Shown piece by piece: positions 1 to 64,000 of a DNA stretch of 64,000 nt; position 1 is the stretch's first letter, and every line of letters begins with the position of its first letter. A program made the translations under genes and the position numbers. The stretch spans positions 1,054,001 through 1,118,000 of the forward strand of contig NZ_LIQG01000026.1 of NCBI RefSeq assembly GCF_001418015.1. Reading direction: 5' to 3'. Under the pieces are notes generated by a model. It ran no database searches and was not told the origin of the DNA. It saw nothing but the letters and a program-made list of their open reading frames with translations. The DNA comes from Lacinutrix mariniflava (GTDB lineage: Bacteria; Bacteroidota; Bacteroidia; Flavobacteriales; Flavobacteriaceae).

Positions 1-1
1 G

Positions 2-3000
2 ATGACTTGGGAGGGTTCTATGGTGCTGTATGGTATTTTTGGTATAGATGAATCGTATGAGAAATCTGTCGAAAGTTGGGGAGATCTTATTCATCCAGAT
101 GAAAGAGAGGAGATGCTAGGTTACTTGGCAAATGGAGTAAAGAGTAAGTTTAGATTCAATAAGGCATATAGAGTTTTAAAGTTTAATACCAAAGAAGAAA
201 TTTGGGTTCATGGTGTAGGAGAGTTGATTTATGATGCCGAAGGAAATGCAGTAAAACTAATTGGTACCATGCAGGATGTTACCAAGAGAAAGCAATCCGA
301 AATCAAGCTACAACAAAGTGAGAAATCGCTGTTAATTGCTCAAGAAATCGCAAAAATAGGGAGTTTTAATTTGAGTGTAAAAGAGTTGTTAGGGGAAACC
401 TCGGTTACTTTTAATCAAATTATTGGTGTAGATAGTGATACCGATGTAGATTTTGATCTTTGGAAAACAATAGTGCATCCTGATGATAGAGCTCTCATTA
501 AAAAAAATGTATTCGCAAGTCTTGAGCTTAATCAAAAATTTGATTTAGAATATAGAATTATCTCCAAAATAGATAAGCAGTTAAAATGGATTCATGGTTT
601 GGGTGAAGTGGTTTATGTAGATGGAATTGCTGTAAGTTTCTTCGGTACTATTCAGGATATTACCGAACGTAAAAGTATAGCGTTAGATTTAAAAGTTGCT
701 AACGAATTTTCTTCAGGCCTTTTGCAGTCAATGAGCGAAGGATTAATTGCTATAAATTTAGAATCAGAAATAATTAGTGTCAATCCGTCGTTTTGTAAAA
801 TGACAGGTTTTACAGAGGAAGAATTAATAGGAGTTAAGCGTCCATATCCATTTTTGCCACCCGAATTAAAAGAAGCAAACAGTAGGCGATATAAACTGTT
901 AATAGAAGGGAAGAATGAAAAGAGTTACGAAAACACTTATATGCGTAAAAACGGGATTCGTTTCCCGGTACATGTTTTAATTTCAAGTACTTATGATGAG
1001 AATGGTGTAAAAACGGCAAACTTTGCTACAGTGCAAGATATTACAGAGCGTAAAAAAGCAGAAATAGACTTAAATCTAGCAAAAGAATTTAATGATAAGC
1101 TTGTTATGTCTATGCAAGAAGGCTTGATTATTCTCGATACGTCTGGTAGAATTGTAAAAGTAAACGATTCGTTATGTGCGATTTTAGGGTATTCAGAAGA
1201 AGAACTTATCGGTCTTAATATACCGTATCCATTTGCAAAAGAGGAAGATTACGAGGCAATGTCAAAAATCGATGCAAAAATAGCCAAAGGAGAGGCGCCG
1301 TCATTCCAGTTTGAGTTTATTAGAAAAAATGGAGAAACATTTCTTGCTTCGTTTTTAACAGGAAGTATTAAGGATGATAAAGGAGAGATTATAGCTTTAT
1401 TTGGTACAATGAAAGATGTTTCTGAAGAAGAGCGGGCTAAAACTGTTTTGCAGAATAATGCGAAAAAATCATTAGAGAGAAAAAATGTTATTATCGAATT
1501 GGCAGGTTTAGTTGGGACAGATTATAAAGAAGCCTTAAACGAAATTACGGCACTTTCGGCAAAAACTTTAAATGTTGAAAGAGGAAGTATTTTAAAGTTT
1601 AACAAAGATAATACAGAAATGTTTTGTGAAAAACTATACACGAAAAACAGTGATGATTATCAAAGTGGGCAGGTGTATTCTAAAATAAATAATGACCAGT
1701 TTTTTGATGCTTTAAGTAATAATAAAATAGTAGCAGCCTCAGATGCTGTCAATCATGAGCTTTCTAAAGGTTTTGTAGAAGATTATCTTAAGCCATTAAA
1801 TATAAAATCTAAATTAAGTATTCCAATTCAAGGTATAGATGAGGTGTATGGAATTTTATGTTTTGAAGAAGTTGGTGCTATACATGTTTGGACTACAGAT
1901 GAAGAGGAGTTTGCAACTTCGATTGCTAATTTGGTGTCCTTAATGATTCAGAGTTCAGAAAGAAAATTAGCAGAAAAAGCGTCTATTGTTGCAAACAATC
2001 AACTTACGCTAGCTAATAGTGAGTTAAATACCTTACGAAAACAATTAGAGCAAGAAAATGTATATCTAAGAAACGAGTTAGATTTAGTTTTTAATTATGA
2101 AGAGATGGTGTATGGTAGTGTGGAATTTAGTAATGTGCTAACAGAAGTAGAAAAAGTGGCGCCAACAACGGCAACTGTTTTATTATTAGGTGAATCTGGA
2201 ACAGGAAAAGAATTGTTAGCAAGAGCAGTGCATAATACTAGTTTGCGTAATAAGAAACCACTAATAAAGGTTAATTGCTCTGCAATACCTCGAGAATTAA
2301 TTGAGAGTGAATTGTTTGGTCATAAAAAAGGATCTTTTACTGGTGCTGTTAATGATAAAATTGGAAAATTTGAATTGGCAGATGGCGGTACTTTGTTTTT
2401 AGACGAAATAGGTGAGTTGCCTTTAGATATGCAGCCTAAAATATTAAGGTTTTTACAAGAAGGTGAAATAGAAGTGGTAGGTGGTACGCAGTTAAAAAAG
2501 TTAGATGTTAGAGTAATTGCAGCAACAAACAGGAACTTAAAGGAGGAGATTGAGAAAAAACAATTTCGCGAAGATTTGTATTTTAGACTTAACGTGTTTC
2601 CAATAGTTGTACCTCCGCTAAGAGAAAGAAAAGACGATATCCCATTGTTGGTCGAGCATTTTGTAAACAAATTTAATAAAGCTTATGGGAAAACGCTTAA
2701 GTATATTAGTGACGATACAATGAATAAATTAAAAGGTTATAATTGGCCTGGAAATATTAGAGAGTTGGAGAACTTAGTAGAGCGTGCTTCTATTTTGTCT
2801 AATAAGGACATGTTGGTCATTCCTGGGTTTGAATCTTCTGCGCAAAAAGCAACGCCTATTAATAAAAAAGACTTATCGCTAGACGCTGTTCAGCGAAATC
2901 ATATAATTCAAGTTTTAGAGCAATGTAATTGGAAGGTTAGTGGAAGTAAAGGAGCAGCTGTAGTGTTAGATTTAAAACCTAGCACATTAAGAGATAGAAT

Positions 3001-3028
3001 GACTAAACTCGGTATTTCAAAAACGTAA
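2..3028 (+). CDS. PAS(x4)-GAF sigma-54-dependent transcriptional activator, 5' partial
   Basis: This is a bacterial enhancer-binding protein that should activate RNA polymerase carrying sigma-54 in response to signals sensed by PAS and GAF domains. Four PAS units end at about residues 95, 220, 350 and 475 (GTMQDVTKRK, GTIQDITERK, FATVQDITERK, FGTMKDVSEE). A GAF domain follows (about 500-655), then a short coiled coil (660-700). The AAA+ domain has Walker A GESGTGKE near 730, the sigma-54 contact loop GSFTGA near 778 (Ser in place of the usual Ala) and Walker B LFLDEIGE near 798. A Fis-type helix-turn-helix lies at about 960-1005. The first PAS lacks its first strands, so the gene begins upstream of the window; the ATG at base 2 is probably internal. 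There is no receiver domain, so control is likely by ligand or redox sensing. A terminator at 3121 follows it, and two copies of a palindromic box pair lie downstream. Confidence 0.9.
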   Translation: MTWEGSMVLYGIFGIDESYEKSVESWGDLIHPDEREEMLGYLANGVKSKFRFNKAYRVLKFNTKEEIWVHGVGELIYDAEGNAVKLIGTMQDVTKRKQSEIKLQQSEKSLLIAQEIAKIGSFNLSVKELLGETSVTFNQIIGVDSDTDVDFDLWKTIVHPDDRALIKKNVFASLELNQKFDLEYRIISKIDKQLKWIHGLGEVVYVDGIAVSFFGTIQDITERKSIALDLKVANEFSSGLLQSMSEGLIAINLESEIISVNPSFCKMTGFTEEELIGVKRPYPFLPPELKEANSRRYKLLIEGKNEKSYENTYMRKNGIRFPVHVLISSTYDENGVKTANFATVQDITERKKAEIDLNLAKEFNDKLVMSMQEGLIILDTSGRIVKVNDSLCAILGYSEEELIGLNIPYPFAKEEDYEAMSKIDAKIAKGEAPSFQFEFIRKNGETFLASFLTGSIKDDKGEIIALFGTMKDVSEEERAKTVLQNNAKKSLERKNVIIELAGLVGTDYKEALNEITALSAKTLNVERGSILKFNKDNTEMFCEKLYTKNSDDYQSGQVYSKINNDQFFDALSNNKIVAASDAVNHELSKGFVEDYLKPLNIKSKLSIPIQGIDEVYGILCFEEVGAIHVWTTDEEEFATSIANLVSLMIQSSERKLAEKASIVANNQLTLANSELNTLRKQLEQENVYLRNELDLVFNYEEMVYGSVEFSNVLTEVEKVAPTTATVLLLGESGTGKELLARAVHNTSLRNKKPLIKVNCSAIPRELIESELFGHKKGSFTGAVNDKIGKFELADGGTLFLDEIGELPLDMQPKILRFLQEGEIEVVGGTQLKKLDVRVIAATNRNLKEEIEKKQFREDLYFRLNVFPIVVPPLRERKDDIPLLVEHFVNKFNKAYGKTLKYISDDTMNKLKGYNWPGNIRELENLVERASILSNKDMLVIPGFESSAQKATPINKKDLSLDAVQRNHIIQVLEQCNWKVSGSKGAAVVLDLKPSTLRDRMTKLGISKT

Positions 3029-3032
3029 TAAA

Positions 3033-3086
3033 TTAACGGAATACCGTTAATTTGTGTATTTCGTCTTTAAAATACGCGGTATATCG
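3033..3086. promoter_or_regulatory. Paired palindromic boxes, candidate enhancer (UAS) of the sigma-54 activator, copy A
   Basis: Box 1 at 3033-3050 is a perfect inverted repeat TTAACGG-AATA-CCGTTAA. Box 2 at 3075-3086 is CGCGGTATATCG, a degenerate form of the same core (CGG-N-ATA-Y-CG). The two cores start 40 bp apart, close to four helical turns. The same two boxes recur at 4997-5050. The site is directly behind the activator gene and about 100-135 bp upstream of a -24/-12 promoter, which is where enhancer-binding proteins usually bind. Binding by the neighbouring activator is inferred. Confidence 0.65.
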
Positions 3087-3120
3087 ATGTTTTGAAATCG
3101 TGTGATAATTTAAAATTAAA

Positions 3121-3159
3121 TCATAACAAGCTAATTATTAGTTTGTTATGATTTTTTTT
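3121..3159 (+). terminator. Intrinsic terminator of the sigma-54 activator gene
   Basis: The stem pairs TCATAACAAGCTA with TAGTTTGTTATGA (one G-T wobble) around a 5-nt loop and is followed by eight T. It lies between the enhancer-like boxes and the -24/-12 promoter, so it would end the activator transcript and shield the downstream promoter from read-through. Confidence 0.75.
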
Positions 3160-3173
3160 GCTTTAAAAAGAAG

Positions 3174-3190
3174 TTTGGCATTTGTATTGA
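3174..3190 (+). promoter_or_regulatory. Candidate sigma-54 (-24/-12) promoter for the secreted-protein gene
   Basis: TTTGGCATTTGTATTGA has the -24 GG (3177-3178) exactly ten bases from the -12 GA (3189-3190). The consensus is TGGCAC-N5-TTGC, so the -12 C is replaced by A. The copy upstream of 5174 shares TTTGGCAT-N-T-N-TATTG. The predicted start of transcription is near 3202, leaving about 92 nt of leader before the ATG at 3294. Confidence 0.6.
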
Positions 3191-3293
3191 AATATCTTTT
3201 TTAGAAAATTAATGCTAAACATGAAATATCAAGCTGTAATGTTGAAGTCATTAATAATAGTCCAAAATCGCAAACAATCTTAACCTAACAATT

Positions 3294-4757
3294 ATGAAAA
3301 ACTTAAAATCACATTTAAAAACGCTGTTATTAGCAGTTGTTATTAGTTTTAATTTCTGTGCCTTTTCTCAAGTAGGGATTGGTACGGCAACTCCAGAGCC
3401 TTCTTCAATTCTAGATATTAGTTCAACCGATAAAGGAATGTTGGCACCTAGAATGACTACCGTTCAAAGAATTGCAATATTAAGTCCAGCAGATGGTTTG
3501 TTGGTATATGATATAACAGAAAAGGGCTTTTATTTTTATGATTCAAGTAGTTGGGTGAGAATGCCTGTAGAAAAACGAGACAATCATAAATTAATAAAAT
3601 CCGAAGCCGATTTAAGCGATGAGCTTACTGCAGGAGGTGGGAGTAAGTATTTGTTAGACACAAATACATTATATGAAATTAATGGTACAATCCTTTTAGC
3701 ACAACCTATTGATTTAAATAATGCTTATATAATAGGACTAGACACTAATGAAGATGTTTTAGTAAAATCTGGAGGAACAATGTTTGTTGGGGCTTCGGGA
3801 GGTAGTATAAAGGGAGTGACGCTTACTGCTCCTGGAGGAACTATTTTTAATATGGCAGGAAATGCTGCGCAAAACTTAGTATTTAGAGACTCTGTTGTCG
3901 CAAATTCTCTTTCGGTTGGTATGATTGATGGGTTTGGATTGGTTTTTTTAAGTGTTGTTCAGTTTTCAGGAAATACAACAGGAATAACGTATAACAATGT
4001 TACAGATTTACTACTGAGTAATATGGGATGGTTTTCTAATAATTTAGGAACCTATGAAACTTTTACAGGTGCTTTTAGTATTCTTGAAAAGCAAGGAGGG
4101 TTTTCTGAAGTAAACGGGTCTGCTATTGGTGTAGATGTTAGTAGTAATCCTGTAGTTAGTAAAGGCGTATTAACTGGAGCCAGTTTTAGTGGGAGTAGTA
4201 CTCAGTATATTAAAAAATATACTAGTGGTTCGTTTGCTGGATATAATTTTAGTAATGCTTGGACGGTAGATTGTCCTGGAATACCAGTAGAGTCAGACGA
4301 GGTTGCAACGGGCCATATTTATTATGACGGAACCATTACAACGGGTTTTGTACAATCTGCTTTGTCAGGAAGTCCATTTAATCTTTCTGGAAATTTAGGA
4401 TCAAATTCTACTACTGCTGTAAATTTACTTAGGGTATCATCACCACAAGATAATAGAATAACATATTTAGGTAAGAAAACGAGAACGTTTCAAGTAAGTG
4501 CTTCATTATCTGTTAGAGGGAATGTTAATTTAGGTGACTATTATGCGTTTTTTATACGAAAAAATGGAACGACTACATTAACTGAAACAAATACATTAAT
4601 GAGGGTTAATCTCTTAGCGGATATCACTAGTAATTCAATTTCTGGAACCGTGGAGTTAGAGCCAAATGACTATGTTGAAATTTGGGGACAAAAACTAGTA
4701 GGAGTTTTACCTCTTTCTTCAATAACTGTTTTCTCTTTAAATCTTAATATAAAATAA
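3294..4757 (+). CDS. Secreted protein of unknown function with Bacteroidota VGIGT-type N-terminus
   Basis: This 487-residue protein has a Sec signal peptide (hydrophobic stretch up to CAFSQ, about residue 26). It is followed by the segment common to many secreted Bacteroidota proteins: VGIGTATPEPSSILDISS, then KGMLAPRMT and DGLLVYD. The middle is rich in Gly, Ser, Thr and Asn with short beta-strand-like blocks, as in beta-helical or adhesin-like proteins. No cysteine cluster, catalytic motif or clear type IX C-terminal sorting domain is seen. It stands alone between the activator gene and the sensory operon, and both it and the operon are preceded by the same boxes and promoter type. This suggests it is a main output of the sigma-54 activator. 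The function is unknown; a surface or matrix role is a guess. Confidence 0.8.
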   Translation: MKNLKSHLKTLLLAVVISFNFCAFSQVGIGTATPEPSSILDISSTDKGMLAPRMTTVQRIAILSPADGLLVYDITEKGFYFYDSSSWVRMPVEKRDNHKLIKSEADLSDELTAGGGSKYLLDTNTLYEINGTILLAQPIDLNNAYIIGLDTNEDVLVKSGGTMFVGASGGSIKGVTLTAPGGTIFNMAGNAAQNLVFRDSVVANSLSVGMIDGFGLVFLSVVQFSGNTTGITYNNVTDLLLSNMGWFSNNLGTYETFTGAFSILEKQGGFSEVNGSAIGVDVSSNPVVSKGVLTGASFSGSSTQYIKKYTSGSFAGYNFSNAWTVDCPGIPVESDEVATGHIYYDGTITTGFVQSALSGSPFNLSGNLGSNSTTAVNLLRVSSPQDNRITYLGKKTRTFQVSASLSVRGNVNLGDYYAFFIRKNGTTTLTETNTLMRVNLLADITSNSISGTVELEPNDYVEIWGQKLVGVLPLSSITVFSLNLNIK

Positions 4758-4995
4758 CTTATTAATAATTAGCTAGTTGTGGTTTTTGTTTAGTGATATT
4801 TAGGAGTTGTTTTTAGTTAATAGTATTAGCCAATGCATCGTCTTGTTTTGTTTAGGTGTTGCAATGCATTCTAATTAATTCAATTGTCTTAAATCATTTT
4901 AATCTCTATAAGTGGTTGGCTTCATTAATAGATATCAATTTTAATTAAAGTTAAAATGTGGTATTAAACTAAGGTTTTTAAGAGTTCTGTAAAAT
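4758..4995. other. Non-coding stretch downstream of the secreted-protein gene
   Basis: No open frame of note and no clear intrinsic terminator was found here. It is A+T-rich and leads into the second copy of the enhancer-like boxes. Together with the boxes and promoter that follow, the gene-free interval extends to 5173. Confidence 0.6.
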
Positions 4996-4996
4996 A

Positions 4997-5050
4997 AACG
5001 GAATACCGTTAATCTAAATGCTTGACATAATTTTTTTTCGCGGTATATCG
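4997..5050. promoter_or_regulatory. Paired palindromic boxes, candidate enhancer (UAS), copy B
   Basis: AACGGAATACCGTTAAT at 4997-5013 and CGCGGTATATCG at 5039-5050 repeat the boxes at 3035 and 3075 base for base. The cores start 42 bp apart (40 in copy A). Box 2 starts its CGG 101 bp before the -24 GG at 5142; the figure in copy A is 100 bp. The sequence between the boxes is not conserved, so this is not a simple DNA duplication. Confidence 0.65.
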
Positions 5051-5138
5051 CACTGTATGCTTTTGCTGTAATTTAATGTAATTATTGTGAAGCCTCTTAA
5101 ATACAGGGTTTAAAATATATTTCCCTTTAAAAACACAT

Positions 5139-5155
5139 TTTGGCATCTCTATTGG
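5139..5155 (+). promoter_or_regulatory. Candidate sigma-54 (-24/-12) promoter for the sensory operon
   Basis: TTTGGCATCTCTATTGG (5139-5155) has GG at 5142-5143 and GG at 5154-5155 with the ten-base gap of sigma-54 promoters. The last base departs from the usual GC. Transcription would begin near 5166, only 8-14 nt before the possible start codons at 5174 or 5180. Confidence 0.55.
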
Positions 5156-5173
5156 TATTAATTTTTAAAAGTG

Positions 5174-5602
5174 ATGATAATGAAAAACGAAATACGAATA
5201 GACAATATTAAATTTTGGGTAGACCAAAATATTATTTATTGTAAGTTTTATAATGATTTTGATAAAAATTATTTTCACGATGGTTTTGAAGATATTTTTT
5301 ACGAAGCTATTTCAATACTATCTAACGGAACTTATTTGCCTATGATATTTGATTTAACAGAGGTTAAAAGTTTGGTTTTGGTGAAACTATTCAAGCTGTT
5401 GTCATGCAGTTCTAAACTTGAAAGTGTTGTCTTGTCAAAAGTATTTTTAGTAGAAAATCAAAAACAAAAAATTATTCTTTCTTTTTATGTGATGTTTAGT
5501 GATGCTAATGTGCCTAATTTAATTTTTATGGAATCGGACTTAGCAATAGAATATAGTAGTAATAATTATGCGCTTTTTAATTCTGTAAGTTATGACAGCT
5601 AA
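5174..5602 (+). CDS. Small DUF7793-like protein, first of a paralogous pair
   Basis: This is a cytosolic protein of about 142 residues with no signal peptide. It opens with KFWVDQNIIYCKFYND and has a central LPMIFDLTEVKS block. The same layout (KFW..nGIlfCqF, then lcnGkpmPFLID) occurs in the next gene, so the two are diverged paralogs. The pattern resembles the DUF7793 family of small STAS/SpoIIAA-like proteins common in Flavobacteriia. That assignment is from memory of the family and is not certain. Start choice is open: GTG 5171, ATG 5174 or ATG 5180 are in frame. If the sigma-54 promoter just upstream is real, the leader is extremely short. It is the first gene of an operon ending in a histidine kinase and a response regulator. 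Confidence 0.7.
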   Translation: MIMKNEIRIDNIKFWVDQNIIYCKFYNDFDKNYFHDGFEDIFYEAISILSNGTYLPMIFDLTEVKSLVLVKLFKLLSCSSKLESVVLSKVFLVENQKQKIILSFYVMFSDANVPNLIFMESDLAIEYSSNNYALFNSVSYDS

Positions 5603-6017
5603 CATGGAAGATGCGATAAATATAGGGTATTCAAAATTCTGGACAGATAATGGTATTCTTTTCTGTCAGTTTAGAAATGAAAATGCGAATTTTAAATTTG
5701 AGTCCAGCACTGTAGATTTATTTATAAAAGTAATAGATAAGTTATGTAATGGTAAGCCTATGCCTTTTTTAATTGATTCGAGAGATTCTAAAGGGACTTT
5801 TACTCGTGAGTCATCAAATTTATTGGCCACATCACCAATATTGTCTAAGCTAAGAATTTCTGAAGCGTTTGTTCTCAATTCTATCGGGATAAAGCTAGTG
5901 GTAGCATCTTATAAAAGAATTTACGAGCCGCTTACTCCTTTTTGTGTGTTTGGTGATTTAGAATCGGCAAAAGAGTATTGTATGGAAACTAAAAACAAAT
6001 TTTATGGAAGCAATTAA
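5592..6017 (+). CDS. Small DUF7793-like protein, second of a paralogous pair
   Basis: This 141-residue cytosolic protein shares with the preceding product an aromatic N-terminal block (SKFWTDNGILFCQF) and a central block (NGKPMPFLIDSRDSKGTF). It ends in a PLTPFCVFGDLESAKEYC segment. The family resemblance is to DUF7793-type proteins, whose fold is thought to be STAS-like; no biochemical role is known to me. The ORF start overlaps the previous stop by 11 nt. An alternative ATG at 5604 would remove the overlap. Its 3' end overlaps the histidine kinase start by 14 nt, so translation of the kinase is probably coupled to it. A regulatory partner role for the kinase is an inference from position only. 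Confidence 0.7.
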   Translation: MTANMEDAINIGYSKFWTDNGILFCQFRNENANFKFESSTVDLFIKVIDKLCNGKPMPFLIDSRDSKGTFTRESSNLLATSPILSKLRISEAFVLNSIGIKLVVASYKRIYEPLTPFCVFGDLESAKEYCMETKNKFYGSN

Positions 6018-7848
6018 GTATAATTCATTAGTTAGCTTTAACGAGACTATGCGCGATCACGTTCTTGATAGTGCTATCGTTTCGATAACAGATTATTTGG
6101 GTAGAATAGAATATGCAAATGATAATTTTTGTAAAATTTTAGAATGCGATGCTAGTAGGTTGGTTGGTGAAACTCACGAATTACTAAAATCTCCTCTTTA
6201 TACTGGTAAAGTGTATAAAAATTTATGGAGAACAATTAGAATGGGAAATAAGTGGAATGGTATTTTATCTGACTTTTCTAGTACTGGTATAGAATTTTGG
6301 TTGGATACTACAATTATTCCAATAAGAAACGAAGGAGAGAATACGCTTAAATATCTATCTATTTATAAAGATGTTACTAAGTATTATAAAAACAACAATC
6401 AGCTTTTAAAAACAGCATTAGTTAATGAAAAATTTTTAGAGAGAATGCCTTTGCAGGTGTTTACTATTTCTAAGCATGGTAAAATTTTAAATGCGAATAA
6501 GAGTTTTTGTAATAAAGGAATAGGTGAATTAATTGGTACTTATATATACGATTATTTTATTCCTACAACCTTCGAATCTTTTAAAGAGAATATAGATAAG
6601 GTTTATGTAGATAAATTAACGCATCAATTTGAGTTGCATGATTTTGATGCCGTGGGAAGAAAAATGTACTATTCGGTAGTAGTTTCTCCTAACCCTAGAA
6701 AGATGGGAGAACCTGTCTCGGCTACAATAGCGCTTTACGAGATAACCAAATTTAAAGGTGTTAGTGATGTTCTTAGAGATAGTGAGGCTAAATTTAGGTC
6801 AATTTATAGATCTATTAATGTTGGAATTATTGTTGTAGCAGATGAAAAAGGGAATATTACGGCATGGAATAAAGGAGCTGAGGAAGCTTTTGGTTATACC
6901 GAAAAAGAAACAATAGGTAGGTCTCTAACCGTTTTAATGTCTAAAAAATATAAAAAAGGAAATATTAGCGAGTTGTTGAGGGCTGTTAGTAAAATTAAAA
7001 AGGAAGAGAATGTAGATATTATAGAAATGTGTTGTTTGCGCAAAAACGGAGAAGTGTTTCCTGTGGAATTCGCATTAAGTAGTGGTAGCGTAGATAATCA
7101 TAATTACTATTGTGCCATGATGTTTGATATAACAGAACGTAAAGCCTTGCAGAATAGGCTTGAACAAAAAACAAAAGATCTTGAGTTGTTTTTGTATCGC
7201 TCAGCTCATGATCTTAAAGCTCCTTTTTCTTCTGCGGAAGGGCTTGTTAATCTGCTTAAAGAAGAGATAAACAGTGATAAAGTAGCGTCTTTAACAGGTA
7301 TGTTGGATACTGTTATAAAAAACGGAAAAGAACTGTCGGAAAATCTTTCTCAAGCGTCAAATATTTCAATTAATAAAAGTGAGTTTAAAAAAATTGATTT
7401 TTCGAGTGCTATAGATAATATATTGATTTCGCTGCGTGATGAAAATAAACTGGATAATATAAAATTGAATGTTAATGTAGTAGACACTTTTGGTTTTCGT
7501 TCAAATCAAGAAATGATAAACTATATTCTTCAAAATTTAATTATTAATGCTATAAAATACTCTGTAAAGCCAGATGTAAATTGTAGGCCGTATGTAAATA
7601 TAGCGGTAAAAACTTCTCAAGAAAAGGTGGTGTTGACTATAGAAGATAATGGCGTTGGAATTTGTAAAAAGAAGATTAATAAAATATTTGACTTGTACTA
7701 CAGAGCTAATAAGTACGATGTGCCAGGTCATGGCTTAGGGCTTTATATCGTTAGAAATATAGTAGATAATTTACATGGAGAGATAACAGTTGAAAGTTAT
7801 ATTAATAGTGGTTCTATTTTTAAAATTGTTTTACCGAATAATGTCTAA
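6004..7848 (+). CDS. Multi-PAS sensor histidine kinase
   Basis: This 614-residue soluble histidine kinase has no transmembrane segments. It has three PAS-type units: residues about 15-130 (ending YLSIYKDVTKYYK), 140-250 and 260-380 (ending AMMFDITERKAL). Next comes the dimerisation/phosphoacceptor helix with FLYRSAHDLKAPF, where H402 is the expected phosphorylation site. The catalytic domain shows the N box (NLIINAIKYS, about 512), G1 (IEDNGVGI) and G2 (GHGLGLYIV, about 576). This is the HisKA plus HATPase arrangement. It sits 14 nt downstream of the receiver gene's 5' neighbour by only one short spacer: the response regulator begins 14 nt after its stop, and the kinase start overlaps the DUF7793-like gene. 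The cognate regulator is therefore likely the 7863 product. Confidence 0.9.
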   Translation: MEAIKYNSLVSFNETMRDHVLDSAIVSITDYLGRIEYANDNFCKILECDASRLVGETHELLKSPLYTGKVYKNLWRTIRMGNKWNGILSDFSSTGIEFWLDTTIIPIRNEGENTLKYLSIYKDVTKYYKNNNQLLKTALVNEKFLERMPLQVFTISKHGKILNANKSFCNKGIGELIGTYIYDYFIPTTFESFKENIDKVYVDKLTHQFELHDFDAVGRKMYYSVVVSPNPRKMGEPVSATIALYEITKFKGVSDVLRDSEAKFRSIYRSINVGIIVVADEKGNITAWNKGAEEAFGYTEKETIGRSLTVLMSKKYKKGNISELLRAVSKIKKEENVDIIEMCCLRKNGEVFPVEFALSSGSVDNHNYYCAMMFDITERKALQNRLEQKTKDLELFLYRSAHDLKAPFSSAEGLVNLLKEEINSDKVASLTGMLDTVIKNGKELSENLSQASNISINKSEFKKIDFSSAIDNILISLRDENKLDNIKLNVNVVDTFGFRSNQEMINYILQNLIINAIKYSVKPDVNCRPYVNIAVKTSQEKVVLTIEDNGVGICKKKINKIFDLYYRANKYDVPGHGLGLYIVRNIVDNLHGEITVESYINSGSIFKIVLPNNV

Positions 7849-7862
7849 TTAAAATTTGAAAG

Positions 7863-8336
7863 ATGAATGTAAACATAATGATAATTGACGACAGTAAGAT
7901 AGACTTGTTTGTAAGTCAGAAGATTATAGAAAAGGTGAACTCGAACTGTAAAATTAAACCTTTTTCCAGTGCAAATGCTGCTCTCGATTTTTTAAAAAAA
8001 TTAGAAGATGAAAGTCGTCAAGCAATGTTTATTCCCGATGTTATTTTTTTAGACATAAACATGCCTGAAATGAATGGGTTCGAATTCTTGAAAGAGTTTA
8101 GTAAACTCAAGAATGTAGGTAAGAAGAATATTAAAATATATATGCTATCATCATCTACTAACTCTCAGGATATTAAAAAAGCAAAGAGTAGTAGCAATTG
8201 TGTAGGCTTTGTTAATAAGCCACTTACAACGGCTAGTCTAGATGAAATTATAGTTAGATATAGGCCGTATTTAGAAGAGTTTGATTATCAAGCAGAGGAT
8301 GTTAATTTAAAAAGAAAAGTAAAGCTAGTGGGATAG
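7863..8336 (+). CDS. Single-domain response regulator (CheY-like)
   Basis: This 157-residue protein is one receiver domain with no output domain. It has the acidic pair IIDDSK (D9, D10), the phosphoacceptor in FLDINMPEMNGFEF (D64), the Ser/Thr switch LSSSTNS (about 94-98) and the conserved lysine in VNKPL (K119). A charged tail of about 25 residues follows. Lacking a DNA-binding domain, it should act by protein contact or as a phosphorelay intermediate. It is the last gene of the 5174-8336 operon and the natural partner of the kinase. How it connects to the sigma-54 activator, which has no receiver domain, is unknown. Confidence 0.9.
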   Translation: MNVNIMIIDDSKIDLFVSQKIIEKVNSNCKIKPFSSANAALDFLKKLEDESRQAMFIPDVIFLDINMPEMNGFEFLKEFSKLKNVGKKNIKIYMLSSSTNSQDIKKAKSSSNCVGFVNKPLTTASLDEIIVRYRPYLEEFDYQAEDVNLKRKVKLVG

Positions 8337-8515
8337 ATTATAAGATTTTACATATAGATAATTAACGACGATATCCTTGATATAGACAATAGTTCACTTA
8401 ATTTGGTTGGAAAATAGCGATCCCTAAATCTAAAACAATTGTAAATTTATTGAGGATATCTTAGTTAAAAGTAAAAAACAATAGTCTAAATATCTGTAGG
8501 TATTTATTTAAAACC

Positions 8516-8547
8516 AAAAAACCCGATTCAAATGAATCGGGTTTTTT
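8516..8547 (-). terminator. Intrinsic terminator downstream of tRNA-Phe
   Basis: The stem CCCGATTC/GAATCGGG with an AAAT loop is flanked by A6 and T6, so it can work in both directions. It begins directly after the tRNA 3' end on the minus strand and may also end the plus-strand sensory operon. Confidence 0.8.
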
Positions 8548-8548
8548 C

Positions 8549-8624
8549 TGGTGGTGCCTCCAGGAATCGAACCAGGGACACAAGGATTTTCAGTCCTTTG
8601 CTCTACCAACTGAGCTAAGGCACC
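8549..8624 (-). tRNA. tRNA-Phe (anticodon GAA)
   Basis: Read on the minus strand, the 76-nt sequence has a 7-bp acceptor stem (GGTGCCT/AGGCACC), a D arm with AGCTCAGTTGGTAGAG, and an anticodon loop CTGAAAA giving GAA. The T arm has GGTTCGATTCC. The discriminator is A and the CCA tail is encoded. It is followed at once by an intrinsic terminator. Confidence 0.97.
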
Positions 8625-8802
8625 AGTAGCAATAAATTGCGAGTGCAAATATAGTTTCAATTTTCGTATCTGCAAAGGAATTATTGTAAAATTTTAATAT
8701 TTTTTTTGAAATACTAAAATAAGTAATTCAGATGTCATAATATCAATTGATTACAGAGGAAAATATAATTTCATTTTTGTAGATTTGTTTTCAAATTATT
8801 AT

Positions 8803-9530
8803 ATGAATTTAATTATTGACGTTGGTAATACCTATACCAAGCTCGCTATTTTTAAAAATAACAGGTTAATTGATAGAGCGAGTATAGAGACTAGAAATTG
8901 TATAGTCGAAATAATAAAGCTTCAAAAAAAAATAAAAGTGTTAAGTCCGCTATCGTTTCATCCGTTGGGAAATTAGATAAAGAAACCTTAGAGTTTCTTA
9001 ATATTGAGTTTAAACTTCATCTATTATCTCACAAATCTAAGTTGCCATTTAGTAATTTATACAGCACTCCTAACACTCTTGGTATAGATCGTATTGCTTT
9101 GGTTTGTGCTTCCGTAGAACAATATCCGCATAATAATGTGTTAATAATAGATGCCGGAACGTGTATTACTTTCGATTTTATCAACGCTAAAAACGAGTAT
9201 TTGGGTGGTGCAATTTCACCAGGAATTCGAATGCGTTATAAAGCAATGCATAATCAAACGGCTAATTTACCGTTATTAAATACAGAGGTTCCTAAATCTT
9301 TTATTGGAGATGCAACAGCAACTTCAATGCACTCTGGCGTAGTAAATGGTGTTTTTAACGAAATTGATGGATGTATATGTCAGTATAAAGAAGAATATCA
9401 AGATTTAACAGTAATTTTAACAGGAGGAGATGCCAAAATGTTGTCTAAACAATTAAAAAGTAGCATATTTGCGAATTCAAATTTCCTTTTAGAAGGATTG
9501 AATTTTATTTTACAATATAATCAACACTAA
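8803..9530 (+). CDS. coaX: Type III pantothenate kinase, interrupted by a frameshift in an A9 tract
   Basis: CoaX phosphorylates pantothenate, the first step of coenzyme A synthesis. The N-terminal part (from ATG 8803) carries the phosphate loop IIDVGNTYTKLA. The rest lies one frame back and carries PNTLGIDRIAL, IIDAGTCITFD, YLGGAISPG and ILTGGDA. Joined at the A9 run (8924-8932), the product would be about 242 residues, the normal length. Read straight, the first frame stops at 8976. The missing base could be a sequencing error, a real mutation, or rescue by -1 slippage: the codons CAA AAA AAA form an A-AAA-AAA slippery heptamer at 8925-8931. No other pantothenate kinase is seen in the window. 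The gene heads the envelope run that follows, with its stop overlapping the next start. Confidence 0.85.
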
Positions 9531-10846
9531 TGATAAAAAAACTTGTATTAGTTTTTATTGCATTGTTTGCAATTCAAAGTTACGCTCAGGAAACAACAGC
9601 TTCACCATATTCTTTCTATGGTATTGGAACTTTAAAATTTAAAGGTTCAGTGGAGAATGTTAGTATGGGTGGATTGAGCGTCTATAAAGATAGTATTCAT
9701 GTAAACTTTAGAAATCCTGCAACTTATGGAGGAAATAATATTGAGACTTTTAATAATGAAAGTCGTCCTGTAAAGTTTACTGTTGGAGGAAGTCACACGT
9801 CTACTACGTTGAAAACAAATGATAGTGAAGATAAAGTTAGGTCTTCTACTTTCGATTATTTAGCATTGTCAATACCAGTTGGGAAACTTGGTTTTGGTTT
9901 TGGTTTATTACCGTATACGGCAGTGGGCTATAGACTAGAGACAACTAATGGTGTGGGAGATGTAGATACTCGTTTTAGAGGAGAAGGTGGTTTAAATAAA
10001 GCTTTTTTATCTTTTGGTTATCAATTAACAGATGCTTTAAGTGTTGGTGTTGATGCTAATTATAACTTCGGAAACATTCAAAATAATACTATTCAGTTTA
10101 GTTATAATGACGAAGGTGAATTATTACAAACACAGTCTCGCGAAATTAACAGGTCAGATTTAAGCGGACTTAATGTTAACTTCGGGTTGCATTATCAAAA
10201 AATGATTACAGATAAGTTAGAATTACAATCTGCTTTTACATTCTCACCATCAAGTGATATTAGTTCTACTAACGAACGCTCTTTTTCTAATATAACAATA
10301 AACGGTATTACTGGAGAAGAATTTGCAATAAAAACTATCGAGGCAGATTTAGCTGCTAGCGGTTTAGATGAGACAAGTTTAAAATTACCTTCTAGATTAT
10401 CTATTGGAGCAGGAATAGGAGCACCTAGAAAGTGGTTTACAGGAATTGAATATACAACACAAAATACTAGTGAATTTTCTAATGCACTATATGCAAATAC
10501 AGAAACTACTTTTGTAGATGCTTCTACTTTATCTTTAGGTGGATTTTATATTCCAAAGTATAATTCGTTTTCAAGCTACTGGCAACGTGTTGTTTATAGA
10601 GCAGGTTTGCGCTTTGAAAACACAGGTTTGCAGGTGCAAAGCGAAACGATTAAAGAGTTTGGCATATCTTTTGGAGTAGGTCTACCAGTTGGAACAACAA
10701 AAAACCCATTCTCGAATGCCAATTTAGGTATTGAAATAGGAAAACGCGGTACAACAGACGCAGACTTAATTCAAGAGAATTTTCTAAAGTTTAATTTAAG
10801 TTTGTCGTTAAACGATAGATGGTTCCAAAAAAGAAAATTTAACTAA
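9530..10846 (+). CDS. Outer-membrane beta-barrel protein
   Basis: This 438-residue protein has a signal peptide ending near SYAQ (residue 20) and then alternating hydrophobic/polar strands typical of a porin-like barrel. Markers are SPYSFYGIGTLKF, the MGGLSV block and a C-terminal KFNLSLSLNDRWFQ strand. The start overlaps the coaX stop by one base, so the two are probably co-transcribed. The family resembles the flavobacterial proteins annotated only as putative outer-membrane proteins near coaX and lptC. Substrate and function are unknown. Confidence 0.85.
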   Translation: MIKKLVLVFIALFAIQSYAQETTASPYSFYGIGTLKFKGSVENVSMGGLSVYKDSIHVNFRNPATYGGNNIETFNNESRPVKFTVGGSHTSTTLKTNDSEDKVRSSTFDYLALSIPVGKLGFGFGLLPYTAVGYRLETTNGVGDVDTRFRGEGGLNKAFLSFGYQLTDALSVGVDANYNFGNIQNNTIQFSYNDEGELLQTQSREINRSDLSGLNVNFGLHYQKMITDKLELQSAFTFSPSSDISSTNERSFSNITINGITGEEFAIKTIEADLAASGLDETSLKLPSRLSIGAGIGAPRKWFTGIEYTTQNTSEFSNALYANTETTFVDASTLSLGGFYIPKYNSFSSYWQRVVYRAGLRFENTGLQVQSETIKEFGISFGVGLPVGTTKNPFSNANLGIEIGKRGTTDADLIQENFLKFNLSLSLNDRWFQKRKFN

Positions 10847-10865
10847 TAATAAAAACACGAAGACT

Positions 10866-12197
10866 ATGAAAACGAATATTACATTAATAATTGCCATCCT
10901 GTTTTTAGGGCTCAATTCAAATTTTGCTCAAACCAGTAACGAGGATTGTACAGTAAACTTATCTTTATTTGTTGAAGCTGTTAAAGCAGATAAATTTGCA
11001 GAAGCTTTACCTTACTACCGTATCGCTATAAAAGACTGTCCAAAGTTTAACCAATCTGCAATTTATAAGTATGGAGAGGATATGTTTGAAGGTTTATATG
11101 ATGCTTCAACTACAGATGCTAAAAAAGTAGAATACATAAATGAGTTAACTACATTATGGGATTCTAGAATAGAAAATTACGCAAGTAAGTCTCCATTAGG
11201 AAAATATGGAGCTAAAAAGACTGAACTTAAATATGATAATAGAGAGTTATTAGGTTTAAGCGATGAGCAAATTTATACTGAGTATGATGCTATTTACAAA
11301 TCAGACTTAAAAAACTTCAATAACGCAAAAGATCTATATGTTTACTTTAAAATGATGGTAAGTTTATATGATAAAGGTCAAAAAACACCTCAGGAGCTTT
11401 TTAATAAGTATGATGACGTAGTAGATAAAATTGATACGGAAGTTGAAGCGAATTCGGTAAAGCTAAACGAACTAATAGCAAAAGGAGAAAGCTTATCTAG
11501 TAAACAAGAAACACATAAAAGAATATACACGCAAAGAGTAGACGCTTTTGAAAAAATTTCTGGAAGTTTAGAGCAGCTATTAGGAGACAGAGCAAATTGC
11601 GAAGTTTTAATTCCGATATACCAGAAAGATTACGAAGCAAATAAAAATGATGGACAATGGTTGCAAAGAGCAATGAATAAGCTTTATGCTAAAGGTTGTA
11701 AAACAGACCCAATGTTTGTTAAAATTGTAAAGCAAAAGTATTCTTTAGCTCCAAATGCAGATGTTGCACGTTACCTATATGGAATAACAGGAGAGCAAAA
11801 GTATTTAGACGAAATATTTAGATTAGAAACAGATCCATTAAAATTAGCTAAGCTTAACTATAATTTAGCTTTAGAGTTTAAAGGTAAAGGAAGTTACGGT
11901 CAAGCAAGAACTTATTTTTATAAAGCAGCTCAATTAAACCCAGCAGATACAAAGCCTTATTTACAAGTTGCGGCTATGTATCAAGCAAGTGTGAAAAGTT
12001 GTGGGAATGATAACTTCGAAAAAAGAGCAATCTACTGGTTAGCTGCAAGCGAAGCTGGAAAAGCAAGTAGTTCTACTGCTGCAAAGTATAAAGCATTAGC
12101 ACCTACTAAAACCGAGATATTTTCATCTGGTAAGTCTGGACAGACAATTAAAATTGGATGTTGGATTGGAAGAAGTATTACAGTGCCTACTATTTAA
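10866..12197 (+). CDS. Exported tetratricopeptide-repeat protein
   Basis: This 443-residue protein has a signal peptide ending near NFAQ (about residue 22). Helical repeats of TPR type follow, clearest at SLFVEAVKADKFAEALPYYR (about 30-50) and at LEFKGKGSYGQARTYFYKAA (about 335-355). It ends in IKIGCWIGRSITVPTI. TPR domains mediate protein contacts, so a scaffold role in the periplasm is plausible. It lies 20 nt after the outer-membrane protein gene, and its stop overlaps the lptC start (TAATG). The shared operon suggests a link to outer-membrane or LPS assembly; that is inference. Confidence 0.85.
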   Translation: MKTNITLIIAILFLGLNSNFAQTSNEDCTVNLSLFVEAVKADKFAEALPYYRIAIKDCPKFNQSAIYKYGEDMFEGLYDASTTDAKKVEYINELTTLWDSRIENYASKSPLGKYGAKKTELKYDNRELLGLSDEQIYTEYDAIYKSDLKNFNNAKDLYVYFKMMVSLYDKGQKTPQELFNKYDDVVDKIDTEVEANSVKLNELIAKGESLSSKQETHKRIYTQRVDAFEKISGSLEQLLGDRANCEVLIPIYQKDYEANKNDGQWLQRAMNKLYAKGCKTDPMFVKIVKQKYSLAPNADVARYLYGITGEQKYLDEIFRLETDPLKLAKLNYNLALEFKGKGSYGQARTYFYKAAQLNPADTKPYLQVAAMYQASVKSCGNDNFEKRAIYWLAASEAGKASSSTAAKYKALAPTKTEIFSSGKSGQTIKIGCWIGRSITVPTI

Positions 12198-12751
12198 TGA
12201 AAATAGATAAAATACATATTTTAAAAAACGGAGTCATAGCATTAGCTATGACTTTGTTTTTTTCATGTACAAATAACTTTCAAGAGGTAAATAAAATTGG
12301 TATTAGTGAAAACGAACCACAAGGAGTTGGTGTAAATATTAATGTTATTCGTACAGACTCTGGTCGTGTAGCCGCTAATTTAATTAGCCCAAAGTTATTA
12401 GATTATGAAAACAGAAAATTTGGTTATTCAGAATTTCCTGAGGGCGTAACATTACATATTTTTAATGATTTAAAACAACGTACAACTATAGTATCAGATT
12501 ACGCAATAATTTATAGCGAAACCGATGTTATAGACCTGCAAGGTAATGTTGTAGTTTCTACACATGAAGGAGACAGTTTGTATGCAGAGCAATTATTTTT
12601 TGATCAAAAAAAAGAATGGCTATTTACTAATTTGCCAGTAAGATATAAGTCTAAAGACTACCTCACCAAAGGGAAAGGTTTCGATTCTGATCGTGATTTT
12701 ACAAAAGCCGAAGTTATAGAAATAAGTGGTCTTTTTGCTGTTAGTGAATAA
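12197..12751 (+). CDS. lptC: LPS export periplasmic protein LptC-like, lipoprotein
   Basis: LptC takes lipopolysaccharide from the inner-membrane ABC complex and passes it across the periplasm. The 184-residue product has an N-terminal hydrophobic segment ending in FFSC (lipobox-like Cys at about 24). A beta-rich domain follows with VSDYAIIYSETDVIDLQGNV and GDSLYAEQLFFDQKKEWLFT, the OstA/LptC-type jellyroll pattern. The start at 12197 is chosen because it overlaps the previous stop as TAATG and begins with the signal sequence. An upstream in-frame extension to 12158 lies inside the TPR gene and is unlikely. Confidence 0.8.
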   Translation: MKIDKIHILKNGVIALAMTLFFSCTNNFQEVNKIGISENEPQGVGVNINVIRTDSGRVAANLISPKLLDYENRKFGYSEFPEGVTLHIFNDLKQRTTIVSDYAIIYSETDVIDLQGNVVVSTHEGDSLYAEQLFFDQKKEWLFTNLPVRYKSKDYLTKGKGFDSDRDFTKAEVIEISGLFAVSE

Positions 12752-12875
12752 TACAAGACTGTATTAATTACAGCACACTTTAAAATTTTACATATCTTTA
12801 CTATAATAAATTAACTATATTTATAAACAACTGTGTTAATGCGCGTGTTGCTTATTAAAAGCATTTATATAAACA

Positions 12876-13070
12876 ATGAAATACTTAAAGTTCTCACAGT
12901 ACATCTATATTATTGCAGGTGTATTTTTTTTATACGATTGCATAATGACTTGGAATGAAGATAGAAATCAAGCTTATTTGTCTTTATTCTTATTCGCGCT
13001 AGCTCTATTTATGTTTTTCTTTAGAAGACGTTTTCATAAAAAATATGAAGACAGAAATAATAAACAGTAA
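12876..13070 (+). CDS. Small two-helix membrane protein
   Basis: This 64-residue protein has two hydrophobic stretches, YIYIIAGVFFLYDCI and LSLFLFALALFMFFF, separated by a short NEDRNQ turn. A basic tail (RRRFHKKYEDRN) should face the cytoplasm. It ends exactly one base before the CBS/CorC gene, so the two are very likely co-translated. Function is unknown. A similar small protein in this position is usual in flavobacterial lptC-corC neighbourhoods as I remember them. Confidence 0.7.
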   Translation: MKYLKFSQYIYIIAGVFFLYDCIMTWNEDRNQAYLSLFLFALALFMFFFRRRFHKKYEDRNNKQ

Positions 13071-14363
13071 ATGACCACAACTGTAATTATCGTAATTATT
13101 ATCGTGTCGTTATTATTATCGGCATTTTTCTCTGGAATGGAGATTGCTTATGTTTCTGCCAATAAAATTCATATTGAAATAGAAAAAAAGCAAGACGATT
13201 TTTTAGCAAAAATTCTTTCAAGGCTTACAGCAAAACCATCTAAATTTATAGCAACAATGCTTATTGGAAACAATATAGCGCTGGTTATTTATGGTTTCTT
13301 TATGGGCGACCTATTAGTAAAATGGTTTGCTTCTTTAGTTGGTAGTTATCCTTTTTTAAAATACATGCTTACAGATTTAAGTTTGTTTTCTCAAACTATA
13401 ATTTCAACGTTAGTTATCTTATTTACAGCAGAATTTCTTCCAAAGGTGTTTTTTCAGATTTATAGTAATACACTTATTAAAGTTTTAGCTTTTCCTGCAT
13501 ATGTATTCTATTTGCTATTCACTTTTATCTCAGATTTTGTACTTTGGATTTCAGATTTCGTCCTTAAAAAATTCTTTAAAACTGAAGGAGATCAAGTGCA
13601 ATTGGCATTCACCAAATTAGAACTAGGTAATTATATTAGTGAGCAAATGGAATCTGTAGATGCCCATGATGATGTAGATTCCGAAATTCAAATTTTTCAA
13701 AACGCCCTAGAATTTGCCGAGGTTAAAGCTCGAGAAGTTATGATTCCGCGAACAGAAATGGTAGCCTTAGAGATTAACGATACTGTGGCTAATTTAAGTA
13801 CTTTGTTTATTGAAACGGGTATGTCTAAAATATTAATCTATAAAGAAACTATAGACGATGTAGTGGGTTATGCACATGCTTTCGAGTTGTTTAAAAACCC
13901 AAAAACTATTAAAGCAATGATTATGCCTGTGGAGTTTGTTCCAGAAACTATGCTGGCCAACGATATACTTAATGCGCTTATAAAGAAACGTAAGAGTATT
14001 GCTGTGGTTTTAGATGAATATGGTGGAACTTCTGGAATAATGACTGTAGAAGATATTGTAGAAGAACTTTTGGGAGAGATTGAAGATGAGCATGATACTG
14101 TTGTATTAAAAGAAGAGAAAATAGACGATTTTAATTATATTTTTTCTGCTCGATTGGAAGTTGATTATTTAAATGAAACTCATAAATTAAACCTTCCTGA
14201 AGGAGAGAATTACGAAACACTTGGAGGTTTAATTGTCGATCACACAGAGAAAATACCACAACAAAACGATATTGTGACTACAGATAATTTTCAGTTTAGA
14301 ATTTTGGAAGTGTCAAATACAAAAATTGACTTGGTATCATTAAAAGTTAAAGTTGACGATTAG
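13071..14363 (+). CDS. CNNM/CorC-type membrane protein (DUF21-CBS-CorC_HlyC)
   Basis: The 430-residue protein has the hemolysin/CorC layout. A DUF21 membrane domain covers about residues 1-190 and has FFSGMEIAYVSAN near the start. Two CBS domains cover about 210-330, including VMIPRTEMVAL and SIAVVLDEYGGTSGIMTVEDIVEELLGEI-type motifs. A CorC_HlyC C-terminal domain covers about 345-425. Such proteins are linked to Mg2+/Co2+ efflux or ion homeostasis. In gliding Bacteroidota one member is GldE; whether this is GldE cannot be decided here. It directly abuts the small membrane protein gene. Confidence 0.88.
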   Translation: MTTTVIIVIIIVSLLLSAFFSGMEIAYVSANKIHIEIEKKQDDFLAKILSRLTAKPSKFIATMLIGNNIALVIYGFFMGDLLVKWFASLVGSYPFLKYMLTDLSLFSQTIISTLVILFTAEFLPKVFFQIYSNTLIKVLAFPAYVFYLLFTFISDFVLWISDFVLKKFFKTEGDQVQLAFTKLELGNYISEQMESVDAHDDVDSEIQIFQNALEFAEVKAREVMIPRTEMVALEINDTVANLSTLFIETGMSKILIYKETIDDVVGYAHAFELFKNPKTIKAMIMPVEFVPETMLANDILNALIKKRKSIAVVLDEYGGTSGIMTVEDIVEELLGEIEDEHDTVVLKEEKIDDFNYIFSARLEVDYLNETHKLNLPEGENYETLGGLIVDHTEKIPQQNDIVTTDNFQFRILEVSNTKIDLVSLKVKVDD

Positions 14364-14398
14364 CCTTTCAAAGCGAGCATTTATCACATATTTTTGAT

Positions 14399-14417
14399 AA
14401 AAAGGACCTTCCTTTTT
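14399..14417 (+). terminator. Short intrinsic terminator after the CorC gene
   Basis: AAAAAGGA and TCCTTTTT form an 8-bp stem with a 3-nt CCT loop, ending in five T. It separates the coaX-to-corC run from the PpiD-like gene. Confidence 0.55.
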
Positions 14418-14521
14418 AAAATTCTAAAATTATTGCCAATTTCTGCTTTTATTATTAAATAGAAAATGGTATTTTCGCCCACTATATTTTAACAATAACA
14501 GAATACAATCTATTTCAACAG

Positions 14522-16666
14522 ATGGCAATTTTAAATAAGATAAGACAGAAAACAGTTGTACTAATTTTAGTAATCGCATTAGCGCTATTCGCGTTTATAC
14601 TATCGAGCCTTTTTGATAATAAAGATGCATTATTTAATAAATCTCCGGATGTAGTTGCAACTATTAACGGAAAAGATATTTCTCGTCAGGCATTTATGTC
14701 GCAAGTAGAGGCACGTAACAATCCAAATGCTACGCAATCTCAAATCATGAATCAAGTTTTTGATGCAGAAGTAAGAAAATCTGTAATGGAATCTCAATTC
14801 AACGAGTTAGGTTTAACTGTTGGTAGAGAGCAAATGCGTGATTTATTAAAATCAACGTATGCTAATAGTCCTCAATTTTTAAATGCTGATGGTATTTTTG
14901 ATGAGTCTTTATTAAACCAATACATCTTAGATTTAAAGAATTCTCCAAATAGAGATTTCTACAACAGATGGATACAAGGAGAAGAAAGTATTGCTTCTGG
15001 TGCTTTACAACAAAATTATATAAACATGATTAAAGCGGCATCTAATGCTACTTTAGCAGAAGGAGAGTTAGAGCACAAATTGCAAAGTGATTTAGTAGAT
15101 ATTAAATACGTATCTGTTCCTTATACATCTATTGCAGATAGTACAATATCAGTTTCTAAATCTGAAATTAATGCTTATATCAATAAAAACAAGAATAAGT
15201 ATAATGCAGAAGCATCAAGAAATATACAATATGTAAAATTTGAGAACGCACCTTCTTTAGAAGATGAAACTACTATTGAAAATGAATTGATTTCATTTAT
15301 AAAAGGTGGAGATGTTTATAACGAAACAACAAAGCAAACAGAAAACACTCCTGGGTTTTTAGCAATGAATGAAGCTGAAGCTATTACATTGGTAAATGCC
15401 GAAACTGATGGAGCTGTTAAATTTGAAGATAAATTTATTTATGCATCTGCTTTTCCAGTTGGTGTAAAAGACAGTATCGCAAAATTAAGCACTGGTTCGG
15501 TTTATGGTCCTTATAGAGATGGATCAACTTTTAAAATCACTAAGCTTTTAGATAGAAAAGTGTTAGCAGATTCTATTCAGTCTAGCCATATTCTTATTCC
15601 TTTTGTAGGTTCTCAAGCCGCAACTGCAGAAACAACTAAAACTAAAGAACAAGCAAAAGTGTCGGCAGATAGTATTTTTGCATTAGTTAAAAATAATAAA
15701 ACAAAATATGCAGAAGTAGCAAACGAAATTAATACAGATGGTTCTAAAGGTAAAGATGGAAGTATAGGCTGGTTCCGTTTAACAAATTATAATCCAGCAG
15801 GATTCGATCCTGATTTCGCAGAGTTCTTGTTTTTTAATAAAGCAAGAAGTATAGATGTTGTTGAAACTAAGTTTGGATACCATATTATTAGAATAGACGA
15901 TAAGAAAAATGAAGATACAGCATACAAGGTAGCTACTATAGAAAGAATTATTGAGCCTTCTGTAGATACAGAAAATGCAGTATTTAGAACAGCTACTAAT
16001 TTTGAAGTGTCTTTAGGTAATCAAGATTTCCAAGAAGCTGCAAAAGCAAGTAACTTACAAGTTAACCCTGTAAGTACTATCAAGGAGTTAGATGAAAATA
16101 TTCCTGGAGTTGGACCATTAAGGACTTTAGTACGTTGGACATTTGAAGATAATGCTGAAGTTGGAGATACAAAACGTTTTGAAACAACAAACGGTTATAT
16201 AGTAGCTCAAATTACAGGTAAAAATGAAGCTGGATTAATGAATACTGAAGATGCATCGGTAACAGCTTTACCAGAAATTAGAAAAGAAAAGAAAGCTAAA
16301 TTAATAAAGGATAGAATTAGTGCTAATTCAGTTGCAGATGTTGCAACAGCAGAAAAGCAACCAGTAAGAACAGCAGTAGCCATTAATATGAAGAACCCAA
16401 CAATTGCAGGAGCAGGACTTGAGCCAGCTGTAGTTGGAACTGCTTTTGGTCTTGAAGAAGGTAAGTCTTCTAAATTAATTATAGGATCTAAAGGTGTTTA
16501 TATGATAGAGGTTACTAAAAAGACTCCAGCAGTTAAATTAGAGAACTATCAATCTTCAGCTAACCAAGTGGCTACAGAGAAGTCAACTGCAATTAATACT
16601 AGATTATATAATGCTTTAAAAGAAGCATCAGAAATTGAAGATTATAGAGCTAAAACAGTTCAATAG
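14522..16666 (+). CDS. PpiD-like membrane-anchored peptidyl-prolyl isomerase/chaperone
   Basis: This is a periplasmic folding factor of 714 residues anchored by one N-terminal transmembrane helix (VVLILVIALALFAFILSSLF, about 11-30). A SurA_N-like chaperone region follows (about 35-180; VVATINGKDISRQAF). A parvulin PPIC domain occupies about 350-450 (IQSSHILIPF, GSIGWFRLTNYNPAGFDPDF, ETKFGYHIIRIDD). A long C-terminal chaperone part includes a second degenerate parvulin-like stretch. It follows a terminator, and a strong terminator lies 25 nt behind it, so it is probably a single transcription unit. Its place after lptC and the outer-membrane protein fits outer-membrane protein maturation. Confidence 0.9.
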   Translation: MAILNKIRQKTVVLILVIALALFAFILSSLFDNKDALFNKSPDVVATINGKDISRQAFMSQVEARNNPNATQSQIMNQVFDAEVRKSVMESQFNELGLTVGREQMRDLLKSTYANSPQFLNADGIFDESLLNQYILDLKNSPNRDFYNRWIQGEESIASGALQQNYINMIKAASNATLAEGELEHKLQSDLVDIKYVSVPYTSIADSTISVSKSEINAYINKNKNKYNAEASRNIQYVKFENAPSLEDETTIENELISFIKGGDVYNETTKQTENTPGFLAMNEAEAITLVNAETDGAVKFEDKFIYASAFPVGVKDSIAKLSTGSVYGPYRDGSTFKITKLLDRKVLADSIQSSHILIPFVGSQAATAETTKTKEQAKVSADSIFALVKNNKTKYAEVANEINTDGSKGKDGSIGWFRLTNYNPAGFDPDFAEFLFFNKARSIDVVETKFGYHIIRIDDKKNEDTAYKVATIERIIEPSVDTENAVFRTATNFEVSLGNQDFQEAAKASNLQVNPVSTIKELDENIPGVGPLRTLVRWTFEDNAEVGDTKRFETTNGYIVAQITGKNEAGLMNTEDASVTALPEIRKEKKAKLIKDRISANSVADVATAEKQPVRTAVAINMKNPTIAGAGLEPAVVGTAFGLEEGKSSKLIIGSKGVYMIEVTKKTPAVKLENYQSSANQVATEKSTAINTRLYNALKEASEIEDYRAKTVQ

Positions 16667-16690
16667 AAATAAAATTTAGTTATAAAATTT

Positions 16691-16720
16691 AAAAGCCTCG
16701 CATTGCGAGGCTTTTTTTTT
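16691..16720 (+). terminator. Intrinsic terminator of the PpiD-like gene
   Basis: AAAAGCCTCG and CGAGGCTTTT pair perfectly over 10 bp around CATTG, followed by further T. It lies between convergent genes. Confidence 0.9.
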
Positions 16721-16770
16721 GTTCTTATTTTTAATTGATTATGCTAATAATTGTAGAGACTTCTTAGATT

Positions 16771-17688
16771 TTAAATTAAAATCATGTCTTTAAATTTAAC
16801 GATTGTGTTATAACCTTTGGGTTTGAAATAGTTTTCAATGTATTCCTTTTCACCTGTAACTAAAACAAAATCGCCATTCCAACCGCCAAGACTCTTAATT
16901 TTATTTTTAAAGTCTCCAAACAAACGTGTTTTTATTGGTGTCTGATTTGTTATTTTACCTATTAAACTTTCATGCTCATCAATTAAAGCATTAAAATCTT
17001 CAATAGAAGTAGAGGCAATAAGTTTAGAAGTTATAGTATTAATTTTAGAGATAATTTGATCACTGTTAGATTTATTATCTCTGTAGGTTTTTATAGAGTC
17101 ACGGCTATTTTGCTTTCGGTTTAAATGAACAAAAAACAATTGGTCTTGAAATGCTTTATTAAAAGAGACGCGTTTAACCAGAGGTTTAGAACATTCAATT
17201 TGATATACAATTGCTGAGTTGTTTTGAGCGCAAGCAATATCGTATCCGCTGCCGCCAAAAGTAGCGTTAGATAGCGCGAAAGCATCAATTTTTGCCCATT
17301 GCGCAATATTGTTTAATAGTGTAGAAGAAGATCCTAATCCCCAATCATTAGGGAATTCTAATTTAGAAGTTACTTTAAAACCATTTTTACCTTTTAAAAA
17401 ATCAGGATTAATAGTTTTGGCTGCTTTCAATATTCCTATAAGTCTTTGGCTTACTTCATTGCGAGAAATTTGCGACGAAGCAATCTTTCCATTATAAGTT
17501 GTAAACTCATCTTTAAACCAAACATTACCTTCAAAATCAATGCTTTCCCATACAAGTTTTTGATCTTTTATACTTTCTATAGTTAGTGTTTGTCCAAATT
17601 TAGTTGGTAAAGCTAAAGCTTTTGCACCATCGAGTACTACATACTCTGCTGTTAGTAATAATTTGCCATGACTATAGAAGGTTTGCAT
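16771..17688 (-). CDS. GYDIA-family GHMP kinase, mevalonate pathway
   Basis: This 305-residue small-molecule kinase belongs to the GHMP superfamily. It has the N-terminal GKLLLTAEYVVLDGAKALALP segment typical of mevalonate or phosphomevalonate kinases, the ATP loop WGLGSSSTLLNNIA (about 115-128), and the GSGYDIACA signature that names the family. A C-terminal GHMP motif follows (KSLGGWNGDFVLV). It overlaps the HMG-CoA reductase stop by one base (TAATG), so the two are co-translated. The substrate (mevalonate or its phosphate) cannot be settled from sequence; the operon partner points to isoprenoid synthesis. Confidence 0.88.
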   Translation of the reverse strand: MQTFYSHGKLLLTAEYVVLDGAKALALPTKFGQTLTIESIKDQKLVWESIDFEGNVWFKDEFTTYNGKIASSQISRNEVSQRLIGILKAAKTINPDFLKGKNGFKVTSKLEFPNDWGLGSSSTLLNNIAQWAKIDAFALSNATFGGSGYDIACAQNNSAIVYQIECSKPLVKRVSFNKAFQDQLFFVHLNRKQNSRDSIKTYRDNKSNSDQIISKINTITSKLIASTSIEDFNALIDEHESLIGKITNQTPIKTRLFGDFKNKIKSLGGWNGDFVLVTGEKEYIENYFKPKGYNTIVKFKDMILI

Positions 17689-18986
17689 TATTTTCTTAAT
17701 TTTTCAATTTCTAAAACGACAGCACTATGCGTAACTGTATTGGTTTTAAAATGATTTACAATACGCTCCTTTTCTTCGTTAGTAGCATTAAACTGGTTTA
17801 AAATATTCATTAAATGCATTTTCATATGTCCTTCTTGAATACCAGTTGTTGTAAGCGAGCGCAGAGCAGCAAAATTTTGAGCCAATCCAGCAACAGCCAC
17901 AATTTGCATTAATTCCTTCGCAGATGGCTTTCCTAATATTTCTAAAGCGACTTTAACTAAAGGATGTAATCCTGTTAATCCGCCAACCGTTCCTAATGCT
18001 AAAGGTATTTCCATCCAAAAAGTAAAAACATCATCTTCAATCTTGGCATGTGTTAAACTAGTGTATTTGCCGTTTTTTACAGCAAAAGCATGCACTCCGG
18101 CTTCAACTGCTCTAAAATCGTTTCCTGTAGCTAATACAACAGCATCAATACCGTTCATAATGCCTTTATTGTGGGTTACTGCTCTATGCGGTTCGACTTC
18201 TGCAATATTAACGGCACGAACAAATTTTTCGGCGAAAGCTTTACCACTAATGCCTTTGTCTTCTAAATCATCAACGTTACAAGATACTTCTACACGAACA
18301 AGACAATCTGGAACGTAATTAGAAAGAATACTCATTACAATTTCTATAGGAGCACTCAGGTTTTTTTCAGCTTCAGCTTTAAACGTTTTTGCAAACTGTT
18401 CTAAACATGAATTTATAAAATTTGCTCCCATAGCATCCAATGTTTCAAAGGTTGCGTGAAGCTGATAATAGTTGTCTAAATCTTCAGTTTTATTTCTTAA
18501 TTGTATATCTATAATTCCACCACCACGTTTTTCCATGTTAGCAGTAATGGCTTTTGTATCTGCAATTAATTTTGGTTTAATAGAATTGAAGTATAGCTTT
18601 AATTCTTCAAAATCACCGTCGAACATAAAATGTACTTGTCCAATTTTTGTAGTAGATAATACTTCGGCTTTAAAGCCTCCACGTTTCATCCAGAATTTAG
18701 CAGCATTACTTGCCGCAGCAACAACAGAGCTTTCTTCAATTGCCATTGGTATAGCATATGTTTTGCCGTTAATCTCAAAATTAGGAGCAACACCAAGCGG
18801 TAAATAGTAATTTGAAATAGTGTTTTCTATAAACTCATCGTGTAGCTGTTGTAGTTTGTTATCGGCATTAAAATATTGTGTGATAGTTTGCTTTGCTGCC
18901 TCAGAGTTTGATAGGTAATTAGTAACTATCCAATCTATTTTTTCAGATTTAGATAGTTTTGAGAAACCAGAAATTGTTGCGCTCAT
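17688..18986 (-). CDS. Hydroxymethylglutaryl-CoA reductase, class II type
   Basis: This enzyme interconverts HMG-CoA and mevalonate using NAD(P)H. The 432-residue length and motifs match the short, membrane-free class II form: an AIPMAIEESSVVAAASNAA segment (substrate binding, about 80-98), HNKGIMNGIDAVVLATGNDFRAVEAG (about 270-296) and GTVGGLTGLHPLVKVALEILG (about 338-358). It also has a QNFAALRSLTTTGIQEGHMKMHL tail with the late histidine. It is the upstream member of a two-gene operon with a mevalonate-type kinase, so it is probably biosynthetic even though database names often call it degradative. A divergent intergenic region of 180 bp separates it from the peptidase gene. Confidence 0.93.
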   Translation of the reverse strand: MSATISGFSKLSKSEKIDWIVTNYLSNSEAAKQTITQYFNADNKLQQLHDEFIENTISNYYLPLGVAPNFEINGKTYAIPMAIEESSVVAAASNAAKFWMKRGGFKAEVLSTTKIGQVHFMFDGDFEELKLYFNSIKPKLIADTKAITANMEKRGGGIIDIQLRNKTEDLDNYYQLHATFETLDAMGANFINSCLEQFAKTFKAEAEKNLSAPIEIVMSILSNYVPDCLVRVEVSCNVDDLEDKGISGKAFAEKFVRAVNIAEVEPHRAVTHNKGIMNGIDAVVLATGNDFRAVEAGVHAFAVKNGKYTSLTHAKIEDDVFTFWMEIPLALGTVGGLTGLHPLVKVALEILGKPSAKELMQIVAVAGLAQNFAALRSLTTTGIQEGHMKMHLMNILNQFNATNEEKERIVNHFKTNTVTHSAVVLEIEKLRK

Positions 18987-19166
18987 TTAGTGTTATTTAT
19001 AGTTGCGAAGATACTAAACGTTGGTTATTTTGTTGCAGAGTTAGATTGATGAAATTAAATTCTGAAATTTTTTGCCATTTTGAAACATGAATTAACTGTT
19101 AATAATTAGGGTTTTTTGCTTATTTTTTAGTAAACTTGACATTATTTTATTAATAAATTATTCTTA

Positions 19167-21377
19167 ATGATTTTATCTAAATATTTAGCATTTTTCTGCT
19201 TATTAGTAACTACTTTATCTACAGCGCAAAACAAATCTATAGGCCTTGAAGACATATGGTCTAATGGTACTTTTAGAACCGAAAGATTAGACGCTTTACA
19301 TTCAATGAAGAATGGTCAAGAATACTCTGTTTTAAACTTTGATAGAGAAAATGGATCGACTACAATAGATATTTACGATTATAAAACGTTACAAAAAGTT
19401 AAGACTTTAGTGAGTTCTTCTAGCTTAGAAGATATAAAGTATTTTACAGACTACACCTTTAGCGAGGATGAATCTCAAGTGCTTTTGGCTACTAATCAAG
19501 AGTCTATTTTTAGACGATCTACTTTAGCGAACTATTATGTGTTTAATACTAAAACTAATACTTTAACTTCAATTTCTAATGATAAAATTCAAGAACCAAC
19601 GTTTTCTCCAGATGGGAAAAAGGTGGCTTTTGGATTAAACAATAATTTATACGTAAAAGATTTATCTTCAGGAAAAACGACTCAGTTTACTTCAGATGGT
19701 GTAAAAAATAAAATTATTAACGGTATTACTGATTGGGTTTACGAAGAGGAATTTGGTTTTGTACGTGCATTCGAGTGGAATGCAAATAGCGATAAAATTG
19801 CTTTTATTCGTTTTGATGAAACAAATGTTCCAGAATTTTCAATGGATGTTTATGGTAAAGATTTATACCAAACACAAACTGTTTTTAAATATCCAAAAGC
19901 AGGTGAGGCTAATGCAATAGTTTCGTTACATATTCACGATTTAAAGAAGGAAAAGACTACTGAAGTAAAAGTGGATAAAGCATATAGCGATATTTATATT
20001 CCAAGAATTAAATGGTCTAATAATGCTGATGTGTTAAGTGCTCAGTATATGAATCGTCATCAAGACGAATTAGATCTGTGGTTAATTGATGCTAATAAAA
20101 ATAAAGCAGATTTAGCTGTTGCTGAAAAAGATAAAGCTTATGTTGATGTAACAGATAATTTAACGTTTTTAAAAGACAATAGTTTTATTTGGACTAGTGA
20201 AAAGGATGGTTACAATCATATATATCACTACGATAAAAAAGGGAAGCTAGTAAATCAAGTGACCAAAGGAAATTGGGAAGTCACTAATTATTATGGTTTC
20301 GATGCTAAAACAAATAATATTTATTACCAATCGGTAGAGAATGGTTCTATAAATAGAGATGTGTATTCAATTAATCTTAGGGGAACAGATAAAAAACGAT
20401 TATCAAAAACTACAGGAACTAATAATGCCGATTTTAGTGCCGATTTTACTTATTTTATTAATACTTTTTCTAGTGCAGCAACACCTCCAAAATACACATT
20501 AAATAGTGCTGTAAATGGTGATGTGGTAAAAAATATAAAGGATAACGATGTTTTAGCTAAGAAGGTTTCAGAATTCACAACTTCTCAAAAAGAGTTTACT
20601 ACTATTAATGTAAATGGTAATGATTTAAACATGTGGACGATTAAGCCTGCAAATTTTGATGCAACTAAAGAGTATCCTCTTTTTATGTTTCAATATTCTG
20701 GTCCAGGTTCTCAGCAAGTGGCAAATAAATGGAATAGCGCTAACGATTATTGGTATCAAATGTTAGCTCAAAAAGGATACATTGTTGCTTGTGTAGATGG
20801 AAGAGGAACAGGATTTAAAGGTGCTGACTTTAAAAAAGTAACACAAAAAGAATTAGGTAAATTTGAAGTTGAAGACCAAATTGAAGCAGCCAAATTATTA
20901 GGACAACGCAATTATGTAGATGCTTCAAGAATTGGTATTTGGGGATGGAGTTACGGTGGCTTTATGTCTAGTAATGCTTTATTTAAAGGTAATGATGTTT
21001 TTAAAATGGCTATTGCTGTTGCGCCAGTAACAAGTTGGAGATTTTACGATTCTATTTATACAGAACGTTACATGACAACACCTCAAGAAAATGCAAGTGG
21101 TTACGATGATAATTCACCTATAAACCATGTGGATAAATTAAAAGGTGACTTTTTATTAATTCATGGAACAGGAGACGATAATGTGCATGTGCAGAATACA
21201 ATGCGTATGGTTGAAGCCTTAATTCAAGCCGATAAACAATTTGAATGGATGATTTATCCAGACAAAAATCATGGTATTTACGGAGGTAATACAAGAAAGC
21301 ATTTATATACAAAAATGACTAATTTTATAGATCGTACTTTAGGGGATAAGATAAAGCCTACTAAAGAGGAGGAATAA
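19167..21377 (+). CDS. Dipeptidyl-peptidase IV-like S9 serine peptidase, exported
   Basis: This protease removes dipeptides from the N-termini of peptides in the periplasm or at the surface. The 736-residue protein has a signal peptide ending near STAQ (about 21) and an eight-bladed beta-propeller (about 40-490). A prolyl-oligopeptidase alpha/beta hydrolase domain completes it. The nucleophile is S595 in GWSYGG, the acid D670 in GTGDDNVH and the base H702 in NHGIYGG; the spacing of 75 and 32 residues is close to that of DPP-IV. A DWVYEEEF motif (about 190) matches the paired glutamates that hold the peptide N-terminus. Two peptide transporter genes follow, so the three look like a peptide scavenging unit. 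Confidence 0.93.
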   Translation: MILSKYLAFFCLLVTTLSTAQNKSIGLEDIWSNGTFRTERLDALHSMKNGQEYSVLNFDRENGSTTIDIYDYKTLQKVKTLVSSSSLEDIKYFTDYTFSEDESQVLLATNQESIFRRSTLANYYVFNTKTNTLTSISNDKIQEPTFSPDGKKVAFGLNNNLYVKDLSSGKTTQFTSDGVKNKIINGITDWVYEEEFGFVRAFEWNANSDKIAFIRFDETNVPEFSMDVYGKDLYQTQTVFKYPKAGEANAIVSLHIHDLKKEKTTEVKVDKAYSDIYIPRIKWSNNADVLSAQYMNRHQDELDLWLIDANKNKADLAVAEKDKAYVDVTDNLTFLKDNSFIWTSEKDGYNHIYHYDKKGKLVNQVTKGNWEVTNYYGFDAKTNNIYYQSVENGSINRDVYSINLRGTDKKRLSKTTGTNNADFSADFTYFINTFSSAATPPKYTLNSAVNGDVVKNIKDNDVLAKKVSEFTTSQKEFTTINVNGNDLNMWTIKPANFDATKEYPLFMFQYSGPGSQQVANKWNSANDYWYQMLAQKGYIVACVDGRGTGFKGADFKKVTQKELGKFEVEDQIEAAKLLGQRNYVDASRIGIWGWSYGGFMSSNALFKGNDVFKMAIAVAPVTSWRFYDSIYTERYMTTPQENASGYDDNSPINHVDKLKGDFLLIHGTGDDNVHVQNTMRMVEALIQADKQFEWMIYPDKNHGIYGGNTRKHLYTKMTNFIDRTLGDKIKPTKEEE

Positions 21378-21425
21378 AAGAGTTTAATATAAAAGGATAA
21401 TATTTACTAACTAATATAATTATAT

Positions 21426-23015
21426 ATGGAATTTAAATTTGGAGGTTCTGCAGAGAATCAAAAAACAGTTTTAGGACATCCGTCAGGATTGTTTGTGCTG
21501 TTCTTTACAGAGATGTGGGAGCGTTTTTCTTACTATGGAATGCGAGCTTTACTGGTGCTGTTTTTAGTATCAACACTAATTGATGGTGGATGGGATTGGA
21601 GTAGATCTGATGCGTTGGTTCTTTATGGTTGGTATACAGGATTAGTTTACTTAACCCCAATTATTGGAGGTTTTATTGCCGATAAATTTATGGGCTATAG
21701 AAATGCAATTGTGCTTGGAGCTCTAATTATGACTTTAGGACATGCATCAATGGCATTGGAAGGCATTACTTCTATATTTTTCTATGTAGGACTAAGTTTT
21801 TTGATTATTGGAAATGGTTTTTTTAAACCAAACATTTCAGCAATGGTCGGTCAATTATATAAATCACAAGGAAAAGAGAAAGATGGTGGTTACACTATTT
21901 TTTATATGGGAATTAATGCAGGAGCCTTTTTAGGAATTCTTTTATGTGGTTATATAGGTGAGAACATTGGTTGGCATTATGGTTTTGGACTTGCTGGAAT
22001 TTTTATGTTTTTAGGAATGCTACAATTTTATTTTACTCAAAACATTTTTGGAAAAATAGGATTATCACCAAAACAAACTGAAGATTTTGAAGATGTTATT
22101 GAACATAGTGTTGAAAAATTAGAGGATAATATAGAAGAGGTAATAGAGGAGGCTGAAAGCTCTAAAGTAGTTAGGGATAGAATGGTCGTAATTGGAGTAT
22201 TTTCTCTATTTGTTGTGTTTTTCTGGTGGGCATTTGAGCAAGCAGGTGGTTCAATGACGGTCTTTGCTGCAGATTATACAGATAGAGCTTTAGTTGGAGG
22301 TGCAGCCATGACATTTAAAATAGTTAATACTATAATAACAGTAGTTCCTATGTTAGTAATAACTTGGGTTTTAATAATGTTATTCAGGCAAACGTTTAGT
22401 AAATATGCTTTGGCTAATTTATTACTAGGTTCAAGTTTTGTAATTATTTGGGGAATTGTAATTTGGATGTTAACTCGAGAGTTTCAATCGGATGCAACTG
22501 AAGTGCCAGCATCTTGGTTTTCTGTATTAAACTCATTATTTATTATATTATTTGCACCAATGTTTTCTAAACTTTGGGAAAGTAAATTAAATCCTTCAGG
22601 ACCAGTTAAATTTGCTATTGGTTTATTTTTAGTAGGTTTAGGATTTGGAGTTTTAGCTTACGGAGCAGCAGGTATACCGGATGGTGCTAAAACAGCTTCA
22701 GTTAGTTTAATATTTTTAGTAATAGCATACTTCTTTCATACCTTAGGAGAACTTTGTGTATCACCTGTAGGTTTATCTTATGTAAGTAAACTAGCACCTG
22801 TTAAATTTGTAAGCTTAATGTTTGGTATTTGGTTTACAGCAAACTTTTTTGCAAACTTACTAGGTGGTTTTACAGGAAGTTATATCGATTCAATTTCAGA
22901 AGAATATGGCTTATCTACTTTCTTTTTAATGTTTACTATCATTCCAATTGTTGCAGCAGTAATTATGTTAGTATTAAATCCTATGCTTAAAAGGAAAATG
23001 CATGGAATACAATAA
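21426..23015 (+). CDS. POT/PTR-family proton-coupled peptide transporter 1
   Basis: This inner-membrane importer of di- and tripeptides has 529 residues and about 12-14 transmembrane helices. The ExxER motif (TEMWERFSYYGMRA, about 28-41) serves proton coupling, and GNGFFKPNISAMVG is a POT signature. A further conserved segment is GENIGWHYGFGLAGIFMFLG. A charged loop at about 215-240 (EDNIEEVIEEAES) splits the two halves. It is 48 nt behind the DPP-IV-like gene and 34 nt ahead of a close paralog. Confidence 0.93.
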   Translation: MEFKFGGSAENQKTVLGHPSGLFVLFFTEMWERFSYYGMRALLVLFLVSTLIDGGWDWSRSDALVLYGWYTGLVYLTPIIGGFIADKFMGYRNAIVLGALIMTLGHASMALEGITSIFFYVGLSFLIIGNGFFKPNISAMVGQLYKSQGKEKDGGYTIFYMGINAGAFLGILLCGYIGENIGWHYGFGLAGIFMFLGMLQFYFTQNIFGKIGLSPKQTEDFEDVIEHSVEKLEDNIEEVIEEAESSKVVRDRMVVIGVFSLFVVFFWWAFEQAGGSMTVFAADYTDRALVGGAAMTFKIVNTIITVVPMLVITWVLIMLFRQTFSKYALANLLLGSSFVIIWGIVIWMLTREFQSDATEVPASWFSVLNSLFIILFAPMFSKLWESKLNPSGPVKFAIGLFLVGLGFGVLAYGAAGIPDGAKTASVSLIFLVIAYFFHTLGELCVSPVGLSYVSKLAPVKFVSLMFGIWFTANFFANLLGGFTGSYIDSISEEYGLSTFFLMFTIIPIVAAVIMLVLNPMLKRKMHGIQ

Positions 23016-23049
23016 TAGAATTCTAAAAAACTAAATTAAAGAGATATTT

Positions 23050-24624
23050 ATGAGTACAACTAACTTTAGGTTTGAAGGTTCAGAAATGAATCGAAAATTA
23101 TTAATGGGACATCCATCAGGACTATTTGTTCTATTTTTTACAGAAATGTGGGAGCGTTTTTCATATTATGGAATGCGTGCAATTTTAGTTCTATTTTTAA
23201 CTTCTGCTATTATCGACGGTGGTTGGGCTTGGTCTAGGGAAGATGCCTTAGGCTTATATGGTACATATACAATGTTGGTTTATTTTTCTCCAATATTAGG
23301 AGGGTTATTAGCCGATAAATTTTTAGGTTATAGAAGAGCAGTTGCAATTGGAGCATTAATAATGACTTTAGGTCATGCTGCAATGGCTTTCGATACACCA
23401 TGGAGTTTATACTTAGGAATTGGACTTTTAGTAGCTGGTAATGGCTTATTCAAGCCAAATATTACTTCAATTATTAATGGTGTTTATGTAAATGCTCAAA
23501 ATAAAAAAGATGGTGCATTTACAATCTTTTATATGGGAGTAAATGCTGGTGCATTTTTGGGTATTCTTTTATGTGGATATATTGGAGAAAGTGTTGGATG
23601 GCATTTTGGTTTTGGATTAGCTGGAATATTTATGTTCTTAGGAATGATTCAATTTTGGTTGGCTCAAAAGATTTTTGGAAAAATAGGTTTGTCTCCATCT
23701 GAAACAGTAGACTACGTAGATGCTATCGCAGATGCCGATGAACAAGAATTTAAAACAGAAGTTGTTCCTGCTAAAGTGCAAAGAGACAGATATATGGTTG
23801 TAGCTATTTTGGCCTTCTTTACTATATTTTTCTGGGCAGCATTTGAGCAAGCAGGTGGTTCCATGACCATTTTTGCTTCAGATTATACGGATAGAGTTCT
23901 AGAAGGAGATTCTGCTACTATCTTTAGAATAGCAAATACATTACTAACAGTTGTGCCATTAATTATTATAACCTATGTACTGTTTCAATTATTTAAAATA
24001 ACATTTAGTAAATACAAGTTTTCTAATTTAGCATTAGGAACTAGTTTCGCTATTATTTGGGTTATTGTTATTTGGATGTTGAAAAACCAATTTTCTGAAG
24101 AATCGACTGAAATACCTGCTTCTTGGTTTGGTATTTTAAATTCATTTTATATTATCGCTTTTGCACCTTTAGTGTCGAAAATATGGGAAAGTAAATACAA
24201 TCCATCTGCAACTGTAAAGTTTGGAATTGGATTAATATTATTAGGTTTAGGATTTGGGATTTTAGCTTACGGTTCTGCATCTATACCTCAAGGAGCAAAA
24301 ACAGCTTCTGTTAGTATTATGTGGTTGATTTTAGCCTATCTTTTACATACATTAGGTGAACTATCTTTATCTCCTGTAGGTTTATCTTATGTGAGTAAAT
24401 TAGTGCCAGCAACAAAAATTGGTGTTATGTTTGGTCTTTGGTATATAGCTATAGGTTTAGGTAATAAAGCTGCTGGATCAATGGGAGGAATGATCGATAA
24501 GATTACTGCAGAATATGATATGAGTACATTCTTTTTAATATTTACTATTGTGCCTATTGTAGCAGGTTTAATATTAATGTCTCTAACACCAGTTGTAAAA
24601 AAACTTATGCACGGTGTAAAATAA
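23050..24624 (+). CDS. POT/PTR-family proton-coupled peptide transporter 2
   Basis: This 524-residue paralog of the preceding transporter is colinear and very similar throughout. Both share HPSGLFVLFFTEMWERF, GNGLFKPNI, GAFLGILLCGYIGE and the HTLGEL-S/C-(V/L)SPVGLSYVSKL block. They differ mainly at the central charged loop and the C-terminal helices. The tandem arrangement suggests a local gene duplication, with divergence perhaps giving different peptide ranges. A terminator follows at 24642. Confidence 0.93.
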   Translation: MSTTNFRFEGSEMNRKLLMGHPSGLFVLFFTEMWERFSYYGMRAILVLFLTSAIIDGGWAWSREDALGLYGTYTMLVYFSPILGGLLADKFLGYRRAVAIGALIMTLGHAAMAFDTPWSLYLGIGLLVAGNGLFKPNITSIINGVYVNAQNKKDGAFTIFYMGVNAGAFLGILLCGYIGESVGWHFGFGLAGIFMFLGMIQFWLAQKIFGKIGLSPSETVDYVDAIADADEQEFKTEVVPAKVQRDRYMVVAILAFFTIFFWAAFEQAGGSMTIFASDYTDRVLEGDSATIFRIANTLLTVVPLIIITYVLFQLFKITFSKYKFSNLALGTSFAIIWVIVIWMLKNQFSEESTEIPASWFGILNSFYIIAFAPLVSKIWESKYNPSATVKFGIGLILLGLGFGILAYGSASIPQGAKTASVSIMWLILAYLLHTLGELSLSPVGLSYVSKLVPATKIGVMFGLWYIAIGLGNKAAGSMGGMIDKITAEYDMSTFFLIFTIVPIVAGLILMSLTPVVKKLMHGVK

Positions 24625-24641
24625 TAAGTAATAAAATTTTA

Positions 24642-24676
24642 ACAAAACGTCTCAATAGAGGCGTTTTGTTTTTTTC
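24642..24676 (+). terminator. Intrinsic terminator after the peptide transporters
   Basis: ACAAAACG and CGTTTTGT pair, with extension by CT/AG around a T-G mismatch and a CAATAG loop. A T-rich run follows. It ends the peptidase-transporter unit. Confidence 0.75.
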
Positions 24677-24677
24677 G

Positions 24678-24685
24678 TAACTTTG
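24678..24685 (+). promoter_or_regulatory. -7 promoter element (TAnnTTTG type) of the thioredoxin-like gene
   Basis: TAACTTTG fits the Bacteroidota -7 consensus TAnnTTTG and lies 42 nt before the ATG at 24727. A well-spaced TTG at -33 is not obvious, so the call rests on the -7 box alone. Confidence 0.4.
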
Positions 24686-24726
24686 GAATACTATTTGCGA
24701 CTATATAAAAAATATAAATTAGTAAA

Positions 24727-25272
24727 ATGAAAAAATACATTATTATAGCATTGTTTACGGTTTTTGCAACTGCTACTATATCGGCACAAGAAATTAATTG
24801 GATAACACTTGAAGAGGCTGTAGAGCTTCAAAAGGAAAATCCAAAAAAAATAATGATGGATATGTACACCTCTTGGTGTGGCCCTTGTAAGATGTTAGAT
24901 AGGAATACATTTGCTAATAAAGACGTTGCTAAATACGTAAGTGATAATTTTTATGCTGTAAAGTTCGATGCCGAAGGTAATGATGTGGTAAAGTTTAAAG
25001 ACAAAACATTTGCTAATCCAGGTTATGATCCTGCAAAAGCAAAACGTAGAAATTCAGGACATGAATTAGCACGTTTTTTTAGTATTCGCTCTTATCCAAC
25101 TATTTTATTTTTAGATGAAAAAGCAGAGTTTATAGCGCCCATTATTGGTTATAAAAAACCACAACAGTTAGAGTTGTATTTGAAAATGTTTAAGAAAAAT
25201 GAACATACAGGTATGGATACTCAAGCAAAATTTAATGAGTATTTTAAAAACTTTAAGCCAGAATTTAAATAG
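24727..25272 (+). CDS. Exported thioredoxin-fold protein with CGPC active site
   Basis: This 181-residue protein has a signal peptide ending near ISAQ (about 21) and one thioredoxin domain. The redox motif is YTSWCGPCKML (about 48-58), and the cis-proline segment is IRSYPTILF (about 123-131). An insertion between them (FKDKTFANPGYDPAKAKRRNSGHELARFF) is longer than in plain thioredoxin, as in DUF255/thioredoxin_7-like proteins. It probably acts as a periplasmic disulfide reductase. Its terminator lies inside the 3' end of the convergent comEC gene. Confidence 0.85.
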   Translation: MKKYIIIALFTVFATATISAQEINWITLEEAVELQKENPKKIMMDMYTSWCGPCKMLDRNTFANKDVAKYVSDNFYAVKFDAEGNDVVKFKDKTFANPGYDPAKAKRRNSGHELARFFSIRSYPTILFLDEKAEFIAPIIGYKKPQQLELYLKMFKKNEHTGMDTQAKFNEYFKNFKPEFK

Positions 25273-25285
25273 AGGTAATCTAAAG

Positions 25286-27304
25286 TTAATCTATTACAAA
25301 AGCTCCCTTTTCACCAGTATAGTGAAAAGGGATTTTTTGTTTTAAACAGGTTGCTTTCCACCGCGCAACGTAAGATTTATAATTACTACCATCAGCAATA
25401 ATTTTTTCGGGCTTCAAGGAGTCTATTAATCTATCCATATTTATTCTTGGAGATTGTATAAGTAAAATGTAATCAGGTCTTAATCGCTTTACTTTGTAAA
25501 TACCTAGACTATCTATTATAAGAATAGTAGTGTTCTTAATCTTAATAAAGGATGGTGTTTTAAATGCATCAAGTTCTGTAATTGTATTGCCTATAGTATA
25601 ATCTGTTAAATTACTAAACTGAGAAAGACTATCTAAGTCCGAGTAAATATTGAGTTTATGCTGTGTCTTTTGCCCGATAACAGTATGCCTGCTTTTATGA
25701 AATAGAGTAAGAGTCTCTGTGCTATTGTCGTATTTAGTAAAGAAATTAACACTTTGAAAGAGTAAAACAGAAACTAATGTAAATTTCATCCATTTATAGT
25801 TCTTTTGGATTGCCAATTGTACAAATGCGATTGCAAATAGGTAAGCTGTAATAACTTGCCAGCCATTAAAAGAAATGTCTTTAAATAAGAAACTGTCTTG
25901 AAGCGATAACCATTTCATTAAATCATTCATACCAGAAATAATAAAACCAAAAGCATCAACAAGAAATTTTGGTAAAGCATTACACAAGGCAAGAATAATA
26001 ACCAAAATACCAATACCCAGAATAAAACCTAAAAACGGAATTATAATAATATTTGCAACAAAAAATAAACCTGGAAATTGATGGAAGTAGTATAAACTAA
26101 TGGGAACGACTCCAAACTGAGCAGCAATACCAACAGTAAAATAGTCCCAAACTTTAGATAAAACAAAATTTTTGGGTTGCCACAATTTTACTAATCTGGG
26201 CTGTATTGCAACAATAGCAACAACAGCCAAATAGCTTAACTGAAAACCAACATCAAACAAAAATAAAGGTTTAAAAAGGAGTAAAACAAATATCGATATA
26301 GCAAGCGTGTTGTAGATGTTAGTTGGTCGTCTTAAATGCATTCCAATAGCAATAATACTAAACATGGTAACGGCGCGAGTTACGGAGGCAGATAAGCCAG
26401 CGATTATAGCAAAACACCACATCAATACCACTAAAATTATAATAGTCGCCTCTTTGCCATATTTAAACCGTCTTAGAGGTTTTAAGGCAAAATTAAGGAG
26501 TAATAGTATCAATGCCACATGTAGGCCAGAAACAGCAAGAATATGTACAGCTCCAGCATCTGTATAGCTATCGTAAATGTCCTTACTAAGATCTTGTCGT
26601 TGTCCTAAAATGAGTGCATTAATAATGGCTAAAACATCAGGTTCAAAATCATAGATTTTTAATTTAGTATTTATAGTTTCTCTAACTAAATCGGCATAGC
26701 CATAAATGGTATGTTTGTTTTCGCTTACGCGGAAAAGCCTCTCGGGTCTAACGTAAAGTTGCTTATAGACATATTGTTTCTCTAGATAACTTCTATAATT
26801 AAATTGATATGGATTTATGGTGGAAACAATGGGTTGAAATCCTTCGGAAGTAATATAAATATTATCAACTTTTAAAACTTTATTTAGGCTATCTCTTGAA
26901 ACGTTAAGTAATGCTTTACCAGAAACGGAAGCATCATTAACCTTCAAAACATCAACAATATATTTAGCGTTATAATTTCCAGATTTTAAAGTGGTTCTAA
27001 TTCTAAAAGTGATTAGTTTATCGGCCGAATCAATATTTGTGTAGTTGTTTTTATCTAGTTTCTCGTTGTGGAAGTCAGTGACTAGAATTCCAATAGAAAC
27101 CATTGTTAAAAAGCTAGTAACTCCAAACCAAACAGTTTTTGTTTTACTGTTTTTAGAACTAAAATAGAAAAGTGTTAATACTAGTAAGAGTAAAACTGTT
27201 GCGCACAAAATAATAGGTAATGGAATTGCTGTAAAAAAAGCGATTAGAATTCCAAGAACTAGGCAAGCCGTTAATTTAATTATAGTGAAGTTAAGAAGTT
27301 TCAC
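25286..27304 (-). CDS. comEC: ComEC/Rec2-family DNA uptake channel protein
   Basis: ComEC forms the inner-membrane channel that takes single-stranded DNA into the cytoplasm during transformation. The 672-residue protein has N-terminal helices and a DUF4131-type domain (about 30-190). The competence membrane domain (about 215-490) includes the AVSGLHVALILLLLN signature. The C-terminal part (about 520-672) has lost most of the metallo-beta-lactamase motifs seen in longer ComEC proteins. This short form is usual in Flavobacteriia as far as I know. No other competence gene is close by, so actual transformability cannot be judged. Confidence 0.88.
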   Translation of the reverse strand: MKLLNFTIIKLTACLVLGILIAFFTAIPLPIILCATVLLLLVLTLFYFSSKNSKTKTVWFGVTSFLTMVSIGILVTDFHNEKLDKNNYTNIDSADKLITFRIRTTLKSGNYNAKYIVDVLKVNDASVSGKALLNVSRDSLNKVLKVDNIYITSEGFQPIVSTINPYQFNYRSYLEKQYVYKQLYVRPERLFRVSENKHTIYGYADLVRETINTKLKIYDFEPDVLAIINALILGQRQDLSKDIYDSYTDAGAVHILAVSGLHVALILLLLNFALKPLRRFKYGKEATIIILVVLMWCFAIIAGLSASVTRAVTMFSIIAIGMHLRRPTNIYNTLAISIFVLLLFKPLFLFDVGFQLSYLAVVAIVAIQPRLVKLWQPKNFVLSKVWDYFTVGIAAQFGVVPISLYYFHQFPGLFFVANIIIIPFLGFILGIGILVIILALCNALPKFLVDAFGFIISGMNDLMKWLSLQDSFLFKDISFNGWQVITAYLFAIAFVQLAIQKNYKWMKFTLVSVLLFQSVNFFTKYDNSTETLTLFHKSRHTVIGQKTQHKLNIYSDLDSLSQFSNLTDYTIGNTITELDAFKTPSFIKIKNTTILIIDSLGIYKVKRLRPDYILLIQSPRINMDRLIDSLKPEKIIADGSNYKSYVARWKATCLKQKIPFHYTGEKGAFVID
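25304..25338 (+). terminator. Terminator embedded in the convergent comEC coding end
   Basis: TCCCTTTTCAC (25304-25314) and GTGAAAAGGGA (25322-25332) form a perfect 11-bp stem with a 7-nt loop, then TTTTTTG. It ends the plus-strand thioredoxin-like transcript but lies within the last codons of comEC on the minus strand. Confidence 0.75.
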
Positions 27305-27413
27305 TCTTTGAAGATAGTAAATAAAAACTTACAAATAACTGATAATCAATCTAAAAGAATTGTTTTTCTATCTTGCTTGGTTTTAGGGGAGGCTATTAGT
27401 GTAGGAAACAGGC

Positions 27414-27950
27414 TTAAAGCACACGTCTTGCTTGTACAAAAGCAAGATACCAATATCTTTCTTTTAATTTTGAAGTAATAACACCTTTACTCGTAGTAGA
27501 GTGTATAAATTCCACATCACTACCATCTATTGCTGTAACTAAACCAACATGATTTACGCTACGATTATTTTTTTTCGTAGCAAAAAATAACAAATCACCT
27601 TTACGTACTTCTTTTAAATCTATCCAATCTCCTGATTTTGCCATTGCGCTCGAAACTCTAGGGATAGCAACGTTCTCTTCTTTAAATGCAGTATAAATTA
27701 AACCAGAACAATCCATTCCTTTTTTAGTTACACCACCATATTTATAACGTGTTCCTTCATAACTTTCTGCATTCTTAATAATAGATTGCGCTATTTTAGG
27801 AACAGCAACAGTGGAGGTATTAACTTTTTTTGATGTTCTCTTAATCGTTTTTGTAGTTTTCGATTTTTTTGTAATTACGCGTTTGTTTTTAGTACTTCCG
27901 CAACTAAATAATGTAATTATAGTAAGTAGGATCAAGGCAATTTTTCGCAT
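27414..27950 (-). CDS. NlpC/P60 (C40) peptidoglycan endopeptidase lipoprotein
   Basis: This lipid-anchored cell-wall hydrolase has 178 residues. The lipobox LFSC gives C17 as the lipidation site, and a basic Lys/Thr-rich linker (18-50) follows. The NlpC/P60 domain has the catalytic C81 (MDCSGLI) and H134 (VNHVG), with a later polar residue expected in the FIHS segment. Members of this family cut between D-glutamate and diaminopimelate in stem peptides. It stands between comEC and lpxB with its own flanking spacers. Confidence 0.9.
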   Translation of the reverse strand: MRKIALILLTIITLFSCGSTKNKRVITKKSKTTKTIKRTSKKVNTSTVAVPKIAQSIIKNAESYEGTRYKYGGVTKKGMDCSGLIYTAFKEENVAIPRVSSAMAKSGDWIDLKEVRKGDLLFFATKKNNRSVNHVGLVTAIDGSDVEFIHSTTSKGVITSKLKERYWYLAFVQARRVL

Positions 27951-28075
27951 ATTGTAAATGTAAAAATTTTATTTTAAGTTTTAGTTAAACTCTATTTTGA
28001 ATTGTTATAATATTTTTGACAGTTGAAATTTTGCGACATTACTTATTCTTTTAATAATTTTAAGCCTACGATACT

Positions 28076-28096
28076 AGCATGCTTTTTTAGCATGCT
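28076..28096. repeat. Inverted repeat in the spacer between lpxB and the NlpC/P60 gene
   Basis: AGCATGCT occurs twice (28076-28083 and 28089-28096), separated by TTTTT. The unit is itself palindromic, so the pair can form a hairpin. No long T tract follows on either strand, so terminator function is doubtful. The rest of the 271-bp spacer shows no gene. Confidence 0.4.
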
Positions 28097-28221
28097 TGCT
28101 TATTTAGTTTTCTAGTAATTTCAAAAGGTGGTCAGTTTTAGTATTCATATAAAACTCTAAAACTACAAAAGCACTATTTATTTTATAGTAACCATTTTAG
28201 ATTTCTACCCAAAACGAGACT

Positions 28222-29346
28222 CTAATTAGCGCTAGTTTTAATAGAATTGTAAATAAGTTTAGCGGTGTTTTGGCTAGCGCCTTTTCCTCCTAAATCTCTT
28301 TCTAAATCGTAATAATCTGTAAAGAATTTTGTGCGTTCGTATTCATCAAGTAAAATATCTAACTCTTTTTTTAATCTTTTAGTATTAAAATGGTCTTGAA
28401 TAAGTTCTGTTACCGATTCTTTATTCAAAATTAAATTTACGAGAGAAATATATTCTAAGTTTACCACGCGTTTACCAATTTGGTAAGACAGCCAACTACC
28501 TTTATAGCAAACCACTTGAGGAACTTTAAATAATGCAGTTTCTAATGTTGCCGTTCCAGAAGTAACTAAGGCAGCTGTAGAAACACTAAGTAAATCGTAT
28601 GTTTTATTGTTTAAAAAATGAACGTTAGATTTTTTAATAAACTGTTGGTAAAATTCATAATCCTGACCTGGAGCACCTGCTATAACAAATTGGTGCTCTT
28701 TATAATCGTCTACCAAACTAAGCATAACAGAGAGGATTTTTTTTATCTCTTGTTTTCTACTTCCTGGTAATAACGCAATAATTGGTTTGTCGCTTAAGCC
28801 ATTTTGTGTTCTAAATTTAGACTCGTCTACTTGGTGTCTGTCTCCAATGGCATCAATTAATGGATGGCCAACAAAATGTACAGGGAATTTGTGTTTGTCT
28901 TCGTAAAACTGCTTCTCGAAAGGCAGTATAACATACATTTGGTCTACATCCCTTTTTATGTCTTTAATTCTCCCTTCTTTCCAAGCCCATATTTGAGGCG
29001 AGATATAATAATGGTTTTTAAAGCCTTTAGGTTTTGCCCATTTAGCAATACGCAAATTAAATCCAGGGTAGTCTATGTAGATAATAACATCTGGATTAAA
29101 TGTTTCGATATCTTGTTTGCAAAAAGACAGGTTTTTTGCAATGGTTCTTAGGTTCATTATTACTTCCGAAAAGCCCATAAAAGCAAGCTCGCGATAGTGT
29201 TTTACTAACGTTCCACCTTGAGCTTCCATTAAGTCTCCTCCCCAAAACCTAAAATCGGCATTTGCATCTTCACGGCGCAAGGCCTTCATGAGGTTTGAAC
29301 CATGAAGATCGCCAGAAGCTTCTCCAGAAATAATATAGTATTTCAT
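28222..29346 (-). CDS. lpxB: Lipid-A-disaccharide synthase
   Basis: LpxB joins UDP-2,3-diacylglucosamine and lipid X to form the lipid A disaccharide, at the inner face of the cytoplasmic membrane. The 374-residue length is normal. Family motifs visible are ISGEASGDLHGSNLMKAL at the N-terminus, FWGGDLMEAQGG, IDYPGFNLRIAKWAK (about 92-106), YYISPQIWAWKEGR (about 113-126) and LLPGSRKQEI (about 193-202). The SGTATLETAL block (about 263-272) is also present. It lies downstream of surE and the small membrane protein gene on the same strand. Confidence 0.95.
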   Translation of the reverse strand: MKYYIISGEASGDLHGSNLMKALRREDANADFRFWGGDLMEAQGGTLVKHYRELAFMGFSEVIMNLRTIAKNLSFCKQDIETFNPDVIIYIDYPGFNLRIAKWAKPKGFKNHYYISPQIWAWKEGRIKDIKRDVDQMYVILPFEKQFYEDKHKFPVHFVGHPLIDAIGDRHQVDESKFRTQNGLSDKPIIALLPGSRKQEIKKILSVMLSLVDDYKEHQFVIAGAPGQDYEFYQQFIKKSNVHFLNNKTYDLLSVSTAALVTSGTATLETALFKVPQVVCYKGSWLSYQIGKRVVNLEYISLVNLILNKESVTELIQDHFNTKRLKKELDILLDEYERTKFFTDYYDLERDLGGKGASQNTAKLIYNSIKTSAN

Positions 29347-29435
29347 GTGGTTGATATTATTGTTTTTTTAAAGTCGCAGATTACATCCAAATAAACAATT
29401 TATTATTTAAAGTTTTAGTTAGGATGTTTAATGTC

Positions 29436-29723
29436 TTACAACTTATTTATAATAAAAATTAAAGCTACTAAAACAATAGCAATTAAAACACCTTTTGAGT
29501 AATCTTCTTTTTTCTTATTTAAAAAATAATAGAAAACAGGTAAATTTAGTAAAACGCCTATACTAGCGCGCTTTCCTAAAACATTTGTAGATAATATTCT
29601 ATTCCCAATTTCCTGAAAAGATAAATCTAATTTTAATCCAATAATTATGGTGTAAATAGAAATTCCAATAAAGGTTGTAATTATACCAATAAGAAATCCA
29701 ATAATAATAGCTTTTTTATTCAT
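29436..29723 (-). CDS. Small three-helix membrane protein next to surE
   Basis: This protein of about 95 residues starts at MNKKAIIIGFLIG; that start overlaps the surE stop by 8 nt, suggesting translational coupling. An upstream in-frame ATG at 29756 would extend into surE and is less likely. Hydrophobic stretches are at about 4-30, 55-70 and 77-94, with a KKKED turn between the last two. No known domain is recognised. Position between surE and lpxB suggests an envelope role, without firmer evidence. Confidence 0.65.
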   Translation of the reverse strand: MNKKAIIIGFLIGIITTFIGISIYTIIIGLKLDLSFQEIGNRILSTNVLGKRASIGVLLNLPVFYYFLNKKKEDYSKGVLIAIVLVALIFIINKL

Positions 29724-30492
29724 TAAAATTCCAAGTGTTAAGTTGTTGTATGGCATGATGAGCGGTCAAGTCGAATTGCACAGGAACAACAGAAATATAA
29801 CCGTTCTCTAGGGCCCATTCATCGGTATCTTCACCTTTATCGTAATTTACAAATGTTCCCGTTAGCCAATAGTAATCTTTGCCTTGAGGCGTTTTTCGTT
29901 TATCAAACTCTTCTTTCCAGTTCGCTTTCGCTTGTCTGCAAATTTTTATACCTTTTAATTCGTTTTTGTCTAACTTGGGTATGTTTACGTTAAGTACAAT
30001 ACCTTCAGCTAAACCTTTATTTAAAACATTTGAAGTGATCGTTTTAATATAAGATTTTGAATGTTCAAAATTAGCATTCCATTTGTAGTCTAAAAGTGAA
30101 AACCCAATAGCAGGAATACCTTCAATTCCAGCTTCTATTGCTGCACTCATTGTTCCAGAATAAATAACATTTATTGAGGAGTTGCTGCCATGGTTTATGC
30201 CAGAAACAACCAGGTCTGGTCGTCTGTCAAGAATTTCGTTTACAGCAATTTTCACACAATCTGCTGGAGTACCCGAGCAACTATAGGCATCGTAGTCTCC
30301 ATTTTCTACGTGAATTTTTTCAATGTGTAAAGTAGAATCTAATGTTATAGCATGTCCCATTCCACTTTGTGGACTATCTGGAGCTACAACTACAACGTCT
30401 CCCAAGGTTTTCATAATGCTTACCAAAGTGCGAATGCCTGGAGCCGTTATACCGTCGTCGTTTGTAATTAAAATTAGTGGTTTGTTTTTCAT
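29716..30492 (-). CDS. surE: 5'/3'-nucleotidase SurE
   Basis: SurE is a metal-dependent phosphatase of nucleoside monophosphates, linked to stress survival. The 258-residue protein has the family N-terminus LILITNDDGITAPG (D12 and D13 bind metal) and PDSPQSGMGHAITL (the metal-binding Ser). SGINHGSNSS (the Asn ligand) and YSGTMSAAIEAG complete the active site. It begins a minus-strand run surE - small membrane protein - lpxB. A 257-bp divergent spacer separates it from the protease gene. Confidence 0.95.
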   Translation of the reverse strand: MKNKPLILITNDDGITAPGIRTLVSIMKTLGDVVVVAPDSPQSGMGHAITLDSTLHIEKIHVENGDYDAYSCSGTPADCVKIAVNEILDRRPDLVVSGINHGSNSSINVIYSGTMSAAIEAGIEGIPAIGFSLLDYKWNANFEHSKSYIKTITSNVLNKGLAEGIVLNVNIPKLDKNELKGIKICRQAKANWKEEFDKRKTPQGKDYYWLTGTFVNYDKGEDTDEWALENGYISVVPVQFDLTAHHAIQQLNTWNFNE

Positions 30493-30749
30493 TTAAAGCC
30501 TTTAATAACAAGCTAAAATACATAATTTCTATAGTATTCAGCTAATTTTAGTGGTTTAACAAAAAATTAGGGTGTCTACAGATACTTGGCACGGTTTTTT
30601 CTTCTATTTTAGTGGAAATTTTTCCATCAACAAGGATAGTAAAATAGATAAAATAATATATGTAATAAGTATGTTTTAAAGATTTTCATTTAAAAGAAAT
30701 GATTAATAACGATTTACATATTACTGTAATAAACAATAAATAACAACGT

Positions 30750-32891
30750 ATGAAAAGGAAATATAATATACTAATGTTAGTGCTTTTATTAGCCTTTGGA
30801 TCTTGTAGTTTTACTACCAAAGTGGATAACGATCCGGATAAAGATAAACTTTTGGTACAGATTATTACATTGGCTTTAGAGCAGCTACATTTTGAACCAA
30901 AAGATTTTAACGATGAATTCTCTAAAGATGTTTACACAACATATTTAACACAAATAGATCCTTTAAAGCGTTTCTTTTTAAAGAGTGATATCGAAGAATT
31001 TCAAAAGTTTGAAACCGAAATTGATGATGAACTGAAAGCATACGATATTACATTTTTTAATGTAACTAACGAACGCTTAGTACAGCGAATGCAGGAAGCT
31101 AAAACTTACTATAAAGAGGTTTTAGAGAAGCCTTTCGATTTTAATATAGATGAAGATTTTGATACAGATTACGAAAATCATGACTATGTAAAGAGTAAGA
31201 AAAAACTCAAGGATCGCTGGAGACAATTATTAAAGTTTAGTACGATTTCTAATTACGATGAATTAATTAGAACACAAGAAAGAGATACTGTTGCAACAGA
31301 AGATGGTAAAATAAAAGAGAAGAAATCTCTTAAAGCAATAGAGATTGAAGCGCGCGAGGAAACCTTAAAAAATCTAGATGTATATTATATAGATTATGTT
31401 GATGATTTACAACGCAAAGATTGGTTTGCAATGTATATAAATGCTATTGTTGAAGAATTCGACCCGCATACCTCTTATTTTGCACCAAGAGATAAAGAAC
31501 GTTTTGACCAACAAATGTCGGGTAAATTAGAAGGTATTGGAGCAAGACTTTCTAAAAGGATGGATTATACTAAAATTGTTGAAGTTATTTCTGGAGGACC
31601 AGCTTGGAGAGGTCAAGATTTAGAAGTTGGAGATATTATTTTAAAAGTGCGTCAAGAAGAAGAAGAAAAAGCAGTTAGTATTGTAGGTATGCGTATTGAC
31701 GATGCTATAAAATTAATAAAAGGACCAAAAGGAACTAATGTGTATTTAACTCTTAAAAAGGTTGATGGCTCAATAGAAGATATTATAATTACAAGAGATA
31801 TTGTAGAGTTGGAAGAAACGTATGCTAAATCCTCTACAGTTATTAAAAATGACAAAAAATATGGAGTTATAAATCTTCCTAAGTTTTATATTGATTTTAC
31901 CGATTATAATGAGCGTAATGCCGCTTCAGATATTAAGCAAGAAATTGAAAGATTAAAAGCAGAAGGAATGGAAGGTTTGGTTTTAGACCTTAGAAATAAT
32001 GGAGGAGGATCTCTAAAAACAGTTGTGGATATCGCAGGTTTATTTATTAAAGATGGACCAATTGTACAAGTACGATCTACAAACGAACCCAAAGAGGTTT
32101 TAAAAGATACAGACGATGCTATTATTTGGGATGGACCTTTAGTGATCATGGTTAATGAGTTGTCAGCATCAGCATCAGAGATTTTAGCTGCAGCAATGCA
32201 AGATTACAAACGTGCTATTATTATTGGAAGTAAGCAGACTTATGGTAAAGGAACGGTTCAAAATATATTAGATTTAAACCGTATGGTACGTCAAAGTTCT
32301 CATGGAGACCTAGGAGCTATTAAAATTACACGTCAGAAATTTTATAGAATTAATGGAGGTTCAACGCAGTTAGAAGGCGTAAAGAGTGATATTGTAGTAC
32401 CAGACCGTTATAGCTTTGTAGATATTGGAGAGCGTGATCAACGTAATCCATTACCTTGGGATAAAATTGAAGCTGTAAAGTACGATTCGTGGAATAGTTA
32501 TTTCGATTACGATACAACTATAAGTAATAGTAAAGCACGTATGGAAAACAATACGCAACTAAAACTTATTGAAGAAAATGCGAAATGGATTAAAACACAA
32601 ATGGATGAGAATATATATTCTTTAAATTATAAAAAGTATAAAGCGGAGCTGAAAGCTGATGAAGAGAAAGCAAAAGAATACGATGCGATTTCGGAATATA
32701 AAACAAACTTAACATTCGAGTCTTTACCTTATGAAACTTCTCTTTTTGAAAAAGATACGGTTTTAAAAGAAAAACGCGATAGATGGCACAAAAGCCTAAG
32801 TAAAGATGTTTATTTAGAGGAAGCATTAAATGTTATTAATGATTTAAAAATGACCTACGAAATAAAAAAAGTAGCCACTATAAAAAAATAA
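30750..32891 (+). CDS. Tail-specific (carboxy-terminal processing) protease
   Basis: This S41-family periplasmic protease trims C-termini of proteins. The 713-residue protein has a lipoprotein-like N-terminus (FGSCSF, Cys near 19) and an N-terminal helical domain (about 40-235). A PDZ domain follows (about 255-345, GKLEGIGARL, GGPAWRGQDLEVGDIILKV). The peptidase domain has the catalytic serine in NELSASASEILAAA and the lysine in SKQTYGKGTVQ. A long C-terminal DUF3340-like region ends the protein. An ABC permease gene follows 6 nt later. Confidence 0.93.
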   Translation: MKRKYNILMLVLLLAFGSCSFTTKVDNDPDKDKLLVQIITLALEQLHFEPKDFNDEFSKDVYTTYLTQIDPLKRFFLKSDIEEFQKFETEIDDELKAYDITFFNVTNERLVQRMQEAKTYYKEVLEKPFDFNIDEDFDTDYENHDYVKSKKKLKDRWRQLLKFSTISNYDELIRTQERDTVATEDGKIKEKKSLKAIEIEAREETLKNLDVYYIDYVDDLQRKDWFAMYINAIVEEFDPHTSYFAPRDKERFDQQMSGKLEGIGARLSKRMDYTKIVEVISGGPAWRGQDLEVGDIILKVRQEEEEKAVSIVGMRIDDAIKLIKGPKGTNVYLTLKKVDGSIEDIIITRDIVELEETYAKSSTVIKNDKKYGVINLPKFYIDFTDYNERNAASDIKQEIERLKAEGMEGLVLDLRNNGGGSLKTVVDIAGLFIKDGPIVQVRSTNEPKEVLKDTDDAIIWDGPLVIMVNELSASASEILAAAMQDYKRAIIIGSKQTYGKGTVQNILDLNRMVRQSSHGDLGAIKITRQKFYRINGGSTQLEGVKSDIVVPDRYSFVDIGERDQRNPLPWDKIEAVKYDSWNSYFDYDTTISNSKARMENNTQLKLIEENAKWIKTQMDENIYSLNYKKYKAELKADEEKAKEYDAISEYKTNLTFESLPYETSLFEKDTVLKEKRDRWHKSLSKDVYLEEALNVINDLKMTYEIKKVATIKK

Positions 32892-32897
32892 AAGACA

Positions 32898-33989
32898 TTG
32901 AGTACGAAAGCAAACTCATTAAGTAAATTAGCGCTCCAAAAATTCAAAAAGAATTTTTGGGGCGTTTTTAGTTTCTATTTTATCGTATTTGTAGGTGTGA
33001 TTTCTGTGTTTGCATATGTTTTTGCTCCAGATAATTCTAGGCACGCCAACCAAATGCATGTTTCGATACATTCCAAAGCTCCCGGTTTTAGTATCGCTCT
33101 ATTGGTTTTGCCTTCTCAAATTGAAAACGAACAGGGTTTCTTTGATAAATTATTCTTCGGAAATATTAATACTGTAACAGAAATTCCAATATCTCAACAC
33201 ACTATTTCTGGTAGTACAATACATTATACTGAATATGCTTCCGATGGATTAAAAGGTATTGAGAAATCTTTTACTATTGAAGATAATACCATTCAGCCGG
33301 AAACATTAATAACAACAAAAACATTCTATTTAGGAACCGATAAATATGGTCGAGATTTACTTAGTCGTGTCTTAGTAGGTGCTCGAATTTCATTTTTTAT
33401 TGGGTTTGTAGCTGTGTTTATTTCCCTGTTTATTGGAATATTTATGGGAAGTGTAGCAGGTTATTTTGGAGGTAAAGTAGATGCTTTTATTATGTGGATA
33501 ATAAACGTGACTTGGTCCATACCAACACTCTTATTAGTTATCGCAATTACCTTAGCGTTAGGAAAAGGTTTTTGGCAAGTATTTATTGCTGTAGGTTTAA
33601 CAATGTGGGTAGAAGTAGCAAGAGTGGTTAGAGGCCAGATTATTAGTGCAAAAGAAATGCAATATGTAACCGCAGCTCGTGCTTTAGGTTTTAATAATTT
33701 TTGCATAATTTCTAAGCATATTTTACCAAACATAATGGCTCCAGTAATTGTAATTTGCGCAGCAAATTTCGCTGCTGCAATATTAATAGAAAGTGGCTTA
33801 AGTTTTTTAGGTATTGGAGCTCAACCACCAATGGCAAGTTGGGGCGCAATGATAAAGGATCATTATAATTATATTATTCTTGGTAAACCGTATTTAGCCA
33901 TTATTCCTGGCTTATGTATTATGTTTTTGGTTATGGCATTTATGCTAATTGGTAATGCTTTACGTGATGCTTTAGATGTAAAAAATTAA
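32898..33989 (+). CDS. ABC transporter permease, DppC/OppC type
   Basis: This 363-residue inner-membrane subunit of a peptide- or nickel-type ABC importer has an N-terminal OppC-like helix (about 20-42) and then a soluble insert (about 50-150). The permease core has GTDKYGRDLLSRVLVGARISF and the EAA-type loop VRGQIISAKEMQYVTAARALGF. The start is probably TTG at 32898, seven nucleotides after the protease stop; no ATG gives a complete N-terminus. No other subunit (ATPase, second permease, binding protein) lies nearby, so partners must be encoded elsewhere. A strong bidirectional terminator follows. Confidence 0.88.
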   Translation: MSTKANSLSKLALQKFKKNFWGVFSFYFIVFVGVISVFAYVFAPDNSRHANQMHVSIHSKAPGFSIALLVLPSQIENEQGFFDKLFFGNINTVTEIPISQHTISGSTIHYTEYASDGLKGIEKSFTIEDNTIQPETLITTKTFYLGTDKYGRDLLSRVLVGARISFFIGFVAVFISLFIGIFMGSVAGYFGGKVDAFIMWIINVTWSIPTLLLVIAITLALGKGFWQVFIAVGLTMWVEVARVVRGQIISAKEMQYVTAARALGFNNFCIISKHILPNIMAPVIVICAANFAAAILIESGLSFLGIGAQPPMASWGAMIKDHYNYIILGKPYLAIIPGLCIMFLVMAFMLIGNALRDALDVKN

Positions 33990-34030
33990 TTATAATTAGA
34001 CTTCTCGACTACGGTTAAGACGTTTTATGT

Positions 34031-34082
34031 AAAAAGTAATATCCTATAAGGTTTATAAAAATCTTATAGGATATTACTTTTT
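34031..34082. terminator. Bidirectional terminator between convergent genes
   Basis: A perfect 20-bp inverted repeat (34031-34050 with 34063-34082) flanks a 12-nt loop, with five A on one side and five T on the other. It serves both the ABC permease (+) and the convergent lipoprotein gene (-). Confidence 0.9.
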
Positions 34083-34096
34083 AATATATTGAGCTT

Positions 34097-34888
34097 TTAA
34101 CAGCCGCCTTTAGGCCCAAAAGTAAACGTTAGTTCTTGTTCCATTGTTTCGCCTTTTGCATTTTTAGCAGGTTGCCATTTTCCTGGCATATTCACAATAA
34201 GTTCTTTTAGTTTAGTATCTAATTCTGGGTAATTGGTTGAAAAATGCATGGTTACATTTTCTACAAATCCTTCTTTTGTAATTGTAAAATAAACTTTATT
34301 CGCACGTATTTTCTTATTACTTAAATTAGCCGTTTCTGTTTTAGTATTTTTAATAAGATAATTAATTAAAGCGTCTTCTCCTTCAGTATAAAAAGCTTGC
34401 GTTTCTGGAACAATGGTATAATGCGGATTGTATTTTTTTTCTTCAGAAATACTACCGTCAATATTTTTTTCTACAAAAAGTGTTTTCATAGAAAAGTGTT
34501 TAGAGTAGTCAAGCGATTTAAAAAATGATTTTTGAGCACCTGTTAGGTTAACCGAATTAACAAATTCTCTCTTGTCTGTTCGCCTATCTTTTTCTATAAT
34601 TATTATTTCAGTAGCATTAACTTTTTCAATGCGGGTGTTCTCGTCATCATTATTAAAAGGAAAAATTGTTGTTGCACTATCTAAATCTGTTTTGCTAATA
34701 GGTGCAAACCTTGAACCTATTCCGTAGTAATACTCAGACTCATTTTTGCCAGTTGTTATGTTTTTGTCGCCTACATCAAGTTGTACAAAGTCTTTTGAAG
34801 TGGTAATGTTTTCGTTAGAATTATTGCAGCTAGTAAAACTACAAGTGATTATAATTGATAGACTTAATATGATGTTTTGATTTTTCAT
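34097..34888 (-). CDS. Lipoprotein with TonB-C-like C-terminal domain
   Basis: This 263-residue protein has a signal peptide with lipobox SFTSC (Cys at about 21). The middle region is of unknown type. The C-terminal stretch of about 80 residues (NKKIRANKVYFTITKEGFVENVTMH, then MPGKWQPAKNAKGETMEQELTFTFG) resembles the C-terminal domain of TonB-family energy transducers. Unlike true TonB, it has a lipid anchor instead of a membrane helix and no proline-rich spacer. It is therefore unlikely to transduce energy and may act as a binding module. It ends in GGC. Confidence 0.7.
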   Translation of the reverse strand: MKNQNIILSLSIIITCSFTSCNNSNENITTSKDFVQLDVGDKNITTGKNESEYYYGIGSRFAPISKTDLDSATTIFPFNNDDENTRIEKVNATEIIIIEKDRRTDKREFVNSVNLTGAQKSFFKSLDYSKHFSMKTLFVEKNIDGSISEEKKYNPHYTIVPETQAFYTEGEDALINYLIKNTKTETANLSNKKIRANKVYFTITKEGFVENVTMHFSTNYPELDTKLKELIVNMPGKWQPAKNAKGETMEQELTFTFGPKGGC

Positions 34889-35058
34889 AATTATTATATT
34901 TAAAGATTAGTATCTGTCAAATATATGTGCAGTCCAATGTTTGTCTTGTACAACAAATGTGAAAAAAGTGCAAAATTTATGTAAAACGACTTATTTAATA
35001 TTGGTAATAGTAGCTATTTGTTTAGTAAGGAGTGTTTCTTAAATAAAAAAGAAAAGAT

Positions 35059-36261
35059 TTATTTTGAAAACACGATTTCTACACGACGATTATCTTTAGA
35101 AATACTGCTTTTCATCTGTTCTTCTCCCATGCCGTTTGTGTTAATTCGGGAATTGCTAATACCTTTAATTATAAAATAATCTCTAACAGCATTTGCTCTA
35201 CTTAATGAAAGCTTTTTGTTATCGAGATTTGTGCCTACAACATCTGTATGACCAATAATATTAATGTTTACTTCTGTTTTATTTAATAAGGCTTTTGAAA
35301 TAGCATCCAATAATGAAAAAGAATGTGCTCCTATTATTTTACTTGATCCAGTGTCAAATTTAATTTCAAAATCTAAGGTGATTTCCGTTTCCAGATTATT
35401 TATGGTATCTAATAGTTTTGGTTTAGTTCCAGTACTTTTTAATGAATTTGCCTCCAAGAAGATTGCAGAATCGTATAATTGATCTCCAACATCGCTAATG
35501 CCTAGTTTAAAGTGGTATTTGACATCAGGAATTACTTTTGTTTTGGCGGTTAAAACAGTTGTAAAACCATCATATTGGATGCTTTTAGCTAGCTCGAAAT
35601 GTTTTTCATTATTAAGAAGTGTCTCTATTGTTGAAATATTGTAGTTAAAATTGGCTATATAATATTCTGAATTAACCTCTGGGTTTATATGATCTACGGT
35701 AATAGGAGTATTTGGATCTCCATTTAATAATGCTATGTTTTTTGAAGTATTTGTATCTGTATTTGTGACTAAAAAGATAAAAACATCGTTAACATTTTTA
35801 AAGATGTATTCTGGATATTCTTCCGAAGCAAAACAATATTTAAATTCAATTTCATCGGTTGCAGAAATAAGGTCAAATTCGAATAAACTAGTATCGTAAC
35901 AACCTTTGTTATCTGCAATAACGTTAATGTCTTTATCGCTTTCAAAGTTTATTTTAGAGCTTTTTTTAGTGTCATCGTTTGGCCCTTCAGCATGTTCAGC
36001 AATTCCAGTACTCATAATAACGCCTTCTTTAAAAAAAGTGTTATAAATTAAGTTTGCTTTAAAAAGACCAAATGTTTTTTTACCACCTTTAATAGTCATA
36101 TTGCTTACTTCTAAATTTTCTGTATCTCCAAGTAAACTATTCATTAATTGATTAGCATTAGAAATAGGCGATACTTTTAATTGCGCATAACTAAGTTTGC
36201 AAAGAACGAGAAGCGTAAATAATATGCTTCTAAAAAATAATTTAGATTTATTTTCTTTCAT
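35059..36261 (-). CDS. Secreted choice-of-anchor-L plus OmpA-like protein
   Basis: This 400-residue protein has a signal peptide ending near SYAQ (about 27). A choice-of-anchor L domain (about 30-260) is recognised by NLLYN-type N-terminal strands, GVIMSTG and FEFDLISATDEIEFKYCFASEEYPEY. An OmpA-type peptidoglycan-binding domain (about 290-400) has IIGHTDVVGTNLDNKKLSLSRA and a RRVEI tail. In most choice-of-anchor-L proteins the C-terminus is a T9SS sorting domain; here the anchor is an OmpA domain. The start overlaps the DHFR stop by 14 nt, so the two are in one unit. Confidence 0.82.
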   Translation of the reverse strand: MKENKSKLFFRSILFTLLVLCKLSYAQLKVSPISNANQLMNSLLGDTENLEVSNMTIKGGKKTFGLFKANLIYNTFFKEGVIMSTGIAEHAEGPNDDTKKSSKINFESDKDINVIADNKGCYDTSLFEFDLISATDEIEFKYCFASEEYPEYIFKNVNDVFIFLVTNTDTNTSKNIALLNGDPNTPITVDHINPEVNSEYYIANFNYNISTIETLLNNEKHFELAKSIQYDGFTTVLTAKTKVIPDVKYHFKLGISDVGDQLYDSAIFLEANSLKSTGTKPKLLDTINNLETEITLDFEIKFDTGSSKIIGAHSFSLLDAISKALLNKTEVNINIIGHTDVVGTNLDNKKLSLSRANAVRDYFIIKGISNSRINTNGMGEEQMKSSISKDNRRVEIVFSK

Positions 36262-37138
36262 AGGTCATAAACGAAAACGCATGGTTATGTTGTTCGTCGT
36301 TATCGTGCACTTTACTGTCAGTTTCTTTCCATTCATTCATATTGATCTCAGGAAAAAAAGTATCTGCAGAAAACGTGGAGTGAACCCTAGTTAATTCTAT
36401 TTTAGAAGCAAAAGGCATGGCTTGCTTGTAAATTTCTCCACCACCAATAATAAAAGGTTGATTATCGCTACTCGCCGCGTCTATGGCATCTTCTATAGAG
36501 TTTACAACTAAAACGCCTTCAGGAACACGGTAGTCCTTTTGTCTTGAAATTACAACGTGCGTTCTATTAGGCAATGGCTTTGGGAAACTTTCGAATGTTT
36601 TACGTCCCATAATAATATGATGACCAGAAGTGAGTGCCTTAAACCGTTTAAGATCATCGCGTAAGTGCCAGATAAGGTCGTTGTCTTTTCCTATTTCATT
36701 GTTTTCACCTGCAGCAACAATCATTGTTAGATTTTTGTGAGGTTTAACTGTTGTTATTTTAAGGCTGTCGTTAGGTCTGGCTAAAGTAGTTTTTAGTATT
36801 TCAATTTTATCTTGCTGTTTGGCTACTAATTTTTCTATTTGCGCCTTTTCCCATTCTTTGCCCATAAATTTATTAGTAATAAATACGTTAAAGGCATGGT
36901 AGAAAAAGAAAAATAACCAAGCAGAAATAGCAATTACAAACCAATCGAGGCCAAGAATTTTTTCGTCTTTCCCAATACCTAAAACTGTATTTGCTAGAAT
37001 TAGAAATACGGCTCCAATTAAGAAAATGACGAAGTGTATGTATAATCCTTTTTTCTGTTTAACTCGACGTTGAGCATTTTCAATTAAAGCAAACTGCTCT
37101 TGATCTATTTGTGGTTTTTGTTTCTTTTTTCCGAACAT
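36248..37138 (-). CDS. Dihydrofolate reductase fused to an N-terminal 2TM domain
   Basis: DHFR reduces dihydrofolate to tetrahydrofolate with NADPH. The C-terminal 160 residues (137-296) are a complete DHFR. They include MIVAAGENNEIGKDNDLIWHL, the catalytic acid at D162 (WHLRDDLKRFK, equivalent to Asp27 of E. coli), GRKTFESFPKPLPNRTHVVISR and IGGGEIYKQAM. The first 120 residues are a 2TM domain: two hydrophobic helices (about 33-52 and 64-86) and an amphipathic EWEKAQIEKLVAKQQ segment. The enzyme would thus sit on the inner membrane facing the cytoplasm. thyA, its pathway partner, lies 0.8 kb downstream on the same strand. Confidence 0.92.
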   Translation of the reverse strand: MFGKKKQKPQIDQEQFALIENAQRRVKQKKGLYIHFVIFLIGAVFLILANTVLGIGKDEKILGLDWFVIAISAWLFFFFYHAFNVFITNKFMGKEWEKAQIEKLVAKQQDKIEILKTTLARPNDSLKITTVKPHKNLTMIVAAGENNEIGKDNDLIWHLRDDLKRFKALTSGHHIIMGRKTFESFPKPLPNRTHVVISRQKDYRVPEGVLVVNSIEDAIDAASSDNQPFIIGGGEIYKQAMPFASKIELTRVHSTFSADTFFPEINMNEWKETDSKVHDNDEQHNHAFSFMTYERK

Positions 37139-37350
37139 AATTTCTGATTAAAAGGTAAAGTTAAAGTATTAAAGTGAGTTTTTGTTTTTTTTATTTTAAC
37201 GCAATCGTTTGCGTTTGGTAATCAGTATTTTAACTTAAATAACGGAGGTGCTGTATCAATAAAAAAGACCTCTTTTAAATATGTTATTCTAAAATATTAC
37301 AAAGTATTTTAATAATGTAACAATTCTTTGTCAAATGTTAGGTGCAGAGT

Positions 37351-37380
37351 TTGTTACTAATGTATTGTTGTATAATTTTG
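37351..37380 (+). promoter_or_regulatory. Bacteroidota-type promoter for the CBM48 protein gene
   Basis: TTG (37351-37353) and TAATTTTG (37373-37380) match the -33 TTG / -7 TAnnTTTG elements with a 19-bp gap. The ATG is 21 nt further on at 37401. Confidence 0.6.
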
Positions 37381-37400
37381 AATTATAAAACATTAATAAT

Positions 37401-37697
37401 ATGGCTATTACAAAACAATTCTTAAAATCTAAACCAGTTTGTAAAGTAACATTTACAGTACCAGCTGCAGAAGCGAATGAAGTTAAAGTTGTTGGGAATT
37501 TTAACGAGTGGAATCCAAAAGCTACCGCACTAAAGAAATTAAAAAACGGAACCTTTAAAGGGACTATAAACTTAGAAAAAGATAAATCTTACGAGTTTAG
37601 ATACTTGGTAGATGGACAGTGGAAAAATGACGAGCAAGCTGATGCTTTTGCTTGGAATGAGTATGCTGCAGATGAGAACGGTGTAATTAACTTATAG
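37401..37697 (+). CDS. Small CBM48/isoamylase early-set domain protein
   Basis: This 98-residue cytosolic protein is almost entirely one glycogen-binding (CBM48-like) fold. The pattern is VTFTVPAAEANEVKVVGNFNEWNP, then LKKLKNGTFKGTINLEKDKSYEFRYLVDG and a final WKNDEQAD segment, as in AMPK-beta and branching enzyme N-termini. No catalytic domain is attached. Glycogen or maltodextrin binding is expected from the family, but the physiological partner is unknown. It is a single-gene unit with its own promoter and terminator. Confidence 0.88.
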   Translation: MAITKQFLKSKPVCKVTFTVPAAEANEVKVVGNFNEWNPKATALKKLKNGTFKGTINLEKDKSYEFRYLVDGQWKNDEQADAFAWNEYAADENGVINL

Positions 37698-37716
37698 TTT
37701 TACAACAATCTAAAAT

Positions 37717-37746
37717 AAAAAAGCTTTCGTGAGAAAGCTTTTTTTT
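37717..37746 (+). terminator. Intrinsic terminator of the CBM48 gene
   Basis: AAGCTTTC and GAAAGCTT (37721-37740) pair around GTGA, with A4 before and a run of T after. Confidence 0.85.
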
Positions 37747-37915
37747 GTTTTATATAGTTAAGAATCAATTCTCATTGTTTTATAAATTCGATCTTATTGC
37801 CTATTTTGTTATGGGTGAAAATATTGGTTCATTATTCTTCACCATAGCCTCAGGTAAATTTATCTCTTGATTTTATTTTGAAATAGATAATTAATCAATT
37901 TTTAGTAAGTGTCTT

Positions 37916-38740
37916 TTATACGGCAACCTGACCTTTAATATGTGGATGCGGATTATAATCTTCCAGAGTGAAATCTTCAAATTTAAAATCGAAAATATCT
38001 GTAATCTCAGGATTCAGTTTCATTTTTGGTAATGGTCTGCAATCACGAGATAATTGTAATTCTAATTGTTCTTTATGGTTGTTATAAATATGAGCGTCTC
38101 CAAAGGTGTGAATAAACTCACCTGCTTCATAGCCACAAACTTGAGCCATCATCATAGTAAATAAAGCATATGATGCTATGTTAAATGGAACACCTAAAAA
38201 GATGTCCGCACTACGTTGATATAATTGGCAAGACAGTTTACCGTTTGCTACATAAAACTGAAAGAACGCATGGCAAGGCGGTAAAGCAGCTTTTCCATTA
38301 GCCACATTTTCATCGAAAGATTTTGATGTGTCAGGTAACACTGAAGGATTCCAAGCAGAAACCAACATTCTACGACTATTAGGATTGTTTTTTAAAGTCT
38401 CTATAACTTCTGTTATTTGATCTACTTCATCACTATTCCAATTACGCCATTGGTGTCCATAAACAGGACCTAAATCACCATTCTTATCTGCCCAAGAATT
38501 CCATATTTTAACACCGTTTTCAGTAAGGTAATCAATATTTGTATCACCTTTTAAAAACCATAATAGCTCGTAAATAATAGATTTTAAGTGTAATTTTTTA
38601 GTGGTAACCATTGGGAAACCTTCACTTAAATCGAAACGTAATTGATAGCCAAAAACACTTTTTGTTCCTGTTCCTGTTCTATCTCCTTTTTCGTTTCCGT
38701 TTTCTAAAACGTGTTTTACTAGCTCGTGGTATTGTTTCAT
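37916..38740 (-). CDS. thyA: Thymidylate synthase
   Basis: ThyA methylates dUMP to dTMP using methylene-tetrahydrofolate and leaves dihydrofolate, which the neighbouring DHFR recycles. The 274-residue protein shows [12 protein letters not shown], the catalytic cysteine in [32 protein letters not shown], and the nucleotide-binding [13 protein letters not shown]-like segment. It ends in the usual hydrophobic IKGQVAV. It is isolated from its upstream neighbour by a terminator at 38878. A short palindrome (38750) lies just before its start codon. Confidence 0.97.
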
Positions 38741-38749
38741 AGTGCGCGC

Positions 38750-38769
38750 ATTCCTACGAAGGCAGGAAT
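38750..38769. repeat. Short palindrome upstream of thyA
   Basis: ATTCCT-ACGAAGGC-AGGAAT forms a 6-bp stem ten bases before the thyA start. It resembles the small palindromes between etfA and etfB and the ATTCCTGCGAAGGCAGGAAT-type elements seen scattered in flavobacterial genomes. Confidence 0.5.
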
Positions 38770-38877
38770 CTCTTAATCGTTAATAATGGTGTCGTAATGT
38801 ATACAAAAATAACTAAAACAAATTTACTTAGATGCCACTTTAAGACTTCATTTTAATGATTAAAAATGTGTAGAAAA

Positions 38878-38914
38878 ACAAAAGACTCTTAATTGAATAT
38901 TAAGAGTCTTTTGT
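38878..38914 (-). terminator. Intrinsic terminator of the nucleoside transporter gene
   Basis: ACAAAAGACTCTTAAT (38878-38893) and its exact complement (38899-38914) enclose a 5-nt loop. It lies 55 nt beyond the transporter stop on the minus strand. Confidence 0.8.
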
Positions 38915-38968
38915 TAATTATATATTGTTTCTCCAGTATTGAGAAGTTTCTGACTTTATAAAGATTTA

Positions 38969-40702
38969 TTAGCCTATTATCATTCCTGCAATAGTAGCCG
39001 AAATTAAGGATGCAATTGTTCCTCCAATTAAAGCTTTCATTCCAAATTGAGACAATTGCTTTCGTTGTCCTGGTGCTAAAGAACCAATACCACCTATTTG
39101 TATTCCGATAGAAGCAAAGTTTGCAAATCCACATAGCATATAAGTGGCCATGATAACAGATTTTTCGTAAGTTAAATGTGTTGCATTAGTTACATTTTTA
39201 AGCTCTGCTAATTGTATGTATCCTATAAATTCACTTGCAGCTAATTTAATACCTAAAAGTTGTCCCATTAGTGCCATATCTTCTTTGGCAACACCTATTA
39301 ACCACATTAATGGTGCAAAAATATAACCTAGAATGAATTCTAATGATAAGGCTTTGTAAGGTGTGTTTGCGGCTATTACATCATTTAATGAGGTAAATTG
39401 CCATTTTAGGTTTAAAGCGTCAATCTCAAAACCATTAAATCCAGCAATTCCTCCTAATACGCCATTTATCATTGCTATAAAAGCAACAAAAACCAATAGC
39501 ATTGCACCAACATTTACAGCTAGTCTTAAGCCTTCTGTTGTACCGTTTGCAATAGCTTCAAGTATATTAGAACCAATTTTCTCTTGAGATACTTCTACAT
39601 CTGTATTTACTTCTTCAGTTTGAGGAAATAATATTTTCGAGATTACAATCGCACCAGGTGCCGCCATTACAGATGCTGCTAGTAAATGCTTAGCGTAAAA
39701 AAGTTGTAATACTTCATCTTCACCTCCTAAAAACCCAATGTATGCTGCTAATACAGCACCTGCAACGGTTGCCATACCACCAATCATGACTAAGAGTATT
39801 TCAGACTTATTCATTTTTTCTAAATAAGCCTTGATTAAAAGCGGTGCTTCTGTTTGACCTAAAAAAATATTTCCTGCCACACTTAAACTTTCAGCTCCAG
39901 AGATTCCTAATATTTTAGTAAGTAATAAACCCATTAACTTTACTACTTTCTGAATAATGCCTAAATAAAACAAGACAGAGGTTAAAGCAGAAAAGAATAT
40001 AATTGTTGGTAGTACTTGAAAAGCAAAAATAAATCCAAAAGAAGTAACATCTAGCATACCGCCAAATAAGAACTCACTTCCGGCTTGTGTATAGCTTAAT
40101 AATTCTATAAAACCTTTACCGATAAATTCGAATATTGTTTTTACAAAGCTTACTTTTAAAACACCTACAGCTATTACGAGCTGAAGTATCAAACCTAAAC
40201 CAACGGTTTTCCAGTTGATGCCTTTACGGTTGCTACTAAATAAGAAGGCAACAAATAATAAGGTAATCATACCCAAAATACCACGCCATAGACTTCCTAA
40301 AGAAAAACCTTGACTAGGAATTATTGTACCATTATCTGGTTTTGTAGTTTCTAAAACGATAGTTTCTTCAACTAAAGTGGTAGGTAGAGCTTTATAATTA
40401 TAAACTATGTTTTTATTCTTAATAACTAACGTAGAATCTGTAAGTTCGGCTATTTTGTAATGCCTAATAGAATTTGAAACATCGTTATGATAAAATACGA
40501 GTAAGTTGTTTTGGTAAATGTAATCTCCTTTTACATCCTGAATAGAATCTCCTGTAAAAGCAAACTCACCTTCATTAAGTTCTAGGCTTGTAAAATTGCT
40601 AGTAGGAGATTGAGATATCCATTTTTTTTCAAGATCTTGTCCAAAAATGGTAGTTATCCCCAAAAAAACAGCTGCAACAGCTAATAGTAAATTTTTAATC
40701 AT
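38969..40702 (-). CDS. NupC-type concentrative nucleoside transporter with N-terminal exported domain
   Basis: This is a sodium- or proton-coupled nucleoside importer. The last 420 residues hold the CNT core, including FGFIFAFQVLPTIIFFSAL, GQTEAPLLIKAYLEKM (substrate and ion site) and MLCGFANFASIGIQIGG. Ahead of it, residues 1-20 are a signal peptide (LGITTIFGQ) and about 21-110 form a small beta-rich, lipocalin-like domain facing the periplasm. The start is taken at 40702 (MIKNLLLAV) because it opens with the signal sequence; a longer frame to 40759 overlaps the next gene. The bifunctional nuclease gene ends 4 nt upstream of it, so the two form an operon. Confidence 0.9.
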   Translation of the reverse strand: MIKNLLLAVAAVFLGITTIFGQDLEKKWISQSPTSNFTSLELNEGEFAFTGDSIQDVKGDYIYQNNLLVFYHNDVSNSIRHYKIAELTDSTLVIKNKNIVYNYKALPTTLVEETIVLETTKPDNGTIIPSQGFSLGSLWRGILGMITLLFVAFLFSSNRKGINWKTVGLGLILQLVIAVGVLKVSFVKTIFEFIGKGFIELLSYTQAGSEFLFGGMLDVTSFGFIFAFQVLPTIIFFSALTSVLFYLGIIQKVVKLMGLLLTKILGISGAESLSVAGNIFLGQTEAPLLIKAYLEKMNKSEILLVMIGGMATVAGAVLAAYIGFLGGEDEVLQLFYAKHLLAASVMAAPGAIVISKILFPQTEEVNTDVEVSQEKIGSNILEAIANGTTEGLRLAVNVGAMLLVFVAFIAMINGVLGGIAGFNGFEIDALNLKWQFTSLNDVIAANTPYKALSLEFILGYIFAPLMWLIGVAKEDMALMGQLLGIKLAASEFIGYIQLAELKNVTNATHLTYEKSVIMATYMLCGFANFASIGIQIGGIGSLAPGQRKQLSQFGMKALIGGTIASLISATIAGMIIG

Positions 40703-40706
40703 AAGG

Positions 40707-41321
40707 TTATCTTTTAGAAATCTCGTCGCGAATTTTTGCTGCTGTTTCGTAGTCTTCATTTTCTACAGCTTCGCCAAGTAAGTTGTTTAACTCTTCTAAT
40801 GAGTGAGAATCATAATCGTCTGAATCGACGAACTCCAATTCTTCATTTATAATATCTTCAACTAAGATACTATCGTCATCTTCGTCGTTTTCATCTTTGT
40901 TAGGGTCTACTTTTAAATAGATTCCTGCTTTATCTAAGATGTTTTTGTAAGTAAAAATTGGTGCTTTAAAACGTAAAGCTAAAGCTATAGCATCGCTTGT
41001 TCTTGCATCAATTATTTCTTCAATCTTATCGCGTTCGCAAATAAGGCTAGAATAGAAAACACCGTCTACTAACTTGTGAATGATCACTTGCTTTACAACA
41101 ATATCAAATCTGTCTGCAAAATTTTTAAATAAATCGTGCGTTAGTGGACGTGGCGGTCGAATTTCTTTTTCAAGAGCAATTGCAATAGATTGAGCCTCAA
41201 AAGCACCAATTACTATTGGTAGTTTGCGTTCGCCATCTACCTCGTTTAATATTAATGCGTATGCGCCATTTTGTGTCTGGCTGTACGATATTCCTTTTAT
41301 TTTTAGTCTAACTAAACTCAT
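40707..41321 (-). CDS. Bifunctional nuclease (BFN/DUF151) family protein with UVR motif
   Basis: This 204-residue cytosolic protein has the BFN domain at about 1-135: LVRLKIKGISYSQ, LPIVIGAFEAQSIAIALE, RPLTHDLF and the ARTSDAIALALRFKAPI block. An acidic linker follows (DENDEDDDS), then a C-terminal UvrB/UvrC motif (LNNLLGEAVENEDYETAAKIRDEI). Members have RNase/DNase activity in plants; in bacteria the role is unclear. The start at 41321 (MSLVRL) is preferred over 41336. It is preceded by a terminator from the etf operon. Confidence 0.88.
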   Translation of the reverse strand: MSLVRLKIKGISYSQTQNGAYALILNEVDGERKLPIVIGAFEAQSIAIALEKEIRPPRPLTHDLFKNFADRFDIVVKQVIIHKLVDGVFYSSLICERDKIEEIIDARTSDAIALALRFKAPIFTYKNILDKAGIYLKVDPNKDENDEDDDSILVEDIINEELEFVDSDDYDSHSLEELNNLLGEAVENEDYETAAKIRDEISKR

Positions 41322-41335
41322 AAATATTTTAATCA

Positions 41336-41380
41336 AAAAAAAGCGGTTTAAATTGTAAAATAGAATTTAAACCGCTTTTT
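41336..41380 (-). terminator. Terminator at the end of the etfB-etfA unit
   Basis: AAAAAGCGGTTTAAATT and its exact complement (41338-41354 with 41364-41380) enclose a 9-nt loop, with A and T runs at the ends. It lies 23 nt beyond the etfA stop. Confidence 0.88.
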
Positions 41381-41402
41381 CACGAGCACAATTTATAAAA
41401 AA

Positions 41403-42365
41403 TTAAGCGTTTGCCGCTTTAAAAGCTTTTAATTTTTCGATAAGTGCAGGTACAACTTCAAAAGCATCGCCTACAACACCATAATCTGCAGCCTTAAAGA
41501 AAGGTGCTTCTGGGTCTGTATTAATAACAACTTTTACTTTACTTGCATTAATTCCTGCTAAATGTTGGATTGCTCCAGAAATACCAATAGCAATGTATAA
41601 ATTAGACGCTACAGGTTTTCCTGTTTGTCCAACGTGTTCGCTATGTGGTCTCCATCCTAAATCACTTACTGGCTTAGAACAAGCAGTTGCAGCTCCAAGA
41701 ACTTCTGCTAATTCTTCTATCATTCCCCAGTTTTCCGGTCCTTTCATTCCACGACCTGCTGAAACTACTATTTCTGCATCGGCAATAGTCACTTTATCTG
41801 TTGCTTTATCTACAGATTGTACTGTAACTCCAGATTCTGGAAGCGTAGGAGCGAAGTCTTCTGAAGAAGCACTTGCACTATTTTCTACTAACCCAAAAGA
41901 GTTATTAGATACACCTACAACTTTTACATCTGTATTTATTGTAGTAATGTTAAAAGCTTTGTTTGTAAAAGCTGTACGTTTTACTGTAAAAGGCGAAGTG
42001 CTTGAAGGTGCTTCCATAACATTAGAAGCATATCCTGCATTTAAACCTACTGCTAAAATAGGCGCTAAATATTTGCTATCTGCACTTTGGCTAACGATAA
42101 CTACTTTTGCATCTTCTTTTTCTGCTGCTTGTTTTATAACTGAAGCATAAGATTTTGCGTTAAAAGCGTCTAAAGCAGAATTTGAGACATTCAATACTTT
42201 ATCTACTCCGTAATTTGCTAATTCGCTTGTATCTGCTGCATTAACTGTAACAGCGGTAACAGTAGTACCTAATTGGTTTGCTACTGCTTTGGCATAAGAA
42301 GCAACCTCTAAGGCTGTTTTCTTAAATTTTCCATTTTCTGATTCTGTATATACTAAAACTGACAT
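41403..42365 (-). CDS. etfA: Electron transfer flavoprotein, alpha subunit
   Basis: EtfA holds FAD and passes electrons from acyl-CoA and other dehydrogenases towards the quinone pool. The 320-residue protein has an N-terminal domain of the adenine-nucleotide alpha-hydrolase fold (about 1-190). The FAD domain carries VVSAGRGMKGPENWGMIEELAEVLGAA (about 202-228), GQTGKPVASNLYIAIGISGAIQH (about 252-275) and a final DYGVVGDAFEVVPAL. It follows etfB after 100 bp that contain two palindromes. Confidence 0.97.
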   Translation of the reverse strand: MSVLVYTESENGKFKKTALEVASYAKAVANQLGTTVTAVTVNAADTSELANYGVDKVLNVSNSALDAFNAKSYASVIKQAAEKEDAKVVIVSQSADSKYLAPILAVGLNAGYASNVMEAPSSTSPFTVKRTAFTNKAFNITTINTDVKVVGVSNNSFGLVENSASASSEDFAPTLPESGVTVQSVDKATDKVTIADAEIVVSAGRGMKGPENWGMIEELAEVLGAATACSKPVSDLGWRPHSEHVGQTGKPVASNLYIAIGISGAIQHLAGINASKVKVVINTDPEAPFFKAADYGVVGDAFEVVPALIEKLKAFKAANA

Positions 42366-42380
42366 GTTTTTCTTTTTTTT

Positions 42381-42401
42381 ATCCTGAACTAGTTTCAGGA
42401 T
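42381..42401. repeat. Short palindrome 1 in the etfB-etfA spacer
   Basis: ATCCTGAA-CTAGT-TTCAGGAT is a perfect 8-bp stem with a 5-nt loop. It shares its layout with the second palindrome 29 bp on, and resembles small palindromic repeats spread through flavobacterial genomes. Confidence 0.6.
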
Positions 42402-42430
42402 CTCATTAATCTTTCATTTAATTTCAAAAG

Positions 42431-42451
42431 ATTCCGAAGCAAGTTCGGAAT
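42431..42451. repeat. Short palindrome 2 in the etfB-etfA spacer
   Basis: ATTCCGAA-GCAAG-TTCGGAAT is a perfect 8-bp stem with a 5-nt loop. The consensus with palindrome 1 is ATYCYGAA-N5-TTCRGRAT. It lies 14 bp past the etfB stop. Confidence 0.6.
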
Positions 42452-42465
42452 GATTTAACCTATAA

Positions 42466-43212
42466 TTAAATCACCTTAGCTTCGTTATGAAGTAAGTTTA
42501 CTAGCTCATCTAAATTACCAGCATCAACTAAAGTAACTACTCCTTTAGGTTCTGGTTTTTCAAATTTAATTGAAGATGTTTCAGTTTCTGCATTAGCAGC
42601 TTCAACAACATTTAAAGGTTTTTTACGAGCCATCATAATACCTCTCATGTTAGGGATACGTAAATCGCTTTCCTCAACTAATCCTTTTTGTCCGGCAATT
42701 ACTAAAGGTAAACTTGTAGCAACCGTTTCTTTTCCACCATCAATTTCTCTACTAGCTGTTGCGTTTGTACCTTCAATTTCTAAACTAATACAATTTGAAA
42801 CAAAATTTGCTCCTATTAATTCAGATAACATGCCTGGAACCATTCCTCCATTATAATCAATAGATTCGCGACCAGCAATAACTAAATCGTATCCACCATC
42901 TTTTACTACTTTTGCTAATTCTTTAGCAACTTGAAAACCATCTTTTGCTTCAGTATTTACTCTAATAGCAGAGTCTGCACCAATAGCTAGAGCTTTACGT
43001 AAAGTCGGTTCTGTTTCTGCACCACCAACATTTACAACATCTACACTTGCACCTTGCTTTTCTTTAAACCACATGGCACGTGTTAAACCAAACTCATCGT
43101 TAGGGTTTATTACAAATTGAACACCGTTGGTGTCGAATTTTGCATCTCCATCTGTAAAATTAATTTTTGATGTAGTGTCTGGAACGTGACTTATACACAC
43201 TAATATTTTCAT
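42466..43212 (-). CDS. etfB: Electron transfer flavoprotein, beta subunit
   Basis: EtfB binds AMP and pairs with EtfA. The 248-residue protein starts MKILVCISHVPDTTSKINF; an in-frame extension to 43263 lacks similarity and is rejected. It shows QFVINPNDEFGLTRAMWFKE, the recognition-loop region AIGADSAIRV, IAGRESIDYNGGMVPGML (nucleotide binding), and the ETF-beta signature VEESDLRIPNMRGIMMARKKPL (about 190-212). It is the first gene of the etfB-etfA operon, divergent from pdhB. Confidence 0.97.
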   Translation of the reverse strand: MKILVCISHVPDTTSKINFTDGDAKFDTNGVQFVINPNDEFGLTRAMWFKEKQGASVDVVNVGGAETEPTLRKALAIGADSAIRVNTEAKDGFQVAKELAKVVKDGGYDLVIAGRESIDYNGGMVPGMLSELIGANFVSNCISLEIEGTNATASREIDGGKETVATSLPLVIAGQKGLVEESDLRIPNMRGIMMARKKPLNVVEAANAETETSSIKFEKPEPKGVVTLVDAGNLDELVNLLHNEAKVI

Positions 43213-43413
43213 ATTTATTATAATTAAATTAAGACTATTTTGTTTGTGAAGCCCTCTACTCAATCGTTATCGTTAAATGCTTCAACTTTCAAGATTACGA
43301 AGATAAATATTTTATTCTAAAAAAATACTATGCATGCATAATAAATTTTAAATAAAAACTGCTTTATTAGTTTAGAGTTATTCTTATTTTTGTTTTTCAA
43401 TATATAAATTAAT

Positions 43414-44391
43414 ATGAAGACAATTCAATTTAGAGAAGCTATATGTGAAGCCATGAGTGAAGAAATGCGTCGCGACGAAAGCATTTACTTAATGGGTGAG
43501 GAAGTAGCAGAATATAATGGTGCATATAAAGCATCTAAAGGTATGTTAGAAGAGTTTGGAGCAAAACGTGTTATTGATACACCTATTGCAGAGCTTGGTT
43601 TTGCTGGTATAGCGATTGGTTCTACCATGACAGGAAATAGACCAATTGTAGAATACATGACCTTTAACTTCTCTTTAGTTGGTATTGATCAAATTATAAA
43701 TAATGCTGCAAAAATTAGACAAATGTCTGGTGGACAGCTTAAATGTCCAATTGTTTTTAGAGGTCCAACAGGATCAGCAGGACAATTAGGAGCAACACAT
43801 TCGCAAGCTTTCGAGAGTTGGTTTGCTAACACTCCAGGTTTAAAAGTAGTAGTACCATCTAATCCTTATGATGCGAAAGGACTTTTAAAGGCTGCTATTC
43901 GTGATGACGATCCAGTAATTTTTATGGAGAGCGAGCAAATGTATGGTGATAAAGGTGAAGTGCCAGAAGGTGAATACACAATTCCATTAGGTGTTGCCGA
44001 AATTAAAAGAGAAGGTACAGATGTTACTATTGTTTCTTTTGGTAAAATTATTAAGGAAGCATACAAAGCCGCAGACGAATTAGCTAAAGATGGTATTTCT
44101 TGCGAAATTATAGATTTACGTACAGTAAGACCTTTAGATAAAGAAGCTATTTTAAAATCTGTAAAGAAAACAAACCGTTTAGTAGTTTTAGAAGAAGCTT
44201 GGCCTTTTGGTAATGTTTCTACAGATATAACTTATATGGTACAAGCTGAAGCTTTCGATTATTTAGATGCTCCAGTTGTAAAAATAAACACGGCAGATAC
44301 GCCTGCGCCATATTCACCAGTACTATTAGCAGAATGGTTACCAGATTATACAGAGGTAATTAAGGCTGTTAAAAAGGTGATGTACAAATAG
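43414..44391 (+). CDS. pdhB: Pyruvate dehydrogenase E1 component, beta subunit
   Basis: This subunit pairs with E1 alpha to decarboxylate pyruvate on thiamine diphosphate within the pyruvate dehydrogenase complex. The 325-residue protein has the transketolase pyrimidine domain (MKTIQFREAICEAMSEEMRRD, MGEEVAEYNGAYKASKGM, DTPIAELGFAGIAIGSTM) and the C-terminal transketolase domain (SFGKIIKEAYKAADEL, IIDLRTVRPLD, LEEAWPFGNV). No alpha subunit or E2 gene lies in the window; in Flavobacteriaceae pdhB is commonly separate from pdhA. A -7-like TATTTTTG lies at 43385-43392, and a terminator follows. Confidence 0.93.
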   Translation: MKTIQFREAICEAMSEEMRRDESIYLMGEEVAEYNGAYKASKGMLEEFGAKRVIDTPIAELGFAGIAIGSTMTGNRPIVEYMTFNFSLVGIDQIINNAAKIRQMSGGQLKCPIVFRGPTGSAGQLGATHSQAFESWFANTPGLKVVVPSNPYDAKGLLKAAIRDDDPVIFMESEQMYGDKGEVPEGEYTIPLGVAEIKREGTDVTIVSFGKIIKEAYKAADELAKDGISCEIIDLRTVRPLDKEAILKSVKKTNRLVVLEEAWPFGNVSTDITYMVQAEAFDYLDAPVVKINTADTPAPYSPVLLAEWLPDYTEVIKAVKKVMYK

Positions 44392-44414
44392 AAAAATAAA
44401 AAATAATTTTATAT

Positions 44415-44459
44415 CAAACTTCATTAGCACAATTGTTGATGAAGTTTGTTTGTTTTTAT
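44415..44459 (+). terminator. Intrinsic terminator after pdhB
   Basis: CAAACTTCAT (44415-44424) and ATGAAGTTTG (44439-44448) form a perfect 10-bp stem around a 14-nt loop, followed by a T-rich stretch. Confidence 0.7.
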
Positions 44460-44547
44460 TCTATTCTCATCAAACATTTATATCTATAAGTCGTTCTTAG
44501 ATATGTGTTTATAATAGGACTTATAAAAAAACAATAAAAATTGACAT

Positions 44548-47049
44548 ATGAAAATGAAATATTTATTCTTGTTATTATGCTTCGGAAGTCTTTCCGCTTT
44601 AGCGCAAACTAAAGTTAGTGGTCATGTTTATGATGATACTAATATGCCTGCTCCATATGTTAATATTTATTTTGAAGGAACAAGTATTGGTACAATTACA
44701 GATGAAAATGGTACTTATTATATAGAGTCTGACGAAACACAAAGTAGTATTGTGTACTCTTTTATTGGTTTTAAAACAGAAACGGTAAAATTGCCGCAAA
44801 AAGTTAATTATAAGTTTGATATTACGTTACAAGAAGACGCTGCAACACTACAAGAAGTAGTGCTTGTATCGGGAAAGCAACCTAAGAAAAATAATCCTGC
44901 AATAGATATTTTACGTAAAATTTGGGCGAATAAAAGAAGTAATGGATTAAAGCAGTACAAGCAATATAAGTATGATAAATATGAAAAGGTTGAGTTCGAT
45001 TTAAACACTATAGATAGTACTACTATTAATAGTAAATTGTTCCGTGGAATGGAATTTGTTTTCGAGCAAGTTGATACTTCTAAAGTAACCGGTAAAACCT
45101 ATTTGCCAATGTTTATTAATGAGTCTTCGGCAGAGGTTTATGGTGATAATATTATAAAGGAAAAACGCGAGATTTTAAAAGGAAATAAAAATTCTGGATT
45201 TAGTAATAATCAAATTATTATTGATTTTGTTGACGATTTATATAGCGAGTACGATGTTTATGATAATTACTTAAAGTTCTTCGATAAGAGTTTTACAAGT
45301 CCTATTTCTAGAACAGGAATACAAACGTATAACTATGTTTTGGCCGATAGTTCTTTTATAGATAACAAATGGTGCTACAATATTATTTACTATCCAAGAC
45401 GTAAAAACGAATTGACCTTTAAAGGAGATTTTTGGGTTGCAGATACTACGTTTGCTATTAAAAATATTAATATGCAAGCTTCTAAAAGCGCGAATATTAA
45501 TTGGGTAAAAGAAATTTATATAGAGCAAGAGTTTGATGTTTTAAACGATTCTACTTTCTTGATTAAACGTGATTATTTTATGTCTGATTTTGCTTTTAAT
45601 AAAAAAGAAAAATCACAAGGTATATACGGTAAGCGTACAACTTTATATGATAATTATAAATTTGACGAGAAGAAAGATCCTAAATTCTATAAAGAAAAAA
45701 TTTATAGTTTTGATGAAGATTTATATAATCAAGATGAAGCTTTTTGGGATAAAAACAGAATGGAAACTTTAAGTAAAGATGAGAAGGGTGTTTATGTAAT
45801 GCTAGATTCTTTAAAGAATACTAAAAAATTTAAACGACTTTATAATTTAGGAAGTATACTAGCTTCTGGCTATGTAGAGTTCGATGAATTGAATTTAGAT
45901 TATGGACCTATTTTTTCAACCTTTGGATATAATGAAGTTGAAGGTGTTAGATTAAGAGGAGGAGGAAGAACGTATTTTGGACAGAACGATTTATGGCGTT
46001 TAGAAGGGTTTTTAGCTTATGGGTTTAGAGATGATAAATTTAAATACGGTATTTCTGGAAAATGGTTGGTCGATAAGAAAAGTAGATTGATTCTTTCGGG
46101 AGGAAATAGAAGAGATGTAGAGCAGATAGGAGCAAGTTTAACGAGTTCTACAGATGTTTTAGGGCGTAGTTTAGCATCTTCATCTGTAGTTGGTACAGGA
46201 ACCAACGATAAATTAACCAACGTTAATTTAACTACTGTTGCCATAGAAGCAGAGCCGTTTAGAAATTTTATTACACGCTTAAGCGGAACTTATAAAACGC
46301 TAGAATCAGCTTCGGAAACGTTTAGCTTAGATTATTTTACTGATGCTACACAGACAGAAACAAAATCTGAAATTAAACAATACGAAACAGCACTGTCTTT
46401 ATCTTATTTTCCAAAACGCGAAATGACAGGATTTGGAGTAGAGCGTAGAAATAAGAACGATGATTTTGCCAGAATTTTTGCGCAAATTACTGTTGGAGAT
46501 CCAACTTTATTTAATAGTGATTTCGATTATAAGAAATTACAGTTCTCATATTACCAGCCATGGTCTCTAGGAGGATTTGGTCGCTTAACAACTAGTATAG
46601 AGGTTGGTAAAACGTATGGAGATATTCCTTTAGGTTTAATGAGTGTAGTGCCAGGAAATCAAAGTTATTTCTCTATCTATAATACATTTTCAAATTTAGA
46701 TTTTTACGAGTTTGTAACAGACGAGTATGCTACACTTCATATAGAGCATAACTTTAACGGACGCTTCTTTTCAAGAATACCACTTCTTAAAAAGTATAAC
46801 CTTAGAGCTATCGTTGGCTTTAGAGGTGTAATGGGTAATGTTTCTCAAAATAACAGAGATATAAACGCTTCGGGACTTACTTATGTAGCTCCAAATAAGG
46901 AAGCGTATTACGAGTATAGTGTTGGTGTAGGTAATATTTTTAAAGTCTTTAGAATCGACTTTAATTTTAGAGGTAACTATCTAGATCCAGTGCTTAATCC
47001 GGAAGCTAGAAAGTTTGGTGTTACGGGAAGTTTTGGATTCTATTTTTAA
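44548..47049 (+). CDS. DUF5686 / carboxypeptidase-regulatory-like outer-membrane protein
   Basis: This 833-residue exported protein has a signal peptide ending near ALAQ (about 20). A carboxypeptidase-D-regulatory-like beta-sandwich follows (about 22-105; VSGHVYDDTNMPAPYVNIYFEGT, GTITDENGTYYIES). The DUF5686 region has a beta-barrel-like C-terminal half ending in VTGSFGFYF, with a terminal Phe as in outer-membrane barrels. Members of this family occur next to TonB receptors and in this exact place after pdhB in related genomes, as I remember them. Function is unknown. It is convergent with the TonB receptor gene, 23 bp between stops. Confidence 0.85.
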   Translation: MKMKYLFLLLCFGSLSALAQTKVSGHVYDDTNMPAPYVNIYFEGTSIGTITDENGTYYIESDETQSSIVYSFIGFKTETVKLPQKVNYKFDITLQEDAATLQEVVLVSGKQPKKNNPAIDILRKIWANKRSNGLKQYKQYKYDKYEKVEFDLNTIDSTTINSKLFRGMEFVFEQVDTSKVTGKTYLPMFINESSAEVYGDNIIKEKREILKGNKNSGFSNNQIIIDFVDDLYSEYDVYDNYLKFFDKSFTSPISRTGIQTYNYVLADSSFIDNKWCYNIIYYPRRKNELTFKGDFWVADTTFAIKNINMQASKSANINWVKEIYIEQEFDVLNDSTFLIKRDYFMSDFAFNKKEKSQGIYGKRTTLYDNYKFDEKKDPKFYKEKIYSFDEDLYNQDEAFWDKNRMETLSKDEKGVYVMLDSLKNTKKFKRLYNLGSILASGYVEFDELNLDYGPIFSTFGYNEVEGVRLRGGGRTYFGQNDLWRLEGFLAYGFRDDKFKYGISGKWLVDKKSRLILSGGNRRDVEQIGASLTSSTDVLGRSLASSSVVGTGTNDKLTNVNLTTVAIEAEPFRNFITRLSGTYKTLESASETFSLDYFTDATQTETKSEIKQYETALSLSYFPKREMTGFGVERRNKNDDFARIFAQITVGDPTLFNSDFDYKKLQFSYYQPWSLGGFGRLTTSIEVGKTYGDIPLGLMSVVPGNQSYFSIYNTFSNLDFYEFVTDEYATLHIEHNFNGRFFSRIPLLKKYNLRAIVGFRGVMGNVSQNNRDINASGLTYVAPNKEAYYEYSVGVGNIFKVFRIDFNFRGNYLDPVLNPEARKFGVTGSFGFYF

Positions 47050-47072
47050 GAACTCATAAAATAAGTATGCTA

Positions 47073-49613
47073 CTAAAATCTAATTCTAAAACTAGCGTTT
47101 GGAGTTAGTTTTAGTGATTTGTTGTCTATTTCAATGGTCTTTTCAGAGTCGTTTGGGTCTACTTCGTAATAGCGATTAATTACATTATTTTGGTTTGTTA
47201 GATTTATAATTCCCAAATTTAATGTGCCTTTTATGGCATTAGACATCTTAAACGAATAGCTAATAGAGGTGTCTAAGCGTAAAAAATCGTCTAGATTTTC
47301 GTTGTTTGGTAAATCGTAGTTTACAAATAGTGTATTACCATCTTGCACGGTTTCGTTGCCTTCAAGAGGTTTAGTATATGGTTGTCCGGAACGCCATAAG
47401 GCACCCACCGATATTTTTAAATCTTCTAAAATATTATAATTAAAAGCTAAAGTAGCAGAGTGTCTTATGTCTATATTATTAGGAAATGCTGAAGGTGTAA
47501 AACTCTCAAATTCGTAATCATTAATACTATACGTGTAACTTAACCAAGTACTGTACCTGTTAGTTGTTTTATTTATTAAAAACTCAATACCTTTTGCAGT
47601 ATAGTTTCCTGTAGCATCTAAGTATTGAAAATTGTTATAAAAACCTTGGTTTCCAGCGGTAATATCTGAAACTAACTTATAAAAACCAGTCGTTTCAATA
47701 TTTAAATTGTTTTGTTTAAATTCTAGCCCTAAAGAAGCTTGTTTACTAGTTGTAATTGGTATGTTTTCTTCATTTGCTAAAATCCAACGTCTGTTTTCTA
47801 CACCTAAAAAATCGTCTTGAAAATCTATTTTTTGGGTGGCAGATTGGTTTTTAAATTCACCTTCAATTTTTAAAGCTAATTGCCTAGATAACTTTTGTCT
47901 TAAGTTAATTCTTGGGTCAATTAATAATTTATTAAACTTTTGAAAATACGAGGCTCTAACTCCAGCTCTTATATAGGTTTTTCCTTTTCTATATTCGCCT
48001 TCGGTATAGAGCGCATGGTTTAACAATACATCTTTCTTTTCTCTATCAAAAGCAGGTAAAGAAACGTTCGTGCTGTTTGATATTCCTGTTTCGTTAAACT
48101 GATAGCCTGCTAAAAGTGTGAAGTTAGAATTTAAATGGTAAAAACTGTTTAATTTAATTCCTGTTTCTAAAACTTGATTGCCTTGTTGTAATAATTGATT
48201 GGTCTCGACTCTTAAATCGGAAGCATCTACAGTGTACCTAGAATAATAAGCTAATAGTTTAGTGTTAAATTTAGAGCTCCAATTGGCCTGCCAATGTCCT
48301 CCAAAACCTAAGTTTTCTTGAGTTAAATTACTTGATTTCGTTGTTGTACTATTATTAGAATCTATATTGGTTTCAGAATAATCTAAATTGTTATTTATGT
48401 ATATAACATTGGTTCTAAAGGTATGTTTATCGTTTAAATCGAACAATAACTTAGCAGAATAATCATAAAAAGAGAAGTCTGATGATGCGCTACCATTCTC
48501 AATAGATTGGTTATTGTTCAAGTCGCTATCCTGAAAACTTCTTGTAAAGTAGTTGTCGTAAGTAGGCGTAGATAATACATCTGTAAAAGAACGTCTTCCA
48601 GAAACATGAAGCTCTAATTTTTTAGTAATCGGAATTTCTAAAAAAGCATCTCCGCTAATAAGGTTAATTCCTGCTCCGCCAGAAAAAGAATTGCTTAGCT
48701 CGTTTTTTGTAGACATGTTAATTGTGCTAGAAACACCATCACTATATTGGCTACTCGTTCCATTTTTACTTACAGTAACTTTATTAGTAAGATTAGGATT
48801 GTAAGCCGAAATTAAACCAAAAAAATGTCCTGAATGATACATTTTTATATCATCCCAAAGCATTAGGTTTTCATCGTTAGAACCACCACGTACATTTATA
48901 TTAGCAATACTTTCGTTTGCACTTTCTATACCTGGTAATGCTTGTATAGATTGTAAAATATCGGGTTCTATTAAACCAGGAAGAATACCAAATTGCTCTG
49001 TATTTAATACTGTGCTTCCGTCTAAGCGTTTTTGTAAACCTGTAGTTAAAAACTTAGTGATATAAACTTGATTGAGTTGAAAATTACTTTCTAATAGCTC
49101 AATTTTAGTACAATTGTTTTCTTTTGAAAACAGTTGGTTCGCTATAAGCTCTTGGCTTTCGTAACCTAAAAACGAGATTGTAATTTTAGAGTTTAAAGGG
49201 ATTGCGTTTAATTTAAATGCTCCAATAGTATTTGTAGTTGTTCCGCGTTGGGTATTATTTACAACAATTGAAGCTCCAAGCAAAGGAGTGTTATTTACTC
49301 CATACACAAGACCACAAATTGTTATGCGTTTTTCTAGAACAGAAACAGTAATGTATCGTTTATCTAGAGCTTTAAAGTTTAAAAGTGTGTTGTTATTTAA
49401 ATAGGTTAAGGTTTGCTGTAAATTAAAAGTTGTAGAAGGTGTTTTTATTTCTATGCCTAAAACGTCTTCTGTAGCATAAGAAAACTTAACATCGAACTTA
49501 GTTTCAGTAGATTTTAAAAATGTATTAAGCGGAGTTTTCTCTGTTGTAATTTGACTAAAACAGAGGTTGAAAATGAGAGCAAATAAGCAAAATAAATAAT
49601 CTTTACTTTTCAT
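47073..49613 (-). CDS. TonB-dependent outer-membrane receptor with STN signalling domain
   Basis: This FecA-type receptor has 846 residues. After the signal peptide (to about 21) comes a secretin/TonB N-terminal (STN) domain (about 22-105) that contacts an anti-sigma factor. A carboxypeptidase-regulatory-like domain (about 110-190; GLVYGVNNTPLLGASIVVNNTQRGT) precedes the plug (about 210-310; LPGLIEPDILQSIQALPGIESANE, NVRGGSNDENL). The beta barrel ends in ASFRIRF. The STN domain, together with upstream fecR and fecI homologs, implies that substrate binding induces transcription of the locus. The substrate is not evident; an iron chelate or an organic ligand are both possible. It overlaps the fecR-like gene by 11 nt. 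Confidence 0.92.
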   Translation of the reverse strand: MKSKDYLFCLFALIFNLCFSQITTEKTPLNTFLKSTETKFDVKFSYATEDVLGIEIKTPSTTFNLQQTLTYLNNNTLLNFKALDKRYITVSVLEKRITICGLVYGVNNTPLLGASIVVNNTQRGTTTNTIGAFKLNAIPLNSKITISFLGYESQELIANQLFSKENNCTKIELLESNFQLNQVYITKFLTTGLQKRLDGSTVLNTEQFGILPGLIEPDILQSIQALPGIESANESIANINVRGGSNDENLMLWDDIKMYHSGHFFGLISAYNPNLTNKVTVSKNGTSSQYSDGVSSTINMSTKNELSNSFSGGAGINLISGDAFLEIPITKKLELHVSGRRSFTDVLSTPTYDNYFTRSFQDSDLNNNQSIENGSASSDFSFYDYSAKLLFDLNDKHTFRTNVIYINNNLDYSETNIDSNNSTTTKSSNLTQENLGFGGHWQANWSSKFNTKLLAYYSRYTVDASDLRVETNQLLQQGNQVLETGIKLNSFYHLNSNFTLLAGYQFNETGISNSTNVSLPAFDREKKDVLLNHALYTEGEYRKGKTYIRAGVRASYFQKFNKLLIDPRINLRQKLSRQLALKIEGEFKNQSATQKIDFQDDFLGVENRRWILANEENIPITTSKQASLGLEFKQNNLNIETTGFYKLVSDITAGNQGFYNNFQYLDATGNYTAKGIEFLINKTTNRYSTWLSYTYSINDYEFESFTPSAFPNNIDIRHSATLAFNYNILEDLKISVGALWRSGQPYTKPLEGNETVQDGNTLFVNYDLPNNENLDDFLRLDTSISYSFKMSNAIKGTLNLGIINLTNQNNVINRYYEVDPNDSEKTIEIDNKSLKLTPNASFRIRF

Positions 49614-50508
49614 ATTTGTAGAACGTTATTGTGTTTCCTTTGGCTTTGTAACTTATTTTTAATGGCGTTGTAACCGTTTGTAGTGCAATGTCTTTATTGT
49701 TGTAAGTAAATGTTCCGGTGAATAATACTTTGGTATCAATACCTTGGGTTGTTATTTTAATATTATAATGATTTTCTAATTCTTCAATAACATGAGTTAA
49801 TGGTGCTTTTGCGAAAGAAGCTTCGTGTTGAAGCCAAGTAGGATTTAAGCCATCAATATCTTCTACCAATTGTACTTCTCCGTTAATAACTCTAAAAGAT
49901 TTTCCTTTTGGTAATTTAATAGTTTCGTTATTAAAGGTTACAGCAACTAGGCCTTCATAACATTGTACTTCAAAATAATTTTCACGCTCTTTTATATTAA
50001 ACTGTGTACCTAAAACCTGTACTATTCCTGCATCTGTGTTTACTGTAAATTTTTCTCCTTTGCTAACTTTAAAAAAGGCTTCTCCGTCTAAATTTAGATT
50101 TCTATCTGTTTCCCATTCTTTTTTGTTGTAATCTAAGGAGGAAACTGCATTTAATATTACTTGAGAATTATCAGGAAGTGTAATGGTTTCTGTTTGGGCA
50201 ATAGTGGTGTTAAAGGACGTTTCATTATTAAAAAATGAAAAATAAGTAACGCATAACATAATGACTAATAGCGCTGCATATTTATATAATGATTTAAAGT
50301 TAAAAGGTATAACTTTAGTTTTGCTTGCGTGTTTAGAACGAAAAGCAGCCAATGCATCTTCCGCATTAACTTTTGGAGCTTCCATTTGGGAACTGTAATG
50401 TGCTATCTTTTCAATGATTGTAAAATCTTCAGAACGTTTTAAATCCTTAATTTCATCATTAGAAAGCTCATTATCTAACCATTTTAATATGTTTTTTTCG
50501 TTTTTCAT
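49603..50508 (-). CDS. FecR-family anti-sigma factor
   Basis: FecR-type proteins span the inner membrane, hold the ECF sigma factor and receive the signal from the receptor STN domain. The 301-residue protein has a cytoplasmic part (about 1-68; DNELSNDEIKDLKRSEDF), one transmembrane helix (YAALLVIMLCVTYFSFF, about 72-88) and a periplasmic FecR domain (LPDNSQVILNAVSSLDYNK, LNLDGEAFFKVSKGEKFTVNTDAGIVQVLGTQFNI-like blocks). A DUF4974-type C-terminus ends the protein (VLFTGTFTYNNKDI). It lies between the sigma factor (51 nt upstream) and the receptor. Confidence 0.95.
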   Translation of the reverse strand: MKNEKNILKWLDNELSNDEIKDLKRSEDFTIIEKIAHYSSQMEAPKVNAEDALAAFRSKHASKTKVIPFNFKSLYKYAALLVIMLCVTYFSFFNNETSFNTTIAQTETITLPDNSQVILNAVSSLDYNKKEWETDRNLNLDGEAFFKVSKGEKFTVNTDAGIVQVLGTQFNIKERENYFEVQCYEGLVAVTFNNETIKLPKGKSFRVINGEVQLVEDIDGLNPTWLQHEASFAKAPLTHVIEELENHYNIKITTQGIDTKVLFTGTFTYNNKDIALQTVTTPLKISYKAKGNTITFYKYEK

Positions 50509-50559
50509 TTTATTAGTGCTTCAACCTTAAGACAATTAATAAAGTCTTTACCCTACTTT

Positions 50560-51072
50560 TTATATATTTTCTATATGCTCCCTTAATATACTTAATGCAA
50601 TAGACATTCTTTTTTCTACAGCTTTTTGAGATATATCTAGCATTTCTGCAATTTCTCTATATTTTTTGCCTTCAATTCTATTTAATAAAAAAACCTCTCT
50701 TTGTTTATCTGTTAATAAAGAAATAGCGTTTTGAAGCTTCTTTTTAAACTCTTCTTCTTCTAAAAGGTATTGGGGACTTTCGTTATTGATATCAACATAA
50801 GGTGCTGCCTTTGCATATTCCATGACGACCTTTTGATGCTTAATCTTATTTAGAAATAAATTATTAACCGTAGTAAACAAATACGTTTTGGCTTTGCTAA
50901 AATCTATTTTAGAACAATTTTCCCAAATTTTAGAAAATGCATCTTGAACTAAATCCAAAGCATTGTCTTTGTCTCCGCATTTATAAAAGGCGAAATTACT
51001 GGCATATTGTATATGCTCTAAGTAGAAATTATTAAAAGAAGCTTCATTGCAAAGCTTTTTGTCATTGTTCAT
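50560..51072 (-). CDS. ECF sigma-70 factor, FecI-like
   Basis: This 170-residue sigma factor has region 2 (about 12-80; ALDLVQDAFSKIWENC) and region 4 (about 110-165; LTDKQREVFLLNRIEGKKYREIAEMLDISQKAVEKRMSIAL). The start at 51072 (MNNDKK) is preferred over an upstream ATG at 51096. It should direct RNA polymerase to the promoter of its receptor operon when released by the FecR-like protein. It is the first gene of the sigma / anti-sigma / receptor cassette and is divergent from the small ORF at 51181. Confidence 0.95.
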   Translation of the reverse strand: MNNDKKLCNEASFNNFYLEHIQYASNFAFYKCGDKDNALDLVQDAFSKIWENCSKIDFSKAKTYLFTTVNNLFLNKIKHQKVVMEYAKAAPYVDINNESPQYLLEEEEFKKKLQNAISLLTDKQREVFLLNRIEGKKYREIAEMLDISQKAVEKRMSIALSILREHIENI

Positions 51073-51180
51073 TGGGCAAAAATAATAAGAAAGCAAGGTA
51101 GTTTAAAAAAAATAAGAATAAAAGTAGGGTATTCTTATTTCGTGTTGTCTTAAGTGCATATTAACATAAAATTAAATATT

Positions 51181-51282
51181 ATGATACCAACAAAAATTTT
51201 AGAAATGCTAGAAATTGTATTAGCACTAGTGTTAATTTTTCTTTTGGGATATGCTTTAATTCTAGTAAATCAAATTTTATAA
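51181..51282 (+). CDS. Possible 33-residue single-helix membrane peptide
   Basis: An open frame ATG...TAA encodes 33 residues: a short polar start (MIPTKILEML) followed by one continuous hydrophobic helix (EIVLALVLIFLLGYALILV) and NQIL. It lies alone in the divergent region between the sigma factor and the 51383 lipoprotein gene. No ribosome binding site stands out, as is normal in this phylum. It could be chance, but the clean single helix is suggestive. Confidence 0.35.
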   Translation: MIPTKILEMLEIVLALVLIFLLGYALILVNQIL

Positions 51283-51382
51283 AATAATAGGTAGGGTAGA
51301 TTAAAAACTAATTGTCTTATTAATATATCGATGAAAATTCGCTAACAAAAAGAAAATAAACTAAATTGAAAAACTTAAAATT

Positions 51383-52441
51383 ATGAAAAACTTAAAATTA
51401 ATTGCCACAGTATTCCTAACAGCTTTATTAAGCTTTACTTCTTGTCAAGATGAAATTGATAATGAAACAGGAGAAAACCCAAACACGAACACAAACTCGG
51501 CAGATTCGCAAACAACATCAAATCTAAAGCGTTCATCGATGTATGATGGGTCTTTTGATGATTTTTTAGACGGAACATCATGCTCATCATTATTATTGCC
51601 GTTAACAGCTACCATAAATAATACACAAGTTACTATTGTAAGTGAAACAGATTACCAACAAGTAATAAATATTTTAGGACAGTTTAATACAGACGATGAT
51701 ACAATTGTGTTTCAATTTCCTGTGTCTGTTGCTTTAAGTAACTACACTCAAGTTGTGGTTACAAATCAAGCACAGTTTGATGCTATTGTAGAAGCTTGCG
51801 AAGCGGCAGAAGCTACAGCTCAAGACGCCATTTCTTGTATAGAAATAGATTTTCCAATAACTATTCTTACCTACAACCTAAGTGTTGAACAAACAGGAAG
51901 TGTAGTTATAGAAAGTGAAGAACAGTTATTTAACTATACTAATAATTTAGGTGAAGACGAGTTGTTTTCTGTTAATTATCCAATTACAATTACTGGAGCA
52001 AGTGATGCTACAGCAGTAATTTCTAGTGATATTGAATTGCAAACAAGTGTTCAAGATTGTGTTGATGAAGAGGATGTTATAGAAGATGCTGAAGCAGATG
52101 TTGATACCCTAGAACAAATTCTAGTTGATGGATTGTTTCAAGTAGATTCTTTTATAGATTCGGGTCTTGATACAGCAAACCAATATGTAGAGTTTACTAT
52201 CGATTTTGCTAACGATTTAAGTATTGTGGCAGAAAACACAGTAAATGCAACGATTCAAGATGTTGAAGGTACTTACGAGGTAACATCAGAAACAGAAGTG
52301 TTTTTAAGCCTTAACTTTTCTAATAACGCTAGCTTTACTTTATTAAATCAAAATTGGGAAGTTACTAGTTTTAGTAGTACAACAATATCTTTACAGAGTA
52401 CTACTAATGCAGCTGTAACTCTTGTATTAACTCAGATTTAA
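51383..52441 (+). CDS. Lipoprotein of unknown function with a duplicated internal domain
   Basis: This 352-residue lipoprotein has lipobox SFTSC (C21) and a Asn/Thr/Ser-rich linker (22-50). Two related segments of about 75 residues follow. One begins at CSSLLLPLTATINNTQVTIV and ends in the first FDAIVEAC. The other begins at ISCIEIDFPITILTYNLSV and ends in LQTSVQDC. Both contain an F-x-(F/Y)-P-(V/I) strand and a cysteine at each end. The C-terminal part (about 240-352) is beta-rich. A 17-bp tandem duplication covers the start codon. It heads a run of three exported proteins beside the TonB receptor cassette. The family is not one I can name. Confidence 0.75.
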   Translation: MKNLKLIATVFLTALLSFTSCQDEIDNETGENPNTNTNSADSQTTSNLKRSSMYDGSFDDFLDGTSCSSLLLPLTATINNTQVTIVSETDYQQVINILGQFNTDDDTIVFQFPVSVALSNYTQVVVTNQAQFDAIVEACEAAEATAQDAISCIEIDFPITILTYNLSVEQTGSVVIESEEQLFNYTNNLGEDELFSVNYPITITGASDATAVISSDIELQTSVQDCVDEEDVIEDAEADVDTLEQILVDGLFQVDSFIDSGLDTANQYVEFTIDFANDLSIVAENTVNATIQDVEGTYEVTSETEVFLSLNFSNNASFTLLNQNWEVTSFSSTTISLQSTTNAAVTLVLTQI

Positions 52442-52526
52442 AACATATTTCTACTCTTAAATTAATTACTATAAATATAGACTGTCATCTGTTTCAGGTG
52501 GCAGTTTTATAAAACACAGTAAAACT

Positions 52527-53318
52527 ATGAAACGTTCTCTTCTTTTATCATTGATATTAGTGCAAATTGTAGCGATGTCTTGTTCTACTGATAATGATAG
52601 CGATAATAATAGTACTACCGGAAATAACGATACAGAAAATCCAACATCTCATTTACAGTCTACAGGATCTTCATCTAACGATTTGCTATCAAGCACAACC
52701 TTTAATAGTATGGTTGTAGAATTGGTTTATGTAGAAGGTTTTGAGCCTTCGCAAACTAGTGTGGATAATTTTGTATCTTTTTTAGAAGCAAGAACATTTA
52801 AACCAAACGGAATTACTGTAGAAAAAAGAGTAATAGTATCTCCAGGCAATGCACCTTATACAAATACAGAAATTAGAAGTATAGAAGATGCTAATAGAAC
52901 AAAGTTTAATACGGGAAATGAAATAGCAGTTTGGGCCTTTTTTGCAGATGGTTCATCGGCTAATGACTCTGGAAGTGGTGTGGTATTAGGTACAGCTTAT
53001 AGAAACACTTCTTTTGTTATCTATCAAGAAACAATTCAGGATTTAAGTAATAGTGCCTTCGAGCCAAACAGGTCAGTTTTAGAAACTACAGTAATAACTC
53101 ATGAATTTGGTCATATCCTTGGTTTAACTAATTTAGGAGCTCCATTACAATCGGCTCATGAAGATGCCGAACATGAAAAGCATTGTGATGTTGAGAGTTG
53201 TTTAATGTATTGGGCTTCAGAAACAGGTTCAGGAATATCTAATTTAGTTGGGCAAAGTCAATCGCCACAGTTAGATGCGCAATGTATTGCAGATCTTCAA
53301 GCAAATGGAGGTAAATAA
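52527..53318 (+). CDS. Metzincin-like zinc metalloprotease lipoprotein
   Basis: This 263-residue lipoprotein has lipobox VAMSC (C19) and a low-complexity Asp/Asn/Ser linker (20-60). The catalytic motif is HEFGHILGL (H192, E193, H196). Residue 202, where most metzincins have the third His, is Asn. A CxxxxCLM motif (C220, C225, M227) resembles the archaemetzincin Cys pair and Met-turn. Several His residues (H211, H216, H219) in the intervening HEDAEHEKHC stretch could complete the zinc site. It is probably a surface or periplasmic peptidase of the group annotated as membrane metalloprotease in Bacteroidota. It is flanked by two other exported proteins on the same strand. Confidence 0.8.
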   Translation: MKRSLLLSLILVQIVAMSCSTDNDSDNNSTTGNNDTENPTSHLQSTGSSSNDLLSSTTFNSMVVELVYVEGFEPSQTSVDNFVSFLEARTFKPNGITVEKRVIVSPGNAPYTNTEIRSIEDANRTKFNTGNEIAVWAFFADGSSANDSGSGVVLGTAYRNTSFVIYQETIQDLSNSAFEPNRSVLETTVITHEFGHILGLTNLGAPLQSAHEDAEHEKHCDVESCLMYWASETGSGISNLVGQSQSPQLDAQCIADLQANGGK

Positions 53319-53343
53319 TTATAAAATTAAAATAAATATTAAA

Positions 53344-53937
53344 ATGAAAAAACAAATAATAGCATTAGCAGTATTACTTATAGCAATAGTTGGAGTAAGT
53401 GCTCAAGAAAACACAACAGATAATGAGTCTAGTTTTGGTCTTAAAGGAGGTTATAATTTAGCTTCTGTAAAATTTGATAGCGATTCTGAAACAGGTCAAC
53501 GTCATGGATTTAATGTTGGATTCTATGGAGAGTCTTTTGTAAGTGAAGCATTAGCCATACAAATCGAGTTTCAATATTCTCAACAAGGTTATGAGATTGA
53601 AAATAACAACTCAACATTTACTCAAAAAGTAAATTATATAAACATGCCATTATCATTAAATATTTATCCAACGCCAAATTTCTTTTTAGAAGTTGGAGCA
53701 CAAGTTGGTTTAGCTATTTCTCATAAAGAAGAATTTGATAGTAGTTTTAATTTATTTGATGTTTCTCAAGAATTCGATCCTAATAAGTTTGATTATGGCG
53801 CAAATGTTGGTGCTGGTTTTAAAACAAATTCAGGTGTTAGATTGGCTGCAAGATATCATTTTGGATTAGGTGATATTTACGACGAAGGAAAACCACGAAA
53901 TAGAGTGTTGCAAATAACCTTAGGTTTCGATTTATAA
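53344..53937 (+). CDS. Small outer-membrane beta-barrel protein (porin family)
   Basis: This 197-residue protein begins MKKQIIALAVLL with a signal peptide ending near VSAQ (about 20). An eight-strand barrel pattern of the OMP_b-brl type follows: SFGLKGGYNLASVKFD, HGFNVGFYGESFV, VNYINMPLSLNIYP, FFLEVGAQVG and a final VLQITLGFDL. The start at 53344 is chosen because the longer frame from 53275 lies inside the protease gene and lacks the signal sequence at its front. Function unknown; porin-like or adhesion roles are typical for the fold. Confidence 0.85.
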   Translation: MKKQIIALAVLLIAIVGVSAQENTTDNESSFGLKGGYNLASVKFDSDSETGQRHGFNVGFYGESFVSEALAIQIEFQYSQQGYEIENNNSTFTQKVNYINMPLSLNIYPTPNFFLEVGAQVGLAISHKEEFDSSFNLFDVSQEFDPNKFDYGANVGAGFKTNSGVRLAARYHFGLGDIYDEGKPRNRVLQITLGFDL

Positions 53938-54002
53938 TAAAAAAGATCCATTTGGAAGCTTTTTTTATGCCTTATATTTAGTGTTAGATATTACTAAAAA
54001 CT

Positions 54003-54034
54003 AAAAACCCAAAGCATTTGCTTTGGGTTTTTTA
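54003..54034. terminator. Bidirectional terminator between the OMP gene and pruA
   Basis: AAAAACCCAAAGC (54003-54015) and GCTTTGGGTTTTT (54020-54032) pair perfectly over 13 bp with an ATTT loop. It lies between two convergent genes and can serve both. Confidence 0.9.
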
Positions 54035-54055
54035 ATATCTATAATACAGAAATTA

Positions 54056-55684
54056 CTATTCTCCTAAGAAAGGATATCTGTAATCTGTTGGTGTTACAAA
54101 TGTTTCTTTAATCATTCTTGGTGACACCCAACGTTGTAAGTTTAATATACTTCCAGCTTTATCGTTAGTTCCAGATCCTCTAGCACCTCCAAATGGTTGT
54201 TGTCCTACAACAGCACCAGTTGGTTTATCGTTAATATAGAAGTTTCCAGCACAGTTTTGTAATGCTTTAGTCGCTTCAATAACTGCATATCTGTCTTTCG
54301 CTAAAATAGCTCCAGTTAATGCATAGTCACTAGTTTCGTCTACTAATTTTAATGTTTTAGAGTAATCTTCATCTTCAAAAACATAAATAGTCATTACAGG
54401 TCCAAATAACTCATCACACATTGTTGTGTATTTTGGATCGTTTGTTACAATAACGGTAGGTTCAATAAAGTAACCTTTACTTTTATCATGACCACCACCA
54501 ACTATAATTTCAGCATTGTCATCAGCTTTCGCTTGATCAATATATTTTGCTAATTTATCAAAAGAACCTTCATGAATAACTGCAGTAATAAAGTTTTCCA
54601 TGTCTGCAGGAGAACCCATTTTAAAAGAGTTTACATCTTCTACTAATTGTTCTTTAACATCTTTCCAGATGCTTTTAGAAACGTAAGCACGAGAAGCCGC
54701 ACTACATTTTTGTCCTTGAAATTCGAAAGAACCACGTGCAATAGCTGTTGCTACTTGCGCAGGATTAGCACTTGCGTGTGCAACAATAAAATCTTTACCA
54801 CCAGTTTCTCCAACAATTTTTGGGTACGTTTTGTAGTTGTGGATATTGTTACCAATTTGTTTCCAAAGTTCTTTAAATATATATGTAGAACCTGTAAAGT
54901 GTAATCCAGAAAAGTCAGGACTTGCTAATACAGTTTCAGTAATCATTACTGGATCTCCAAAAACAACATTTATTACACCTGGAGGTACACCAGCTTCATC
55001 AAAAACATCCATAATTACTTTTGCAGAATAGATTTGAGAATCACTAGGTTTCCAAACCACAACATTACCCATCATTGCCATACAAGCAGGTAAGTTTCCA
55101 GCAATAGCAGTAAAGTTAAAAGGCGTTACAGCATATACAAAACCTTCAAGAGGTCTATATTCTACACGATTCCAAGCACCACTTGTACTTTCTGGTTGTT
55201 CATGGTACATATCTGTCATGAACTGTACGTTAAAACGTAAGAAATCTATAAACTCACAAGAAGCATCAATTTCTGCTTGGTGTATTGTTTTAGACTGTGC
55301 CATCATTGTTGCAGCATTAATTCTAGCTCTATATGGTCCAGCAATTAATTCGGCAGCTTTTAAAAATATTCCAGCTCTGTGTTCCCAAGGCATTTCTGCC
55401 CAGTTTGTTCTTGCTTCTAAAGCTGTAGAAATAGCTTCGTCAACATGAGATTTTTCAGCTAAATGGTAGTGTCCAACAACATGTTTGTGATCGTGTGGAG
55501 GAGACATTGGCTTAGTGTTTCCAGTCTTTACATCCTTTCCATTAATATACATTGGCACATCTAAAGTGCTGTTATACATTTCTTTGTAAGCTTTAGAAAT
55601 AGCTTCACGATATTCGCACCCAGGAGCATAAGCTCTTACAGGTTCGTTTACTGCGATTGGTACGTTAAAAAATCCTTTTCCCAT
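54056..55684 (-). CDS. pruA: L-glutamate gamma-semialdehyde dehydrogenase
   Basis: This enzyme oxidises glutamate semialdehyde (from proline) to glutamate with NAD+. The 542-residue protein shows aldehyde dehydrogenase motifs: VTPFNFTAIAGNLPACMAMMGNVVVWKPS, LHFTGSTYIFKELW, the catalytic base in VGETGGKDF, the nucleophile in GQKCSAASRAYV, and ELFGPVMTIYVF. The start at 55684 (MGKGFFNVPIAV) fits the family's usual N-terminus; an ATG at 55708 would add eight residues. No proline dehydrogenase gene is adjacent. Confidence 0.95.
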   Translation of the reverse strand: MGKGFFNVPIAVNEPVRAYAPGCEYREAISKAYKEMYNSTLDVPMYINGKDVKTGNTKPMSPPHDHKHVVGHYHLAEKSHVDEAISTALEARTNWAEMPWEHRAGIFLKAAELIAGPYRARINAATMMAQSKTIHQAEIDASCEFIDFLRFNVQFMTDMYHEQPESTSGAWNRVEYRPLEGFVYAVTPFNFTAIAGNLPACMAMMGNVVVWKPSDSQIYSAKVIMDVFDEAGVPPGVINVVFGDPVMITETVLASPDFSGLHFTGSTYIFKELWKQIGNNIHNYKTYPKIVGETGGKDFIVAHASANPAQVATAIARGSFEFQGQKCSAASRAYVSKSIWKDVKEQLVEDVNSFKMGSPADMENFITAVIHEGSFDKLAKYIDQAKADDNAEIIVGGGHDKSKGYFIEPTVIVTNDPKYTTMCDELFGPVMTIYVFEDEDYSKTLKLVDETSDYALTGAILAKDRYAVIEATKALQNCAGNFYINDKPTGAVVGQQPFGGARGSGTNDKAGSILNLQRWVSPRMIKETFVTPTDYRYPFLGE

Positions 55685-55852
55685 TGTAAATTTATTTGCA
55701 ACTTCCATAAAAATGGAAGTCTTCTATTAATATTAATTGTCTAAAATTGAAATACAAAGTTACAAAATTTTTAAGTATTTCTTTCTGAAGGAAATGCCAA
55801 AGAAATCTTATTTTTTTGTAAGTTGCCAACACAATTTAGGACTATCATTGTT

Positions 55853-56578
55853 ATGTGTACAGTAAGTATTTTTTATAAAGGAAATAATGATTTTGTGTTA
55901 ACCTCGAATAGAGACGAAGCACCAAATAGAAAAGCCTTATCCCCAGATTTTTATACTATTAATTCTACTGAGTTATTAATGCCTAAAGATGAGCAATCTG
56001 GCGGTAGTTGGATTGGTGCAAGTGCTAAAAATAGAATTGTTTGTTTGTTGAATGGTGGTTTTACGCTTCATAAAAGACAAACAGCATACAGACAAAGTCG
56101 TGGTGTTGTAGTTACAGATTTGTTAACAGCTACAGATATTGAAGCGACTATAGAATCTTACAATTTGGAGGATATAGAGCCTTTTACTATTGTAATTGCC
56201 GACTGGAATGCTGATTTAAAGTTCTATGAATTGGTCTGGGATGCTAAACAAAAACATTTTCAACAATTACCATTAGAAACAAGAATTTGGTCGTCTTCTA
56301 CATTATATACTGAAGATAAAAAACAAGCAAGACGCGATTGGTTTCAAGATTTTAAATCTAAAAGCGAGTTGTCTTCAAGTACTTTGTTAGCGTTTCATAA
56401 AACAGCAGGAAAAGGTAATAAAGATTTTGGTGTTGTTATGGATCGTGGTGTTGTGAAAACCACAAGTATTACTCAAATTGAAAAAACGGATGCTTTTTTA
56501 GAAATGCGATTTAATAATTTGAACACTTCAGAAAAAACAAGTAAAACTTTTAATCTTGCCGAAATTATTAATGAGTAA
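55853..56578 (+). CDS. NRDE (TANGO2-like) family protein
   Basis: This 241-residue cytosolic protein starts MCTVSIFYKGNNDFVLTSNRDE, where MCT at the N-terminus and the NRDE tetrapeptide define the family. The N-terminal Cys after Met suggests an Ntn-hydrolase-type fold. GGSWIGASAKNRIVCLLNGG is also conserved. The start at 55853 is chosen because Cys2 must be near the N-terminus. The biochemical role is unsettled; animal TANGO2 is linked to lipid and haem handling. It overlaps the next gene by 8 nt. Confidence 0.88.
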   Translation: MCTVSIFYKGNNDFVLTSNRDEAPNRKALSPDFYTINSTELLMPKDEQSGGSWIGASAKNRIVCLLNGGFTLHKRQTAYRQSRGVVVTDLLTATDIEATIESYNLEDIEPFTIVIADWNADLKFYELVWDAKQKHFQQLPLETRIWSSSTLYTEDKKQARRDWFQDFKSKSELSSSTLLAFHKTAGKGNKDFGVVMDRGVVKTTSITQIEKTDAFLEMRFNNLNTSEKTSKTFNLAEIINE

Positions 56579-57578
56579 TCCACAAGAAAACACAGGTATA
56601 ATAATAACACTTGCTTATCCAGATACTATCGTATCTCATGCTGAAGAGTGGTACTCTCCTTATTTAAGATATGTTGGAGTGGGAAGTAAAACAAGTGTTC
56701 GCGCAGGACATGCAGCTTTAGTTTTAATAGATAATAAGGCTGGTGTTTTAGAATATCACGATTTTGGGCGTTATATAACTTCAGAGCCAAATGGACGCGT
56801 TCGAGGAGAGCATACGGATAACGAATTGTCGTTTCCGCTTAAAGCGGAAATAAAAGATGGTGAGATTAAAAATCTAGATGCGATTTTAAAATTTTTAGCA
56901 ACCAATCCAAAACTCACGCATGGTGATGGAAGGATGGTAGCTTCGGTTTGTAATACTATAAATTACAACAAGGCAAGAACTTATATTACTGAAATGCAAG
57001 AACGTGGCTTTATTTATTACGCTGCTTTTAAAAAAGAAGCTTGTAATTGTGCGCGTTTTGTAACAGACAGTTTAATTGCTTCGGTAACACATTTAAAAAC
57101 TAAAAAAGCTTTAGAAAATTCTAAATGGTTTACGCCAAGTACAGTTGGAAATGTTTTATTAGCTAATACTAGTGATCATCCTTTTGAAGTCTCAGATAAA
57201 GGAGAAATTAAAGAATATAAAGGTTCTCAGCAAAGCGAAAATCTAAAATGTTTTTTAGATAGATTAAAAGATTATAAACCAAGTAAAATAGGAACAACTA
57301 TTCCAAAAGAAGTTGAAGGTCTTCATGAAAGTGCACAATGGTTGTCTGGAATTGCAGCTGGAGCTTGGTATGAGATTTATAAAACTGAAATTTTAAACGA
57401 ATATCGATACAAGCGTATTTCTCCTCATGGAAATGTGGATTGTGATGCTATTTATATTGCTACAGATTCAGATTTTAATTACGAAGAAGAATATAAAATT
57501 ATTCATTATTCTAACTGTCATTTCTTTCATTTAGAACAAAAAGAAAAAGTATTTAGATTTAATAGGAAAGAAGCTTAG
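56571..57578 (+). CDS. DUF6695-like protein of unknown function
   Basis: This protein of 335 residues (start MSNPQENTG at 56571, overlapping the NRDE stop by 8 nt) has no signal peptide or membrane helix. An N-terminal block (about 10-180) contains VRAGHAALVLID, EYHDFGRYITSEPNGRVRGEHTDNELSF and KKEACNCARFVTDSLI, a His/Cys arrangement like that of NlpC/P60- or DUF4105-type hydrolases. The family resemblance to DUF6695 is from memory. Translational coupling to the NRDE gene suggests a shared process. Its stop overlaps the apaG stop region by 4 nt on the other strand. Confidence 0.7.
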   Translation: MSNPQENTGIIITLAYPDTIVSHAEEWYSPYLRYVGVGSKTSVRAGHAALVLIDNKAGVLEYHDFGRYITSEPNGRVRGEHTDNELSFPLKAEIKDGEIKNLDAILKFLATNPKLTHGDGRMVASVCNTINYNKARTYITEMQERGFIYYAAFKKEACNCARFVTDSLIASVTHLKTKKALENSKWFTPSTVGNVLLANTSDHPFEVSDKGEIKEYKGSQQSENLKCFLDRLKDYKPSKIGTTIPKEVEGLHESAQWLSGIAAGAWYEIYKTEILNEYRYKRISPHGNVDCDAIYIATDSDFNYEEEYKIIHYSNCHFFHLEQKEKVFRFNRKEA

Positions 57579-57961
57579 TTTATAGCAAACGGAGCGCTTA
57601 GTTTAAAAGTAGGAATAGCTACATCAAACTTTTTAGTGGTGGTAAAGTTTACCATACTATAATGTCCTCGCATAGCTCCAAAAGGAGAGGTTAATAAACA
57701 TCCTGAAGAATAGGAGTGAGATTCACCAGGTTTAAGTACTGGTTTTTTTCCAATAACACCTTCTCCAGAAACGGTTTCAACATTGTTTAACGCGTCAAGA
57801 ATAACCCAATGTCTTGCATTGAGCTGCACAGAGTCTTTGCTCTGGTTCTCAATAGTAACTTGGTATCCAAAGGCATAATGTATTTTATAATTTTTATAAA
57901 AAGTGCCTTCAAAATTAGTTTCTACCGAAATCTTTATGCCTCTTGTTACTTGTTGAACCAT
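57575..57961 (-). CDS. apaG: ApaG family protein
   Basis: This 128-residue protein is a single ApaG domain, a fibronectin-III-like fold. It has IKISVETNFEG, FGYQVTIENQSKDSVQLNARHWVILDALNN, VSGEGVIGKKPVLKPGESHSYSSGCLL and GAMRGHYSMVNF, all family hallmarks. ApaG is linked to Co2+ resistance and Mg2+ efflux in enterobacteria; the molecular activity is unresolved. It is convergent with the DUF6695-like gene and ends within its last codons. Confidence 0.95.
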   Translation of the reverse strand: MVQQVTRGIKISVETNFEGTFYKNYKIHYAFGYQVTIENQSKDSVQLNARHWVILDALNNVETVSGEGVIGKKPVLKPGESHSYSSGCLLTSPFGAMRGHYSMVNFTTTKKFDVAIPTFKLSAPFAIN

Positions 57962-58059
57962 TTTTGTTTTTAAGTATTCTATGCTAAAGTACTAATATTA
58001 CTGCAATTATTACAATAATAGCAGTCAATTCAAACATATTTTAACTATTCTTCAATAAT

Positions 58060-59310
58060 TTAGTTTGTAATATTGACAGAGTTACCTTCGCCTAAACCAA
58101 TTATTCTATCATATCTAGCGCCTAAATCTCTATAGTATGCTAATACCTTATAACTGTTTTCTGTTTGATGAAAATTACCACTAATTGCGTTTTCATCTAT
58201 GCTACCATCTTCATTTTTAATAACATATTTATAACTATAAAAACCTTGCTTTAAAAGCAGTTTCCCTTCATAAGTACTCCCTTCCTCAATATACGTAAGT
58301 TGTGTACTTTCGTCTACAGCATAGTTGTTAAAATTACCATAAACGTGCAGTGTTTGCCCTTTTTGTAGTTTATTTATTTCTAATGCAAAATGAACTTGAG
58401 CGTAATCTGCACTAATATTAGGAGTGTCTGTGTCTAAAGCTGTGATAAGAAAATTTCCATTAATATCTGGATTATAAGTATAAGCGCTATTTGCTCGCGA
58501 GACGTTTTTGTATAAATAGCTATTGTAAAGATCCTTTAATTCTATAAACTGAACACCTGTATTTGCACCTCTTAAATCTTTGTTTTCAAAATAAAGGTAT
58601 TCGTTTCCAGCATAAAAACTAGTGCCTTTTACATATCTATATTGTAATTCGTTACCCAGTATGTATTGAGGTTTTACGTTTTTAATAGCGGTTCTTAAAT
58701 TGTTATTCTGGATGATTACTGTTTTTACAGTTTGTAATGGGTTGTTAAATATTAAAGATGAAGAACTGATTGCAATATCAACAGTGTGTTTAGCTTTTAT
58801 TTCACTAACATCTCGCGAGCGTTTAATCGCTACTCCAACCGATGCAATGTCTTCGTAAACCATAAATTTTCTGGTAAATTCGATATCATCATCTTCGTTA
58901 TAAATAGTAATTAGGTAGTTTCCAGATTTTGTTATGCCACGTGTTTGCTCGTTTGGAACGGTTAGGGTGAAATGTGAATACACCTGATATGTATTAAAAG
59001 AATTGTTCCATATTCTAATACGTTGCTCATTAAAACCGTCTAAGTACTCAGATTGTACTAAAACCGAAGGTGTCCAATCGTAATTATAGTGCTTTATTTC
59101 GTAATAGTAATCATCCTCATTTCCGTTTAAAACATCGAATTCTAAAACAAGATATTCGCCAAGCTTTAAAATAGGTAACTGACTTTCCGGTGTGTCTCCT
59201 TTAAAAGTGATGGTTTTTATTTCTTCGGTAGGGTTTATCTCTTCAACTTGACTAAAAACAGAAGTAGATGCTAGTAAAAATAATAATATATGCTTAACGC
59301 TAGACGCCAT
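58060..59310 (-). CDS. Type IX secretion system plug protein (DUF5103)
   Basis: This 416-residue exported protein starts MASSVKHILLFLLAS (59310; a longer start at 59343 adds eleven unlikely residues), with a signal peptide ending near VFSQ. It shows the DUF5103 pattern: EIKTITFKGDTPESQLPILKLGEYLVLEFDVL, YYYEIKHYNYDWTPS, SEYLDGFNEQRIRIWNNSFNTYQ and a C-terminal EGKLLLKQGFYSYKYVI region. The Plug protein caps the SprA translocon on the periplasmic side in T9SS. Its presence indicates that the organism has a type IX system elsewhere in the genome. Confidence 0.85.
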   Translation of the reverse strand: MASSVKHILLFLLASTSVFSQVEEINPTEEIKTITFKGDTPESQLPILKLGEYLVLEFDVLNGNEDDYYYEIKHYNYDWTPSVLVQSEYLDGFNEQRIRIWNNSFNTYQVYSHFTLTVPNEQTRGITKSGNYLITIYNEDDDIEFTRKFMVYEDIASVGVAIKRSRDVSEIKAKHTVDIAISSSSLIFNNPLQTVKTVIIQNNNLRTAIKNVKPQYILGNELQYRYVKGTSFYAGNEYLYFENKDLRGANTGVQFIELKDLYNSYLYKNVSRANSAYTYNPDINGNFLITALDTDTPNISADYAQVHFALEINKLQKGQTLHVYGNFNNYAVDESTQLTYIEEGSTYEGKLLLKQGFYSYKYVIKNEDGSIDENAISGNFHQTENSYKVLAYYRDLGARYDRIIGLGEGNSVNITN

Positions 59311-59433
59311 AAATGAGGGTTTTCTTCGTGTAAATATAAGCAAAATCTATGCCTAATTCGAAACTGTTATTTAGAATAATTATAAATAAATTATCTGTGT
59401 GCTTTATAGGAAAGAGTTTTTATTATTAATTCG

Positions 59434-59441
59434 TATTTTTG
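59434..59441 (+). promoter_or_regulatory. -7 promoter element upstream of nqrA
   Basis: TATTTTTG fits the TAnnTTTG -7 box of Bacteroidota and lies 61 nt before the ATG at 59503. A -33 TTG at the right gap is not seen. Confidence 0.4.
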
Positions 59442-59502
59442 CAGCGATTTTTCACGCTTGAAAAATCACTTAGCTAAACTATTAACAAATAGATTTGTAC
59501 AC

Positions 59503-60858
59503 ATGTCAAACGACATTAAGATTAAAAAAGGTCTAGATATAAAACTTGAAGGAGCTGCAGAAAAGGTAACAGAAAATGCCATAAAAAGCAACACTTGTAC
59601 GGTTAGACCAGAAGACTTTCACAGTGTAATTCCAAAATTATCGGTTAAGGTTGGTGAAAAAGTAAAAGCTGGACAAGCTTTGTTTTTCGATAAAACCAAC
59701 ATAAACGTAAAATTTGCTTCACCAGTTTCTGGAGAAGTTACTGAAATTGCTCGCGGTGAAAAACGTAAAATTCTTTCAATAACAGTTCAAGCAGATAAAG
59801 AGCAATCTTTCGAAGATTTTGGAGCTTTAAACATAGATTCGGCAAAAGCTGAAGATATTAAAGCAAGATTATTAGCTTCAGGTTGTTGGGCATTTGTAAA
59901 GCAACGTCCTTACGATGTGATTGCAAATCCAGAAGTTGCTCCAAAAGCAATTTTTGTTTCGGCATACGCTAGTGCGCCTTTAGCTGCAGATTTAGACTAT
60001 ACCTTAGCTGGTAAAGAAGCAGAGTTGCAAGCAGCAGTTTCAGCTTTAGCTAAATTAACAGCAGGAAAAGTACATGTTGGTGTTGGTAAAAACGGTAATT
60101 CGCCATTGGCAGGATTATCTAATGTTACTGTACACAATGTATCTGGACCGCATCCATCAGGAAATGTTGGAACATTAATTAATAAAATAGATCCAGTAAA
60201 TAAAGGAGAATCAGTTTGGACTGTTGCTGCTCAAGATCTAGTTATTATTGGTGAGCTATTATTAACTGGTAAATTTAATGCTGAGCGCACAGTTGCTTTA
60301 GCAGGATCATCGGTTAAAAAACCACGTTATTTTAAAACCAAAATAGGAAGCGAAATTGCAACTATGGTTTACGATAATGGTGTAGATAAAGACGGAAATG
60401 ATAGAATTATTTCTGGAAACGTTTTATCTGGAAAACAAGTAAAACCAGATGGTGCTTTAGATTACTACAGTAATGTGGTATCTGTAATACCAGAAGGTGA
60501 TGATTACGAGTTTTTTGGTTGGAACAAACCTGTTTTCAATAAAGTATCAACCTCTAGAGCTTTAACTTTTTCATGGTTAACACCTAAAAAGAAATTTGCT
60601 TTAAATACAAATACAAACGGAGAACATAGAAATTTTGTTACTACTGGAACTTATGAGGAAGTATTTCCTTTAGATATTTTTCCTATGCAAATTTTAAAAT
60701 CTTGTATGTATCAAGATTTAGATGAAATGGAAGCTTTAGGAATGTACGAAGTTGCACCAGAAGATTTCGCCTTAACAGAATTTGTTTGTGTGTCTAAGCA
60801 ACCACATCAAGATATTATTAGAAAAGGTTTAGACTTAATGCTTAAAGAAATAGGATAA
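59503..60858 (+). CDS. nqrA: Na+-translocating NADH:quinone reductase, subunit A
   Basis: NqrA is the peripheral cytoplasmic subunit of the Na+ pump that oxidises NADH. The 451-residue protein begins MSNDIKIKKGLDIKLEGAAEK; the in-frame TTG at 59458 is rejected because the family starts here. It shows PKLSVKVGEKVKAGQALFFDK (biotinyl-lipoyl-like fold), VHNVSGPHPSGNVGTLINKIDP and the C-terminal cysteine-containing FPMQILKSCMYQDLDEMEALGMYE block. It is followed without gap by nqrB (stop and start overlap). Confidence 0.95.
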   Translation: MSNDIKIKKGLDIKLEGAAEKVTENAIKSNTCTVRPEDFHSVIPKLSVKVGEKVKAGQALFFDKTNINVKFASPVSGEVTEIARGEKRKILSITVQADKEQSFEDFGALNIDSAKAEDIKARLLASGCWAFVKQRPYDVIANPEVAPKAIFVSAYASAPLAADLDYTLAGKEAELQAAVSALAKLTAGKVHVGVGKNGNSPLAGLSNVTVHNVSGPHPSGNVGTLINKIDPVNKGESVWTVAAQDLVIIGELLLTGKFNAERTVALAGSSVKKPRYFKTKIGSEIATMVYDNGVDKDGNDRIISGNVLSGKQVKPDGALDYYSNVVSVIPEGDDYEFFGWNKPVFNKVSTSRALTFSWLTPKKKFALNTNTNGEHRNFVTTGTYEEVFPLDIFPMQILKSCMYQDLDEMEALGMYEVAPEDFALTEFVCVSKQPHQDIIRKGLDLMLKEIG

Positions 60859-62099
60859 TGGGTTTAAAAAGTAATTTACACAATTTAAAAGAAAAGTATA
60901 AGGGAACTAAAATGGCGCCTGCATTTAATGCAATCCATACCTTTTTATACTTGCCAAATGAGACGACACATAACGGAACTCATATTAAGGCAGCCGATGA
61001 TTTAAAGCGTACCATGAACATAGTTATTATGGCTATGATACCATGTTTAATCTTCGGAATGTTTAACGCAGGTTACCAACACTACTCAGCAATAGATGCA
61101 TTAGCAGGTGTTGCAAGAGAAGTGTCTTTATTTGGAAACTTTTTAACTTGGGATAATTTTGTTATTGGTGCATGGAAAGTGTTACCATTAGTAATTGTTT
61201 CTTATGGAGTTGGTTTATTAGTCGAATTTATTTTCGCAGTAATAAAAGGACACGAAGTAGAAGAAGGTTATTTAGTAACAGGAATGTTAGTACCGTTAAT
61301 AGTACCAATCGATATTCCATTATGGATGTTATCTGTTGCCGTTATTTTTGGTGTAGTAATAGGTAAAGAAGTATTTGGTGGAACAGGAATGAATATTCTT
61401 AATCCAGCATTAACAATACGTGCCTTTTTATTCTTCGCTTATCCAACTTGGATGTCTGGAGACAAAGTTTGGGTACATGGTGCAGATCCTAGAGTTCAAG
61501 ATCTTGCGGCTGGAGCAACACCAGATGCATTGTCTGGAGAAACTATTTTAGGAAGCTTAGCCCAAAATAATACTGGTATGCTAGACTCGGCTGGTGATGT
61601 ATGGAATGCATTCTTCGGATTTATTCCTGGTTCAGTTGGTGAGACTTCTACCTTATTAATAATATTAGGCGGATTATTCTTAGTGTTTTCTAAAGTAGGA
61701 AGCTGGAGAATAATGTTATCATCTGTATTAGGTGCCATTGTTATGGGATTAATATTTAATGGTATTGCAGATTCTGGTTTTATTTCAGAAACAAGTAAGT
61801 TTTACGGTTTAATGAGTACAGATTTCTGGATGCATTTACTAATTGGAGGTTTTGCCTTTGGTACAGTATACATGGCAACAGATCCTGTAACTGCGTCGCA
61901 AACTAATAAAGGAAAGATTGTTTATGGATTTTTAATTGGTATACTTTCTATTATGATTCGTGTATTCAATCCAGCATATCCAGAAGGTGTAATGCTAGCC
62001 ATTTTATTAATGAATGTCTTTGCACCAACTATCGATCATTACGTAGTACAAGGAAATGTAAAACGTAGAATGAAACGTTTAAAAGTTAAAACAGCATAA
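60858..62099 (+). CDS. nqrB: Na+-translocating NADH:quinone reductase, subunit B
   Basis: NqrB is a membrane subunit carrying covalent FMN and, in Vibrio, riboflavin and a Na+ route. The 413-residue protein has about ten hydrophobic helices and the family segments FGGTGMNILNPALTIRAFLFFAYP and FGTVYMATDPVTASQTNKGKIVYG. The expected FMN-threonine site reads SGET (about 226-229), where Vibrio has SGAT; the threonine is kept. It overlaps nqrA by one base (ATAATG) and precedes nqrC by 2 nt. Confidence 0.95.
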   Translation: MGLKSNLHNLKEKYKGTKMAPAFNAIHTFLYLPNETTHNGTHIKAADDLKRTMNIVIMAMIPCLIFGMFNAGYQHYSAIDALAGVAREVSLFGNFLTWDNFVIGAWKVLPLVIVSYGVGLLVEFIFAVIKGHEVEEGYLVTGMLVPLIVPIDIPLWMLSVAVIFGVVIGKEVFGGTGMNILNPALTIRAFLFFAYPTWMSGDKVWVHGADPRVQDLAAGATPDALSGETILGSLAQNNTGMLDSAGDVWNAFFGFIPGSVGETSTLLIILGGLFLVFSKVGSWRIMLSSVLGAIVMGLIFNGIADSGFISETSKFYGLMSTDFWMHLLIGGFAFGTVYMATDPVTASQTNKGKIVYGFLIGILSIMIRVFNPAYPEGVMLAILLMNVFAPTIDHYVVQGNVKRRMKRLKVKTA

Positions 62100-62101
62100 T
62101 T

Positions 62102-62848
62102 ATGGCAGTTAATACAGATAAAAACTCATATACTATACTATTTGCTATTGCAATGGTAGTAGTAGTAGGTTCTTTATTAGCCTTTACAGCATCGTCTTTA
62201 AAGCCTAATATAGAAGAGAATAAAAGAATGGAAAAGCAGCAGAATATTCTGTATGCAATGGGAGTTAATGGAAATGAAGGCACAGGAGATATTACTTTTG
62301 TGTCTACAGATAAAGTTGCAGGTGAATTTGCAACTTACATTAAAGAACAATTAGTAATCGAAAATGGTGTTGCGAAAGCAGATGATCAAGCTTACTTAAT
62401 TGATGTTAAAAAAGAACAAGCAAAAGCTAAAAATGGAGGAACAAGACGTCTACCTTTATTTATTGGTGAGAAAGATGGTAAAACATCTTATATCGTACCA
62501 ATAAGAGGCAAAGGACTTTGGGATGCTATTTGGGGTTTTGTTGCTTTAGATAAAAACATGGTTGTTCAGGGTGCATTTTTCGATCACGCTGGTGAAACAC
62601 CTGGTTTAGGAGCTAACATTAAGCAGCGTTACTTTATGGACGATTTTAATGGTGAAAAACTATTAAATGATAAAGGCGTTTTTAAAGGCATTAAAGTAGC
62701 CAAAGGAAATAACGATCCAATCAACAAGATAAAAGATGATAATGAGGTTGATGCCCTTGCCGGAGCAACAATTACAGGAGATGGTGTATCTGCAATGATA
62801 AAGAAAGATTTAAAATTGTATTTACCTTACTTTAAAAACTTAAAATAA
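62102..62848 (+). CDS. nqrC: Na+-translocating NADH:quinone reductase, subunit C
   Basis: NqrC carries a covalently bound FMN in the periplasm. The 248-residue protein has one N-terminal transmembrane helix (ILFAIAMVVVVGSLLAF, about 11-27) and an FMN-binding domain. That domain has VPIRGKGLWDAIWGFVAL, the GETPGLGANI motif and the flavinylation site DALAGATITGDGV, with the threonine at about 222. It is placed between nqrB and nqrD with 1-2 nt spacing. Confidence 0.96.
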   Translation: MAVNTDKNSYTILFAIAMVVVVGSLLAFTASSLKPNIEENKRMEKQQNILYAMGVNGNEGTGDITFVSTDKVAGEFATYIKEQLVIENGVAKADDQAYLIDVKKEQAKAKNGGTRRLPLFIGEKDGKTSYIVPIRGKGLWDAIWGFVALDKNMVVQGAFFDHAGETPGLGANIKQRYFMDDFNGEKLLNDKGVFKGIKVAKGNNDPINKIKDDNEVDALAGATITGDGVSAMIKKDLKLYLPYFKNLK

Positions 62849-62849
62849 T

Positions 62850-63494
62850 ATGGGACTACTTTCAAAAAAAGACGCAAAGTTAATCACAGATCCATTAGCA
62901 GATAATAACCCAATTACTATTCAAGTATTAGGTATTTGTTCTGCATTAGCAATTACGGCAGAGCTTAAGGCTTCGTTAGTAATGGGAATTGCTGTATTGT
63001 TTGTACTTAGTGTAGGTAATGTAGTAATCTCTTTAATGAGAAACATCATTCCTTCAAAAATTAGAATTATTGTTCAATTAATAGTAGTTGCTGCTTTAGT
63101 AATTATTGTAGATCAAGTACTAAAAGCTTTTGCTTTCGAATTAAGTAAAACACTTTCAGTATTTATTGGGTTAATTATTACCAACTGTATTATTATGGGA
63201 CGTTTTGAAGCTTTTGCTTTAGCAAACAAACCGTGGCAATCGTTTTTAGATGGTATTGGTAATGCATTAGGTTACGCAGTTATTTTAATAATTGTTGGTT
63301 TCTTTAGAGAGCTTTTAGGATCAGGAACTTTATTTGGAATTCCTGTATTAGGAGATCCAATTGAAATGACAGGCGTTTATGCTTTAGGTTACGAAAACAA
63401 TGGTTTTATGTTAATGCCTCCAATGGCTTTAATAATTGTTGGATTAATAATCTGGGTACAACGTAGTAGAAATAAAGATTTAATAGAAGACTAA
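62850..63494 (+). CDS. nqrD: Na+-translocating NADH:quinone reductase, subunit D
   Basis: This is an integral subunit with six expected transmembrane helices; with NqrE it holds an iron centre in the membrane core. The 214-residue protein shows LGICSALAITAELKASLVMG, IPSKIRIIVQLIVVAALVI, ITNCIIMGRFEAFALANKPW (with the conserved Cys) and GFFRELLGSGTLFG. It starts one base after the nqrC stop. An 80-bp gap with GCAGT repeats then separates it from nqrE, unlike the tight spacing of the earlier genes. Confidence 0.96.
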   Translation: MGLLSKKDAKLITDPLADNNPITIQVLGICSALAITAELKASLVMGIAVLFVLSVGNVVISLMRNIIPSKIRIIVQLIVVAALVIIVDQVLKAFAFELSKTLSVFIGLIITNCIIMGRFEAFALANKPWQSFLDGIGNALGYAVILIIVGFFRELLGSGTLFGIPVLGDPIEMTGVYALGYENNGFMLMPPMALIIVGLIIWVQRSRNKDLIED

Positions 63495-63499
63495 AAAAG

Positions 63500-63530
63500 T
63501 TTGCAGTATTCAGTTCGCAGTTTGCAGTCT
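63500..63530. repeat. GCAGT-rich direct repeats in the nqrD-nqrE spacer
   Basis: TTTGCAGT occurs at 63500-63507 and 63521-63528, with TTCAGTTCGCAG between them. Elements of the form CAGTATTCAGTTcGCAGTTTGCAGT are scattered in flavobacterial genomes, and this looks like a short copy of one. Confidence 0.5.
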
Positions 63531-63574
63531 AACTCAAACCAAAAACTGAAGAATAAAACATAAAAAATAAAAAA

Positions 63575-64000
63575 ATGATAGAACATTTAGAATTATTTTT
63601 CAAGTCAATTTTTGTTGACAATATGGTGTTTGCGGTTTTCTTAGGTATGTGTTCATACTTAGCCGTTTCTAAAAAGGTTGCAACAGCAGTTGGACTTGGA
63701 GCAGCCGTAATATTTGTATTAGCGATCACTGTGCCGTTAAACTGGTTATTAGATCAATATTTATTACAACCTGGAGCATTGGCTTGGGCAGATGGAAGTG
63801 CAAACGGAGAAGGTTTCTCTGGTATGGATTTAGGTTTCCTTTCTTTCATTATGTTTATTGCTACTATTGCAACAATGGTACAATTAGTAGAAATAGTAGT
63901 TGAGAAATTCTCACCTTCATTATATAATTCACTTGGTATTTTCTTACCATTAATTGCAGTAAACTGTGCCATTTTAGGTGGTTCATTATTTATGCAATCT
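63575..64000 (+). CDS. nqrE: Na+-translocating NADH:quinone reductase, subunit E, 3' partial
   Basis: The first 142 codons of nqrE run off the window end. Visible family segments are MIEHLELFFKSIFVDNMVFA, FLGMCSYLAVSKKVATAVGLG (with a conserved Cys) and IFLPLIAVNCAILGG, with the second conserved Cys. Together with NqrD it forms the antiparallel membrane core. nqrF, the NADH-binding subunit, is expected just downstream of the window. Confidence 0.95.
   Translation, partial: MIEHLELFFKSIFVDNMVFAVFLGMCSYLAVSKKVATAVGLGAAVIFVLAITVPLNWLLDQYLLQPGALAWADGSANGEGFSGMDLGFLSFIMFIATIATMVQLVEIVVEKFSPSLYNSLGIFLPLIAVNCAILGGSLFMQS

Follow-up and report, generated by a model that had tools for sequence, protein, structure and literature searches.

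A conserved paired-palindrome and −24/−12 promoter module coupled to a predicted multi-PAS sigma-54 activator in Lacinutrix mariniflava and other Flavobacteriaceae

Which regulator acts on two closely similar sets of palindromes that precede a gene and an operon beside a large activator gene in Lacinutrix mariniflava, and what does it control? The window considered here is the whole analysed stretch of DNA, 64,000 nucleotides long. A sequence-only reading of it proposed that the adjoining activator acts on these boxes and drives both targets via sigma-54, and this interpretation is well supported by the genome comparisons below. Direct reading and a pattern search of the window show that the coordinates of all repeats and motifs in that reading are exact to the base: the 17-mer AACGGAATACCGTTAAT begins at 3035 and 4997, the 12-mer CGCGGTATATCG at 3075 and 5039, and TTTGGCAT-N3-TATTG at 3174 and 5139. 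Box starts are 40 bp apart in copy 1 and 42 bp in copy 2, the core of box 2 lies 100 and 101 bp from the −24 GG, and the sequence between the elements has diverged between copies while boxes, spacing and promoter are retained. The extent of the activator gene needs correction: it had been given as 2–3028, but the frame has its first ATG 2618 bp upstream of the window (L044:7383). Positions 3035–3189 and 4997–5154 are two copies of a single module, in which a pair of palindromes (core CGGWATWCCG) 40–42 bp apart is followed about 100 bp further on by a −24/−12 promoter. The features are as follows.

1–3028, forward strand: 3′ portion of the activator gene, whose full product has about 1881 aa (stop-to-stop frame 1885)
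3035–3048, no strand: module 1 box 1, palindrome AACGGAATACCGTT; its 10-bp core starts 8 bp past the activator stop codon
3075–3086, no strand: module 1 box 2, CGCGGTATATCG, 9 of 10 to CGGWATWCCG
3118–3159, forward strand: terminator-like hairpin surrounding the third element of module 1, a 17-bp stem then a T run (fold of 3112–3166, z −7.1)
3124–3147, forward strand: module 1 third element, near-palindromic and IHF-like, TAACAAGCTAATTATTAGTTTGTT, starting 53 bp before the −24 GG
3174–3189, forward strand: module 1 −24/−12 promoter TTTGGCATTTGTATTG, predicted transcript start near 3202
3294–4757, forward strand: putative target 1, SEC, 487 aa, with a predicted signal-peptide-like N-terminal helix, beta-helix and TNF/C1q-like C-terminal head
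4997–5010, no strand: module 2 box 1, AACGGAATACCGTT (direct reading and pattern search)
5039–5050, no strand: module 2 box 2, CGCGGTATATCG (direct reading and pattern search)
5089–5112, forward strand: module 2 third element, a weak match (score 9.4 versus 17.0 in module 1)
5139–5154, forward strand: module 2 −24/−12 promoter TTTGGCATCTCTATTG, predicted transcript start near 5167
5174–5602, forward strand: putative target operon gene 1, DUF7793 relative (PF25056, 25.5 bits, just under the Pfam cut-off of 26)
5592–6017, forward strand: putative target operon gene 2, DUF7793 protein (35.5 bits versus a cut-off of 26), predicted STAS/SpoIIAA-like fold
6004–7848, forward strand: putative target operon gene 3, PAS histidine kinase (domain search)
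7863–8336, forward strand: putative target operon gene 4, single-domain response regulator (domain search)

The activator contains, in order, a receiver, a GAF domain, PAS repeats, another GAF domain, a sigma-54 AAA+ domain and a Fis-type helix-turn-helix (HTH). The AAA+ domain matches PF00158 with 235.9 bits, and its GAFTGA-type loop reads GSFTGA, one residue off the usual form; the HTH_8 match (20.6 bits) is just below the Pfam cut-off of 22, with a helix that reads KPSTLRDRM. No activator equivalog above its cut-off occurs among the best 25 of 50 models, and the score against NifA (TIGR01817) is 378.5, short of the cut-off of 528.85. Of 13 PF00158 matches in the host genome four are strong, and the three strong proteins other than this activator have a different HTH or none. 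The presence of rpoN, on which the sequence-only reading depended, is borne out by one copy in the host genome (E 4.3e-118, above cut-off). The activator gene is preceded by genes for a 134-aa single-domain response regulator and for a kinase of 1777 aa that combines a VUPS sensor domain with many PAS domains, HisKA and HATPase. Boxes that would indicate self-regulation were not found before the activator and kinase genes in L044, where four one-mismatch matches occur against 1.84 expected (29 of 200 shuffles reach four) and where the module profile R1, described below, gives no match better than E 0.14.

Within the window, CGGNATANCG occurs five times against 0.23 expected, a count reached by none of 100 shuffles, and four of the five are module boxes. 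Across the genome (3.97 Mb) the same 10-mer has 30 matches against 33 for a reversed control pattern, which is chance level. Only four of these 30 have TGGCAY-N4/5-TTG within 400 bp, and all four are the window boxes; among the remaining 26 exact matches, 23 lie inside frames of at least 100 codons and all lack a promoter match within 400 bp. Because the 10-mer is at chance genome-wide and only module boxes lie near a promoter, the signal is the arrangement and not the 10-mer alone. Boxes at random genomic positions had been named beforehand as evidence against the proposed regulation: the 10-mer is indeed scattered in this way, but the full module is not. A large regulon in the host genome was considered and rejected, as R1 at E ≤ 0.01 finds, besides the two modules, a single antisense match that overlaps module 1; the circuit appears small because the host genome shows just these two copies.

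Orthologs, sought with the AAA-HTH part of the activator, are present in 8 of 13 genomes of the genus (at least 82% identity, one over 203 residues only) and 32 of 397 genomes of the family (at least 63% identity). Three genomes are common to both sets, giving 37 ortholog genomes, and the stretch past the stop codon was examined in all 37 loci. A two-box and promoter fit places the module 0–11 bp past the activator stop codon in 36 of them, and no module is found beside the activator in L123 (genome G244). The fit always yields a placement and therefore the score is what counts: in 33 of the 36 first copies the summed box scores are higher than in any of 1800 shuffles, and in L103, L137 and L131 they fall inside the shuffle range. 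Seven second copies, among which is tallied a second activator copy with its own module in G129 (L133), bring the geometry set to 43 modules. Box-to-box distance is 38–42 bp across all 43 (range searched 36–45), and the distance from box 2 to the GG is 99–103 bp in 31 of 36 first copies and all seven second copies (range searched 80–125); it is 89, 105, 112, 113 and 113 bp in the other five first copies, four of which are about one helical turn off. TGGCAY-N5-TTG, that is, a −24/−12 promoter with GG-N10-G spacing, occurs in 33 of 36 first and four of seven second copies, both window copies included.

Most ortholog modules went into the training of profile R1, whose recovery of those members is therefore circular. 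Independent of that training are the negatives, the distant copies, a genus-left-out profile and the first copies in L103, L120, L125, L133, L136 and L137. The genus-left-out profile (26 rows, eight genus genomes removed) finds both window modules at E 1.8e-21 and 3e-12, and the best match in 10 shuffled windows has E 0.052; it retains L111, a locus with two modules from a strain named Lacinutrix and placed in another genus by the collection. In the genus, the module occurs in eight of eight genomes with an ortholog and none of five without (E ≤ 0.001). In the family, at E < 1e-9, it occurs in 32 of 32 ortholog genomes (at least 63% identity) and one of 365 others, and this sole genome (G257) carries it beside a 53% homolog. 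Matches weaker than E 1e-9 include those of G243, whose contig starts with the ortholog end, and of G029 and G089, beside 51% and 50% homologs. At E ≤ 0.01, 175 of 397 family genomes match R1; some of the weak matches are antisense to a module, some lie beside 46–51% homologs, and many are confined to the AT-rich second half of the profile, as expected by chance. Activators at 55–57% identity (L138–L141) have no module on reading.

The genes behind the modules are a predicted secreted protein and a signalling operon. Fold prediction gives SEC a tailspike-like beta-helix and a TNF/C1q-like head, an assignment at domain level only, given the low whole-chain TM-scores. The predicted STAS fold of the second operon protein (5592) is clear (pLDDT 90.8), with SpoIIAA-like 2q3l (E 2.7e-4) and STAS 4xs5 (E 5.8e-4) as best matches, which share this fold at just 9–10% identity. 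Within the roughly 2–9 kb examined downstream of the 37 ortholog loci, at least one DUF7793 homolog is found in 33 and SEC relatives are found in 17, four of them partial. The fullest gene order is activator, module, one or two DUF7793 genes, PAS kinase, single-domain regulator, X and SEC, where X is a protein of about 650 aa with a T9SS sorting tail that is absent from the window. Two loci, L194 and L195, have the order activator-module-STAS-X-SEC-module-STAS-STAS, continued in L194 by the kinase and regulator; this order hints at the way in which the two-module arrangement originated. A search for SEC relatives in named genomes (80 of 129 kept) places the module upstream of 15 of 19 loci at ≥58% identity and none of 61 others; eight of the 15 are in genomes already counted and seven are new. 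SEC relatives in L205–L208 (58–61%) have no module, and the relative in L224 has a weak partial match (E 0.004). Since the module is missing from SEC-like genes of Flavobacterium and Chryseobacterium, the pair was probably recruited.

Modules are also found at a distance from the activator. G179 has two further modules far from its activator, outside R1 training, one before X and a full-length SEC relative (L172, 73%) and one before a 243-aa protein that is SEC-like over about 80 N-terminal residues only (L173). G244, where the activator has no adjoining module, has a distant one, likewise outside R1 training, before STAS-kinase-regulator genes and SEC (L174). In Lacinutrix himadriensis (L193, not in R1 training) a module precedes X and SEC, with no activator in the 21 kb examined. 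A class search found two of 395 genomes above threshold, the host and G784, which belongs to another family of the same class. The 59% homolog of G784 has the helix KPTTLRDRM and is followed by two exact CGGWATWCCG palindromes with a spacing of 33 bp, of which the first directly adjoins the stop codon (L304); the contig ends 41 bp past box 2, before any promoter position. Across these comparisons the module, its geometry and its coupling to activator and targets are demonstrated at the level of DNA sequence.

The recognition helix reads KPSTLRD or, in L123, KPSTLTD in all 28 orthologs compared, out of 37. Homologs with a different recognition helix have different palindromes (read by eye), a correlation drawn from few independent lineages. 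A second homolog group has mostly P/S-TTL-x-S helices and CGAWATWTCG palindromes; downstream of these genes come ACGAWATWTCGT-like palindromes, two or three in number and spaced by about 22 bp (read by eye), the third element and a promoter, followed in most loci by a gene that we take, from its first residues, to be OsmC-like.

The third element, an IHF-like sequence between box 2 and −24, and the hairpin around it in copy 1 are both absent from the sequence-only reading; the hairpin at 3118–3159 may be the end of the activator transcript. An unguided motif search before −24 returned AAaanCTgATWATCAG, starting 50–54 bp before the GG in 37 of 43 modules, with a score of 461 versus 262–292 for six shuffled sets and a position sd of 3.3 versus 15–17 (controls with fewer restarts). 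The element fits two IHF-type half sites face to face. With WATCARNNNNTTR as yardstick, which we take to be the IHF consensus, at least 8 of 9 informative bases are matched between enhancer and −24 in 30 of 43 modules versus 4.8% of refitted shuffles, the placing matrix having been trained on the same modules; in the window, copy 1 matches eight bases and copy 2 only six. Positions and scores of the third element likewise use a matrix trained on these 43 modules. Among 61 third elements, 54 match at least 7 of 9 bases of an IHF-type half site and only 10 fold at ≤ −6 kcal/mol, and a general role as terminator was rejected on these counts.

The same element is found behind related activators with other boxes. 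A first hold-out located it in 13 of 15 promoters behind 46–51% homologs (p ≤ 0.007), a biased sample in which 13 of 16 loci had been chosen through a weak adjoining match to R1, which includes the element, and promoters were picked by eye; L191 was dropped because it has no promoter. Of the three hold-out loci without an R1 match, L188 and L189 carry the element and L191 is the one that shows no promoter. Because of this bias, a second set of 20 loci was chosen by homolog rank alone, with an automatic promoter rule (TGGCAY-N7-G within 400 bp). Ten of these have a promoter match and ten do not; seven of the ten promoters have the element at p ≤ 0.004, in six of them at −33 and in the seventh at −55, and three are without it. 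Positions behind related activators with other boxes are mostly −33, else −44, −54 or −55, and in the three distant modules (two in G179, one in G244) it lies at −54 or −55, with a weak match in G244. No wider set of host promoters with the element at −54 was seen, the next R2 match after the two modules having E 0.0065. Two HU/IHF-family proteins are encoded in the host genome, one of which scores best to IHF models, and both are below all cut-offs. Because the element recurs with activators whose boxes differ, it is more likely to be the site of a common factor than of the activator itself. We tentatively suggest, with somewhat less than even confidence, a layout general to Flavobacteriaceae and perhaps to more of the phylum: an activator gene, its own enhancer straight past the stop codon, TAA-N4-CTGATWATCAG-N4-TTA and a −24/−12 promoter. 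The element, shared across boxes and shifted between groups by one or two helical turns (−33, −44, −54 from the GG), would be the site of a homodimeric IHF-like HU-family protein, a site that doubles the IHF half site, and this protein would be an architectural factor shared by enhancer-dependent promoters of Bacteroidota.

A circuit from the activator through the boxes and sigma-54 to the 3294 gene and the 5174–8336 operon is very likely the explanation of the locus. The multi-PAS kinase encoded upstream probably feeds the 1881-aa receiver-PAS-GAF-AAA+ activator, which would bind as an oligomer to two CGGWATWCCG palindromes about four helical turns apart, with sigma-54 RNA polymerase waiting at −24/−12 about 100 bp downstream. 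Bending at the third element, probably by an HU/IHF-family protein, would let the activator contact and remodel the polymerase. One module would drive the secreted beta-helix/TNF-like protein and the other the STAS-STAS-kinase-regulator operon. We infer the protein-DNA contacts, the bending, the dependence on sigma-54 (RpoN), the kinase pairing, the signal and a role at the cell surface.

The paired palindromes could instead be sites of a different regulator, for example a repressor, with the activator acting from elsewhere. Palindromes serve many regulators, the binding proposed in the circuit is drawn from comparison, and CGGNATANCG also occurs elsewhere at chance level. However, the module tracks the activator ortholog genome by genome, another family included, the palindrome changes behind homologs with a different recognition helix, and activator sites usually lie about 100–140 bp before −24, all of which make a different regulator improbable. 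Another reading is that transcription of the activator gene terminates at the palindromes or the third element, whose place before a promoter would then be a coincidence; modules at distant loci, and second copies that do not adjoin the activator, argue against it. Box 1 does start 0–11 bp past the activator stop codon and, in module 1, the third element forms a strong hairpin followed by a T run, but the folding and half-site counts for the 61 elements point the other way, and we give a terminator origin very little credence. Duplication is a different matter, since the gene order of L194 and L195 indicates that the two window copies probably did arise in this way. That they are alike merely because the event was recent, with boxes not under selection, is nevertheless highly improbable: boxes, spacing and promoter persist despite divergence of the sequence between them, and retention of the module across orthologs contradicts duplication as a full account.

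In NifA/NorR/FhlA-type sigma-54 modules, an AAA+ activator acts from palindromic enhancers about 100–150 bp upstream, with an IHF site before −24/−12. The circuit described here shares with them a GAF/PAS-sensing AAA+ activator, upstream palindromic enhancers and an IHF-type site between enhancer and −24/−12; its own features are the box sequence, the receiver and many PAS domains, the enhancer at the activator stop codon, the near-palindromic third element and the targets. Sigma-54 enhancer modules with IHF are a known kind, and what is new is the activator, boxes, targets and fixed-distance third element. No description of the circuit, activator, boxes or third element was found among the matches listed in the open-licence literature (titles and abstract openings). 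The available part of a study of Flavobacterium psychrophilum (PMC9723704) describes a sigma-54 regulon with a −24/−12 motif from mapped 5′-ends, one promoter of which was mutation-tested, and targets that include GroES/GroEL and a gliding operon as well as envelope and gliding genes; it names three PF00158 proteins, in that part without enhancer boxes or activator assignment. Family and −24/−12 motif are the same as here, whereas the targets differ. The orp operons of Desulfovibrio vulgaris have a similar setting of sigma-54 with IHF, which is required according to the available excerpt (PMC3897727), in another phylum and with another activator and other targets. In a survey, the accessible text states that activator specificity was unavailable for some of the organisms studied (PMC12316311).

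As far as the available portions of these sources extend, the literature on Flavobacteriaceae and sigma-54 names activators but assigns no enhancers (PMC9723704, PMC12316311). For sigma-54 control in this family, the present analysis predicts an activator together with its enhancer sequence, promoter and targets. DNA recognition is testable by swaps because activators and palindromes differ together between groups, and whether Bacteroidota have an IHF-like factor can be tested directly through the third element that the groups share. Judging by the targets, the circuit would place a secreted fibre-like protein and a STAS-kinase-regulator pathway under the control of a sensor. In one genome (G007), a truncated SEC gene accompanies a weakened module 1 (boxes 7 of 10, GGTA in the −24 element), which R1 still matches at 1.4e-10.

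A second group of activators (loci L178-L190), which share 46-50% identity with the 1881-residue sigma-54 regulator of the window, mostly have an enhancer of their own that consists of two or three ACGAWATWTCGT-like palindromes spaced by about 22 bp, as judged by eye over the first 300 bp past the activator stop codon. Most of these loci also share the third element of the window group, a near-palindromic IHF-like sequence, here mostly at -33 from the GG of the -24 element, and have a promoter, which is followed in most by a gene that we take, from its first residues, to be OsmC-like. Homologs with 50-51% identity at L176 and L177 have CGATATATCG-like boxes, with the third element at -54, upstream of a run of co-oriented ORFs. 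The CGGWATWCCG palindrome itself occurs in a different family of the class, where the GC-rich genome G784 has two exact copies 33 bp apart (L304:2491-2574) at the stop codon of a 59% activator homolog; this contig stops short of any promoter.

At L103 (G007), module 1 is weakened (boxes 7/10; -24 element GGTA) and the gene for its target, the predicted secreted protein SEC, is truncated, whereas both boxes of module 2 still match at 9/10. The activator ortholog at L109/L203 (G003) is broken into two frames, through either gene disruption or sequencing error, with an intact module behind it. L133 (G129) has the entire unit (activator, boxes, DUF7793 gene, kinase and regulator) in tandem duplicate, and the -12 element of its promoters is shifted.

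No Pfam or NCBIfam model matches SEC (window 3294-4757) at the cut-offs that were applied. A beta-helix with a TNF/C1q-like head is confidently predicted, a modelled fold that would resemble phage tailspikes and exosporium proteins. Among L211-L231, Flavobacterium has X-SEC-like secreted pairs (about 50% identity to SEC and about 29% to X, its T9SS-tail neighbour in other loci) that lack the sigma-54 module, and SEC-like genes also occur in Chryseobacterium.

The sequence TGGCATATCTTTTG lies within a coding gene at window 10660-10673 and is found again in a comparable position in L103, L104, L105, L110 and L111, a recurrence that probably reflects coding conservation rather than a promoter.
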